From Rhodanobacteraceae bacterium (lineage in GTDB: Bacteria > Pseudomonadota > Gammaproteobacteria > Xanthomonadales > Rhodanobacteraceae): a stretch of 64,000 bases of DNA. Shown here piece after piece: positions 1 to 64,000 of the stretch. Location: the NCBI GenBank assembly GCA_027019085.1, contig JALUXG010000039.1:1-64000 (forward strand), written 5' to 3'. The notes below the pieces were generated by a model. That model saw only the letters and a program-made list of their open reading frames with translations. It was not told where the DNA came from and ran no database searches. Every line of letters begins with the position of its first letter. The stretch's first letter is position 1. The position numbers were made by a program, and so were the translations under genes.

Positions 1-55
1 TCGCGAAGGCGGTCGTACCGTCGGCGCGGGCGTGGTGGCGAAGATCTTCGAGTGA
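1..55 (+). CDS. tuf: Elongation factor Tu, C-terminal end (partial)
   Basis: Translation REGGRTVGAGVVAKIFE-stop is the EF-Tu C-terminus, directly upstream of rpsJ. Confidence 0.93.
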   Translation, partial: REGGRTVGAGVVAKIFE

Positions 56-205
56 GACAGAGCCGGGATGCGGCATGAAGGGGTCCGGGGTTCGCTTTTG
101 CCAATCCCGGAGCCCACTCACCGCAACCGGTTACGCAGGAACAGGCGAGAAGCCGGTTCCATGACAGAGCAGTAGAAACGTTCTTTCGATAAACAGGACA
201 CGGTT

Positions 206-517
206 ATGGCGAACCAGAAGATTCGCATTCGGCTCAAGGCGTACGATCATCGACTGATCGATCGTTCCGCCAGCGAGATTGTCGAGACAGCCAAGCGCAC
301 GGGCGCCACGGTACTCGGTCCGATCCCGCTGCCGACCAAGATCGAGCGCTACACGATTCTGACTTCGCCGCATGTCGACAAGGATGCGCGCGATCAGTAC
401 GAAACGCGTACGCACAAGCGGGTGCTCGACATCATCGACCCCAACGACAAGACCGTGGACGCGCTCATGAAGCTTGATCTTGCAGCGGGCGTGGACGTCC
501 AGATCAAGCTCGGTTGA
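206..517 (+). CDS. rpsJ: 30S ribosomal protein S10
   Basis: [22 protein letters not shown]; first gene of S10 operon. Confidence 0.99.
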
Positions 518-537
518 GCGATAGACAGGATACGAAG

Positions 538-1179
538 ATGAGTATCGGACTGGTTGGCCGCAAATGCGGCATGAGCCGGATCTTCACCGAAGATGGCCAC
601 TCGATTCCGGTGACGCTGATTGAAGCGACACCGAACCGCGTGACCCAGGTCAAGACCCGGGACAACGACGGGTACTGTGCCGTGCAGGTGACTGCAGGGG
701 CCAAGCGTGCCTCCCTGCTGACCAAGCCGGCCAAGGGTCACTACGCCAAGGCGAAGGTCGAGCCCGGCCGCGGCCTGTGGGAATTCCGCGTCAGCGACGA
801 CGACGCCGGCAAGTATGCCGTGGGCGCCGAGATCAAGGTCGACGACGTGTTCGAAGCCGGCCAGGTGGTCGATGTGGCGGGTGTGAGCAAGGGCAAGGGC
901 TTTGCCGGCACCATCAAGCGTCACCACTTCCGTGGGCAGGACAACACGCACGGCAACTCGCTTTCCCACCGTGTGCCGGGTTCGATCGGTCAGAACCAGA
1001 CCCCGGGTCGCGTCTTCCCGGGCAAGAAGATGTCCGGTCACATGGGCGCCGTGCGACGCACAGCGCAGGGACTGGAAGTCGTGAAGATCGACGCCGAGCG
1101 TCACCTGATTGCAGTCAAGGGCGCAGTGCCCGGCGCGACCGGTGGCGACGTCATCATCCGTGCGACGTCGAAAGGTTGA
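538..1179 (+). CDS. rplC: 50S ribosomal protein L3
   Basis: [23 protein letters not shown]-track start at 514 is an upstream extension. Confidence 0.98.
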
Positions 1180-1190
1180 GGAGTAGCGGC

Positions 1191-1793
1191 ATGGAACTGA
1201 ATGTAACTGGCGCCAAGCCGATGAAGGTTTCCGAGGCCGTTTTCGGCGCGGAGTTTCGCGAGCATCTGGTGCATCAGGTGGTGGTGGCCTATCAGGCCAG
1301 CGGTCGTGCCGGCACCAAGGCGCAGAAGACCCGCTCCGAGGTCAATGGCACCACCAAGAAATCCAAACGCCAGAAGGGTGGCGGAGCGCGTCACGGTGCG
1401 CTGACCGCGCCGATCTTCGTTGGTGGCGGCATCACGTTTGCCGCCAAGCCGCGAGATTTCGGACAGAAAGTGAACCGCAAGATGTATCGCGGTGCGCTGC
1501 GCTCCATCGTGGCCGAGCTGGCTCGCCAGGATCGTTTCAAGGTGGTCGAGGACTTTGGCATCGACACGGCCAAGACCAAGCTCATGTCGGCCAAGCTTGC
1601 CGAGCTGGAAGTCAGCGGCCGTGTGCTGCTGGTTTCCGAGAGTGCCGGTGAGGAGCTGTTCCTGGCCGCACGCAACATACCGTATGTGCACGTCGTCGAT
1701 GTGGCGGCGCTCAATCCGGTCAGTCTGGTGGCAGCCGACTACGTCATTGCCACGGTCGATTCGGTGAAGAAACTCGAGGAGTGGCTGGCATGA
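1191..1793 (+). CDS. rplD: 50S ribosomal protein L4
   Basis: [40 protein letters not shown] at 1191. Confidence 0.98.
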
Positions 1794-2083
1794 GCAACGA
1801 ACGCATTCTCGATACCCTGCGCGGCCCGCACATTTCCGAAAAGTCGGCGCTGCTCGGCGGTCAGAACCAGTACGTATTCGTGGTTGCGCCCGACGCGACC
1901 AAGGCCGACGTGAAAGCGGCCGTGGAAGATCTGTTCGAGGTAACCGTCGAGCGGGTCAATATCGTGAACGGAAAGAGCAAAAGCAAGTCGTTCCGTTTCC
2001 GCGCCGGCAAGCGCCAGGGCAAGCGCAAGGCCTATGTCCGTATCGCAGATGGCCAGTCCATCGATATTGCGGCACGGGCCTGA
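1790..2083 (+). CDS. rplW: 50S ribosomal protein L23
   Basis: [22 protein letters not shown]; overlaps rplD stop. Confidence 0.98.
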
Positions 2084-2101
2084 TTCAGGAGTTCAATTTC
2101 G

Positions 2102-2929
2102 ATGGCACTGATCAAACTCAAGCCAACTTCACCCGGACGCCGATCCACGGTGCGCGTGTCCACCCCGGGGCTGCACAAGGGCGCGCCCTACGCGGCGCTG
2201 ACCGAGGCGCAGTCGCGGACCGGTGGGCGTAACCATCATGGTCGGATCACGACGCGTCATCGTGGTGGTGGTCACAAGCAGCTTTACCGCATCATCGATT
2301 TCAAGCGCAACAAGATCGGTATCGCTGCGCGCGTGGAACGGCTGGAATACGATCCCAATCGCACCGCGCACATTGCCCTGGTCTGTTATGCCGATGGCGA
2401 GCGCCGCTACATCATCGCCCCCAAGGGCCTTGAGGTCGGCGACCGCATCCTGGCCGGCTCCAGTGCGCCGATCAAGCCGGGCAACAGCCTTCCCTTGCGC
2501 AACATTCCGGTCGGTACCACGGTGCACTGCATCGAGCTCAAGCCGGGCAAGGGTGCGCAGATCGCGCGCAGCGCCGGGGCCTCGGCCCAGCTTGTCGCGC
2601 GTGAATCGGCCTATGCCACCCTGCGCTTGCGCTCGGGCGAGATGCGTCGCGTCTCGATCGAATGCAGTGCCACCATAGGCGAGGTCGGCAACAGCGAGCA
2701 TAGCCTGCGCAAGCTCGGCAAGGCCGGCGCCAAGCGCTGGCGTGGTGTGCGCCCGACCGTCCGCGGTGTGGCCATGAACCCGGTCGACCACCCGCACGGC
2801 GGTGGTGAAGGCCGTACCTCCGGCGGCCGTCATCCGGTCAGCCCCTGGGGCACGCCGACCAAGGGTTACAAGACCCGCAACAACAAGCGCACGGACAAGT
2901 TCATCGTGCGCCGTCGCAGCAAGAAGTAA
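2102..2929 (+). CDS. rplB: 50S ribosomal protein L2
   Basis: [40 protein letters not shown]. Confidence 0.99.
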
Positions 2930-2941
2930 AGGGAGACGATC

Positions 2942-3214
2942 ATGCCGCGTTCTTTGAAGAAGGGTCCGTTCGTCGACCTGCATCTGCTGAAAAAGGTGGA
3001 GGCTGCCTCTGCCGCCAACAACCGGCGTCCGATCAAGACCTGGTCGCGCCGTTCGATGGTTCTTCCGGAAATGGTCGGATTGACCATAGCCATTCACAAC
3101 GGGCGCCAGCATGTCCCGGTGTTGATCAACGAGAACATGGTCGGGCACAAGCTCGGCGAGTTCGCGGTGACCCGCACCTTCAAGGGACACTCCGGCGACA
3201 AGAAGTCGAAATGA
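2942..3214 (+). CDS. rpsS: 30S ribosomal protein S19
   Basis: [20 protein letters not shown]. Confidence 0.99.
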
Positions 3215-3228
3215 CGATGGGTAGCACG

Positions 3229-3558
3229 ATGGAAGCCAAAGCGATCCTGCGCAGTGCGCGCATCTCGGCGCAGAAAGTGCGCCTGGTGGCCGACATGGTC
3301 CGCGGCATGCCCGTCGGCCAGGCCGATGGCGTGCTCGAATACACCAACAAGAAGGCCGCGCACCTGGTGCGCAAGGTACTGCTGTCCGCCGTTGCCAATG
3401 CCGAGAACAACCTCGGCGCCGATGTCGACGAACTCAAGGTGGCACGCATCTTCGTGGACGAAGGGCCGACGATGAAGCGCATGCATGCCCGTGCCAAGGG
3501 TCGCGGATCACGCATCCTGCGGCGTACCAGCCACATCACTGTCGTTGTTGGCGACTGA
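3229..3558 (+). CDS. rplV: 50S ribosomal protein L22
   Basis: [26 protein letters not shown]. Confidence 0.98.
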
Positions 3559-3574
3559 AGCGAGGACGTAAACG

Positions 3575-4288
3575 ATGGGTCACAAAGTTCATCCCACCGG
3601 CATCCGCCTCGGCATTTCCAAGGACTGGAATTCCAAGTGGTACGCCAACAAGGGCCACTATGCCGAGTATCTTGCCGCCGATCTGAAGGTTCGTGAGCTG
3701 CTCAGGGACAAGCTCAAGCAGGCAGGTGTCTCGCGCATACAGATCGAGCGTCCCGCCAACAATGCCCGTATTACCATCCATACCGCACGTCCGGGCGTGG
3801 TGATCGGCAAGAAGGGCGAGGACATCGAGAAACTGCGCACGGAAGTCACCAAGTTGATGGGTGTGCCTACGCATATCAACGTCAACGAGGTGCGCAAGCC
3901 CGAGCTCGACGCGCAGCTGGTTGCCGAATCGATCGCCAACCAGCTGGAACGTCGCATCATGTTCCGCCGCGCCATGCGACGCGCAGTCGGCAATGCCATG
4001 CGCCTGGGTGCCTTGGGCGTGAAGGTACATGTCGCGGGGCGTCTCAACGGTGCTGAAATCGCCCGTTCGGAGTGGAGCCGGGAAGGACGCGTCCCCCTGC
4101 ATACCCTGCGTGCGGACATCGATTACGGTTTTGCGGAGGCACACACCACCTACGGCGTGATCGGCATCAAGGTATGGGTCTACAAGGGCGAGATCTTTGA
4201 TCTCGAGCATGTCGAGGAAGCCAAGGACGAGAAGTCGTCCCCTCGCCGCGACGGCGGTGAAGGCCGTCGTGCCCGGGCTGCGAAGTAA
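3575..4288 (+). CDS. rpsC: 30S ribosomal protein S3
   Basis: [26 protein letters not shown]-domain region. Confidence 0.99.
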
Positions 4289-4300
4289 GGAGTCGAAGTC

Positions 4301-4714
4301 ATGCTGCAACCGAAGCGAACCAAATACCGCAAGATGCACAAGGGCCGCAACCGTGGCCTGAGCCAGAACTCCAACCTCGTCAGCTTCGGCGAATTCGGTT
4401 TGAAGGCAACAACCCGCGGGCAACTGACTGCGCGCCAGATCGAGGCCGCGCGTCGCTGCATCACCCGTTACGTCAAGCGTGGCGGAAAGCTGTGGATCCG
4501 CGTGTTCCCGGACAAGCCGATCACCAAGAAGCCGATCGAAGTGCGCATGGGTTCGGGCAAGGGCAACGTCGAGTTCTGGGTTGCCCCTATCCAGCCGGGC
4601 CGCATGCTGTATGAAATCGAGGGTGTTGACGAGCAGACCGCACGCGAGGCCTTCCGTCTTGCAGCGGCCAAGCTTTCCGTGCAAACCCAGTTCGTGACCA
4701 GGGCGGTGATGTGA
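4301..4714 (+). CDS. rplP: 50S ribosomal protein L16
   Basis: [20 protein letters not shown]. Confidence 0.99.
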
Positions 4715-4899
4715 TGGCTATCAACGACATTCGTGACAAATCGGTCGATGAGCTCAAGGAGCACCTGCTCGAACTGCGCAAGGAGCAGTTGAACCTTCGC
4801 ATGCAGCAGGGTTCCGGACAGCTTTCCCAACCGCATCAGATGCGCCGTGTACGGCGCGACATCGCCCGCACGAAATTCGTGCTGGGCGAGAAGAAGTAA
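4714..4899 (+). CDS. rpmC: 50S ribosomal protein L29
   Basis: [31 protein letters not shown]. Confidence 0.97.
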
Positions 4900-4910
4900 G
4901 GGCCGCCGTT

Positions 4911-5171
4911 ATGAGCGAGAATCAGAAAACAGCACGTAGCCTGCAGGGTCGCGTGATCAGCGACAAGATGACCAATACGGTCACTGTGCTGATCGAGCGC
5001 CAGGTGCAGCACCCGGTGTTCGGCAAGATCATCCGTCGATCCACAAAGTTGCACGCGCACGATGAATCGGGTGCGCGGGAAGGCGACGTCGTGCGGATCG
5101 AGGAATGTCGTCCGCTTTCCAGGACCAAGCATCATCGCGTGGTCGAAATCGTTTCGCGTGCGGAACAGTAA
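4911..5171 (+). CDS. rpsQ: 30S ribosomal protein S17
   Basis: [32 protein letters not shown]. Confidence 0.98.
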
Positions 5172-5186
5172 GGCGAGGATGCAGAC

Positions 5187-5555
5187 ATGATCCAGATGCA
5201 AAGCACGCTTTCCGCAGCCGACAACAGCGGTGCCCGTGAGTTGATGTGCATCAAGGTGCTCGGTGGCTCCAAGCGCCGTTATGCTCGCATCGGCGATGTC
5301 ATCAAGGTGACCGTCAAGGATGCCATTCCACGTGGCAAGGTGAAGAAGGGCGAGGTGTACAACGCCGTCGTCGTACGCACCGCCAAGGGTGTGCGTCGTG
5401 GCGACGGTTCGCTGATCCGTTTCGACGGGAATGCGGCCGTACTACTCAACAACAAGCTCGAGCCGATCGGTACCCGTATCTTCGGGCCGGTTACTCGCGA
5501 GCTGCGCAGCGAGAAGTTCATGAAGATCGTCTCGCTCGCGCCCGAAGTGCTCTGA
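5187..5555 (+). CDS. rplN: 50S ribosomal protein L14
   Basis: [28 protein letters not shown]. Confidence 0.99.
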
Positions 5556-5571
5556 GCGGAGACCTGAAACC

Positions 5572-5889
5572 ATGAATCGAATCAAGAAGGGTGATCACGT
5601 CATCGTGACCACCGGCAAGAACAAGGGCCAGCGCGGTGACGTGCTCAGTGTGGACGGTGACCGGGTGTTCGTTTCGAACGTAAACCTGGTGAAGCGCCAC
5701 ACCAAGGGCAACCCCCAGGATCCGCAGGCCCCGAGCGGAATCATCGAGCGTGAAGCCTCGATCCATATTTCCAACGTGATGCTGTTCAACCCCGCCACCA
5801 ACAAGGGTGAACGCGTTGGCACCAAGTCGCTCGAAGATGGGCGAAAGGTGCGCGTGTATCGCTCCAGTGGCGAGGTCGTTGACCTGTAA
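5572..5889 (+). CDS. rplX: 50S ribosomal protein L24
   Basis: [24 protein letters not shown]. Confidence 0.98.
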
Positions 5890-5899
5890 GGACGAAATC

Positions 5900-6439
5900 A
5901 TGACGCGCCTTGAAAACTTCTACAAAGAGCAGGTCGTACCCAAGCTTGTCGAGCGGTTCGGCTACAAGAACGTGATGCAGGTTCCCCGCATCACCAAGAT
6001 CACGCTGAACATGGGCGTGGGCGAAGCCGTGGGCAACAAGAAAGTGCTCGAGAACGCGCTTGGCGACATGGCAAGCATTGCCGGCCAGAAGCCGGTGACC
6101 ACCAAGGCCCGCGTCTCGGTCGCGTCGTTCAAGATTCGTGATGGCTGGCCGATCGGCTGCATGGTGACGTTGCGACGCGCCCGCATGTACGAGTTTCTCG
6201 ACCGCCTGATCAACGTTTCACTGCCCCGCGTCCGCGACTTCCGCGGTGTCAATGGCCGTTCCTTCGATGGCCGTGGCAACTACAACATGGGCGTGAAGGA
6301 ACAGATCATTTTCCCGGAGATCGACTACGACCAGATCGATGCCATTCGCGGCATGGATATCTCCATCACCACGACCGCCAAAAGCGACGAGGAAGGCAGG
6401 GCGCTGCTCGAGGCCTTCAACTTCCCCTTCCGCAACTGA
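5900..6439 (+). CDS. rplE: 50S ribosomal protein L5
   Basis: [31 protein letters not shown]. Confidence 0.98.
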
Positions 6440-6454
6440 TTCAAGGGTACCGAC

Positions 6455-6760
6455 ATGGCCAAGACCTCCATGGTCCAGCGTGACATCAAGCGCGCCAAGC
6501 TAGTTGCCAAGTACGCCGAAAAGCGTGCCGCATTGAAGAAGATCGTGCTCAATCCGGAAGCCTCCTACGAGGAAAAGATGGAAGCACAGGCGCAGCTGCA
6601 GAAGCTGCCGCGCGATTCCAGTGCGGTTCGCATGCGCAATCGTTGTGCACTGACCGGGCGTCCACGTGGCGTCTACCGCAAGTTCGGTCTTGGCCGTAAC
6701 AAGCTGCGCGAGGCCACCATGAGTGGCAACGTGCCCGGCCTGCGCAAGGCCAGTTGGTAA
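6455..6760 (+). CDS. rpsN: 30S ribosomal protein S14
   Basis: [38 protein letters not shown]. Confidence 0.98.
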
Positions 6761-6903
6761 GAGTGAACGCCAGTCCCCGGGACTCGTTTTCCGGGGGCGT
6801 CGCTGCTATAATTGTCTGTCTGCCCGGCCGGCGGTTGCTCGCCGGGTATTACAATCAAAGATTCCGGTCAACGGATATCGGTGCAATCTCAAAGGTTTGA
6901 CTC

Positions 6904-7302
6904 ATGAGCATGACTGATCCCATTGCCGACATGTTCACGCGGATTCGCAACGCCCAGGCCATGGGCAAGGCAACCGTTCGCATGCCGGCCTCCAAGCTGA
7001 AGGCATCCATTGCCGATTTGCTCGCCAACGAGGGCTATATCCTCGGCAGTACGATCGAGCAAGGCGATGACAAGAAGCCCACGCTCGCAATACAGCTCAA
7101 GTATTTCGAAGGTCGCCCGGCCATCGAGCGCATCCAGCGTGTGAGCCGGTCGGGCCTGCGCGTGTATCGCGGCAAGAATGAACTGCCCAAGGTCATCGGT
7201 GGCCTTGGCATCTCCATCATCTCGACCTCAGCCGGCCTCTTGACCGATGCCCAGGCCCGCAGCAAGGGCGTGGGTGGCGAAGTGATCGGCCTGGTGGCCT
7301 AA
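6904..7302 (+). CDS. rpsH: 30S ribosomal protein S8
   Basis: [22 protein letters not shown]. Confidence 0.98.
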
Positions 7303-7314
7303 GGGGAGTCTGTC

Positions 7315-7842
7315 ATGTCACGTATTGCCAATGCCCCGATTGCCCTGCCGAAGGGTGTGGAATTCAAGTCCGATGCCGAAGGCGTGGTCGTCAAGGGTCC
7401 GAAGGGAACGCTTTCGCTTCATGCACTCCCCGGTGTGAGCGTGGAGAACCAGGACGGTACCCTGCGTGTGGGTATGGTCGAGGGCGGTGAAGTGAAGTAT
7501 GCCGGTACCGCGCGCGCCCTGATTGCAAACATGATCCATGGGGTTACCACCGGTTTCGAGCGCAAGCTCGAGCTGGTCGGGGTTGGGTACCGGGCCTCCA
7601 TGCAGGGCAAGAGCCTCAATCTCAGCGTGGGTTATTCGCATCCGGTGCTTTTCGAGGCTCCGGATGGGATCACCATTGAAACCCCGAGCCAGACCGAAGT
7701 GCTGGTCAAGGGTGCCGACAAGCAGCGCGTCGGCCAGGTGGCAGCAAAAATTCGTTCGGTGCGCCCGCCGGAACCGTACAAGGGCAAGGGTGTCCGCTAT
7801 GCGGGCGAGCGTATCAGTCTGAAGGAAGCCAAGAAGGCCTAA
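7315..7842 (+). CDS. rplF: 50S ribosomal protein L6
   Basis: [34 protein letters not shown] type motif. Confidence 0.98.
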
Positions 7843-7900
7843 TCCGCGCAGGAACGTTTCCTGAGTGCATAGCCGATCCGTTTCCGGGAGTAGCAAGATC

Positions 7901-8254
7901 GTGGACAAGAAAATCGCCCGTCAGCGCCGTGCCAAATCCACGCGCGCCCATATTCGCAAGCTGGCCGTGCCGCGCCTGACGGTGCACCGTTCCGGCCAGC
8001 ATCTCTACGCGCAGGTGATCGATGCCAGCGGCAGCAAGGTCGTGGCCGCCGCCTCGACCTTGCAGAAGTCGGTCAGTGAGGGCCTGAAGGGCACCAAGAA
8101 CATCGCTGCCGCCGCCGCTGTCGGCAAGGCTGTGGCCGAGCGTTCCCTGGCTGCAGGGGTCGAAAGCGTGGCTTTCGATCGCTCCGGCATGAAATACCAC
8201 GGCCGCATCAAGGCCATTGCCGAGGCTGCCCGCGAGGCCGGCCTCAAGTTCTAA
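7901..8254 (+). CDS. rplR: 50S ribosomal protein L18 (GTG start)
   Basis: GTG at 7901 gives [24 protein letters not shown]-track ATG at 7865 is an extension. Confidence 0.93.
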
Positions 8255-8409
8255 ACCGGGAACACGGAATCGCGGACAGGGAATTGCAACGCGCTTGTAG
8301 CATGCACAATTCCCCATTTCACATTCCAGGCGTTCAAACAACAACTCCAAGCGGCCAAGAGCCGTAATTTGCAAGCCCCGGAATGATTCCGGGCACGACA
8401 GGAAAAGAC

Positions 8410-8919
8410 ATGTCTTCGAGTGATCGTGACAATTCGGACGGCCTGCTGGAAAAGCTGATTGCCGTCAACCGCGTGGCCAAGACCGTCAAGGGTGGCCGGC
8501 AGATGAGCTTTACCGCCCTGACGGTGGTCGGTGACGGCGAGGGCCGCGTCGGCTTCGGATATGGCAAGGCGCGCGAAGTGCCGCTGGCCATTTCCAAGGC
8601 CATGGACCGTGCCCGCCGTAACATGGTCAAGATCGACCTCAACAACGGCACCCTGTGGTATGCCATCAAGGCCAACCACGGTGCAGCGCGGGTGTACATG
8701 CAACCCGCAGCGGAAGGTACCGGCGTGATTGCAGGCGGCGCCATGCGTGCCGTGCTCGAGGTGGTCGGCGTGCGCAATGTTCTGGCCAAGGCCGTGGGTT
8801 CGCGCAACCCGATCAATCTCGTCCGCGCCACCATCAACGGCCTCAAGGCGGTCGCTTCTCCCGAACATGTGGCGGCCAAGCGTGGCAAGACCGTGGAAGA
8901 GGTGATGGGTCATGGCTAA
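8410..8919 (+). CDS. rpsE: 30S ribosomal protein S5
   Basis: [40 protein letters not shown]. Confidence 0.98.
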
Positions 8920-9103
8920 GAACAACGTGGCAACCGTACGTGTGCGCCTGGTCAAGGGCCTGCGCGGTGTGCAGCAGCGTCATCGTCTCAGCGTCCGGGC
9001 CCTGGGCCTGAACAAGATCAACGATGTGCGTGAACTGAAGGACAGCCCCCAGGTGCGTGGTCTGATCAACAAGGTCGGCTACCTGGTCAGTGTCGAGGAG
9101 TAA
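8912..9103 (+). CDS. rpmD: 50S ribosomal protein L30
   Basis: [33 protein letters not shown]. Confidence 0.97.
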
Positions 9104-9109
9104 TCGATC

Positions 9110-9541
9110 ATGCGTCTGAATACCATCAAGCCATCCGCGGGTTCGCGCCAGTCCCGCACTCGTGTCGGGCGTGGCATCGGATCGGGTCTGGGCAAGACTT
9201 GCGGTCGCGGCCACAAGGGTCAGCACGCGCGCTCGGGCGGTTATCACAAGGTCGGTTTCGAGGGCGGCCAGATGCCGCTGCAGCGTCGCCTGCCCAAGGT
9301 GGGTTTTCGCTCGCTTAAGAAAGCCGATACCGAGCAGGTATTTCTTTACCAGCTGGCCGTCGTGAAGGCCGATACCATCGATTTCGCGGCGTTGCGTGAA
9401 GCGGGTCTGGTCAGCAGTCGTGCCAAGAAGGTCAAGGTCGTGCTGCAGGGCGGCATCGATCGCGCCGTCAAGCTGTCCGGCCTGCTGGTCACGGCGGGTG
9501 CCAAGGCTGCCATTGAGGCAGCCGGCGGAAGCGTGGAGTAA
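9110..9541 (+). CDS. rplO: 50S ribosomal protein L15
   Basis: [38 protein letters not shown]. Confidence 0.98.
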
Positions 9542-9550
9542 ATCGCGATC

Positions 9551-10879
9551 ATGGCAGGTTCGCAGGGCAACAGCATGCTTGGATCGCTTGGCAAGCTCAC
9601 CGAGCTTCGCCAGCGCATCTTCTTCGTCATCGGCGCACTGGTGGTGTTCCGCCTGGGCTCGTTCGTGCCGGTGCCTGGCGTGAATCCCGAGGCCATGACC
9701 AATTTCGTCAATCAGCAGGGCGGCCTCCTGGGCATGTTCAACATGTTCTCGGGTGGCGCGCTCAGCCGTTTGTCCGTGTTTGCCCTGGGCGTGATGCCGT
9801 ACATCTCGGCGTCCATCGTGGTGCAGATGATGGGCGCCGTCGTGCCGAGCATGCAGGCCCTGAAGAAGGAAGGCGAAGCCGGGCAGCGCACCCTGACGAT
9901 GTATACCCGGATCGGGACGGTCGGTCTGGCGGCGTTCCAGGCCTTCGGCATTGCCGTGGCGCTGCAGAAGCAGCACGCGCCTGACGGCACCGCGCTGGTC
10001 TACTTCCAGGGGGGCGGATTTGTGCTGTCGGCAGTGGTCGGTTTGACCGCGGGTGCCATGTTCCTGATGTGGCTGGGCGAGCAGATGACCGAACGCGGCG
10101 TGGGCAACGGCATTTCGCTGCTCATCTTTGCCGGTATCGTTGCAGGCCTGCCTTCGGCGGTCATGCATACGCTGACCATGTCGCAGAACGGGGAGCTGTC
10201 CACGTTGCGCATGTTCATGGTCATTGCCGTGGTGCTTGCCGTGACTGCCTTCGTCGTGTTCATGGAAAAGGCCCAGCGCCGCATCACGGTCAACTATGCA
10301 AGACGTGGTGGTGGACGACAGGGCTATCAGAACCAGACATCGCACCTGCCATTGAAGATCAACATGTCGGGTGTGATTCCGCCGATCTTCGCTTCCAGCC
10401 TGCTGATGTTCCCGGCCACGGTGGCGAATTTCATGGGAGCGGGCGATCGCTCGCACTGGCTGACGATCCTGACCACGACCCTGTCGCCGGGCGAGCCGCT
10501 GCATGAGTTCATGTATGGCGCGCTGATCCTGATTTTTGCGTTCTTCTACACCGCTATCGTGTTCAACTCGCAGGAAACGGCGGACAATCTCAAACGGTCC
10601 GGTGCCCTGATTCCAGGCATTCGTCCCGGGCGCAGCACGGCGCAGTACATCGACGGGGTGATGACCCGTCTGACCACGGTGGGTGCCATTTACCTGGTGC
10701 TGGTGTGCCTGGTTCCCACGTTCTTGCAGAATGCGTGGCATGTGCCGTTTTATTTCGGCGGTACTTCGTTGCTGATTGTGGTCGTGGTGGTGATGGATTT
10801 CACGGCCCAGGTGCAGGCGCATCTGGTCAGTCACCAGTATGAAAATCTGCTCAAGAAAGCCAATCTCCGTCGTAGCTGA
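9551..10879 (+). CDS. secY: Preprotein translocase subunit SecY
   Basis: LTELRQRIFFVIGALVVFRLGSFVPVPG; multi-TM SecY signature, in spc operon. Confidence 0.98.
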   Translation: MAGSQGNSMLGSLGKLTELRQRIFFVIGALVVFRLGSFVPVPGVNPEAMTNFVNQQGGLLGMFNMFSGGALSRLSVFALGVMPYISASIVVQMMGAVVPSMQALKKEGEAGQRTLTMYTRIGTVGLAAFQAFGIAVALQKQHAPDGTALVYFQGGGFVLSAVVGLTAGAMFLMWLGEQMTERGVGNGISLLIFAGIVAGLPSAVMHTLTMSQNGELSTLRMFMVIAVVLAVTAFVVFMEKAQRRITVNYARRGGGRQGYQNQTSHLPLKINMSGVIPPIFASSLLMFPATVANFMGAGDRSHWLTILTTTLSPGEPLHEFMYGALILIFAFFYTAIVFNSQETADNLKRSGALIPGIRPGRSTAQYIDGVMTRLTTVGAIYLVLVCLVPTFLQNAWHVPFYFGGTSLLIVVVVVMDFTAQVQAHLVSHQYENLLKKANLRRS

Positions 10880-11008
10880 GACGCAGGGAGATCGGTTCTG
10901 GGTGAAAGCCGATGGCTGACGTCAGTCACCACAGGGCTTTCTGTTTGATCAATTTGCAGTTAGAATTGCGCGTTTACCGCGCTCGATAGATATCGGAGAG
11001 AAGAACTC

Positions 11009-11365
11009 ATGGCGCGCATTGCGGGTGTCAATTTGCCGGTCCACAAACACGTCTGGATCGGTCTGCAGAGCATTTACGGCATCGGGCGTACCCGGTCCCG
11101 GAAAGTCTGCGCCGAAGCCGGAGTGGAACCCACCACCCCGATCAAGTCGCTCAGCGAAGGCGAAGTCGAAAAGCTTCGTGCCGAGGTCGGCAAGTACGTG
11201 ATCGAGGGCGATCTCAGGCGTGAAGTCGGCATGTCGATCAAACGTCTGATGGACCTGGGTTGCTACCGCGGCCTGCGTCATCGTCGTGGCCTGCCGGTGC
11301 GCGGGCAGCGTACCAAGACCAACGCACGTACCCGCAAGGGCCCGCGTCGTCCGATCAAGCGCTGA
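11009..11365 (+). CDS. rpsM: 30S ribosomal protein S13
   Basis: [30 protein letters not shown]. Confidence 0.98.
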
Positions 11366-11445
11366 GTGTTTCACGTGCGGTCAATGCTGACCGCGTAACG
11401 TTGAACGGCCCGGACGGGCCGCATGGATCTACAAGAACCTTAACT

Positions 11446-11832
11446 ATGGCAAAGCCGGTCAAGACAAAGAAGAAGGTCAAGCGCGTCGTTACCGATGCGA
11501 TCGCCCATGTGCAGGCGTCCTTCAACAACACCATCGTCACCATCACCGATCGCCAGGGCAATGCGCTTTCCTGGGCGACCGCTGGCGGTGCCGGTTTCCG
11601 CGGATCGCGCAAGTCCACGCCATTTGCAGCCCAGGTTGCCGCCGAACGTGCAGGGCGTGCCGCCCTGGATTACGGCGTAAAGACCGTCGAGGTGCGCATC
11701 AAGGGACCGGGTCCCGGCCGTGAATCGGCGGTGCGTTCGCTCAATGCCCTGGGTTACAAGGTGCTCAACATCACCGACGTCACGCCCATTCCGCACAATG
11801 GCTGCCGTCCCCCGAAGAAACGCCGCGTCTGA
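11446..11832 (+). CDS. rpsK: 30S ribosomal protein S11
   Basis: [42 protein letters not shown]. Confidence 0.98.
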
Positions 11833-11913
11833 CCATTTGGTTTTGCTGTCAAACACGTTTGCGAAGATCAAGACCCGGTCCTTGATGACCGGACTTTCAA
11901 AAGAGAAGCAATT

Positions 11914-12540
11914 ATGGCCCGATATCGTGGAGCTACCTGCAAACTTGCACGCCGTGAAGGTGCCGACCTTGGCCTGAAAAGTCCCTCGCGTGCGCTCGAT
12001 TCCAAGTGCAAGCTGGAAAACAAGCCTGGCCAGCACGGCGCCAATCGTCGCATGCGCCAGTCCGATTACGCCGGCCAGTTGCGCGAAAAGCAGAAGGTAA
12101 AGCGCATCTACGGTGTGCTCGAACGCCAGTTCCGCAATTACTACGCCAAGGCTTCCTCGCTGAAGGGCAACACTGGCGAAAACCTGTTGCGCCTGCTCGA
12201 GAGCCGTCTGGACAACGTGGTCTATCGCATGGGTTTCGCCGTCACGCGTGCCCAGGCCCGCCAGCTGGTGGCGCACAAGGCCATCCTGGTCAACGGCAGC
12301 AAGGTCAATATCCCTTCCTACCAGGTCAGGCAGGGTGACGAGATCGCCCTGACCGAAAACGCGCGCAAGCAGTTGCGCGTCCAGGAAGCGAGCACCCTTG
12401 CCGACAGCATGGACCTGCGTCCCATGTGGGTCGAAGTGGATACCAAGAAGTTCTCGGGTGTCTTCAAGGCCGTGCCGGAGCGCGGTGACCTGCCTTCCGA
12501 CATCAACGAAAGCCTCATCATCGAGCTTTACTCGAAGTAA
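11914..12540 (+). CDS. rpsD: 30S ribosomal protein S4
   Basis: [24 protein letters not shown]4 RNA-binding domain. Confidence 0.98.
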
Positions 12541-12558
12541 CCATTACCGGAGCCGTAC

Positions 12559-13557
12559 ATGGCAGTTTCCCCTACTAGCGTGCTGCGGCCGCGCGGCCTC
12601 AGTGTCGAGCAGCTCGGACCGAACCGTTCCAAGGTGGTGGTTGAGCCGCTCGAGCGTGGTTTCGGCCACACACTCGGTAACGCCCTGCGCCGCGTCCTGC
12701 TTTCATCCATACCGGGCTCGGCCATTGTCGAGGTCGAAATCGACGATGTCCTGCATGAATACACCACCCTGGAAGGCCTGCAGGAAGATGTCATCGAAGT
12801 CCTGCTGAACCTCAAGGACGTGGCCATTCGCCAGCACACCGGTGACGAAGCCATGCTCACCCTGTCCAAGAAGGGCAAGGGGGTGGTTACTGCGGGCGAC
12901 ATCACCGTCGATCATACGGTTGAAATCGTCAACCCCGACCACGTGATCTGCCACCTGACCAAGGATGCCACGCTCAACATGCGCCTGAAGGTGCGCAAGG
13001 GCCTGGGCTACCAGCCGGTGAGCGCGCGTCATCATCCCGATGAGGAATCGCAGCCGATAGGTCGACTGCAGCTTGATGCATCGTTTGCCCCGGTTCGCCG
13101 CGTGGCCTACGAGGTGGATGCGGCGCGCGTCGAGCAGCGTACCAATCTGGACAAGCTCATCCTCGATATCGAGACCAATGGCACCATTGATGCCGAGGAT
13201 GCGGTGCGCAAGGCTGCGGAAATCCTCAACGATCAGCTGTCCATCTTCGGCGACTTCTCGCAGCGCGAGCATGACGACAAGGAAGCAGAGCAGGCCGGTT
13301 TCGATCCGCTGCTGCTGCGTCCGCTCGATGACCTCGAGTTGACGGTGCGTTCGGCCAACTGCCTTAAGGCAGAAAGCATCTACTACATCGGCGACCTCGT
13401 GCAGAAGACCGAAGTGGAACTGCTCAAGACGCCAAACCTCGGCAAGAAATCGCTGACCGAGATCAAGGATGTGCTTGGTGCCCGTGGACTTTCCCTGGGC
13501 ATGAAGCTGGAGAACTGGCCGCCGCCTGGGTTGGTGCACGGGATGCAGCTGGGCTGA
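12559..13557 (+). CDS. rpoA: DNA-directed RNA polymerase alpha subunit
   Basis: [24 protein letters not shown]; alpha-[17 protein letters not shown]. Confidence 0.99.
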
Positions 13558-13807
13558 TGTCGGCCTGGTTGGGAATCACGGATGCTTGTGATTTCCGAGT
13601 GGTTATTCATGCGATCGTCCCTGATCGCTGTAGTAGTCAGGGATCGGCCAAGGCGCCTAATGCGCTCTGGTTGAAACACCGAAAGCGGCCTTCCATGGCC
13701 GCACTGCTCGAAAAGCGTCGTTATCTTGGCGCTTAACATAGCGGGTAACCGCGGGCACCGGACTTGTGGACCGGCAGCTCATAACGACAAACAAAGAGTA
13801 TCCAGAC

Positions 13808-14185
13808 ATGCGTCACCAGAAATCCGGACGGAAGTTCAATCGGACCAGCAGCCATCGCCAGGCGATGTTCCGCAACATGTCGGCATCGCTGATCAAGCAC
13901 GAACTGATCCGCACCACCTTGCCCAAGGCCAAGGAGCTGCGTCGAGTGGCCGAGCCGCTGATTACCCTGGGCAAGACCGACGGCGTGGCCAATCGCCGCC
14001 TTGCATTCTCGCGCCTGCGCGACAGTGAAGCGGTCGCCAAGCTGTTTACCGACCTTGGCCCCCGCTATCTCGATCGCCCGGGCGGTTATCTGCGGATCAT
14101 CAAGTGCGGCTTCCGCGACGGTGACAATGCGCCCATGGCCTATGTCGAGCTTGTCGATCGCGTGCATGCTGAAGCGGCCGAATAA
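13808..14185 (+). CDS. rplQ: 50S ribosomal protein L17
   Basis: [24 protein letters not shown]. Confidence 0.98.
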
Positions 14186-14330
14186 GGGATAAGCCATCCT
14201 GACGCCGGTTACCGGGTAATTGGCCCCGGGAGCGCGTTCGTCATGGCGTTATGCCCATCCCTCGTTGGCGGGCATGACAAGCGGATCATGATTCGCTACC
14301 TTGGTGGCCCCGCAGGCCGATTGAACCGAC

Positions 14331-14837
14331 ATGCATTTCACCCGTAACGCGTTTCGCGCCGTATTTCTTGGCGGATTCCTGGTTTGCGCAGGACTGATTG
14401 CCTTTGCCCTGTACGCGCAATATCGACTGGGCATGAATCCGTGTCCTTTGTGCATACTTCAACGGGTGGCCTTCATTGCCCTGGGCCTGGTGTTTCTGGT
14501 CGGCGGCCTGTGGGCGCCGCGAGGTAGTGCACGCAAGCTGCTTGCACTGTTGGTGACATTGATAGCACTGGTGGGTATCGCCATCGCCATGCGTCATCTG
14601 TGGATCCAGTCGTTGCCGCCCGGCACCATCTCCAGCTGCGGTGCGCCATTGGGTTATCTGCTGGAAACCCGCCACGCCCATGGTGGCTTGTGGGGGGTAC
14701 TGCGCATGGTATTGAGTGGCTCGGGGGAATGTGCGCAGGTGGAATATGTTCTCGGTTTGCCGATCCCGCTATGGTCACTGGCCTGGTTCGTGCTGCTGGG
14801 CGCAGCCGGTGGGCTGACGGGCTGGCGCAGCCGCTGA
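14331..14837 (+). CDS. dsbB: Disulfide bond formation protein DsbB
   Basis: TM protein with NPCPLCILQR CXXC motif and second periplasmic Cys pair. Confidence 0.92.
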   Translation: MHFTRNAFRAVFLGGFLVCAGLIAFALYAQYRLGMNPCPLCILQRVAFIALGLVFLVGGLWAPRGSARKLLALLVTLIALVGIAIAMRHLWIQSLPPGTISSCGAPLGYLLETRHAHGGLWGVLRMVLSGSGECAQVEYVLGLPIPLWSLAWFVLLGAAGGLTGWRSR

Positions 14838-14928
14838 ACCGCCCCGCGGCAGCAGACCATGCCGCGAGGGCATTTCCACTCTTCAGCCATCACGCCTATG
14901 ATGGAATTCCCTACCGAGCCTGAAAGCC

Positions 14929-16314
14929 ATGAAAGCCAGCGACCGCAGCCTGCAACCGATCCGGGAACCCGAAAACTGGGCGCCCGACTCCTGGCGGCGG
15001 CACGAAGCCATCCAGCAACCGCAGTACGAGGATGAGGCTGCGCTGGAACAGGCAGTAGACCAGCTTTCCGTTCGGCCACCTCTGGTCACCTCCTGGGAGG
15101 TGCTGGCGCTCAAGCGCATGGTTGGCGAAGCGCAGGAAGGTCGCCGATTCATGCTGCAGGGCGGCGATTGTGCGGAAAGTTTCGCCGACTGCACCAGTGC
15201 CGTCATTACCAACCGGCTCAAGGTGCTGCTGCAGATGAGCCTGGTGCTCGTGCACGGTCTGCGGCTTCCGGTTTTGCGCGTGGGGCGCTTTGCGGGTCAG
15301 TATGCGAAGCCACGCTCAACCGATACCGAGACTCGCGACGGCCTGACGTTGCCCAGTTACCGGGGTGACATCATCAACAGCCCGGATTTCACCGCGGATG
15401 CCCGCCGGGCCGATCCGCAGCGGCTGCTGCGGGCGCACTCGCATTCGGCAATGACCATGAATTTCGTGCGTGCGCTTGTCGATGGCGGGTTTGCCGACCT
15501 GCACCATCCCGAGTACTGGGATCTTGCCTGGGTCGATCACTCCCCGCTGGCCAGCGAATACCGCAACATGGTCGCGGGCATCAGCGATTCGCTGCGTTTC
15601 ATGGAAACCCTTGCGGGCGAGTCGCTGGAAAGTTTCTCCCGCGTCGACTTCTATACTTCACATGAAGCCTTGCTCCTGCACTACGAGCAGGCGCAGACAC
15701 GCCGTGTCCCGCGCCAGTGGGGCTGGTTCAACCTGGGAACCCATTTCCCCTGGATCGGCATGCGAACGGCGGCCCTGGACGGTGCCCATGTGGAGTATTT
15801 CCGGGGTATTCGCAATCCCGTGGCGGTCAAGGTCGGGCCCGGCATGCAGCGCGACCATCTGCTGCGCCTCATCGATGTGCTCAATCCACAGGACGAACCG
15901 GGGCGTCTGACCCTGATTCATCGCATGGGAGCGGCCCAGGTTGCCGACAAGCTGCCACCTCTTCTCGATGCCGTGCGTGCCGACGGACGACGGGTGCTCT
16001 GGATATGCGATCCGATGCATGGAAACACGGAAAACACTTCCAACGGGTACAAGACCCGGCGTTTTGCCAATGTCGCGGGCGAGCTGGAGCAGGCTTTCGA
16101 CATCCATGCTGCGGCGGGCACGCGGCTCGGCGGGGTGCATCTGGAGTTGACCGGGGAAGATGTCACCGAGTGCATGGGTGGTGCCCGGGGACTGGTCGAA
16201 GCCGATCTTGATCGCGCCTACAAGTCCATGGTCGACCCGCGCCTGAACTACGAGCAGTCGCTGGAACTGGCGATGCTCATCGTGCGCAAGTACGGCGGGC
16301 GCCGCCCCGACTGA
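14929..16314 (+). CDS. Class II 3-deoxy-7-phosphoheptulonate (DAHP) synthase
   Basis: RFMLQGGDCAESFADCTSAVITNRLKVLLQMSLVLVHG; class II DAHPS motifs. Confidence 0.93.
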   Translation: MKASDRSLQPIREPENWAPDSWRRHEAIQQPQYEDEAALEQAVDQLSVRPPLVTSWEVLALKRMVGEAQEGRRFMLQGGDCAESFADCTSAVITNRLKVLLQMSLVLVHGLRLPVLRVGRFAGQYAKPRSTDTETRDGLTLPSYRGDIINSPDFTADARRADPQRLLRAHSHSAMTMNFVRALVDGGFADLHHPEYWDLAWVDHSPLASEYRNMVAGISDSLRFMETLAGESLESFSRVDFYTSHEALLLHYEQAQTRRVPRQWGWFNLGTHFPWIGMRTAALDGAHVEYFRGIRNPVAVKVGPGMQRDHLLRLIDVLNPQDEPGRLTLIHRMGAAQVADKLPPLLDAVRADGRRVLWICDPMHGNTENTSNGYKTRRFANVAGELEQAFDIHAAAGTRLGGVHLELTGEDVTECMGGARGLVEADLDRAYKSMVDPRLNYEQSLELAMLIVRKYGGRRPD

Positions 16315-16342
16315 TCCGTCTGTTGCAGGTGTATCGGCCCGG

Positions 16343-17992
16343 TCACCTGGTGGCCGGGCGCGGGATATCCAGCACGGTCGGGAAGAATTTCGGGCGACGC
16401 CGGGCGTGGGTGTGTTGCTCGAAGCCGTAGGCGATGGAGATCAGTGACGGTTCGCTCCACTTGCCGGCGAAGAACACCACGCCGACCGGCAGCCCGTGCA
16501 CGAAACCGGCCGGCACCGTGATCGACGGGTAGCCGGAAACCGCCGCGGCGCTGTATCCGGCACCGCTGGTGTGGTCGCCGTTGACCAGGTCGGTGGTCCA
16601 TGCAGGACCGGTGGCCGGCGCCACCAGGGCGTCCAGATGATGTGCGCGCAAGGCAGCGTCGATGCCCTCGGGGCCGGCCAGGCGATGCGCGGTGGCCCTG
16701 GCCTTGCGGTAGGCGGCATCGGTCAGCGGTCCCATGGCCTGGGCCTTGAGGAACAGTTCCTGCCCGAACCAGGGCATTTCCTGTGCCGCGTGGGCACGAT
16801 CGAAGGCAATGAGATCGGCCAGCGAATGCACGGCGATGCCCTTGCGATGCGCCAGGTAGGCATTGAGATCGTGCTTGAATTCGTACAGCAGCACGGTCAT
16901 CTCCGCCTTGCCGAAATCGTTGGCATGGGGCAGCTTGACCGGATCGATCACGATGGCCCCGGCCGCACGCATCGCGGCCACCGCACGGTCCAGGACGCGA
17001 TCAGTGTTCGGATCGTATCCGGCCAGCTCGCGGACCACGCCGATGCGCTTGCCGCGCAGGCCATCTGCATTCAGGAAGCGCGTGTAGTCGGTGGCATGCC
17101 GGTCGGCTTCGCGGGTGGCCGGGTCGGCCGGGTCGCTGCCTGCCATGGCGGTCAGCAGGCGGGCGGCATCGGCCACACTGCGCGCCATCGGGCCGGCGGT
17201 GTCCTGGGTATGGCTGATCGGGATGATGCCGGCGCGACTGACCAGGCCGACGGTGGGCTTGATGCCGACGATGCCGTTGACCGCCGAAGGACAGATCACC
17301 GAGCCGTCGGTCTCGGTGCCGATGGCGACGGTGACGAAACCTGCGGCCACGGCGGCTGCCGAGCCGGAGCTGGATCCGCAGGCATTGCGCGCGAGTACAT
17401 ACGGGTTGCGGGTCAGGCCACCACGCCCGCTCCAGCCGCTGGTGGAATGCGTGGAACGGAAATTGGCCCACTCGCTGAGGTTGGTCTTGCCCAGGATCAC
17501 CATGCCGGCCTCGCGCAGCTTGCGTGCGACCGTGGCGTCGCGTGCGGCTGGAGCGCCAACCAAAGCCAGCGAACCGGCCGTGGTCTGCATGCGATCGCCG
17601 GTATCAATGTTGTCCTTGAGCAGGACCGGGATGCCCAGAAGCGGCGCTGCCTGCTGCGGGTGTGCGCTGCGCTGCCGGTCACGCTGGCGGGCAATGGACA
17701 GGGCGTCGGGATTGATTTCGATGACGGCATTGACATGCGGGCCCGAGCGGTCCATCGCCGCGATGCGGGCAAGGTAGGCCCTGGCCAGTTGTTCGGCGCT
17801 CAGTGAACCTCGTCGCATGCGTTGTTCCTGCTGGGCGATGGAGGCGTACACATCGACCGGAGTCCGGGCTGATGCGGTTGGGCTGGATACCGGTCCGGGC
17901 TGGGCAGATACCGGAAACACGATGCCGGACAGCAGCAGCACTGCCCACAAGCGGATGCAGTTCTGGATGTGGCGCATGATGATTTCCCCCAA
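16343..17992 (-). CDS. Secreted amidase (amidase signature family)
   Basis: GIPVLLKDNIDTGDRMQTTAGSLAL..NACGSSSGSAAAVAAGFVTVAIGTETDGSVICPS; N-terminal signal peptide. Confidence 0.92.
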   Translation of the reverse strand: MGEIIMRHIQNCIRLWAVLLLSGIVFPVSAQPGPVSSPTASARTPVDVYASIAQQEQRMRRGSLSAEQLARAYLARIAAMDRSGPHVNAVIEINPDALSIARQRDRQRSAHPQQAAPLLGIPVLLKDNIDTGDRMQTTAGSLALVGAPAARDATVARKLREAGMVILGKTNLSEWANFRSTHSTSGWSGRGGLTRNPYVLARNACGSSSGSAAAVAAGFVTVAIGTETDGSVICPSAVNGIVGIKPTVGLVSRAGIIPISHTQDTAGPMARSVADAARLLTAMAGSDPADPATREADRHATDYTRFLNADGLRGKRIGVVRELAGYDPNTDRVLDRAVAAMRAAGAIVIDPVKLPHANDFGKAEMTVLLYEFKHDLNAYLAHRKGIAVHSLADLIAFDRAHAAQEMPWFGQELFLKAQAMGPLTDAAYRKARATAHRLAGPEGIDAALRAHHLDALVAPATGPAWTTDLVNGDHTSGAGYSAAAVSGYPSITVPAGFVHGLPVGVVFFAGKWSEPSLISIAYGFEQHTHARRRPKFFPTVLDIPRPATR

Positions 17993-18073
17993 CTGGTCCG
18001 GTGAAGTGGTTGAGTCTACACGGCCGTGCCGACAGGTGGCGAGCCGGCAAAAAGTTCGACTGCGACGGCCGAC

Positions 18074-18583
18074 TCAGTCCGCGTGGAACCAGTCGGCCAG
18101 CGCCTGCCAGGGCGCAATCGACCATGATGCGCGGGCCTGGCCGGATGGCGAGGGAAGCACGAACAGGCGAGTGCAACCGATCGATGCATCGAGCCACCCG
18201 TAGGCCACGACCTGCTGCAGGACGGCGCGTGCGGCATTTTTGCTGGTGAAGGCCACGGTGGCCGGACGGTGGGCCAGTATGCGTTCCCTGAAGCGAGCAA
18301 TATCGAATGCGCCGTGTGGCAGTTCGTTGTCATTGCCCGAGTGGTGCTTGGCCAGGTCGGTCAGTCCGATACCCAGATCCAGCAGTTGCGGGAATGCATC
18401 CGCAGACCATCGCTGCGGTGTGAGGCCGACCGTGTGCAGGGTGGGCCAGAAGGCGTTGCCGGGATGCGCGTAGTAGGCCTGTTCGCGCGCCGAACGCCGG
18501 CTGGGAGCGGTGCCGCAGAACACCAGGCGCAAGCCGTCGCGCAACAGGTCCGGCAGCACGGTGTCCGTTTCAGCATGCATCAT
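18074..18583 (-). CDS. Mismatch-specific uracil-DNA glycosylase (Mug-like)
   Basis: LVFCGTAPSRRSAREQAYYAHPGNAFWPTLHTVGLTP; start trimmed from ORF-track 18799 to MMHAETD. Confidence 0.8.
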   Translation of the reverse strand: MMHAETDTVLPDLLRDGLRLVFCGTAPSRRSAREQAYYAHPGNAFWPTLHTVGLTPQRWSADAFPQLLDLGIGLTDLAKHHSGNDNELPHGAFDIARFRERILAHRPATVAFTSKNAARAVLQQVVAYGWLDASIGCTRLFVLPSPSGQARASWSIAPWQALADWFHAD

Positions 18584-19253
18584 CGAGCAGGAAGTCGGTG
18601 TACTGGAACCGCGCATCGCGCAGCACCGATGTGCCGGCGCGCAGGCGCAGGCTTGTGTTGAATGCCGGGCCGGCACTGGCCAGGGTGTGGAATTCGCCGT
18701 TTTCCCCACATGGATCGACCCCTGCCGGGAAAGCATCGAGCAACGCGTCGTCGAACCGGCGGCCGCTGTGGGAGGCGTCCAGCTGCGAGGTGTCCACACA
18801 GCTCAGGTGTGCGACGTAACCCTGCCGCACGAATTGCCGTGCCAGCTCGGCCGTATTGCGCCCCCAGAGCGGGAACACGCCTTCCCAGCGCAGGCTGTCG
18901 AGCTGGGCGATGCGGTAATTGCGCACGTCTTCGAGGAACAGGTCACCGAAAGCGCAATGATGCAATCCGGGCCAGCGGGCAGCGGCGCGCTGCAAGGCGT
19001 CGGCCTGGGCCTGCTGATAGGCTTCATTGCTGCTGGGCCAGTCGATTTCGGCGGTCAGCAGCGGCAGGTCCAGGGCCCGGGCCTGGGCTTCGAGCACGCT
19101 GCGGCGAATGCCGTGCATGGCTACCCGGTCGAAATCGCGGGTGACCGTGGTCAGCAGGCCGACTGGCGTCCAGTTCGGGTCATCGCGCAGGGCGGCGAGG
19201 GCCATCAGGCAATCCTTGCCACCGCTCCAGGACAGCAATATCGGCGTGCTCAT
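18570..19253 (-). CDS. Dph6-related ATP-pyrophosphatase/adenosine nucleotide alpha hydrolase
   Basis: MSTPILLSWSGGKDCLMALAALR; SGGKD PP-loop; GDLFLEDVRNYR. Confidence 0.82.
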   Translation of the reverse strand: MSTPILLSWSGGKDCLMALAALRDDPNWTPVGLLTTVTRDFDRVAMHGIRRSVLEAQARALDLPLLTAEIDWPSSNEAYQQAQADALQRAAARWPGLHHCAFGDLFLEDVRNYRIAQLDSLRWEGVFPLWGRNTAELARQFVRQGYVAHLSCVDTSQLDASHSGRRFDDALLDAFPAGVDPCGENGEFHTLASAGPAFNTSLRLRAGTSVLRDARFQYTDFLLDDAC

Positions 19254-19325
19254 GGCGTCAAGTGTAGAGCCCCTGGGAGTACAGGGTGCAAGCTTCCACT
19301 CCCGGAGATGGTCGCGCGGCCAACC

Positions 19326-21170
19326 TCAGGCCGCGCGCGAGGCACGCTTGCGGTCGTTCTCGGTCAGATGCTTCTTGCGCAGCCGGATCTCCCGGGGCGT
19401 GACCTCAACCAGTTCATCGTCGTCGATGAACTCCAGCGCCTGCTCCAGCGACATCCTGACCGGCGGCGTCAGGGTCAGGGCATCGTCCTTGCCGGAGGCG
19501 CGGATGTTGGTCAGCTGCTTGGCACGCAGGGCGTTGACCGTCAGGTCGTTGCTCTTGGCGTGGATGCCGACCAGCTGTCCTTCGTAGATTTCAACACCGG
19601 CATCGATCAGCATGCGCCCGCGGTCCTGCAGGCCGTACAGGGCGTAGGCCGGGGCAGGGCCGGTGCCGTTGGAAATCAGGACCCCGTTCTGGCGCTTGCC
19701 GATAGCACCCTCGGACTTCGGACCGTAATGGTCGAAAACGTGGAACAGCAGGCCGGTGCCCGCCGTCAACGTCTTGAACTCGGTCTGGAATCCGATCAGC
19801 CCACGTGCCGGGATGATGTATTCCAGGCGCACGCGGCCGCGACCATCGGGTTCCATGTTCTTGAGCTGCGCCTTGCGCAGGCCCAGGCGCTCCATCACCC
19901 CACCCTGGTAGGGTTCTTCCAGGTCGACCACCAGTTGTTCGTACGGCTCCTGCAGCTCGCCGTCGACTTCCTTGATGATGACCTCGGGGCGCGAGACGCC
20001 CAGTTCATAGCCTTCGCGGCGCATGGTTTCGATCAGGATCGAAAGATGCAGTTCGCCACGACCGGATACCTTGAACCTGTCCGGGTCGTCGGTGTCCTCG
20101 ACCTTCAGCGCAACGTTGTGCAGCATTTCCCGGGTCAGGCGCTCGCGGATCTGGCGACTGGTGATGAACTTGCCGCCGCTGACATCCTTCTTGCCGGCGA
20201 ACGGCGAATTGTTGACCTGGAAGGTCATGGAGATGGTCGGTTCGTCCACCGTCAGCGCCGGTAGTGCTTCGGGGGTGTCCAGCGCACACACGGTGTCGGA
20301 AATGCCCAGGTCCTCGATGCCGGAGATGGCGATGATGTCGCCGGCACGTGCTTCGCTCACCTCATGGCGTTCCAGGCCCATGAAGCCGAGCACCTGCAGC
20401 ACCTTGCCCTGCCGCTTGCGGCCTTCGCGGTCGATGATGCTGACGGGCTGGTTGGTGCGCACCATGCCGCGCTGCACGCGACCGATGCCGATCACGCCGA
20501 CATAGCTGTTGTAGTCGAGCTGGCTGATGCGCATCTGGAAAGGGCCGTCGGCATCCACCTGCGGCGCCGCCACCTTCTCGACGATGGTCCTGAACAGCGG
20601 CGTCATGTCGCCTTCGCGCACGCTTTCGTCCAGGCCCGCGTAACCCTGCAGGCCGGAGGCGTAGACCACCGGAAAATCCAGTTGCTCGTCGTTCGCGCCG
20701 AGGCGGTCGAACAGGTCGAAGGTGGCGTTGAGTACCCAGTCCGGGCGCGCGCCCGGACGGTCGACCTTGTTGATCACCACGATCGGCTTGAAGCCCATCT
20801 GGAAGGCCTTCTGGGTGACGAAGCGCGTCTGCGGCATGGGGCCGTCGAAGGCGTCCACCAGCACCACCACCGAATCGACCATCGACAGCACGCGTTCGAC
20901 CTCGCCGCCGAAATCGGCATGGCCCGGGGTGTCGACGATGTTGATGCGCCAGGTCTCGCCGTGCTCATCTTTCCAGCGGATGGCCGTGTTCTTGGCCAGG
21001 ATGGTGATGCCGCGTTCCTTCTCCAGGTCATTGGAGTCCATGACCCGGTCCGGGATCACCTCGCGCGCGGAAAGCGTGTCCGACTGCTTGAGCAGCTGGT
21101 CGACGAGGGTGGTCTTGCCATGGTCGACATGGGCGACGATGGCGATGTTGCGAAGCTTTTCGATGGACAT
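19326..21170 (-). CDS. typA: Translational GTPase TypA/BipA
   Basis: [35 protein letters not shown]; full length. Confidence 0.98.
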
Positions 21171-21279
21171 GGGTACCCGGCGTGGCCTGGTCGGTCACGC
21201 CGCCTTGGGGTCTTGGACAAGCCGGCCATTGTACTGGAAAACTGCCCGGGAAACAGATTATTCGAGGGCATCGCGCCTG

Positions 21280-23472
21280 TCATGGCGAGCGGCAGGACGC
21301 CGGCTTGTACTTGTTGTCGATGGACGGCGCCCGGCATGTCCAGACCAGCCCCTGGCCATGCCTCGAGGCAGTGAACAGGACCGTCTTTCCGGCCAGCACG
21401 GCAGGTGCTGTGGGTGCATTCCTGAATTGCACGCGGATCGTGCAGTGCGGCGCATGACCGCCCGCCTGGGCTGCAGCCACATAGCGCCCGGCGTATTGAT
21501 CAGCCCTGGCCAGGCCAGCCTGGCCAGGGGTTGGGCAGCGGCCGGTCCGCTCGAGGTACCCCTCCACGGGACGCTTGAGAGCGTCGGCAACGGTAAGCGC
21601 CTCGTTGAACCTGGCCTTGACCAGGTACTGCTGGTACTGGGGAATCGCGATTGCGGCCAGGACAGCCATCACCGCGATGCCCGAGGTGGTGCTGCGGCCC
21701 TGCAGCAGTTCAGCGGGCGATTGCGAGTAATCCAGTTCCAGGCCCATGGTGTCGGGTGTGATGGTCAGCCCCCCGCCGATGAAGCCGTCTTCGGGCAGGC
21801 CAAGCCGGCTGGCGCTGGGCAATGGCATGATGTTCACGGGCTGATGCAGCACATCACCCAGGAACAAGAGCGCCTGGATGTAGTTGTAATAGGCTTGGCG
21901 CTGCGCGTCGCGATTGATGGCGGTGGCGCCGATCCAGGTGAAGGCGGGATAGTCCCGGGCATGCAGCCAGTCGGCGACAGACGCATGCGCCCCCTTTTCG
22001 GCACGGTCTGCCAGGGCCTGGGGCACCTGCGCGAAGATCAGCCAGTGACCTTCTTCGCTCCAGAACAGGTGTACGCGTGGTTGCATGACGGCCTCGGCCA
22101 GGGCCTTGCCGAAGTGCTGGTCCGAACCTGACTGGTCCTTGCCCATACGTGCGGACAGCGGTGACGAAGCCGACAGCCAGTGGACCCTGGCGTTGCCGGA
22201 GCGGGCGACACCCATGCGCCAGTGGTAGCGGTGCGCGAGACGTTCGAGTGCGGCATGGAAGGCATCGACATCACGCACGCGCAGCGCCGTGTAGGTGCCA
22301 CTGGAATCTCCGAACGCCACCAGTTCTGGTCCCAGCCAACGGCTCAGTTCCTGCGGTCCCGGCAGGCCGGCGGCTTTCAGCCGTGCCGTCAGGATGCGAA
22401 CGACCTGGGCGCCACGTGCGCCGAGGTCGCGATTCACGTTTTGCTCGAAACGCTGTACCTGCTCTGCATTGGGCAGGGCGAGGGTGAAGGCCCAGCGCAG
22501 TTTGCCCACTGCCTTGAGTCCGTCGGTGTCCACGCGTGGCGCCAGGTAATCGAGCACGCGAGCCCCGGGCGCGGACAGGGCAATGCGGATCCGGCCGTGG
22601 CCCTGAACACTCCCGGCACCAAAGGCCACGGCATCGGCATGTTCAAGCAGGTTGCCGGGGAGCGCTCCGGACAGGGCCTGCGGCAATCCGCTGGCTGCTG
22701 CTGCAGCCATGCCCTTGAGCCTGATCCACACGAACAGATCCTGCCCGGATCCGTCGATCTGCGGTTCAAGGCGTGCCATGCTCGCCGGCACGGCTTGCTT
22801 GCCGAGTGATGCCAGCACGCTGGCCATCTGTGTCGGAGTGGCCGGTTGCCGTCCAGCCAGAACGAAAAGGCGTCCGCTCCCGGCATCGAAGTGCACGCGT
22901 GCACCGTTCTTCAGTGCGCCGTTTCCTGCTCTATCCAGGGGGTCGGCAAGCTGCAATTCCGTTTTTGGCAAGCGGTTGAACAGTGCATCGACCTGCTTCT
23001 GGCCGGTCACATTCAGGCGTCCCAACACAAGCACCTGAGCATTGGGTGTGGGCAAGCCGGTGGGGTCGATGAGCACCGCTTCCAGTGGCGAGTCCAGTCT
23101 TGCCAGGAACACGCTGGCCAGTGGGGCGAGGGCACCGATGTCGGGATTAGGGTGGTCTGCCGATCCACGCAGCAGCCGGATGACAGCCAGCGATTGCCGG
23201 CCGGTAACGGCCCGATCCAGCGGTCGCCCCATGGGGGTGGCGCCGGCCAGTGTCCAGGCTGATGGCAGGCGCACGTAGGCGAGGGCGTGTGCCGGCATGT
23301 GCTGGTGCAGCCATGCCGGGCGTGATGTAAGCGCCTGTGCCCGCGCAACCGATGCGGAGGTGGTCGCGGGGCCCGGGTGCGGCTTTTCGCGACAGGCTGA
23401 TAACAGGCAGAAGCCGGCGACCAGGCCGACCGTGAACATGCGTCTGGCGAACATCCCTTTCTCCCCTGCCAT
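21280..23472 (-). CDS. Lipoprotein of unknown function with C-terminal pilin-like domain
   Basis: LLSACREK lipobox; C-terminal [44 protein letters not shown] resembles type IVa pilin. Confidence 0.75.
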
Positions 23473-23545
23473 GGGTCATGTCACGCTACTGTACTGCAAT
23501 TGCGGCCTTCGGGCAGGGGGTGGCTGAGTGGTTTGGGCGGCCGGA

Positions 23546-24703
23546 TCACTGCTCGTGGTGAATGGCTTCCGGCAAGGCCGCCACCGCGATGACCGAGACC
23601 AGCATTGCCGCGGCCAGGCACCCGAACACTGCTGCGACACCATGGCTGCGGGCAAGCGTGTCGAGCGGCAGCAGTGCCAGCGCCGCCAGGCCATTGGACA
23701 CGCCCAGCGCAATGCCTGAACCCAGGGAGCGGTTGCCGGGGAAAAGGTCCTGGCCGATCAGGATGCCCAGCGGCAGGGAGGCAAACAGCGCCATTCCCAG
23801 CAAGCCCAGTACGATCCACACGGCGATGCCGTCGGATTTCAGCAGCACGACGAACAGGATGGCACCCAGCACGCTCGATCCCGCCATCACGGCGCGGCGC
23901 CCGATCCTGTCGGCAAGGTGCCCGCCACCGATGTTGCCGACGATGCCGACCACCAGCAGGACGGCGATGGCGCTCGCTCCGTCGACCAGCGGGCGCCCCT
24001 GCTGGTGCCACCAGACGGGCAGGTAGGTGACCGTGGCAAAGATTGCCAGGGCGCGCAAAAGGGAAAATCCGACCAGGGCCACCCGCGCCAGGCGGTAGCG
24101 GCTCCAGTCCACGCCGTCGAGATGGGCCGGGCGGCGTGGCTGCTCCGGAATGACGCGCCACAGCATCGCCATGCTGAGCAGTGCAGGCAGGCCCAGCCAC
24201 CACAGGCTGCGCAGTCCCCAGGCGACCACGACCAGGCTGGCCAGCAGCGGCCAGATGCCACGGCCGATTTCGCCGCCGACCAGGAACAGTGACATGCCGT
24301 ACCCCGGGCGCTTGCCGCTGAGCGTGCGCGCGCCGGCCAGCGCCTGCGGATGAAACAGGGCATTGGAAATGCCGATGCCGAACAGGGCCGGGATCAGCCA
24401 AGCGGGGCTCGTGGCCAGGCTTATGGCGATCGCACCGAGCGTGGACCCGGCCAGTCCAAGCAGGATCAACCAGCGCCCGCCGATACGATCAGCCAGCCAA
24501 CCACCGAAAAACTGCAGGGACTGACCGACCAGGAGTGCCGACATCACCGCACCGGCATAACCCGTGTTCAGGCCCACGGCGATCAGGACCGCAGGCAGGA
24601 TGCCGGGCAGGAAATTGGCTGCGCCATCATTCAGGAAATGCAGCCAGCCCAGGGCAGCCAGCCGGGTGTAGTGAGGGTCGTTTGGTGCGGTGCGAAGCTT
24701 CAT
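23546..24703 (-). CDS. MFS transporter (Fsr-like)
   Basis: LGWLHFLNDGAANFLPGILPAVL..SNALFHPQALAGARTLSGKRPGYGMSLFLVGGE. Confidence 0.82.
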   Translation of the reverse strand: MKLRTAPNDPHYTRLAALGWLHFLNDGAANFLPGILPAVLIAVGLNTGYAGAVMSALLVGQSLQFFGGWLADRIGGRWLILLGLAGSTLGAIAISLATSPAWLIPALFGIGISNALFHPQALAGARTLSGKRPGYGMSLFLVGGEIGRGIWPLLASLVVVAWGLRSLWWLGLPALLSMAMLWRVIPEQPRRPAHLDGVDWSRYRLARVALVGFSLLRALAIFATVTYLPVWWHQQGRPLVDGASAIAVLLVVGIVGNIGGGHLADRIGRRAVMAGSSVLGAILFVVLLKSDGIAVWIVLGLLGMALFASLPLGILIGQDLFPGNRSLGSGIALGVSNGLAALALLPLDTLARSHGVAAVFGCLAAAMLVSVIAVAALPEAIHHEQ

Positions 24704-24887
24704 GCAGTCGTTGCCGTGGGTGATCGTGGGGTGTGCGACATACCGGCTGTGCATGCAATTGCCTCACACATGCCACGGCACGGAGCACGGAACGGTTCGG
24801 GTTCGACCGGGAGCGGGTCACGGTCAGGTATCATTTGCGGGCACGAAATTATAGTACCAATTGGTTCAATAATAACGGATACCTCGC

Positions 24888-25397
24888 ATGCCCATCATTG
24901 CCACATTGCACACCAGCCGCGGCCCGATCCGCATCCGCCTGCATGACGACAAGGTTCCACTGACCGTGGCCAATTTTGTCAATCTCAGCCGTCGCGGTTT
25001 CTATGACGGACTGGATTTCCATCGCGTCATTGCCGATTTCATGGTCCAGGGCGGTTGTCCCGAGGGCAGTGGGCGCGGCGGGCCGGGGTACCGGTTCGAG
25101 GACGAGTTCGACGCCGGCCTGCGGCACGACAAACCCGGTGTGCTGTCGATGGCCAATGCCGGCCCGGGTACCAACGGCAGTCAGTTCTTCATCACCCATG
25201 GCGCCACACCGTGGCTGGACGGCAAGCACAGCGTGTTCGGCGAGGTGGTGGATGCCTCCGACCAGGCCGTGGTCGACGCGATCGAACAGGGCGACAGCAT
25301 CGAAAAGGTCGAGCTCGAAGGTGATGTCGATGCGTTGCTGGAGAAAATGAATGATCGCGTGACCGACTGGAATGCGGTGCTGGACGCGCGCGGCTGA
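24888..25397 (+). CDS. Cyclophilin-type peptidyl-prolyl cis-trans isomerase
   Basis: [48 protein letters not shown]. Confidence 0.96.
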
Positions 25398-25419
25398 GCC
25401 TGCCGCAGGACCCTGGACC

Positions 25420-25445
25420 AGGGCGGCTTCGGCCGCCCTTTCCTG
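25420..25445. terminator. Hairpin terminator between convergent ppi and GlsB-like genes
   Basis: AGGGCGGC-TTCG-GCCGCCCT perfect stem followed by T-rich tract. Confidence 0.7.
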
Positions 25446-25453
25446 TTTCGGAC

Positions 25454-25708
25454 TTAACGCTTCCTGGACGCCACGCGATACGCGAACAGCAAGATGACGG
25501 CGCCGATGACACCGGCAATGAAGCCGGCCAATGCCCCGCCAATGGCGACCCCGAACACGCCGGCGAGCCAGTTGCCGAGGAACATGCCGGCGATACCGAG
25601 CAGGGCGGTGACGATGAATCCACCCGGGTCCTTGCCGGGCATCAGCAGCTTGGCGACCAGACCGACCACCAGGCCAACCACGAACAAGCCTATCCAGTAC
25701 ATGTGCAA
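25454..25708 (-). CDS. GlsB/YeaQ/YmgE family membrane protein
   Basis: VGLVAKLLMPGKDPGGFIVTALLGIAGMFLGNWL. Confidence 0.88.
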   Translation of the reverse strand: MHMYWIGLFVVGLVVGLVAKLLMPGKDPGGFIVTALLGIAGMFLGNWLAGVFGVAIGGALAGFIAGVIGAVILLFAYRVASRKR

Positions 25709-25964
25709 TCTCCCAGGTCAGTGGAAGGGTTTGCCAGTGTGGGTGTCCAGTTGGACACGGGCAAGGCTTGGGCATGCGCATGCATGTGACCATGAAGCTC
25801 AGTACCCGGGATGTGTCTTCAGACGGCACGGCGTACAAGCATCGTGCCCGGACGGTAAACGGTTATTTGCGGTTGGCGCGCTCTTGGCGCACATTTAGAG
25901 GGTCGCCGTCCCCATGACGGCGGTTTCTATTCCACAGGACACCTGCCAGGGGGAGAGCCATTCC

Positions 25965-27344
25965 ATGCAAGCCGCCGTGACCGCACCCAAGCAACGATCG
26001 ACCATATTCACCTATCTCCTGGCCGCGCTGGCCGGTCTGATGTTCGGACTGGACATTGGTGTGATATCCGGCGCCGAGCAGTTCATCCAGACGTATTTCC
26101 ACATCAGCGACAACTACATCGAATGGATCGTCAGCAGCATGATGTGGGGTGCGGCGACGGGTGCGGCGGGTGCAGGGTGGCTGTCCTCGTCCCTGGGCCG
26201 CCGGCGCACGCTGGTCGTCAGCGCCGCACTGTTCGTGATCGGCTCGCTGCTGTGCGCGTTCGCGTGGACGCCGGAGGCTTTGGTGGCCGCGCGCTTCCTG
26301 CTTGGCATTGCGATCGGCGTGGCGGCCTTCACCGCGCCGCTGTACCTGGCCGAGGTATCGCCGCAGGAAACCCGCGGTGCGATGATCTCGATGTACCAGC
26401 TGATGATCACCATCGGCATCCTGGGTGCTTTCCTGTCCAACCTGTGGTTCAGCCGGCATGGCGAGTGGCGCTGGATGCTGGGCGTGATCGCCATCCCCGG
26501 CGCGTTGTTCCTGCTGGGCGTGCTGAGCCTTCCCGAGAGCCCGCGCTGGCTGGTCATGCGCGGGCGCTCCGGCGAAGCGCAGGATGTGCTCAACCACCTG
26601 CGCACGGATCCCGCCGCGGTCGAGCGGGAAGTGGCCGACATCCAGGAACAGCTGAAGATCCCGCAGCGCGGCTGGCACATGTTTTTGCAGAACGCCAACT
26701 TCCGCCGCTCGGTCTTCCTCGGCATCGGCCTGCAGGTCGTGCAGCAGCTGACCGGCATCAACGTGATCATGTACTACGCGCCGCGCATCTTCCATCAGGT
26801 GGGTTTCGGAGTGAACGCGCAGATGTGGGCCACGGTGATCGTGGGCGTGACCAACGTGCTGGCCACTTTCATCGCCATCGCCTTCGTCGACAGGGTCGGT
26901 CGCAAGCCGATTCTCTACGCCGGGTTCCTGGTGATGGCGGCGGGGCTGCTCTCGGTAGGGACGATGATGCACATGGGCGTCCTCACCCAGGGCGAGCAGA
27001 TTTTCACCGTGGCGATGCTGCTGGTGTTCATCGTCGGCTTCGCGATGTCGGCCGGACCGCTGGTCTGGGCGATCTGTTCCGAGATCCAGCCGCTGAAAGG
27101 GCGTGACTTCGGCATTGGCGTATCCACCCTGACCAACTGGGTGGCCAATGCCATCGTCGGACTGACCTTCCTCAGCCTGCTCAACGGTATCGGCCCGGCG
27201 CAGACTTTCTGGCTGTACGGCGGTCTCAACGTCCTGTTCCTGCTGTTCACCTTCTGGTTCGTGCCGGAAACCAAGGGCACCAGCCTGGAGCAGATCGAGC
27301 GCAACCTGATGGGCGGCAAGGCGCTGCGCGACATCGGCCAGTAG
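25965..27344 (+). CDS. MFS sugar porter (GalP/XylE-like)
   Basis: GLMFGLDIGVISGAEQFI..PETKGTSLEQIERNLMGGKALRDIG. Confidence 0.9.
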   Translation: MQAAVTAPKQRSTIFTYLLAALAGLMFGLDIGVISGAEQFIQTYFHISDNYIEWIVSSMMWGAATGAAGAGWLSSSLGRRRTLVVSAALFVIGSLLCAFAWTPEALVAARFLLGIAIGVAAFTAPLYLAEVSPQETRGAMISMYQLMITIGILGAFLSNLWFSRHGEWRWMLGVIAIPGALFLLGVLSLPESPRWLVMRGRSGEAQDVLNHLRTDPAAVEREVADIQEQLKIPQRGWHMFLQNANFRRSVFLGIGLQVVQQLTGINVIMYYAPRIFHQVGFGVNAQMWATVIVGVTNVLATFIAIAFVDRVGRKPILYAGFLVMAAGLLSVGTMMHMGVLTQGEQIFTVAMLLVFIVGFAMSAGPLVWAICSEIQPLKGRDFGIGVSTLTNWVANAIVGLTFLSLLNGIGPAQTFWLYGGLNVLFLLFTFWFVPETKGTSLEQIERNLMGGKALRDIGQ

Positions 27345-27464
27345 CGCGACGCGGTCGCCGGCACCCGGGTGCCGGCGACTGTGTGCCATGCCGCGAGCGG
27401 AGGCTTGCGGTTTGGGCCGTGTGATAAAATCGCGGTTTTCCGATTCGTTTCGCGAGACTCATCC

Positions 27465-28664
27465 ATGCCCAAGCTCGCCCAGCGCATGAGCCGTGCCAAG
27501 CCGAGCGCGATCATGCAGATTGCGCAGAAGGCCCGCCAGCTCAAGGCCGAAGGCCGCGACATCATCAGCTTCTCGATTGGCGTGCCGAATTTCCTGCCCG
27601 GCCCGCATGTCTACCAGGCGGTGCGCGAGTGGCTGGACAGGGACTCGGGCAGTTACGGTTCCAACCGTGGCGGCAAGCCGTTGCTGGACGCCTTCCTGCA
27701 CAGCATGAAAGGCCTTGGCCTGGACGGTTACGGCATCGAGAACTGTGCGGTTGCCGTGGGCGCCAAGCACATTCTCTACAACCTGGCCGAGGCGCTCCTG
27801 GACGAGGGCGACGAGATCGCCTTTCCGACGCCCTACTGGACCAGCTATCTGGATATTGCCGAGATCCTCGGTGCCAGGGTCAGGCTGCTGCCGTGCCCGC
27901 CCGAGCAGAATTACAAGCTGACCCCGGCGCAGCTGGACCAGGCGCTGGCCAGCAAGCCCAGGATCTTCCTGTTCAACAACCCGTCCAACCCGACGGGCAT
28001 GGTCTATACCCGCGACGAGATCGCCGCCCTGGCCGATGTGCTGGTGAAGCATCCGGACACCTGGGTCATCAACGACGACATCTACAACCGCATGATCTTC
28101 GACGGCGTGGGCTATCACAACTTCGTGCACTTCCGCCCCGAGCTGCGCGAACGCATGATCTTCGTCGATTCGCTATCCAAGACCTATGGCATGCCAGGCT
28201 GGCGCGTCGGCCTGATGGCCGGCCCGAAGGCCGTCGCCGATGCCGTGGTCGTGCTCAATTCCAACCACATCACCAACATCCCCGAGGTGGCCGAAGTCGC
28301 CGCCGCGGCTGCGTTGAGCGGCCCGCAGGACGTGCCCGAGGAAAAGTGCGCCGAGTTTGCCCGACGCCGCGACATCGTGGTCGATATCCTCAACGGTATC
28401 CCGGGCGTGGAGTGCCCGCGTCCCCAGGGTGCCTTCTATGCCTTCCCGGACATCTCCTGCGCATTCGGCAAGCGTCATGGCGACAGGCTCATCGAGAATG
28501 ACGTCGACGTGTGCACGGCGCTGATGGAAGCCAAGGGCGTGGCCTGCGTGCCGGGCTCGGCCTTCGGTGAACCGCGCGGACTGCGAATCTCGTATTCCTG
28601 CAAGCCCGAGGAGCTGGAGCCGGGGATGAACCGCATCCGCGACTTCTTTTCCGAACTGACCTGA
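27465..28664 (+). CDS. Pyridoxal phosphate-dependent aminotransferase (class I, aspartate aminotransferase-like)
   Basis: [53 protein letters not shown]. Confidence 0.9.
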
Positions 28665-28752
28665 GCACAGGGCATCGGGAAAGGGACATCCACCGATTTC
28701 GCTTTCCGTCGCACCTTCCACCATGACCCCACATTCGTTACGGAGCCAAACC

Positions 28753-29736
28753 ATGAAAACCCCCGTTCGAGTTGCCGTCACCGGCGCCGCTGGCCAGATC
28801 GGATACGCATTGCTGTTTCGCATCGCCGCCGGCGACATGCTGGGCAAGGACCAGCCGGTCATCCTGCACCTGCTCGAGATCACCCCGGCCCTGGACGCGC
28901 TCAAGGGGGTGGTGATGGAGCTCAACGACTGTGCATTCCCGCTGCTGGCCGACGTCGTCGCCACCGACGATGCCAATGTCGCCTTCAAGGACGCCGACTA
29001 CGCAATGCTGGTCGGCGCGCGTCCGCGCGGGGCCGGCATGGAGCGCAAGGACCTGCTGGAAGCCAACGGCAAGATCTTCGGGCCGCAGGGCAAGGCGTTG
29101 AACGACCACGCCAGGCGCGACGTGAAGGTGCTGGTGGTCGGCAATCCGGCCAATACCAACGCACTGATTGCCCAGCAGAATGCACCGGATCTGGACCCGA
29201 AGTGCTTCACTGCCATGGTGCGCCTGGACCACAACCGCGCCATGAGCCAACTGGCCGAGAAGACCGGCAAGCACAACACCGATGTGAAGAAGATGATCAT
29301 CTGGGGCAACCACAGCTCGACCCAGTACCCGGACATCCATCACGCCACCGTTGCCGGCACCCGCGCCATGGAACTGGTCGACCAGGCCTGGTACGAGGGC
29401 GAGTTCATCCCTACCGTGCAGCAGCGCGGCGCGGCGATCATCAAGGCCCGCGGCGCCTCGTCCGCAGCATCGGCGGCTTCGGCCGCAATCGACCACATGC
29501 GCTCGTGGGCGCTGGGTACGGCCGAGGGTGACTGGGTATCGATGGGTATCCCGTCGGATGGCTCCTACGGCATCAAGCCCGGCGTGATCTACGGCTACCC
29601 GGTGACCTGCAAGGACGGTGCCTACAGCATCGTGCAGGGGCTCGAAATCAACGATTTCTCGCGCCAGCGCATGGACGCTACCGCCAGGGAACTGCATGAA
29701 GAGCGCAGCGCCGTTGAAGGCCTGTTTCCGGGTTGA
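28753..29736 (+). CDS. mdh: Malate dehydrogenase
   Basis: [42 protein letters not shown] at 28753. Confidence 0.96.
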
Positions 29737-29802
29737 ACGTCCCTTGACCGGGCCGCTTTGTGTCGGCCAGGGGGATGCCGGAATACCATTCCTGCGGGTG
29801 GC

Positions 29803-30888
29803 TCAAGTGCCTGCCGGTGTGCCAAGCAGCTCCGCGAAAGTGCGCGCGATCACCGGCATGGCGTAGCGCTCCTCGATGAAAGCCCGCGCCGCCGCACCCA
29901 TGCGGCGGCGTTTTTCTTCGTGGGCCAGGTCCACGATGGCGTCACGCCAGGCATCGACGTCGCCCACCGGAAGCAGCCTGCCGGTTTCACCCTCGCGCAG
30001 GGTTTCGGGAATGCCGCCGATATGGCTGCCCAGCACCGGGATGCCGCTGGCCTGTGCCTCCACCGACACGCGCCCGAACATTTCCTGCATCACGGTAGGG
30101 AACGCCAGCATGGACATGGCGCTGTAGCAGCGAGCCGCATCGGCTCGCCAGCCGGCGACGTGGTGCCGTGATGCGAGCCCGCCGTGCTCGATGCGCGAGC
30201 GCAGGTCCTCCAGCTGCGGGCCTTCGCCGATCCAGAGTGCATGCAGGCGGGGATCGATCTGCATCGCCTGGTCAAGTGCCTGCTGCAGCACGAAGATGCC
30301 CTTGCCGGTGTACATGCGGCCGACATAGCCGACCACCACCGCGTCCCCGGGGATGCCCAGTTCATGGCGCATACGGCGCCCGAGTTCCGCGTCCGGCTTG
30401 CTGATACCGGTGTCGACCGGGTTGTAGACGACCTGGACACGGTCGCCAGGCATGCCGCGCGCAACGAACAGTTCGCGGGCATATCCGGACACGGCGATGA
30501 AGCGCTGGGCCAGCCGTGGCAGCAGGTATTCGGACATGCGGTGCATGGCCGGTGCACGCTGGCGAAACAGCGCCACGGGAATGCCGTGCAACCGTCCCTG
30601 AACGATCAGCGGCCAGTATTCCTTGCCAAAATCGCCGATCAGCCAGTCCGGTTCGAGATCATGGATGGCACGTGACAGGCTGCGATGGGCAGGCGGGGCG
30701 AACACGTTGCGAAAGCGCGCGTGCCGCCATGTCAGTCCGGCATTTTCCAGTTGGCGGGCGATATGGGTGTTGCGGTCCGCCAGTGCCCATACGGTGTGTC
30801 CGGCGCCGGCCATTGCCTGCACCATCGACAGGAAATGCGCGGCACCGCCGGCACGATCGCGATCGGTCCCCACGAACAGCAGCTTCAT
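29803..30888 (-). CDS. Glycosyltransferase family 4 protein
   Basis: VVGYVGRMYTGKGIFVLQQALDQ..FPTVMQEMFGRVSVEAQASGIPVLGSHIGGIPE. Confidence 0.9.
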   Translation of the reverse strand: MKLLFVGTDRDRAGGAAHFLSMVQAMAGAGHTVWALADRNTHIARQLENAGLTWRHARFRNVFAPPAHRSLSRAIHDLEPDWLIGDFGKEYWPLIVQGRLHGIPVALFRQRAPAMHRMSEYLLPRLAQRFIAVSGYARELFVARGMPGDRVQVVYNPVDTGISKPDAELGRRMRHELGIPGDAVVVGYVGRMYTGKGIFVLQQALDQAMQIDPRLHALWIGEGPQLEDLRSRIEHGGLASRHHVAGWRADAARCYSAMSMLAFPTVMQEMFGRVSVEAQASGIPVLGSHIGGIPETLREGETGRLLPVGDVDAWRDAIVDLAHEEKRRRMGAAARAFIEERYAMPVIARTFAELLGTPAGT

Positions 30889-31607
30889 GCGTGACGGTCT
30901 TCGTAGCGGCTCACCAGGCGCACGGCGACCTGGGCCAGCAGGTGGCGGTTGGAGATCGGCACGCGCGGCCAGCGCAGCGGATCGCCCCCGGCTCGGGCAC
31001 GGCCGCGCAGCGTGGTGGTGGCGTCGGAGAAGCCGGCTTCGCGCACGCTTGCGACCACGCGGTCATCATGATCACCGTACGGATAGCAGAACTGCGTCAC
31101 CGGCGATCCTGTGCAATCCTGCAATGCCTTGCGGCAATCGTTTACTTCGCGCTGCAGGGCCGCGTCATCGCATTGGGTCAGTCGCACGTGCGAGTGTGTG
31201 TGCGCGCCCACGTCCATGCCGGCCGCCCGCCATGCGCGCAACTGCATGGCGGTCATGATCGGCGCTCGCACGCCGGTCCGGGCTTCGTCCCATCGGTTGT
31301 AGTCACCGAGTGCGCCGCTGACGGCGTAGCAGCTGGCCGAAAAGCCGTGCCGTTGCAGGACGGGAAGTGCGTGTTCGAGGTTATCCACGTAACCGTCGTC
31401 GAAGGTGATCACCGCCACCTTGCCGCGGGCTTCGCCGCGCAGGTACGGCATGGCATCGGACATGGACAGGCCGCGAAACCCAAGCCATCCGAGCAGGCGC
31501 ATCTGGCGGGAGAATGCGCCGGGAGAGACATACAGACCGCGCAGTGCGCGCAACCCGGAAGGCACGGGGGCGACATGGTGGTACATGAGAATCGGGATGG
31601 CGGTCAT
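30885..31607 (-). CDS. Polysaccharide deacetylase family protein
   Basis: ILMYHHVAP..VAVITFDDGYVDNLEHALPVL..GAHTHSHVRLT; overlaps GT by 4 nt. Confidence 0.9.
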   Translation of the reverse strand: MTAIPILMYHHVAPVPSGLRALRGLYVSPGAFSRQMRLLGWLGFRGLSMSDAMPYLRGEARGKVAVITFDDGYVDNLEHALPVLQRHGFSASCYAVSGALGDYNRWDEARTGVRAPIMTAMQLRAWRAAGMDVGAHTHSHVRLTQCDDAALQREVNDCRKALQDCTGSPVTQFCYPYGDHDDRVVASVREAGFSDATTTLRGRARAGGDPLRWPRVPISNRHLLAQVAVRLVSRYEDRHA

Positions 31608-31780
31608 GCGGAACTCATCGTGGCCGGGAAACCATGTACGTCCGGGGCTGTGGTTCGTGGCGTTGCGGCATCGTACCGCAAGCCGCCGCAGGCGGGCAGC
31701 GCAGGCAGGGTGCATTCGGCTGGACGGCGCGCCGATGGACTACAATGACCGGCTGAGACAGCTCTCCCGGAGTCAGCTCC

Positions 31781-32665
31781 ATGCAAGCAGCATCCTCGAT
31801 GGGCGCCGCCTTCCGCGCCGCGCTCAAGGAAGAAAAACCATTGCAGGTGGTCGGCGCGATCACCGCCTATGCCGGCCTCATGGCAAAGCGCGTCGGATAC
31901 CGCGCCCTGTACCTGTCGGGCGGTGGCGTGGCCGCCAATTCGCTGGGCATGCCGGACCTGGGCATCAGTACCATGGAGGATGTGCTGACCGATGCCCGTC
32001 GCATCGTCGAAGCCACCGGCATGCCGATGCTGGTCGACATCGACACCGGCTGGGGCGGTGCCTTCAACATCGCGCGCAGCATCCGTTCCTTCGAGCGCGT
32101 CGGTGTGGCGGCGGTGCACCTGGAGGACCAGGTGGGGCAGAAGCGTTGCGGACACCGGCCGGGCAAGGAAGTGGTGCCGGCGGCCGAAATGGTCGATCGC
32201 GTCAAGGCCGCGGTGGATGCCAGGGTCGACGCCGGCTTCGTGATCATGGCGCGCACCGACGCGGCCGCGAAGGAAGGCATCGACGCCGCCATCGAGCGCG
32301 CGATGGCCTACGTCGAGGCCGGGGCCGACATGATCTTCCCCGAGGCCATGCGGACGCTGGACGATTACCGCAGGTTCAAGGATGCGGTCAAGGTACCGAT
32401 CCTGGCCAACCTGACCGAATTCGGGGCCACGCCCTTGTTCACCGTGGACGAGTTGCGCACGGCGGGCGTGGACATGGCGCTGTACTGCTGCGGCGCCTAC
32501 CGCGCCATGAACAAGGCTGCGCTGGATTTCTACGAGACAGTGCGCCGCGAAGGCACCCAGAAGACCGTCGTCCCCGCCATGCAGACACGCGAGGAACTGT
32601 ACGATTTCCTCGGCTACCACGCCTACGAGGACAAGCTCGACGCCCTGTTCCAGGGCGACAAATGA
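31781..32665 (+). CDS. prpB: Methylisocitrate lyase
   Basis: [16 protein letters not shown]-type region, [33 protein letters not shown]. Confidence 0.94.
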
Positions 32666-32678
32666 CAGCGAACACGGC

Positions 32679-32737
32679 GTAGGGCGGGCGCCGTCCGCCA
32701 TCGCGAACGCGGGAATGGCGGACGGTGCCCGCCCTAC
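32679..32737. repeat. Inverted pair of GTAG-headed REP-like hairpins (BIME-like)
   Basis: Arms GTAGGGCGGGCGCCGTCCGCCAT (32679-32701) and ATGGCGGACGGTGCCCGCCCTAC (32715-32737), 22/23 complementary; each arm is also a hairpin. Confidence 0.8.
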
Positions 32738-32824
32738 GACCTGCGACAATCAAGTTTTCCGGGTGCGCGAGTCCGGCTCGCGCGGATACCCACCGATACC
32801 AGGACATCACACGAGGTTTTCAGC

Positions 32825-33979
32825 ATGAGCGAGAGCACTCCCTCCAACCTGCCCAAGCCCAAGAAGTCCGTGGCGCTGTCCGGCGTGGCCGCCGGCAACA
32901 CCGCGGTCTGCACGGTCGGCCGCAGCGGCAACGACCTGCACTACCGCGGTTACGACATCAAGGATCTGGCAACCCGGTCGAGCTTCGAGGAAGTGGCGCA
33001 TCTCCTGATCCACGGTCACCTGCCCACCTGGTCCGAACTCAACGCCTACCGCGCCAGGCTCAAGCGCATGCGCGGCCTGCCGCAGCAGGTCAAGGGCGTG
33101 CTCGAGCGCCTGCCTGCAGCCGCGCACCCGATGGACGTGCTGCGTACCGGTTGCTCGGCACTGGGCACGGTGCTGCCGGAAAAGGACGACCACAGCGTCA
33201 GCGGTGCGCGCGAGATCGCCGATCGCCTGGTCGCCAGCTTCGGCTCGATGCTGCTGTACTGGTACCACTTTCGCCAGAACGGCAAGCCGATCGAGACCGA
33301 GACCGATGACGACACCGTCGCGGCGCACTTCCTGCATCTGCTGCACGGCGAACCGCCCAGCGAGCTGCATGCCAACGCGCTGGACAAGTCGCTGATTCTC
33401 TACGCCGAGCACGAATTCAATGCCTCGACCTTCACCGCGCGCGTGATTGCCGGCACCGGTTCGGACATCTATTCGTCGCTGACCGGCGCCATCGGGGCCC
33501 TTCGCGGACCCAAGCACGGCGGTGCCAACGAGGTGGCGATGGAGATCATTGCCCGCTACCGCGACGCTGACCAGGCCGAGGCCGACATCCGCCAGCGCGT
33601 GGCCAACAAGGAGATCGTCATCGGCTTCGGCCATCCGGTCTACACCATCGGTGATCCGCGCAACCCCATCATCAAGGAGATCAGCCGCAAGCTGTGCCAG
33701 GACGGCGGCAACATGCGCCTGTTTGAGGTTTCCGAGCGGATCGAGAACGTGATGATGGAACTGAAGAAGATGTTCCCGAACCTCGACTGGTACAGCGCAT
33801 CGGCCTACCACATGCTGGGCGTGCCGACGGCCATGTTCACGCCGCTGTTCGTGATCGCCCGCACCACCGGCTGGAGTGCGCACGTGATGGAACAGCGCGA
33901 GGACGGGAAGATCATCCGTCCCAGCGCCAACTACAACGGTCCCGAGGATCGCGCCTACGTGCCGGTCGACAAGCGGTGA
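32825..33979 (+). CDS. prpC: 2-methylcitrate synthase
   Basis: Citrate synthase fold; [38 protein letters not shown]; adjacent to prpB. Confidence 0.93.
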
Positions 33980-33986
33980 CGGGCGC

Positions 33987-34499
33987 GTGAGTCTTGCAGC
34001 TGCGGCGGTCGGACGATCCGACGCCCCCCTGTCCACGGTTTCCACGGGAGCCTACGGCCACTGGGACATCAATGTGGCGGTGGCGCTGGCCACGGTGCTG
34101 GTGGTGGCCCTGTGCGTGCTGCTGCATTACGAGGGGCTGTCCTGGCTCTCGCGCGGATTGCTGCGGCTGCAGGGCCGGGCGCGCAGGCACATGCTGCGTG
34201 GCATCTTCGGGGTGCTGGTGCTGCATGTGCTGGAAATCTGGATCTTCGGACTCGCGGTGTTCGTGCTGCAGCAGACCGACCCGCGGTTCGGCCAGATTCA
34301 CGGCATCGACCCGGGGTCACTGCTCGACTACGTGTACTTTTCCGCGGTGACCTACACCACCGTGGGCTTCGGCGACGTGATTCCGACCGGGCCGCTGCGC
34401 TTCCTGGTCGGCACCGAGGCGCTGGCCGGATTCGTGCTGATCACCTGGTCGGCCTCGTTCACGTTCCTGGAAATGCAGCGCTACTGGAAGCGGGATTGA
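33987..34499 (+). CDS. Two-TM potassium channel-like protein (GTG start)
   Basis: Selectivity-filter motif YFSAVTYTTVGFGDVIPTG. Confidence 0.8.
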   Translation: MSLAAAAVGRSDAPLSTVSTGAYGHWDINVAVALATVLVVALCVLLHYEGLSWLSRGLLRLQGRARRHMLRGIFGVLVLHVLEIWIFGLAVFVLQQTDPRFGQIHGIDPGSLLDYVYFSAVTYTTVGFGDVIPTGPLRFLVGTEALAGFVLITWSASFTFLEMQRYWKRD

Positions 34500-34554
34500 G
34501 ACCGGCCGGTCCTGCATCTGCGGGGCGTCCATCCGGCAGGCGTCTTCCGGCCGG

Positions 34555-36606
<2,052 letters not shown>

Positions 36607-36639
36607 TTATGGATGCTGCCGTCCCTGGAGGCCAGTGCG

Positions 36640-37323
36640 TCAGCCGGGCAGGCGCCTGTCGCGCCATTGCGCCCATGCCCCCAGACCGCACACACCCGCA
36701 ACCAGCACCAGGTCGAGCACCCAGCGCAGGCCGTCATGCGCATCGAACCAGGTCCGGGTCCAGATGTCGTGCGAGATCATGCGGGCGGCGGTCCAGGCGA
36801 TGGCGCCGGCACCGATGTACACGACCACCGGAAAGCGGTTGATCAGCTTGAGGATCAGCGTCGAGCCCCAGACCACCAGCGGCACGCTGATCAGCAGGCC
36901 GATGATGACCAGCCCCAGATGCCCCCTGGAAGCACCGGCAATGGCAAGTACGTTGTCCAGACCCATCAGCGCATCGGCCACGATGATGGTGCGCATGGCG
37001 GCCCAGAATCCCGAGGCGGCACCCACATGCTGTTCCGGGTCCGGCTCCTTCTGGCGCAGCAGCTTCCAGGCGATCGGCAGCAGCACGACCCCGCCGGCCA
37101 GCATCAGGCCCGGAAGACGCAGCAGGTAGACCACGATCGCCGTCATCGCCACACGCACGGCAATGGCGCCGACGGTGCCCCAGATGATGGCTTTTTTCTG
37201 CAGGTGGCCGGGCAGGCTGCGGGCCGCCAAGGCAATCACGATGGCATTGTCGCCGGCCAGCACCAGGTCGATCAGGATGATGGCCAGCAGGCCGGAGAGA
37301 AGATCAGGGTTCAGAAGATCCAT
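36640..37323 (-). CDS. TerC family integral membrane protein
   Basis: IDLVLAGDNAIVIALAARSLPGHLQKKAIIWGT. Confidence 0.9.
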   Translation of the reverse strand: MDLLNPDLLSGLLAIILIDLVLAGDNAIVIALAARSLPGHLQKKAIIWGTVGAIAVRVAMTAIVVYLLRLPGLMLAGGVVLLPIAWKLLRQKEPDPEQHVGAASGFWAAMRTIIVADALMGLDNVLAIAGASRGHLGLVIIGLLISVPLVVWGSTLILKLINRFPVVVYIGAGAIAWTAARMISHDIWTRTWFDAHDGLRWVLDLVLVAGVCGLGAWAQWRDRRLPG

Positions 37324-37384
37324 GCAGGTTCCCTTGGCGCGCGGACCGTGTGCGGACAGCCGCGCGCACGCCGGCGCGGCGGAT

Positions 37385-37480
37385 CCACAAAAGTCTTGCT
37401 CGCGGCCTGGAGCCGCCGCGGTGACCGGGGCAGGCATGCCCGTGATGACGATCACCGCGCGTGGGAGCTACTCCCCCTTG
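37385..37480 (-). ncRNA. yybP-ykoY (manganese)-like riboswitch upstream of terC
   Basis: Minus strand reads AAGGGGGAGUAGCUCCC..CGUCAUCACGGGCAUGCC..GAGCAAGACUUUUGUGG, matching remembered yybP-ykoY conserved blocks. Confidence 0.72.
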
Positions 37481-37588
37481 ATGGCCCGATTGTCGGCAGT
37501 CCGCCTGTCCGGCGTCAAGCGCGCTGCTGTCGTGCCTGCGACGCTGGAGGGTACAATGGACGTTTGTTTCCCTGCAGCGAGGTCCGCC

Positions 37589-39040
37589 ATGAGCGCTTCC
37601 GACATCCGTTCCGCCCAGCGCCCCGAACCCGATGCGCCAATGGTCGCCATTGCCGACTACGTGGCCGATTACGCCATCGATTCGGACGAGGCCTTCGATA
37701 CCGCGCGCTACATGCTGCTCGACTCGCTCGGCTGTGCGATGCTGGCCATGAAGTTCCCCGAGTGCGTCAAGCACCTCGGGCCGATCGTGCCCGGCGCCAG
37801 CCTTGCGGGCGGCACCCGTGTTCCCGGGACCAGCCATGAACTGGATCCGGTACAGGGAGCGTTCGCCATCGGCACCCAGATCCGCTGGCTCGACTTCAAC
37901 GACACCTGGCTGGCCGCCGAATGGGGGCATCCTTCCGACAACCTCGGTGCGATCCTGGCCGTGGCCGATTACCTGGGACGCAAGGCCGGGCGCGAGGGCG
38001 GCACGGCACCGACCGTGCGCGACGTGCTGGGCTACGCCATCAAGGCGCACGAGATCCAGGGCGGCTATGCATTGAAGAACAGCTTCAACCGCGTCGGCCA
38101 GGATCACGTGATCCTGGTGCGACTGGCGTCGACCGCCGTTGCCACGCGCATGCTTGGCGGTGACAAGGACGACATCATCACCGCGGTATCGCACAGCTGG
38201 ATCGACAACGGCGCCCTGCGCACCTACCGCCATGCGCCCAACACCGGGCCGCGCAAGAGCTGGGCTGCCGGCGATGCCTGCCGCCGTGCCGTCACCCATG
38301 CCATCAACGCCGTGCACAAGGGCGTGGTGGGTTATCCGTCCGCGCTGAGCGCCAAGACCTGGGGCTACTACGATGTGGCCTTCGGCGGCAAGCCGTTCGA
38401 GTTCGAGCGCCCCTTCGGCAGCTACGTGATGGAAAACGTGCTGTTCAAGATCAGCTTCCCGGCCGAATTCCATGCGCAGACCGCGGTCGAGTGCGCGATG
38501 AAGCTGCACGGCGAGGTCGCAGGACGCATCGACCAGATCGAGAAGATCGTCATCGAGACCCAGGAAGCGGGCTGCCGCATCATCGACAAGACCGGCCCGC
38601 TGGCCAACTACGCCGACCGCGACCACTGCATCCAGTACATGGTCGCCGTGCCGCTGATCTTCGGTCGCCTGACGGCCGACGACTACAACGACGACGTGGC
38701 CGCCGACCCGCGCATCGACGCCTTGCGCGAGCGGATGGAGGTCAGGGAGAACCCGCAGTTCACGAAGGACTACTTCGACCCGGACAAGCGCTACATCGGC
38801 AATGCGGTACAGGTGTTCTACAAGGACGGCAGCCACAGCGAGCGGATCGCGATCGATTACCCGATCGGACACCGCAAGCGCCGTGATGAAGGCATCCCGG
38901 TCCTGCTGCAGAAATTCGAGCGTGCCTTGCGCGGCCACCTTCCGGCCCGTCGGGTCGAGGCGATTCTCGCTGCCACCGCCGACCCGGAAAAGCTCGATGC
39001 CATGCCGATCCAGCATTTCATGTCGCTGTTCTCGATTTGA
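37589..39040 (+). CDS. prpD: 2-methylcitrate dehydratase (MmgE/PrpD family)
   Basis: DSLGCAMLAMKFPECVKHLGPIVPG; RWLDFNDTWLAAEWGHPSDNLGAIL; start trimmed to ATG 37589. Confidence 0.93.
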   Translation: MSASDIRSAQRPEPDAPMVAIADYVADYAIDSDEAFDTARYMLLDSLGCAMLAMKFPECVKHLGPIVPGASLAGGTRVPGTSHELDPVQGAFAIGTQIRWLDFNDTWLAAEWGHPSDNLGAILAVADYLGRKAGREGGTAPTVRDVLGYAIKAHEIQGGYALKNSFNRVGQDHVILVRLASTAVATRMLGGDKDDIITAVSHSWIDNGALRTYRHAPNTGPRKSWAAGDACRRAVTHAINAVHKGVVGYPSALSAKTWGYYDVAFGGKPFEFERPFGSYVMENVLFKISFPAEFHAQTAVECAMKLHGEVAGRIDQIEKIVIETQEAGCRIIDKTGPLANYADRDHCIQYMVAVPLIFGRLTADDYNDDVAADPRIDALRERMEVRENPQFTKDYFDPDKRYIGNAVQVFYKDGSHSERIAIDYPIGHRKRRDEGIPVLLQKFERALRGHLPARRVEAILAATADPEKLDAMPIQHFMSLFSI

Positions 39041-39230
39041 GCGGGTTGGCAACCGTGGCTGAACGCAATTGTGCCGGCACGTGTCCGGTGTCCATTCTTT
39101 GTTAAGATGAGCGAGACTGCATCGGTAACAGGAATCTGTGACCCGGCGCAGGGAATCCCGGTCTTTCATGTGCTGCTGGCCATGACGGACGGGATACCCC
39201 CTACCCATTTCAAAAACCAGGAGAGATTCA

Positions 39231-40370
39231 ATGAAGCTGAAGGCTTTCGGCGCGCTCGCCGTGCTGGCGCTGGCCACCACGGGCGTGGCGCAGGCCCAGA
39301 CCGCGGGAAGCGGTCCTGCCAAGGCGACAACCGGCAGCAGCGCCTATGACGGAAGGTGGTATGTCGCTCCGACCGTAGGCGGTTACTACAATGACACGGC
39401 ACGCGACACCAACAGTCGCCAGCTGTACTACGGCATCGGATTCGGCAAGTTCATCAACGACTTCACCTCGGTGGACTTCTTTGTCGACACCACCAGCCGC
39501 CGCGTCGATTACTCCGGCAACCACTGGAAGAACTACAACATCGGCCTGGCTGCACGTTTCTATGCCGGGGGCTGGAACGACTGGCGTCCGTATGCGCTGT
39601 TCGGCGCCATGGGCAGCCTGCACAACGATCCGGGCGCGAACGGCTGGTCGCCTGCCGTGGAAGCCGGCGTGGGCCTGTCCAAGACCCTCAATGAGAACAT
39701 GGACCTGCGCATGGAAACCGGCGTGCGCTACGACCACGACTACAAGTCGCTGCCCAACCCCGGCTACACCGACTACTTCCTCGGCCTGAGCCTGGTTTCG
39801 CGCTTCGGTGCCGCGGCACCTCCGCCGGCCCCGGTTGCGCCGCCGCCGCCGAAGCCAGTGGCACCGCCGCCGCCGCCCAAGCCGAGCTGCAGTGAGTTGG
39901 ACAGCGATCACGACGGCGTCAACAATTGCGACGACAAGTGCCCGAACACCCCGCCCGGCACTATCGTCGGACCGGATGGCTGCCCGCAGAAGGTGGTCAT
40001 CGAACTGCGAGGCGTGCACTTCAAGTTCGACCGTCCGCACATCGGCGAGACCAAGATCAAGCCGACCCTGCAGGATGCCTCGGAAGGCGTGAATCTTCTC
40101 GACCAGGCCGTTGACACGCTCAAGCGTTACAAGGACGTGCGTGTGAAGGTCGCCGGCTACACCGACTCGATCGGTACCGCCGCCTACAACCAGGCCCTTT
40201 CCATGCGTCGCGCCCGCATTGTCTACAACTACCTGGTCGATCACGGCGTGAGCCCGAAGGAGCTGGAAGGCCCGGTGGGTCACGGCGAGAACGATCCGGT
40301 GGCCAGCAATGCCACGGCAGAGGGCCGGTCCCGCAACCGCCGTGTGGAACTGCAGGTGCAAAACCAGTAA
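39231..40370 (+). CDS. OmpA-family outer membrane protein
   Basis: Signal peptide, beta-barrel N-domain, Pro-rich linker, thrombospondin type 3-like DSDHDGVNNCDDKCPNTPPG, OmpA C-domain GYTDSIGTAAYNQALSMRRA. Confidence 0.94.
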   Translation: MKLKAFGALAVLALATTGVAQAQTAGSGPAKATTGSSAYDGRWYVAPTVGGYYNDTARDTNSRQLYYGIGFGKFINDFTSVDFFVDTTSRRVDYSGNHWKNYNIGLAARFYAGGWNDWRPYALFGAMGSLHNDPGANGWSPAVEAGVGLSKTLNENMDLRMETGVRYDHDYKSLPNPGYTDYFLGLSLVSRFGAAAPPPAPVAPPPPKPVAPPPPPKPSCSELDSDHDGVNNCDDKCPNTPPGTIVGPDGCPQKVVIELRGVHFKFDRPHIGETKIKPTLQDASEGVNLLDQAVDTLKRYKDVRVKVAGYTDSIGTAAYNQALSMRRARIVYNYLVDHGVSPKELEGPVGHGENDPVASNATAEGRSRNRRVELQVQNQ

Positions 40371-40394
40371 TCGGCAGCCTTAACGTTGCAACGG

Positions 40395-40421
40395 AAAAGC
40401 CCGGCTTCGGCCGGGCTTTTT
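40395..40421 (+). terminator. Rho-independent terminator after ompA-like gene
   Basis: AAAAGCCCGGCTTCGGCCGGGCTTTTT. Confidence 0.92.
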
Positions 40422-40470
40422 CATGGGAGTCCGGAAAACCACCGGTTGTATGCCAGCACCCCGTCAGGAA

Positions 40471-41575
40471 CGCCCAGCAGGACCGACCGCATGGCCGGAA
40501 CTGGCCGCGCCGATCATGGCTTCCGCCATTCTCACAAGAGCCGCATCACGATTTTTCTGTAGGACGCCCAGCAGGGCCGACCGCATGGCCGGAACTGGCC
40601 GCGCCGGTCATGGCTTCCACCATTCCCACAAGAGCCGCAACGCGCTTTTTTTTGTAGGAGGCCCAGCAGGGCCGACCGCAGGGCCAGAACTGGCCGCGCC
40701 GGTCACGGCTTCCGCCATTCCCACAAGAGCAGCAACGCGCTTTTCCGTAGGAGGCCCAGCAGGGCCGACCGCATGGCCGGAACTGGCCGCGCCGATCATG
40801 GCTTCCGCCATTCCCACAAGAGCCGCATCACGATTTTTCTGTAGGACGCCCAGCAGGGCCGACCGCATGGCCGGAACTGGCCGCGCCGGTCATGGCTTCC
40901 ACCATTCCCACAAGAGCCGCAACGCGCTTTTTTTTGTAGGAGGCCCAGCAGGGCCGACCGCAGGGCCAGAACTGGCCGCGCCGGTCATGGCTTCCACCAT
41001 TCCCACAAGAGCAGCATCGCGATTTTCCGTAGGAGGCCCGGCAGGGCCGACCGCATGGCCGGAACTGGCCGCGCCGGTCACGGCTTCCGCCATTCCCACA
41101 AGAGCGGCAACGCGATTTTTCTGCAGGAGGCCCGGCAGGGCCGACCGCAGGGCCAGAACTGGCCGCGCCGGTCACGGCTTCCGCCATTCCCACAAGAGCA
41201 GCATCGCGATTTTTCTGCAGGAGGCCCGGCAGGGCCGACCGCAGGGCCGGAACTGGCCGCGCCGGTCATGGCTTCCACCATTCCAACAAGAGCAGCAACG
41301 CGCTTTTTTTTGTAGGAGGCCCAGCAGGGCCGACCGCAGGGCCAGAATTGGCCGCGCCGGTCATGGCTTCCGCCATTCCCACAAGAGCAGCAATGCGCTT
41401 TTCCGTAGGAGGCCCGGCAGGGCCGACCGCAGGGCCAGAATTGGCCGCGCCGGTCATGGCTTCCACCATTCCCACAAGAGCAGCATCGCGATTTTTCTGC
41501 AGGAGGCCCGGCAGGGCCGACCGCAGGGCCGGAACTGGCCGCGCCGGTCACGGCTTCCGCCGTTCCCACAAGCAC
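40471..41575. repeat. Tandem array of 12 units of ~94 bp (93-95), multi-hairpin, REP-like head
   Basis: GCCC(A/G)GCAGG motif at 40472, 40566, 40661, 40754, 40848, 40943, 41036, 41130, 41224, 41319, 41412, 41506. Confidence 0.97.
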
Positions 41576-41586
41576 GGGATCGTACT

Positions 41587-42789
41587 TTACGCCCTGGGCA
41601 GGACTCCCGTGGCGCGGCCGGTGCGAATGAACGCCTCGATGGCCTCATCGAGCTGTTCGCGGGTGTGTGCCGCGCTCATCTGGGTACGGATACGCGCCTG
41701 GCCCTTGGGGACGACCGGGAAGAAGAAGCCGGTCACGTAGATGCCTTCGTCCAGCAGGGCATTGGCCATCGCCTGGGCTTTTGGCGCGTCATGGATCATC
41801 ACCGGAACGATAGGGTGATCCCCCGGCTTGATCTCGAAACCGGCCTCGTTCATGTGCTGGCGGAAATACGCGGTGTTGTCCTTCAGCCGTTTGCGCAGGT
41901 CGTCGGCACCGGCCAGCATGTCGAACACCTTGATGCCGGCGGCCACCACATGCGGCGGAAGCGAGTTGGAGAACAGATAGGGCCGCGAGCGCTGGCGCAG
42001 CATGTCGATGATGTCCTGGCGCCCTGTGGTGAAGCCACCGACAGCGCCACCCAGCGACTTGCCCAGGGTGCCGGTGAAGATGTCGATCCGGTCCATCACC
42101 CCGTGCACCTCGGCCGAACCGCGGCCGGTGGGGCCGAGGAAGCCGGTGGCGTGGCACTCGTCGATGTGCACCAGCGCGCCGTATTTTTCGGCCAGCGCGG
42201 TGATCGCATCCAGGCGGGCGACAAAGCCGTCCATCGAGAACACGCCGTCGGTGGTGATGATGGTGCTGCGCACCCCGTCGGCCTGGGCGGCCTTGAGCTG
42301 GGCTTCCAGGTCGTCCATGTCGGAGTTGGCGTAACGGTAGCGTCGGGCCTTGCACAGGCGCACGCCGTCGATGATCGAGGCGTGGTTGAGCGCATCGGAA
42401 ATGATCGCATCCTCGGGGCCGAACAACGGCTCGAACAGGCCGCCGTTGGCATCGAAGCAGGCGGCATACAGGATCGCGTCATCGGTGCCGAAGAAGTCCG
42501 CGATCTTGCGCTCCAGTGCCTTGTGCAGGTCCTGGGTGCCGCAGATGAAACGCACCGAGGCCATGCCGAAGCCATGCGTGTCGAGCGCTTTCTTGGCGGC
42601 GGCGATCACGTCCGGATGATCGGCCAGCCCGAGGTAGTTGTTGGCGCAGAAATTGAGCACCTTGCGACCGTCCGCCAGCGTGATCCGTGCCGATTGCGGT
42701 GAGGTGATGATGCGCTCTTCCTTGTACAGCCCGTTGTCGCGGATGTCGTCGAGTTCGGACTTGAGGCGGTCGCGGATGGTATAGGCCAT
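41587..42789 (-). CDS. kbl: Glycine C-acetyltransferase (2-amino-3-ketobutyrate CoA ligase)
   Basis: [46 protein letters not shown]. Confidence 0.96.
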
Positions 42790-42940
42790 GGTGTTTTCCT
42801 TGCAGCGCAAATGGGGAGCCTGGAACAGGGGCCGGGTGTCACGGATGCATCGTATTGCGGTCATGTGGGCGGGGGACATCGATGCCATGCACAGCGCACA
42901 CCGAAGTCGATTTCCCAATCTCCATTCACCATTCCCGGTT

Positions 42941-43975
42941 TCATTGCCAGGAACACACGACCTTGCCGCAGTTGCCCGCGGCCATCAGATCGAAGCCGGT
43001 CTGGAAGTCGTCGATGGCGATCTGGTGCGTGAGTACCTTCTGCAGCGGGAATCCGGTCAGCACCATCTGCGTCATCTTGTACCAGGTCTCGTACATGCGT
43101 CGGCCGTAGATGCCGTGCAGGGTCAGGCCCTTGAAGATGATCCTGTCCCAGTCCACGCCGGCGCCCTTGGGCAGCAGGCCGAGCAGGGCGATCCTGCCGC
43201 CGTGGTACATGGTTTCCAGCATGTCGTTGAAGGCATGCGCGTTGCCGCTCATTTCCAGGCCGACGTCGAAGCCTTCCATGTGCAGGTCGGCGACCACGTC
43301 TTTCAGGCGCGTCTGGGACACGTTGACCACGCGCGTGGCGCCCATCTCGGCGGCCAGTTTCAGGCGGTAGTCGTTGACGTCGGTGACCACCACGTTGCGC
43401 GCGCCAACGTGCTTGGCGATGCCGGCGGCGATGATGCCGATCGGTCCGGCGCCGGTGATCAGCACGTCCTCGCCAATCAAGTCGAACTCCAGCGCACAGT
43501 GCGCGGCGTTGCCGTAGGGGTCGAAGAAGGCGGCCAGCTCCGAGGAGATCGGGTCGGGGATCGGCCACAGGTTGGAGGCCGGCACGGCGACGTACTCGGC
43601 AAAGGCGCCGTTGCGGTTCACGCCGATGCCCACGGTGTGCGGGCAAAGATGCTGGCGTCCGGCGCGGCAGTTGCGGCAGTGGCCGCATACGATGTGGCCT
43701 TCGGCGGACACGCGCTGGCCGACGCTGTAGCCGGTCACGCCCGGGCCCATGTCGACGATCCGGCCGACGAACTCGTGGCCGATCACCAGGCCCGGCTTGA
43801 TGGTGCGCTGGGCCCACGCATCCCATTTGTAGATGTGCAGGTCGGTGCCGCAGATGGCCGTTTTCTCGACCTTCACCAGTACCTCGTTGGGACCGATCTC
43901 GGGAATCGGCACCTGCGCCATCCAGATACCTTCGGCGGCCTCGCGCTTGACCAGCGCCTTCATCGTGTCGGACAT
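42941..43975 (-). CDS. tdh: L-threonine 3-dehydrogenase
   Basis: [48 protein letters not shown]; next to kbl. Confidence 0.96.
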
Positions 43976-44177
43976 GCAGAAAACCTCCAGGGTAGGCACC
44001 CATTATACGTGGCCGCGTGGTTTCCCATGCGGGCGCCCGAAATCCCCAGGCTGTTGATGCAAGTGCATGACTTTGCTCATGTTGTTCCCTTGCCGCCTTT
44101 AGGGCAGGATCGCCAGTCGCGATGCATTTGCATCCGCAAAGCGGGTCATTACGGCCCGTCGACATCAGGAGAATATC

Positions 44178-46379
44178 TTGCGACGTTTGTTGACTGTGGC
44201 CGTGCTCAGTGCCGGCCTTGCCCTACCTGCCGCGCATGCCGACGAAGGCATGTGGCAACCGGCCCAGCTGCCCAGCCTGGCCAGGACGCTGAAGGCCGAA
44301 GGCCTGAAGCTCGACCCGAAGAACCTGACCGACCTGACCGCCTATCCGATGGGCGCCGTGGTCAGCCTGGGGTTCTGCACCGGCTCGTTCGTATCGCCCG
44401 AAGGACTGGTCGTGACCAACCACCATTGTGCGTACGGTGCGTTGCAGTACAACTCCAGCGACAAGAAGAACCTCATCGTCGACGGTTTCCTGGCCCGGCG
44501 GCACAGCGAGGAGAAGCCGGGCGGCCCGAACCTGCACGTCTACGTCACCGAAGACATCCGTGATGTCACCACCGACATCAAGGCCGCGATCAAGCCGGGC
44601 ATGTCGCCGCTGGATCGCTTCAACGCCATCGACACCGCGGAGAAAACCCTGGTCAAGCAGTGCGAGTCCGGAGCGGACTTCCGCTGCGACGTCTACAGCT
44701 TCTATGGCGGCACCAGCTACCAGCTGATCAAGCAGCGCGAGATCAAGGACGTGCGCGTGGTCTACGCGCCGCCGGAGTCGATCGGCAAGTACGGTGGCGA
44801 CATCGACAACTGGATGTGGCCCCGGCACACCGGCGACTTCAGCTACCTGCGCGCCTACGTGGCGCCGGATGGCAGTTCGGCGCCCTACAGCAAGGACAAC
44901 GTGCCCTACAGGCCCAGGCACTGGCTGAAGGTCAATCCGCGGGGACTGGAGCCCGGCGATTTCGCCATGGTGGTCGGCTATCCGGGTCGCACCAACCGCT
45001 ACCGCCTGGCCGCGGAAGTGGCCGATGCGGTCAACTGGCGCTACCCGACGCTGCTGAAGGTCTACGGCGACCTGCTGAAGATCATCGAGCAGGCCGGCCG
45101 CAAGAATCCCGAGGTTGCGGTGAAATACGCCGGGACGGTGGCCAGCTACAACAACGCCCTGAAGAATTTCGAAGGCCAGCTGGCGGGCCTGGGCAAGGCG
45201 CACGCGGTCAAGGTCAAGCAGCGCCAGGAAGCGGCGCTGGAAAAGTGGCTGGCCGCAAACCCCAGCCCGGCGCATCGCGCCATGCTGGAGGATATCCACA
45301 AGCTGCGGGAGCTGATCGCCCGGCAACAGGTCCATCGCGAGCGCAGCCTGGACACGCGCCTGGCCACCCGCGGCCTGCTGGGGACGGCCATCATGCTGGT
45401 GCGTCTGGATCAGGAGCGTGCCAAACCCGACCTCGAACGCAACCAGGGCATGCAGCAACGCGACGAGCCGCGCATCAAGGGTCGCCTGCAGCAGATGGCG
45501 CGGCGCATGGATGCAGGCGTGGACCAGCAGATGATGGTGTACGGCCTGTTGCGCTACGTGAAGCTGCCCACCGGCCAGCGCCTCAAGGCACTCGATGCCT
45601 GGCTTGACGGTGCGCACACCCGGGCCGCCATCGAAAAGAAGGTCGCCAGCCTGTATGCCGGGACTTCGCTCACCACGACCGCCGGTCGCCTGAAGTGGTT
45701 CAAGGCCGACGCGAAGCAGGTGGCTCAAAGCCACGACAGCATGATCGTGCTGGCGCGCAAGCTGATGCCCCAGTTGCGGGCACGCGAGAAGCAGGACAAG
45801 ACCGTCACCGGTGAATTCCAGGCCCTGCGTCCGCGCTACATGCAGGCCATGCTGGCCTGGAACCGCGCCGAGGGCAGGCCGGTCTATCCCGACGCCAACG
45901 GCTCCCTGCGCGTGACCTTCGGTACCGTGAAGGGTTATTTCCCGAAGGACGGCGTGAAGTACCTGCCGTTCACCACCGCCGAGGGGATCCTCGAAAAGGA
46001 CACGGGCAAGGCGCCGTTCAACGCCCCCGCGGCCGAGCTGGAAGCCATCCGCGCCCATCGTTTCGATGGTTTCACCTCCTCGCGCATCGCGGCACTGGAC
46101 GGCTACGCGCCCGACAGCGCAGGGGCCCTGCCGGTCAACTTCCTCACCGACCTGGACACCACGGGTGGCAACTCCGGTTCCCCCACCCTGGACGGCCAGG
46201 GCCGGCTGGTCGGACTGCTGTTCGACGGCAACTGGGAGTCGGTCAGTGCCGACTGGCTGTTCAATCCCCGTCTGACGCGCTCGATCCATGTCGACGTGCG
46301 CTACATGCTGTGGGTGATGCACCAGGTCGACCATGCCGACAACCTGCTGAAGGAAATGGGTGTGCCGACCAGGCCCTGA
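44178..46379 (+). CDS. S46 family dipeptidyl-peptidase (DPP7/DPP11-like), TTG start
   Basis: Signal peptide; [49 protein letters not shown]. Confidence 0.9.
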
Positions 46380-46459
46380 CCCCGGCGAGGGTCTGCAAGC
46401 CAGGACGGGCGGCAGTGATGCCGCCCGTCCTGCATGTGCGATTGCCTACAATGCCTTGC

Positions 46460-47407
46460 ATGTCTGCCATTGACACCCGTCCTCCCGCGATCTTCCTGAT
46501 GGGCCCCACCGCTACCGGCAAGACCGACCTGGCGCTGGCGCTGGCCCGGCGTTATCCCGTGGCACTGATCAGCGTGGATTCGGCCCTGGTCTATCGCGGG
46601 CTCGACATCGGTTCGGCCAAGCCCGATGCGGCGACCCTGGCGCGCTACCCGCACGCTCTGGTCGACATCCGCGACCCCGCACAGCCGTATTCGGCGGCGC
46701 AGTTCGCGCACGATGCCCGCCACGCCATGGACGCGGCCACGCGCGCGGGGAAGCTGCCCCTGCTGGTGGGCGGTACCGGCCTGTATTTCCGCGCCCTGCA
46801 CCAGGGACTGTCGCCGATGCCCGAGGCCGATCCGGCCTTGCGCGCCCGCCTGGACGCGCAGGCGCAGCAACTGGGCTGGCCCGCGTTGCACCAAAGGCTG
46901 CGGGCACTGGACCCGGACGCCGCCGCGCGCATCGGCGCACACGATGCCCAGCGCATTGCCCGCGCGCTGGAGGTGATCGAGACCAGCGGTCGCAAGCTGA
47001 GCGAGATCCAGCGGCGGGTCCGCACCGCACCCTTTCCCTGGCGCGTGCTGAAACTTGCCTTGCTGCCGTCCGACCGCAAGCGCCTGCATGAGCGCATCGG
47101 GCACCGCGCGCGGCACATGCTCGATGCCGGACTGATCGAGGAGGTGCGCGCCCTGCGTGATCGTGGCGACCTGCACGAGGGCTTGCCCGCCCTGCGCGCC
47201 GTCGGCTACCGGCAAACCTGGTCGTACCTGCAGGGAAACCTCGACCGCGACGCACTGCACGCACGCATCGTGTATGCCACCCGGCAGTTGGCCAAGAGGC
47301 AAACCACCTGGTTGCGACGCGAGTTCGATGCGCGCCTCATCGATCCCGATCGCCACGATGCCCAGTCCGTGGCGCTCGACGCACTGTCGCTGTTCCTGCC
47401 CGGATGA
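46460..47407 (+). CDS. miaA: tRNA dimethylallyltransferase
   Basis: [45 protein letters not shown]; upstream of hfq. Confidence 0.96.
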
Positions 47408-47616
47408 TGACGGGAACGGCGTGAATCGTGCCGGATACGCGTTTGCACCGACGCCGGGTGGGAGTAAGATGCGCGGGCCGAATGGCGCTTCCGGCGGTGT
47501 CGGGTGACGATTCGCATGCGACCGGGAAGTTCGGCCATCCCGGATGACCGCTTCGACCTGCCGTGCTGACGATGGCGCGCCTGCATGCCAGGTGCTGCAC
47601 AGGGGAGATAACAACA

Positions 47617-47883
47617 ATGTCCAAGGGACAATCCTTGCAAGATCCGTTTCTCAATGCACTGCGACGTGAACGGGTGCCGGTTTCGGTGTACCTGGTCAAC
47701 GGCATCAAGTTGCAGGGCACGATCGAATCGTTCGACCAGTTCGTGGTCCTGCTGCGCAGCCAGGTCAGCCAGATGGTCTACAAGCACGCCATTTCGACCG
47801 TCGTGCCCAGTCGCAACGTGCGCCTGGACGATGGCGATGCCCACAACGACACGGCTGAGTCCGGCGCCGCTTCCGGGGCTTGA
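47617..47883 (+). CDS. hfq: RNA chaperone Hfq
   Basis: [46 protein letters not shown]. Confidence 0.98.
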
Positions 47884-47991
47884 AGACCCGTTCCCGGCCG
47901 GGGTGTCGCAGCTTTCCAGCGGGCGAGGGCGTACAATGGACGCCTGTCCCGGGCGCTGTTGCCGGGGAAACGATACCCAAGGTGAACTCCC

Positions 47992-49305
47992 CTGTTTGAC
48001 CGCGAGAAGAAAGGCGAGCGCGCTGTCGTGGTGTTGCCACATGCGCGTGACGATGCGGACAGCGCAAGCCGGGCCGAGGAATTCGTCGAGCTGGTCCGTT
48101 CGGCGGGTGCCCAGGTGCTGGCGCGCGTGCAGGCCCGGGTGGACCGGCCCAGCCCGCGGTACTACATCGGTTCGGGCAAGGCGGACGAACTGGCCGAAAC
48201 CGTGCGCGCCACCGAAGCCGACGTGGTGCTGGTCGACCATACCCTGAGCCCGGTGCAGGAACGCAACCTCGAGCAGTTGCTCAAGGTCCGGGTGGTCGAC
48301 CGCGCCGGGCTGATTCTCGACATCTTTGCCCAGCGCGCCCGGTCGCATGAAGGCAAGCTGGAAGTGGAGCTGGCCCAGCTCCGGCACCTGTCCACCCGCC
48401 TGGTCCGCGGCTGGACCCACCTGGAGCGCCAGCGCGGCGGCTCCATCGGCCTGCGCGGACCGGGTGAGACGCAGCTGGAAACCGACCGCCGCCTGCTGGG
48501 CGCGCGCATCCGGATGCTCGGTCAGCGCCTGGACAAGGTGAATGTCCAGCGCGAGCAGCAGCGCCGTTCGCGCATGCGCCATACCGTGCCGCGCGTGGCC
48601 CTGGTCGGCTACACCAATGCCGGCAAATCGACCCTGTTCAATGCCCTGACCACCGGGGGCGTGTATGCCGCCGACCAGTTGTTTGCCACGCTCGACCCCA
48701 CCGTGCGCCGCATCGAGGACCTGTCCTGTGGTCCGGCCGTGCTGGCCGACACCGTGGGATTCATCCGCGAGCTTCCGCATGACCTGGTGGCCGCGTTCCG
48801 CGCCACCCTGAGCGAGGCGCGCGATGCCGACCTGCTGCTGCATGTGAGCGACGCGGCAGACCCGGAGCGGGACCTTCTGGCGCGCGTCGTCAACGCAGTG
48901 CTGGACGAAATCGGTGCCGGTGATGTTCCGCAATTGCGGGTGATGAACAAGATCGACCTGGCCGGCATGCCGCCGTCCGTGCAGCGTGATGCCGAGGGCA
49001 GGCCCGATCGCCTGTGGCTATCGGCGGCCAGTGGCGAGGGCCTGGACCTGCTGCGTGAGGCGCTGGGCGAACGTCTGGGCGGCGAGCGGGTGCGCGCGGC
49101 CTTGCAGTTGCCGTTGTCGGCCGGACGCATGCATGCGCGGCTGGTGGCGCTGGGCGCCATCACCAGTGAACAGGTCGACGCCGCAGGCTGGACGCTGCAG
49201 ATCGATGCACCACGCAGCGTGCTGGCGCCGCTGGCCGGCAACGCCGATGAGGCCTCCCGTGCCCTGCGCAACCTGATTGTCCCCGTCGCCGAGTCCGGGG
49301 CATAG
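47992..49305 (+). CDS. hflX: GTPase HflX (probable CTG start at 47992; ORF track starts at GTG 48028)
   Basis: GPGETQLETDRRLLGARIRML..LVGYTNAGKSTLFNAL; N-term FDREKKGERAVVV conserved from 47995. Confidence 0.93.
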   Translation: MFDREKKGERAVVVLPHARDDADSASRAEEFVELVRSAGAQVLARVQARVDRPSPRYYIGSGKADELAETVRATEADVVLVDHTLSPVQERNLEQLLKVRVVDRAGLILDIFAQRARSHEGKLEVELAQLRHLSTRLVRGWTHLERQRGGSIGLRGPGETQLETDRRLLGARIRMLGQRLDKVNVQREQQRRSRMRHTVPRVALVGYTNAGKSTLFNALTTGGVYAADQLFATLDPTVRRIEDLSCGPAVLADTVGFIRELPHDLVAAFRATLSEARDADLLLHVSDAADPERDLLARVVNAVLDEIGAGDVPQLRVMNKIDLAGMPPSVQRDAEGRPDRLWLSAASGEGLDLLREALGERLGGERVRAALQLPLSAGRMHARLVALGAITSEQVDAAGWTLQIDAPRSVLAPLAGNADEASRALRNLIVPVAESGA

Positions 49306-49574
49306 GTACGGCTTCTGTCTCCGGGTTGTGCGGTGCAGGGCATCGCTCATCCGCGGTGCATCCCTTGGCACCGGCCTCAGCGCCCGCGGGCGATGCAGCG
49401 GCCAGCGTCGCCAGTGCTGCGATCTGTTATCATTTCCAGCGTTTGCATCATGTGGCCGGTCCGGAGGCCTGTCGCTGGTGACGGATCCCGGCCTTGTGCC
49501 CAAATGTCTTGCCCGACAGACGGTGTCGACCGTGTGCACCGTCTAATCGCATGCCCGCAGGAGAGGCCTGATTC

Positions 49575-50657
49575 ATGCCCTGGAATGAACCTGGAAGTGG
49601 AAAACGCGACCCGTGGGGCCGCCAAGGCGGCTCCGGTGGAGGCGACGGCAACGGTCCCGATTTCGAGAAGTTTCTCAGGCAGTTGCGCGCACGGCTGGGT
49701 CGCTTCGGCCGTTTCGGTGGCTCCGGTGGTGGCGGCATCGCGACCATCATCATCGCCCTCGTGCTGGCCTGGGCCTTGCTGACCAGCTTCGTCAGCGTCA
49801 ATGCGCGCGAGGTTGGCGTCGTGCTGCGCTTTGGCCAGTTCTCGCGCATGCTGGGTCCGGGGCTGCATTTCAAGCTGCCCTCGCCGATCGAGCAGGTCAA
49901 CCTGGTCAAGACCACCGCGGTCCGTTCCTGGTCCGATACGGCCACCATGCTGACCAAGGACGAGAACATCGTCACCGTCAGCTTCAACGTGCAGTACCAG
50001 GTCAACGACGCGCGCAATTACCTGTTTTCGATCCGCGACCCCGATGAAACCCTGCAGGAGGCCTCCGAGGCCGCGGTGCGTTCGGTGGTCGGCAACAACG
50101 ACATGAACACCCTGCTTTCCGGGCAGGGCGCCAAGCTGGTGGCCAAGACGCGTGAGGCCCTGCAGCAGACCCTGGACGGATACAACACCGGCATCCTGGT
50201 GACCGACGTCAGCTTCCAGAACGTGGCGCCTCCCGATCAGGTGCGCGATGCCTTCGATGACGTCAACAAGGCGCGCGAGGACAAGCAGCGCATCGAGAAC
50301 GAAGCCAAGGCCTACGCCAGCCAGATCATTCCGGTCGCGCGCGGCCAGGCCGCACGCATCGCGGCCCAGGCCGCCGGCTACAAGGCAGCGCGCGTGGCGC
50401 GTGCAACCGGCGACGCCGAGCGTTTCGACCTGCTGCTGTCGCAATACCTGGCAGCGCCGAACGTAACCCGCGAGCGGTTGTGGATGGAAACCATGGAGCA
50501 GGTGCTGTCGAACAATCCCAAGGTCATCGACGGCAGCAACGGCCGCAACGTGCTCTACCTGCCGCTGGACGGCGTGGCGGGCAAACATGCTTCGTCGACA
50601 CCGGCCAAGGTGGCGCCGGCCCTGCAGGCAACGCCTGACGGCAAGGGAGGCAACTGA
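49575..50657 (+). CDS. hflK: FtsH protease modulator HflK
   Basis: MPWNEPGSGKRDPWG; SPFH/stomatin domain. Confidence 0.95.
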   Translation: MPWNEPGSGKRDPWGRQGGSGGGDGNGPDFEKFLRQLRARLGRFGRFGGSGGGGIATIIIALVLAWALLTSFVSVNAREVGVVLRFGQFSRMLGPGLHFKLPSPIEQVNLVKTTAVRSWSDTATMLTKDENIVTVSFNVQYQVNDARNYLFSIRDPDETLQEASEAAVRSVVGNNDMNTLLSGQGAKLVAKTREALQQTLDGYNTGILVTDVSFQNVAPPDQVRDAFDDVNKAREDKQRIENEAKAYASQIIPVARGQAARIAAQAAGYKAARVARATGDAERFDLLLSQYLAAPNVTRERLWMETMEQVLSNNPKVIDGSNGRNVLYLPLDGVAGKHASSTPAKVAPALQATPDGKGGN

Positions 50658-51526
50658 TGAAAACCGCCAGCCTGATTCTCGTCGCCATCCTGCTGCTTGG
50701 CGCCTACAACTCCGCATTCGTGGTCCGCGAGGGGCAAACCGCGATCGTGCTGCAGTTTGGCCGCATCGATCGCACCAACGACAAGCCCGGGTTGCACTTC
50801 AAGCTGCCCTTCGTGCAGCAGGTGATGTTGTTCGATGCACGCATCCAGACGCTCGATACGCAGCCGGAGCGTTACTTCACCCTGGAAAAGAAGACCGTGC
50901 AGGTCGATTTCTACGTGAAATGGCGCATCCAGAACAACGCCCGTTACTACCAGGCCACCGGTGGGCTGACCAGCAACGCGCGCCAGCGTGTGCTGCCCAT
51001 CATCAAGGACGCGCTGCGTTTCGAGATCAACGCCCGTCCGCTGGACGAGCTGATTTCCGGTGGCCGCAAGGACATCACCAGGCGGGTGCGCGAGCTTGCC
51101 GACGAATCCACGCTCAAGACGCTGGGCATCAAGGTAGTCGATGTGCGCATCAAGCAGATCGAGTTGCCTACCGAGGTCAGCGAGTCGGTCTACAAGCGCA
51201 TGCGAGCCGAACGCACCAAGCTGGCCAACGAACTTCGGTCGACCGGCAAGGAAGAGGCCGAAAAGATCCGCGCCAATGCCGATCGCCAGCGTCAGGTGCT
51301 GATCGCCGATGCCGAGCGTGACGCGGCCAAGATCCGCGGCGAGGGCGATGCCCAGGCGGCCAAGGTGTACGCCAAGGCCTACAACCGCGATCCGAAGTTC
51401 TACGACTTCTACCGCAGCCTCGAGGCCTATCGCCATGCCTTCTCCGACGGCAAGAGCGTGATGGTGCTGAAGACCGATTCGGACTTCATGCGTTATTTCA
51501 GCAACGGCGATCGCAACAAGAAATGA
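50657..51526 (+). CDS. hflC: FtsH protease modulator HflC
   Basis: SAFVVREGQTAIVLQFGRI; directly downstream of hflK. Confidence 0.95.
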   Translation: MKTASLILVAILLLGAYNSAFVVREGQTAIVLQFGRIDRTNDKPGLHFKLPFVQQVMLFDARIQTLDTQPERYFTLEKKTVQVDFYVKWRIQNNARYYQATGGLTSNARQRVLPIIKDALRFEINARPLDELISGGRKDITRRVRELADESTLKTLGIKVVDVRIKQIELPTEVSESVYKRMRAERTKLANELRSTGKEEAEKIRANADRQRQVLIADAERDAAKIRGEGDAQAAKVYAKAYNRDPKFYDFYRSLEAYRHAFSDGKSVMVLKTDSDFMRYFSNGDRNKK

Positions 51527-51542
51527 CGATGGCCTGAAACGC

Positions 51543-51731
51543 ATGCCGAAGGATTTCTACGCTGCCATCTGCCTCGTCTTCGTGCTTGAGGGGCTGGTGC
51601 TGTTCGCAGCCCCGCAAGCCTGGCAGAACATGGTGCGTCAGGCGCTCGACCTGGAACCACGCACCTTGCGCATCATCGGCGGTGTGGCCATGGCCATCGG
51701 TCTGGTCACCCTGCGCCTGGTCTTCCACTGA
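51543..51731 (+). CDS. DUF2065 family small membrane protein
   Basis: YAAICLVFVLEGLVLFAAPQAWQNMVRQALDLEPRTLRIIGGVAMAIGL; hflKC-purA neighbourhood. Confidence 0.85.
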   Translation: MPKDFYAAICLVFVLEGLVLFAAPQAWQNMVRQALDLEPRTLRIIGGVAMAIGLVTLRLVFH

Positions 51732-51760
51732 CCCCTGCCGCACCATCGTTTCGCATATCC

Positions 51761-53526
<1,766 letters not shown>

Positions 53527-53554
53527 CCTGCAGCCTCTGCAAGGCGTGAAATAG

Positions 53555-53577
53555 CCCCGCTTCGGCGGGGTTTTTTT
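53555..53577 (+). terminator. Rho-independent terminator after purA
   Basis: CCCCGCTTCGGCGGGG then T7. Confidence 0.93.
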
Positions 53578-53688
53578 CAACGCCAATCGGCAACGAACGA
53601 GCACAGACGTGTAACAAATTGTTACGAGTCTATGGGGATGTTGTTCGTCGTCCCAGGAATAGTTCTGAAGAACCCACTTGGGTGCAGG

Positions 53689-53758
53689 TCAACCTTAAAG
53701 TTGACAACGTCATATACAACCGGTAAGTTGATTTCGTAACTATCAACCCTGAGGTTGA
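53689..53758 (+). promoter_or_regulatory. Three palindromic operators upstream of hipB
   Basis: TCAACC-TTAA-AGTTGA (53689-53704), ACAACC-GGTA-AGTTGA (53716-53731), TCAACC-CTGA-GGTTGA (53743-53758); centres 27 bp apart. Confidence 0.85.
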
Positions 53759-53762
53759 CTCG

Positions 53763-54020
53763 GTGAACATTATCCGGATCCCAGACCAGCTCGGTCCCAT
53801 GCTTCGGGCTGCACGACTCCAGCACGGTTGGACTCAGGAAGATGTCGCCAGGCAATTGGGCATCACAAAGCAGGCAGTCTCCAAATTGGAGAATCATGCG
53901 GGGCGTGCCTCGTTTGATCGCATACACAGGCTTTGCCTCTTGCTGGGCTTGGAGTTGGGCTTGTGGAAAAAGTCGGAGCCGTGGCCGAATGCAGCTCTCT
54001 CGTCCAAGGCGGAGTGGTAG
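53763..54020 (+). CDS. hipB: HipB-like XRE-family antitoxin/transcriptional regulator (GTG start)
   Basis: LGPMLRAARLQHGWTQEDVARQLGITKQAVSKLEN HTH; directly upstream of hipA. Confidence 0.9.
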   Translation: MNIIRIPDQLGPMLRAARLQHGWTQEDVARQLGITKQAVSKLENHAGRASFDRIHRLCLLLGLELGLWKKSEPWPNAALSSKAEW

Positions 54021-54022
54021 CC

Positions 54023-55366
54023 GTGGCTGCTCGCATTCGTGCGCTCGACCTATGGATGAATGGCCAATACGTAGGGCGCTGGGAGCGCACTCGCAGCGGT
54101 GCGGATCAACTTGTCTATGACCGCGACTGGGTTGCTTCTCCAGAGGGGCGACCGCTGTCGCTCTCACTTCCTATAACCCCCGGCAGTCACAAAAAGGCTC
54201 TTTCACAGCGATCGGCCGCTGTTGCCGCCTATTTTGACAACTTGCTACCCGACAACGACCGTATTCTTCGACGTTTGCGTGATCGTTATAGTGCAGGGAG
54301 TACGTCGGCATTCGATCTCCTTGCAGCCATTGGTCGCGACTGTGTGGGCGCTTTGCAGCTGGTACCGGCAGGCACAGCGCCGGATGACGTGCATACAATC
54401 AATGCCGATTATCTAACCGAAGCCGAGGTGGCCCAGGTTCTTCGCGATACACCGCAGGCGGGACCTTTGGGTAAACGCGAGAGCAACGCATTTCGCCTGT
54501 CCATCGCTGGAGCTCAGGAAAAAACGGCGCTTGTCCGCCATGAAGAGAAGTGGTGTATTCCTCAGGGGGCGACGCCAAGCACTCATATCTTCAAATTGCC
54601 ACTCGGAGTCGTTGGCAACATGCGCACTGACATGCGTGACTCTGTCGAGATCGAGTGGTTGTCGATGGAAATAGCGCGAACTTTTGGACTGGATGTTCCG
54701 CGAACGCAGATCGGTCACTTTGAAGAGCAAAAGGCGCTTGTTGTTGAACGTTTCGATCGTGCTCTATCTCGCGATGGCTCATGGTGGATTCGCTTGCCGC
54801 AAGAGGACTTCTGTCAGGCATTAGGGGTGCCTCCAGCCCAAAAATACGAGCAAGATAGTGGGCCGGGTATCCGTAAGATCATGGAAGTATTGCGTGGCTC
54901 CGAACGTGCCCAGGAAGATCGGGAGACATTCCTCAAGAGCCAATTACTGTTCTGGCTGATGGCCGCGACGGATGCACATGCGAAGAACTTCAGCTTGTAT
55001 TTGTTGCCTGGCGGCAGGTATCGCTTGACGCCGTTGTACGACATCTTGTCCGCTTATCCCGTCATGGGGAGAGGCGTGAACCAATTGGATCCACGGAAAG
55101 CACAACTGGCCATGGCTGTCTCCGGAAAGAATCGCCATTACGATCTGTATGGCATTCATCGCTGGCACTGGGTGGAGATGGGTGCGGCATTGGGCATGCC
55201 GCATGTACCAGAGCTTATCGAACAACTGCTAGGGCAGGTGCCTACCGTCTTGGATGAGGTGGCGGAGCGTTTGCCGGAAGGTTTTCCAGCCGCAGTATTC
55301 GATGCTGTGCGCGAAGGCATGCTGGAAGCTGCCCATCGCTTGGATAACGAACCAAACAGGCGTTAG
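54023..55366 (+). CDS. hipA: HipA-family serine/threonine kinase toxin (GTG start)
   Basis: FRLSIAGAQEKTALV; DAHAKNFSLYLLPGGRYRLTPLYDILSAYP. Confidence 0.92.
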   Translation: MAARIRALDLWMNGQYVGRWERTRSGADQLVYDRDWVASPEGRPLSLSLPITPGSHKKALSQRSAAVAAYFDNLLPDNDRILRRLRDRYSAGSTSAFDLLAAIGRDCVGALQLVPAGTAPDDVHTINADYLTEAEVAQVLRDTPQAGPLGKRESNAFRLSIAGAQEKTALVRHEEKWCIPQGATPSTHIFKLPLGVVGNMRTDMRDSVEIEWLSMEIARTFGLDVPRTQIGHFEEQKALVVERFDRALSRDGSWWIRLPQEDFCQALGVPPAQKYEQDSGPGIRKIMEVLRGSERAQEDRETFLKSQLLFWLMAATDAHAKNFSLYLLPGGRYRLTPLYDILSAYPVMGRGVNQLDPRKAQLAMAVSGKNRHYDLYGIHRWHWVEMGAALGMPHVPELIEQLLGQVPTVLDEVAERLPEGFPAAVFDAVREGMLEAAHRLDNEPNRR

Positions 55367-55479
55367 AAGAGCCAGGATGCACGACAAGCGCGGCTCGCCC
55401 AGCAAGTCACAACCGGTTGATTCTCAATCTATCTCGGTTCCCTGGTTTTGCCTTGAGGTTAGTTTGCAAGGCTTGTTCG

Positions 55480-55515
55480 TACCCAATTTGGGTATTAATG
55501 TACCCAATATGGGAA
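55480..55515 (+). promoter_or_regulatory. Pair of palindromic putative operator sites overlapping start of nucleotidyltransferase gene
   Basis: TACCCAATTTGGGTA (55480-55494, perfect 7+1+7) and TACCCAATATGGGAA (55501-55515), centres 21 bp apart. Confidence 0.75.
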
Positions 55516-56141
55516 CGAAAGGCCGAGCCACCACGAACGCGTCCAGCGAGCCAGCAGGCAGTCTTGCCGATGCTCTGTTCACGCGAACGCAGCAGCGCGT
55601 GCTCGGCCTCCTCTTTGGCCAGTCGGAACGCAGTTTCACGGTGCGAGAACTCATAGCAGCGACCGGGGCCGGCCATGGTGCAGTGCAGCGCGAGGTGGCC
55701 AAACTGGCCGGTTCGGGCTTGTTGACCACGCGCCAGCGGGGAAACCAGAAGCACTATCAGGCCGATCCGGCTTCACCGATCTTTGTCGAGTTGGTCGGCA
55801 TGATGCGCAAGACGGTGGGGCTGGCCGAGCCTTTGCGTGCGGCCCTTATGCCATTGAGCGACCAGATCATTGCGGCCTTTGTGTATGGCTCCGTCGCCAA
55901 GCGCAGCGATCATGCAGGGAGCGACATCGACGTGATGATCCTTTCCGATACGCTTGGCTACGCGGATGTGGTCCTTGCCCTGCATCCTGTCAATGAACAA
56001 CTGGGGCGCGAGATCAATCCGAGCATCTACTCGCGCGCAGAGTGGCAGCGCCGTATCAGCAACGACAATGTATTTGTAACTCGTATCATGGAGCAACCTA
56101 AGATATGGCTGATAGGAGGACAGGATGACCTCATCGCTTGA
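55509..56141 (+). CDS. wHTH regulator fused to nucleotidyltransferase (MNT-like)
   Basis: ADALFTRTQQRVLGLLFGQSERSFTVRELIAATGAGHGAVQREVAKL wHTH; FVYGSVAKRSDHAGSDIDVMI NTP-transferase GSx10DxD motif. Confidence 0.83.
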   Translation: MGTKGRATTNASSEPAGSLADALFTRTQQRVLGLLFGQSERSFTVRELIAATGAGHGAVQREVAKLAGSGLLTTRQRGNQKHYQADPASPIFVELVGMMRKTVGLAEPLRAALMPLSDQIIAAFVYGSVAKRSDHAGSDIDVMILSDTLGYADVVLALHPVNEQLGREINPSIYSRAEWQRRISNDNVFVTRIMEQPKIWLIGGQDDLIA

Positions 56142-56541
56142 AAACCTGAGTAAGCCTGGTGGCGCGCTTATTCGCGAACCGCCGGATGAGCGCGAATTGG
56201 CCGGTTTGAAACGATCGGGACTCGCGCGCCTGAAAGATGCCAGGAATACCTCGCTCGAGATCGAGAGCCGCTTTGACCTGGTCTACAACGCCGCGCATGC
56301 TCTCTGTCTTGCCGCATTGCGCAGCAAGGGATTTCGCGCCCAACATCGCTACATCGTTTTCCAGGTCGTTCCGCATACACTCGAACTCGGGCCGGAAGTA
56401 TGGCGCGTGCTGGACAAGGGGCACCATCAACGCAACCTGGCCGAGTACGAAGGCGTCCTCGACATCGAGGAGCGCTTGATTCAGGACATGATCGAGGCTT
56501 GCGATGCTGTGGTCGCCAGGCTTGAGGCGATGGAAATATAG
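56125..56541 (+). CDS. HEPN-like protein paired with MNT-type nucleotidyltransferase (putative toxin)
   Basis: ESRFDLVYNAAHALCLAALRSKGF..RVLDKGHHQRNLAEYEG; overlaps upstream gene by 17 nt. Confidence 0.65.
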   Translation: MTSSLENLSKPGGALIREPPDERELAGLKRSGLARLKDARNTSLEIESRFDLVYNAAHALCLAALRSKGFRAQHRYIVFQVVPHTLELGPEVWRVLDKGHHQRNLAEYEGVLDIEERLIQDMIEACDAVVARLEAMEI

Positions 56542-56700
56542 TCAAGCGCAGCAGGCATCCCATCGATTATGAAAGGGGCCTCGACACCAAATTCGAAACG
56601 TCTTACCACGATCCCATTAGAGCGCGTTTGAGTGAATCTGGAATCGCTATTCCCCTGGCACAGCCGGTCACGCCGGAGACCACAAGAGAAGTTTGCATCT

Positions 56701-58653
56701 ATGTCTGTAACACAGCTCTCGAACGAAGAGGCTTCCTTCATCCAGGCGCTCGCGGCACGCGGCGGTTCGGCAGGAAATATCAGCCTGCGGGCGGACCTGG
56801 CATGGTCCGAGGAAGCCTACGAGCGCATCCGCGCGTCCCTCATCGAAGCAGGGTTTGTACGAGCGGGGCGAGGCCGTGGTGGTTCCGTGATCCTTGCCGA
56901 GCGCGTGCAGCATGCAATCGAAGGGGGTAGCGACAAGGCGACCAAAGAGAGTACGAAGCAAAAGAAGCACAAGGCTGCAAGCGCGAAGCGCGGCAAGACT
57001 GCAAAGGAAGCGAGCGACGCCAATCTGGGCTTCGAAGCCGAGCTGTTCAAGGCGGCGGACAAGTTGCGCGGCAACATGGAACCCAGCGACTACAAGCACG
57101 TCGCGCTGGGCCTGATCTTCCTGAAGTACATTTCCGACGCCTTCGAGGCGCGCCATGCCGAATTGCTGGCCGACGACCCGCAGGTGGCGGAGGACAGGGA
57201 CGAATACCTCGCCGACAACATCTTCTGGGTGCCCAAGGATGCACGCTGGTCGCATCTGAAGGCCAACGCCAAGCGCCCTGAAATTGGCACCCTCATCGAC
57301 GACGCCATGCGCGCCATCGAAAAGAGCAACGAATCGCTCAAGGGCGTCTTGCCCAAGGACTACGCGCGACCCGCGCTCAACAAGGTGATGCTGGGCGAGC
57401 TGATCGACCTGATCTCCGGCATCGCGCTGGGTGAAGGCGAAAGCCCGTCCAGGGACGTGCTGGGTCGCGTCTACGAATACTTCCTCGCCCAGTTCGCCGG
57501 CAGCGAGGGCAAGCGCGGCGGCGAGTTCTACACCCCGCGTTCGGTGGTGCGTGTGCTGGTGGAAATGCTCGAGCCCTACCACGGCCGCGTCTACGATCCG
57601 TGTTGCGGCTCCGGCGGCATGTTCGTGCAGAGCGACAAGTTCGTGCGCGAACACGGCGGACGCATCGGCGATATCGCCATCTACGGCCAGGAGAGCAACT
57701 ACACCACCTGGCGCCTGGCCAAGATGAACCTGGCCGTGCGCGGCATCGACGCCGACATCCGCTGGAACAACGAGGGCAGCTTCCACAAGGACGAACTGCG
57801 TGACCTGCGCTTCGACCACATCCTCGCCAACCCGCCCTTCAATATCTCCGACTGGGGCGGCGACCGCCTGCGCGAAGACCCGCGCTGGCAGTTCGGTGTG
57901 CCGCCCGTGGGCAACGCCAACTACGCCTGGCTCCAGCACATCTACCACCACCTCGCACCCAACGGCACGGCGGGCGTGGTGCTGGCCAACGGCTCCATGA
58001 GTTCCAATCAGAGCGGCGAAGGCGAGATCCGCAAGGCCATGGTCGAGGCCGACGCCGTGGACTGCATGGTGGCCCTGCCGGGGCAGTTGTTCTACTCCAC
58101 CCAGATCCCCGCCTGCCTGTGGTTCCTGGCCCGCGACAAATCCAACGGCAAGCGCGGCAAGGAGACGCTGCGCGACCGACGCGGCGAGGTGCTGTTCATC
58201 GACGCCCGCAACATGGGCACACTGGTGGACCGCACCCGGCGCGAACTCAGCGATGCCGATATCCAGAAGATCGCCGATACCTATCATGCCTGGCGCCGGG
58301 CAGGAGGCCCAAGTGTCGCGGAGGACAGGACGTCCGAGAGCGACCGGGGCGAGAAGGGTGCCGGCGACGCACAGGGAAGTGCAAGTGTCGCGGGAGGCAG
58401 GATGCCGAGAGCGACCAAGTACGCGGACATTCCGGGCTTCTGCAAGAGCGCCAGCCTGGAAGCCATCCGCAAGCACGGCCATGTGCTTACGCCCGGCCGC
58501 TATGTCGGCGCCGAAGCCGCCGAGGACGACGGCGAGCCGTTCGAAGAAAAGATGCGGCGGCTCAGTACGCAGTGGAGGGAGCAGCAGCAGGAGGCGGCGC
58601 GGCTGGATGCGGCGATTGAAGCCAACCTGAGGGAGCTTGGGTATGGCGGGTGA
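56701..58653 (+). CDS. hsdM: Type I restriction-modification methyltransferase subunit with N-terminal wHTH-like extension
   Basis: [31 protein letters not shown] 56701. Confidence 0.95.
58310..58416 (+). repeat. Two tandem copies of palindromic element inside hsdM
   Basis: CAAGTGTCGCGGAGGACAGGACGTCCGAGAGCGACC (58310-58345) and CAAGTGTCGCGGGAGGCAGGATGCCGAGAGCGACC (58382-58416). Confidence 0.9.
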
Positions 58654-59935
58654 GTGGCGAGTGAAAACGCTCGACCGGCTTGGTCGCGTTGTTACAGGAA
58701 AAACGCCTCCATCGACCAATCTTAATGCGTTTGGCGGAAACATCCCTTTCGTAACGCCGTCGGACATGGACGGTTCGCGCATCATCACGAATACAACGCG
58801 GCACTTGTCTGCATCCGGCCAAACAGGGGTGAAAAATGCGGCCATTCCGAAAGGTGCAGTTATGGTGTCCTGCATTGGTTCTGATATGGGCAAGGCTGCG
58901 ATTGCCGGAGCTGATTGCGCGACTAACCAGCAAATCAACAGCATCATCGTTGATACAGATGATTCGGCGCTATTCGTTTACTACAACCTCAGCACAAGGA
59001 AATCCGAGATTCGCGGATCTGCCAGCGGTTCGGCGCAACCCATCTTGAACAAATCGGCGTTCGGCCGTCTTGAAATTGAACTGCCTTCGCCAGCTGAACA
59101 ACGCGCCATCGCCCACATCCTCGGCACGCTGGACGACAAGATCGAACTCAACCGCCGCCGCAACCAGACGCTGGAGGCCATGGCCCGCGCCCTGTTCAAG
59201 GACTGGTTCGTCGACTTCGGCCCCGTCCGCGCCAAGATGGAAGGCCGCACCCCCTATCTTCCCGCCGACCTCTGGCAGCTCCTCCCCGATCGCCTTGATG
59301 ACGAGGGCAAGCCGGAGGGGTGGCGGTACTCGACGATCGGCAGCGAAGTCACCGTCTGCGGTGGTTCGACACCCAGCACCAAGGAACCAGCCTTCTGGGA
59401 GGGCGGTGAACATCACTGGGCAACACCGAAGGATCTTTCGACGCTGACATTTCCCGTGCTACTCGATACGGCTCGAAAGATCACCGATGCAGGTATTGCC
59501 AAGATCGGCTCTGGCCTATTGCCCGTCGGTACAGTGTTGCTCTCCTCGCGTGCCCCTATTGGCTACCTCGCCATCACCGAAGTGCCGACAGCTATCAATC
59601 AAGGCTTCATCGCCATGAAGTGCGATGGTTCTTTGCCGAACGTATTCGTCCTGTTCTGGTGCCGCGAGAATATGGATCTCATTCTTGGCAATGCCAACGG
59701 CTCCACTTTCCAGGAGATCAGCAAGGGCAACTTCCGCCCGATCCCGGTGGTCGTGCCATCCGAGCCGATTCTGAATGCATTCCGAGAGCATACCGAGCCG
59801 CTGTATCGCCATATCGTCGAAAACGAGCGCGAATCTCACACCCTCTCCCAACTCCGCGATACCCTGCTGCCCAAACTGATATCCGGCGACTTGCGTATCG
59901 CCGAAGCAAAGCGTTTCTTGGAGAGAACGACGTGA
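58643..59935 (+). CDS. hsdS: Type I restriction-modification specificity subunit
   Basis: Two target-recognition halves with conserved helices ([44 protein letters not shown]). Confidence 0.94.
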
Positions 59936-61338
59936 CGACTGCCGAGCAAATCAATCTCTGGCGGCAGGCGCCATCCGAGGACCAGCGGCTGGAGTTCAAG
60001 GAAGCCAAGGCCCAGTTTGACTTTCGTAAGCTGCAACAGTACTGCGTTGCGCTTGCCAACGAGGGTGGAGGCGTGCTGCTACTGGGGGTGGCGGACAAGC
60101 CGCCGCGCCCGGTGGTTGGCAGCAAGGCGTTCCCGGATACCGTCAAGACTGCGCAGGATCTGTTCCATGCCATCGGCTTCCGGGTCGATGTGGAAGCTGT
60201 TGCGCACCCGGATGGCCGTGTGGTCGTGTTCCACATTCCGCCGCGGCCGCTCGGCACGGCCTATCATCTCGACGGCAAGTATCTCATGCGTGCCGGTGAG
60301 GCGCTGGTGCCGATGAGCGAGGACCACTTGCGGCGCATATTCGCCGAGGGCGAGCCCGATTGGCTGGAAGAGCATTCGATTACTGGGGCGGACCCCGAAG
60401 ACGTGGTGGAACTGCTCGACGTGCAGGCCTTCTTCGAGTTGCTGAAACTGCCCTATCCGTCCGATCGTTCCGGCGTAATCGACCGTCTGCTGCGCGAGCG
60501 GCTGGTCGACCCGTTAGACGGCACTCTTGCCATTCGTCGCCTGGGCGCGCTTATGCTGGCTCGCCGCCTGGAAGATTTTCCCGACCTTGCCAGGAAAGCA
60601 CCACGGGTAGTGGTCTACACGGGAAACAACAAGCTCGAGACTCGGCTGGACCAGACTGGCATCAAGGGCTACGCGGTGGGTTTCCGTGGGCTGGTGCAGT
60701 TCGTGATGGATCAGTTGCCGCAGAATGAAGTGATCGAGGATGCGCTCCGCAAGGAGGTCAAGCTGGTTCCCGAGGTGGTAGTTCGCGAACTGACTGCCAA
60801 TGCGCTCATCCACCAGGACTTCACCGTACGTGGTGCATCGGTGATGATCGAGATCTACACCAACCGGGTCGAGTTCTCCAACCCGGGCGAGCCTATCGTG
60901 CCGGTGGAGCGCTTTATCGACGGCTACCAGTCGCGCAACGAACGTCTGGCCGACTTGATGCGCCGCTTTGGCATCTGCGAGGAGAAGAGTAGTGGTATCG
61001 ACCGGGTGGTCCAAGCGGCAGAGGTCTACCAGTTGCCGGCGCCGGATTTCCGTGCCGGTCACCACAGGACGGTTGTGACCCTCTACGGGCCAAAGCCTTT
61101 CGAGGAGATGGATCGGAACGATCGCGTGCGGGCCTGCTACCAGCATTGCGCCCTGAAGTGGGTGATGGCTGAGAAAATGACAAATCAATCGCTGCGTGAA
61201 CGCTTCCACCTCCCTGAGGGCAAGGCGGCGATTGCCTCCCAAATCATCGCGGCGGCGACCGAGGCCGGGCTGATCAAGCCGGACGAGGCTGTAGGGAAGT
61301 CTCGCAAGTTCGCCCGCTACTTGCCTTTCTGGGCCTGA
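59932..61338 (+). CDS. ATP-binding protein with AlbA_2/Schlafen-like N-domain (COG2865-like), GTG start
   Basis: EDQRLEFKEAKAQFDFRKLQQYCVALANEGGGVLLLGVAD; C-terminal HATPase-like VVRELTANALIHQDF. Confidence 0.88.
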   Translation: MTTAEQINLWRQAPSEDQRLEFKEAKAQFDFRKLQQYCVALANEGGGVLLLGVADKPPRPVVGSKAFPDTVKTAQDLFHAIGFRVDVEAVAHPDGRVVVFHIPPRPLGTAYHLDGKYLMRAGEALVPMSEDHLRRIFAEGEPDWLEEHSITGADPEDVVELLDVQAFFELLKLPYPSDRSGVIDRLLRERLVDPLDGTLAIRRLGALMLARRLEDFPDLARKAPRVVVYTGNNKLETRLDQTGIKGYAVGFRGLVQFVMDQLPQNEVIEDALRKEVKLVPEVVVRELTANALIHQDFTVRGASVMIEIYTNRVEFSNPGEPIVPVERFIDGYQSRNERLADLMRRFGICEEKSSGIDRVVQAAEVYQLPAPDFRAGHHRTVVTLYGPKPFEEMDRNDRVRACYQHCALKWVMAEKMTNQSLRERFHLPEGKAAIASQIIAAATEAGLIKPDEAVGKSRKFARYLPFWA

Positions 61339-61436
61339 GTTTCATTTAACGCATTGCCACCGGCAGGGGGATAGGGTGCAAGAAAAGTATGTAAAAACAG
61401 ATACTTATTTATTTAAGCCTTTCCCGGGCTGCGCCA

Positions 61437-64000
61437 ATGACGTTCCTGTCTGAAGCCGAGCTCGAAGCCGCGCTGCTTGAGCAGCTCATCGGCTTGGGCT
61501 ACACCTGCACCTCGGACGAGCTGATCGGCCCCGACGGCAAACAGCCGGAACGAGACGCCTACGATGAGGTGGTGCTCAAGGCGCGACTGGCTGAAGCCGT
61601 GGCTCGCCTGAACCCGACGTTGCCGCCTGAAGCACTGGCCGATGCGGTGCGTCGCCTGACGCAGTCTGAACTGCCCAACCTGCTGGAAGAGAACCGTCGC
61701 ATCCACCGCCTGCTGATCGAAGGCGTGGATGTGGAGTATTACGCCGAGGACGGCACGCTGACGGCAGGCAAGGTGCGTCTGATCGATTTCGACGCGCCAT
61801 CGAAAAACGACTGGTTGGCGGTGCAGCAATTCGTCGTGGTGTCGGGTCACGTCAACCGTCGCCCGGATGTGGTGATATTCGTCAACGGCCTGCCGTTGGC
61901 GGTGATCGAGCTGAAGGCCCCTGGCGGCGAGAACGCAACGCTGGTGGGCGCGTTCAATCAGCTACAGACCTACAAACTGCAGATTCCCGCATTGTTCCGC
62001 AGCAACGCGTTGCTGGTGACGTCCGATGGCTTGTCGGCACGGGTGGGTTCGCTGTCGGCGGACCTGGAGCGCTTCATGCCCTGGCGCACGACGGACGGTC
62101 GGCAGATCGAGCCCAAGGGATCGCCGGAACTGGCGACGTTGATCGAGGGCGTGTTCGAAAAGCATCGGTTCCTTCAACTGCTGCGCCGATTCACGGTGTT
62201 TGGCGAATCAAGTAGTGGGCTGGTCAAGATTGTGGCTGGTTATCACCAGTACCACGCGGTGCGAAAGGCAGTGGCGTCAACGCTCCGTGCTAGTCAGTCT
62301 GATTGGCAGGCGGAGGATCCGGCCGAATACGGTTTGCCCGGCGTCGACAGCCAGCCGGCGGGTGATCGCAAGGCCGGTGTGATCTGGCATACGCAGGGCT
62401 CCGGGAAGAGCCTGTTGATGGCCTTCTACGCGGGCATGCTGGTGGCCGAGCCGCGCATGGCCAACCCCACGCTGGTGGTCCTCACCGATCGCAATGATCT
62501 GGATGATCAGCTCTTTACCACCTTTGCCATGTGCAAGGACCTGATCCGGCAGACGCCGGTGCAGGCCGAGGACCGGGAGCATCTGCGCAGCTTGCTCAAC
62601 CGTGCGTCCGGTGGCGTGATCTTCACCACCCTGCAGAAGTTTTCGCCTCAGCCCGGAGAGACCGAATTTCCGGTGCTGACGGAGCGCTCCAACGTGATCG
62701 TCATCGCCGACGAAGCGCATCGCAGCCAGTACGGGTTCAAGGCCAAGGTGGCGGGCAAGACCGGCGAGATCGGCTACGGGTTTGCCAAGTACCTGCGAGA
62801 TGCGCTGCCGCACGCGTCGTTCATCGGCTTCACCGGCACGCCGATTGAAGCGAGCGACGTCAACACGCCGGCCGTGTTCGGCCATTACATCGACATCTAC
62901 GACATCAGCCGGGCGGTGGAAGACGGCGCCACGGTGCCAATCTATTACGAATCCCGTTTGGCGCGCATCCAGCTGGACGAGGATGAGAAACCGCGCATCG
63001 ATGCCGAGATCGAAGCGTTGCTGGAGGATGACGACGAGGCCAGCGCCGAGCGCACCAAGCAGAAGTGGAGCACCGTCGAGACCCTGGTAGGCAGCCCCAG
63101 GCGTTTGGCCCTGGTGGCCGCCGATCTGGTGCAGCATTTCGAGGACCGCGTGGCGGCGCTCGACGGCAAGGCCATGGTGGTGTGCATGAGCCGGCGCATC
63201 TGCGTGGCCTTGTACGACGAGATCATCAAGCTGCGCCCGGACTGGCACAGCGATGACGACAACGCCGGCAGCCTCAAGGTCGTGATGACGGGCGCGGCTT
63301 CCGATCCGGCGGCGTGGCAGCCGCATATCGGCGGCTCGACCAGTCCTGGGGCGCGCCGCGATCTGCTGGCCAAGCGCGCCCGCGATCCAGGTGATCCGCT
63401 GCGGATGGTGATTGTTCGCGATATGTGGTTGACCGGTTTCGATGCGCCGAGCATGCACACGATGTACATCGACAAGCCCATGCGCGGGCATGGTCTGATG
63501 CAGGCGATCGCGCGCGTGAACCGTGTGTTCCGCGACAAGCCGGCAGGGTTGATCGTCGACTACATCGGCATCGCGCAGAACCTGAAATCCGCACTGGCGC
63601 AGTACTCAAAACCTGATCAGGACAAGACCGGCATCGATGAAGCCGAGGCCGTGGCGGTCATGCTGGAGAAGTACGAGATCGTGCGCGACATGTTCGCCGC
63701 ACAGGGAAGTGCAAGTGTCGCGGGAGGCAGGATGCCGGGAGCGACCCACGGTTTCGACTACCGCAGCGCGTTGGGTGGCACACCGGGCGAACGGTTGGCG
63801 ATGATGGCGGGCGCTATCGAGTGGATTCTCGATAAGCAGCAGCAGTGGGCGGCTGCGGAGAAGACCAAGGAAGCCAAGAAGCAGGCGCAGCGGCGCTTCG
63901 CGGATGGCGTGCTGGCCTTGTCCAAGGCGTTTGCCCTGGCGGCCAGTTCGGATGAAGCGAAGGGTATCCGCGAAGAAGTCGGTTTCTTTCAGGCGATCCG
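61437..64000 (+). CDS. hsdR: Type I restriction endonuclease subunit (truncated by window end; absent from ORF track)
   Basis: [25 protein letters not shown] nuclease motif; [18 protein letters not shown] Walker [13 protein letters not shown]. Confidence 0.95.
63698..63746 (+). repeat. Copy of the hsdM palindromic element inside hsdR
   Basis: 49 bp matching 58368-58416 with one difference, same reading frame. Confidence 0.92.

Follow-up and report, generated by a model that had tools for sequence, protein, structure and literature searches.

A 51-bp, two-hairpin palindromic element in hsdM, hsdR and many other genes of Gammaproteobacteria that looks like a previously undescribed family

Introduction

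Palindromes that lie in frame within open reading frames (ORFs) are known chiefly from Rickettsia, together with scattered REPs. The Rickettsia palindromic elements (RPEs) were about 150 bp long as first reported (PMC10969869), and in R. conorii they carry a CGTC tag at one end (PMC3733652). Intragenic GTAG/CGTC REPs have been found in uvrA, recB, tRNA synthetase genes and others (PMC3733652), while REPs linked to RAYTs (REP-associated tyrosine transposases) have been tabulated (PMC2817692). Since intragenic REPs and RPEs have both been described, the kind of element reported here is already known.

The window, i.e. the whole 64,000-nucleotide stretch of a Rhodanobacteraceae contig (JALUXG010000039.1) that was analysed, ends in a type I restriction-modification (RM) operon. 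A first-pass annotation had noted there a palindromic sequence shared by hsdM and hsdR, had compared it in concept to RPEs and had proposed that it may belong to an undescribed family. The comparison is apt, as the element is likewise palindromic, lies in frame in many unrelated protein genes and has no transposase of its own. RPEs are ~150 bp, CGTC-tagged elements of Rickettsiales, whereas the element described here is 51 bp, occurs in Gammaproteobacteria and forms two small hairpins with ANGGA loops; it is length, host class and ends that set the two apart, not a sequence comparison. In 90 aligned units, whose ends are CG(A/C)NG and GCGACC, no CGTC tag was observed at either end and no GTAG/GTGG head beside the palindrome. 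With intragenic REPs the element shares short palindromes inside ORFs (including uvrA and tRNA synthetase genes) and the occurrence of dimers and clusters; it differs by having no GTAG/CGTC tag and by being mostly genic in high-copy genomes. Classical MITE traits were not seen either, the two ends not being inverted repeats and at most 1 bp, a C, being shared with the target. None of the readable REP sequences, including the PMC2817692 table, matches the element; Rfam gave no relevant match above the gathering threshold for the window or for two other carrier loci (L015 and L085), and the text of open-access papers returned unrelated primer matches only. Beyond this, the literature searched yielded no papers other than those on REPs, RPEs and MITEs. 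As judged from these searches, the 51-bp family looks like a previously undescribed one.

Results

Three copies of the element in the hsdM-hsdR operon

The two genes and the copies they host are as follows.

56632 to 58653, + strand: hsdM, methyltransferase subunit of the type I system, hosting copies 1 and 2 (Pfam N6_Mtase 8e-106, HsdM_N)
58295 to 58345, + strand: element copy 1 (51 bp) in hsdM, borne out by homologue comparison
58346 to 58365, + strand: native hsdM linker segment between copies 1 and 2 (RGEKGAG with neighbouring bases)
58366 to 58416, + strand: element copy 2 (51 bp) in hsdM, 76.6 bits with the family model, holding the first 49-bp match
61437 to 64000, + strand: hsdR, restriction subunit of the type I system, hosting copy 3 (Pfam HSDR_N, SWI2_SNF2, T1RH-like_C)
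63696 to 63746, + strand: element copy 3 (51 bp) in hsdR, 75.6 bits with the family model, holding the second 49-bp match

The shared sequence had been given as 49 bp with one mismatch, and both matches were found where they had been placed, at 58368-58416 in hsdM and 63698-63746 in hsdR; by chance no two such matches are expected. Both are read in the frame originally assigned, in genes that Pfam identifies as HsdM and HsdR. The true unit is nevertheless 51 bp and begins 2 nt further upstream, and over this length copies 2 and 3 differ at 2 of 51 positions. The hsdR gene extends past the end of the window, and its open frame in the genome is 1100 aa. A diverged copy of the element, copy 1, lies in hsdM 71 bp upstream of copy 2 and reads GCCGGGCAGGAGGCCCAAGT-GTCGCGGAGGACAGGACGTCCGAGAGCGAC-C; its hairpin 1 has the loop AGGAG, while its hairpin 2 has the inner stem GGAC/GTCC and the loop AGGAC. 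The HsdM linker insertion is thus real but not single as had been thought, since two 17-aa inserts flank the seven native residues RGEKGAG. Across the final 12 kb of the window the GC content drops from ~65% to 60–62%, and a search of four genomes of the same genus gave no hsdM or hsdR homologue above the cut-off. The copies in the RM operon may therefore have been brought in with a locus gained by horizontal transfer.

Empty and filled sites

The first-pass annotation had predicted clean, in-frame insertions and not residues shared by descent. In agreement with this, the closest homologues of HsdM (84–86% identical) and HsdR (76–79%) do not have the inserted residues. An HsdR homologue (L154) runs uninterrupted from LEKVEIVRAMF into HGFDYR, the very junction at which the window HsdR has its insert. 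An HsdM homologue (L124) reads TYHAWRGEDGAGEYADV, with others being similar, and the window HsdM has 17 extra residues on each side of RGEKGAG; when copy 1 is removed, TYHAW-R joins GEKGAG as it does in the homologues. Besides, two 51-bp units stand in tandem in the uvrA gene of this genome, and the element is therefore not confined to the RM operon. The corresponding uvrA site is empty in two congeners and holds one unit in a third. All the HsdR, HsdM and uvrA inserts directly follow a C. These empty and filled sites in uvrA and HsdM/HsdR are the strongest evidence for insertion followed by tandem multiplication.

At the same place in HsdM the element is present in more distant homologues (G018, G027) and absent from closer ones, so that by this comparison the linker is either a tolerant, repeatedly used site or one from which inserts would be lost precisely. 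In other genomes the HsdM linker (TYHAWR...YADIPGF) holds unrelated repeat-like peptides, SRHSRAGGNP (L128/L129) and PLSPGERGRGEG (L131), which may derive from other palindrome families.

Ends, fold and covariation of the unit

The ends were defined by aligning 90 different units taken from many genomes. The inserted unit spans 51 bp, or 17 codons, and immediately follows a C; its layout is ...C/G(A/C)NG-hairpin 1-NAGT-GTCGC-[hairpin 2]-GCGACC/, in which slashes mark the ends. Beyond the 5' C the flanks are near background, which led us to reject a longer target motif; a weak 3' preference was seen, partly due to tandem partial copies. The fold GTCGC...GCGAC proposed earlier is correct but incomplete, as a 5' hairpin (GCAC-AGGGAA-GTGC) is also part of the element. 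Hairpin 1 has a variable 5-bp stem and the loop A-N-GGA-N. Hairpin 2 has an outer stem that is either GTCGC/GCGAC or a variant with compensating changes, a GRGA-type internal loop, a variable inner stem and the loop AGGA-N. The stems vary with compensation while the ANGGA loops are fixed. Covariation amounted to 121 double-changed cells versus 33 in shuffles, controls that overstate independence since the aligned sequences are related; helix 1 accounts for most of these cells, and the scores of slid controls are much reduced. The outer stem was invariant in the original set, the pattern that defined this set having fixed it, and this invariance is neutral as to pairing. Among relatives of the window's family the outer stem changes in step (GTCGC/GCGAC, GCCGC/GCGGC, GCTGC/GCAGC), in a second alignment that, having been fitted to the model, is biased in its favour.

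Distribution across genomes

A scan of GTDB contigs returned 82 stretches with the element, mostly from Gammaproteobacteria, many of the carriers being metagenome assemblies. A covariance model, as had been suggested, was built and recovers the element in many genomes. Part of the candidates was scored, and the resulting counts are lower bounds: at least 131, at least 108 and at least 60 copies in three genomes, at least 66 positive genomes out of 369 in a sample of Gammaproteobacteria, and at least 72 out of 234 in the family of the window genome. In a phylum sample, the element occurs outside Gammaproteobacteria in one family only. It is thus not a peculiarity of the two hsd genes, as it was found in dozens of unrelated genes and in other genomes, and copies lie both within and outside ORFs. 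One copy was observed in a plasmid primase gene of Lonsdalea populi. Phage and viral collections gave one partial phage match and one viral contig.

Copies inside genes

The trait of REPs of being mainly extragenic was not seen in two genomes, G248 (the one with at least 131 copies) and G246, where 34 of the 37 and 13 of the 14 copies examined, respectively, lie inside genes predicted by a simple codon-usage caller; among the other genomes, a mixed set, the share is roughly one half. Genic copies in G248 are 18 sense and 16 antisense, and outside G248 most are on the sense strand, with the reservation that the caller assigned some strands wrongly (L010, L011 and L025 are sense by Pfam). Carriers confirmed by Pfam include ValS (three copies), a second class I synthetase, ArgS, PheT, CysS, BipA, MetH, ClpB, UvrA, UvrD, TGT, a Mur ligase, MoaA, Obg, HrpA, HrpB, PhnI, PhnJ, a MiaB-type radical SAM protein and Dfp, and in several other genomes HsdM and HsdS. 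When the BipA carrier is aligned with solved BipA, the element stands out as an extra block.

The added length is exactly 51 bp (50+1) in 85 of 88 copies within predicted genes; seven of the 51-bp copies combine a shorter hairpin 1 with a longer hairpin 2 that offsets it. The S-V-A frame is preferred (25 of 30 sense copies outside G248 and G246), suggesting that once inserted the peptide comes under selection. No frame among the six contains a stop in 74% of genic copies versus 17% of dinucleotide shuffles; as the copies have a common origin, this is an indication and not a test.

Copies linked to tRNA-Leu

At about a dozen loci, the element follows a tRNA-Leu 5' fragment after approximately nt 26 (GGTAGAC/GATG...), and most of these loci have an intact tRNA-Leu downstream. 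Some of them consist of tandem units of ~140 bp, and different tRNA-Leu isoacceptors are struck at the same point. Copies of this type are 48–50 bp long, their length not being tied to three.

Discussion

Very probably, what we describe is a family of short mobile elements that are non-autonomous, carry a defined fold and can live within ORFs. Two hairpins form when the 51-bp unit folds single-stranded; the unit inserts immediately 3' of a C, adding 51 bp, and can grow into head-to-tail arrays, 51 bp at a time. Genic insertion usually amounts to an extra 17-residue linker of mostly small or polar residues, since 51 is divisible by three and the six frames are mostly stop-free. With such a limited effect, the element survives where functional proteins, essential ones among them, have loops that tolerate it. 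Because the loops are conserved while the stem sequence is free, it is presumably the folded single strand that is recognised: an enzyme supplied in trans would bind the hairpin loops and the outer stem on single-stranded DNA and cut after the C. The data show the structure, its covariation, clean insertion, growth in tandem, dispersal and the location in genes; mobility by an enzyme, a single-stranded intermediate and selfishness are what we infer, and a HUH-type nuclease is a first guess at the enzyme, made tentatively. The scenario as a whole, namely a class-wide element specialised in coding sequence, which its fixed 51-bp length, its six stop-poor frames and hairpins recognised by their loops would allow a single-strand enzyme to insert after C, tRNA-Leu D-arms included, and which would supply proteins throughout Gammaproteobacteria with 17-residue linkers, has in our estimate a little under an even chance of being right.

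Mobilisation by a RAYT, which would make this a REP/BIME family, is unlikely. The size, the hairpin form and the tandem and inverted arrangements (L037, L210 and the UvrA pair in L035) are BIME-like, REPs within uvrA, recB and further genes have been published (PMC3733652), and a Y1_Tnp gene is present in 19 of 22 carrier genomes, but it was not found in G261, G237 and G027. At 25 Y1_Tnp loci of carrier genomes, a set that does not cover every RAYT, none was flanked by clear copies within the flanking sequence retrieved; the one relative seen, downstream of a G255 RAYT, is diverged and not part of a flanking pair. Furthermore, neither end of the element has a GTAG or CGTC tag, and the high-copy genomes hold their copies mainly in genes and not between them.

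The first-pass annotation also considered a palindrome spread by repair; its tolerance of life in ORFs stands, while repair-driven spread was not established. Template switching or repair between hairpins would dispense with a dedicated enzyme, and indeed no enzyme was found, the insertion point is a single C only, and slippage at hairpins typically leaves tandem 51-bp steps and partial copies in inverted orientation. Exact ends over ~100 loci speak against this route, and dispersal at fixed length among unrelated genes and genera is hard to obtain from repair alone, which leaves it quite improbable.

The two A(N)GGA loops could also bind CsrA/RsmA in transcripts, the element then being an RNA regulatory module that serves as a decoy or stability element. 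The CsrA SELEX consensus is RUACARGGAUGU (PMC4347634), and it is matched exactly within GUACAGGGAUGUAC, a form of hairpin 1 that occurs frequently. Like the units of CsrB/RsmZ-type sRNAs, which bind CsrA/RsmA, the element has repeated hairpins with conserved A(N)GGA loops and variable stems; CsrA was found in 17 of 20 carrier genomes, and genic copies outside G248 are mostly sense. Unlike these units, it is dispersed, mostly within ORFs in high-copy genomes, fixed at 51 bp and also present where CsrA is not detectable: G247, G255 and G261, which are MAGs and may be incomplete, have 15–17 copies each, including the best-scoring consensus copies. CsrA was thus rejected as a necessary partner, subject to the completeness of these three MAGs. 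With, in addition, the 18 to 16 strand split in G248 and a spread throughout housekeeping genes that does not resemble a regulon, we hold a regulatory module to be very unlikely. The copies in G247, G255 and G261 are similar and these genomes are probably related.

Finally, duplication or gene conversion within the operon alone, which the mere 2 differences between copies 2 and 3 might suggest, is hardly credible and as a full explanation is refuted by the genome-wide distribution, given a class-wide family, a variant that is common (L020, L030 and L034 are nearly identical) and the copies in uvrA of the same genome.

The family is class-wide, with sharp ends, empty sites, insertion polymorphism within a genus and more than 100 copies in some genomes, and it makes movement, accommodation by proteins and selfishness testable in culturable bacteria. 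It also carries a warning, as many annotated essential proteins contain 17-residue "inserts" that are derived from the element.

Element copies in other genes and loci

Beyond the window, the element was found within uvrA of the same genome and within a plasmid-borne gene:

L270:2508-2610, contig 45 of the window's own genome, where uvrA holds a tandem pair of 51-bp copies
L209:3583-3635, Lonsdalea populi plasmid NZ_CP072857.1, one element in a DNA primase gene

The outer stem of the uvrA copies is compensated (GCTGC/GCAGC), and among congeners this site holds a single copy in G145 while it is empty in G142 and G143. The Lonsdalea plasmid is a possible vehicle for spread of the element. In two genomes (loci L252 and L278), the element lies at an identical position in Mpl/MurC-type ligase genes, just ahead of the LAVAGTHGKT loop, which may reflect shared descent or a repeated hit.

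At a further set of loci (L014, L015, L017, L039, L043, L047, L067, L071, L076, L077 and L091; also L027 and L084), a tRNA-Leu 5' fragment (approximately nt 1-26) directly precedes the element and a short hairpin follows; most of these loci carry an intact tRNA-Leu gene downstream, and several display tandem units of about 140 bp.

Two other repeats were observed in the window: a 94-bp unit in about 12 tandem copies (40472-41711), each with GCCGACCGCATGGCCGGAACTGGCCGCGCCG, and repeats with GGTAGGAGCGGCGGCAGCCGCGA spaced at 127 bp (51754-52093), which resemble a GTAG-type REP array.

Type I restriction-modification genes

The HsdM homologues L128, L129, L131, L140 and L141 carry, in the same linker as the window's hsdM copies, unrelated, repeat-like inserts (SRHSRAGGNP and PLSPGERGRGEG, among others). 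The linker therefore appears to be a hot spot shared by several palindrome families. Other genomes, too, have the element itself in an HsdM or HsdS gene (L006, L053, L088, L044 and L083), suggesting that type I RM operons carry it recurrently.
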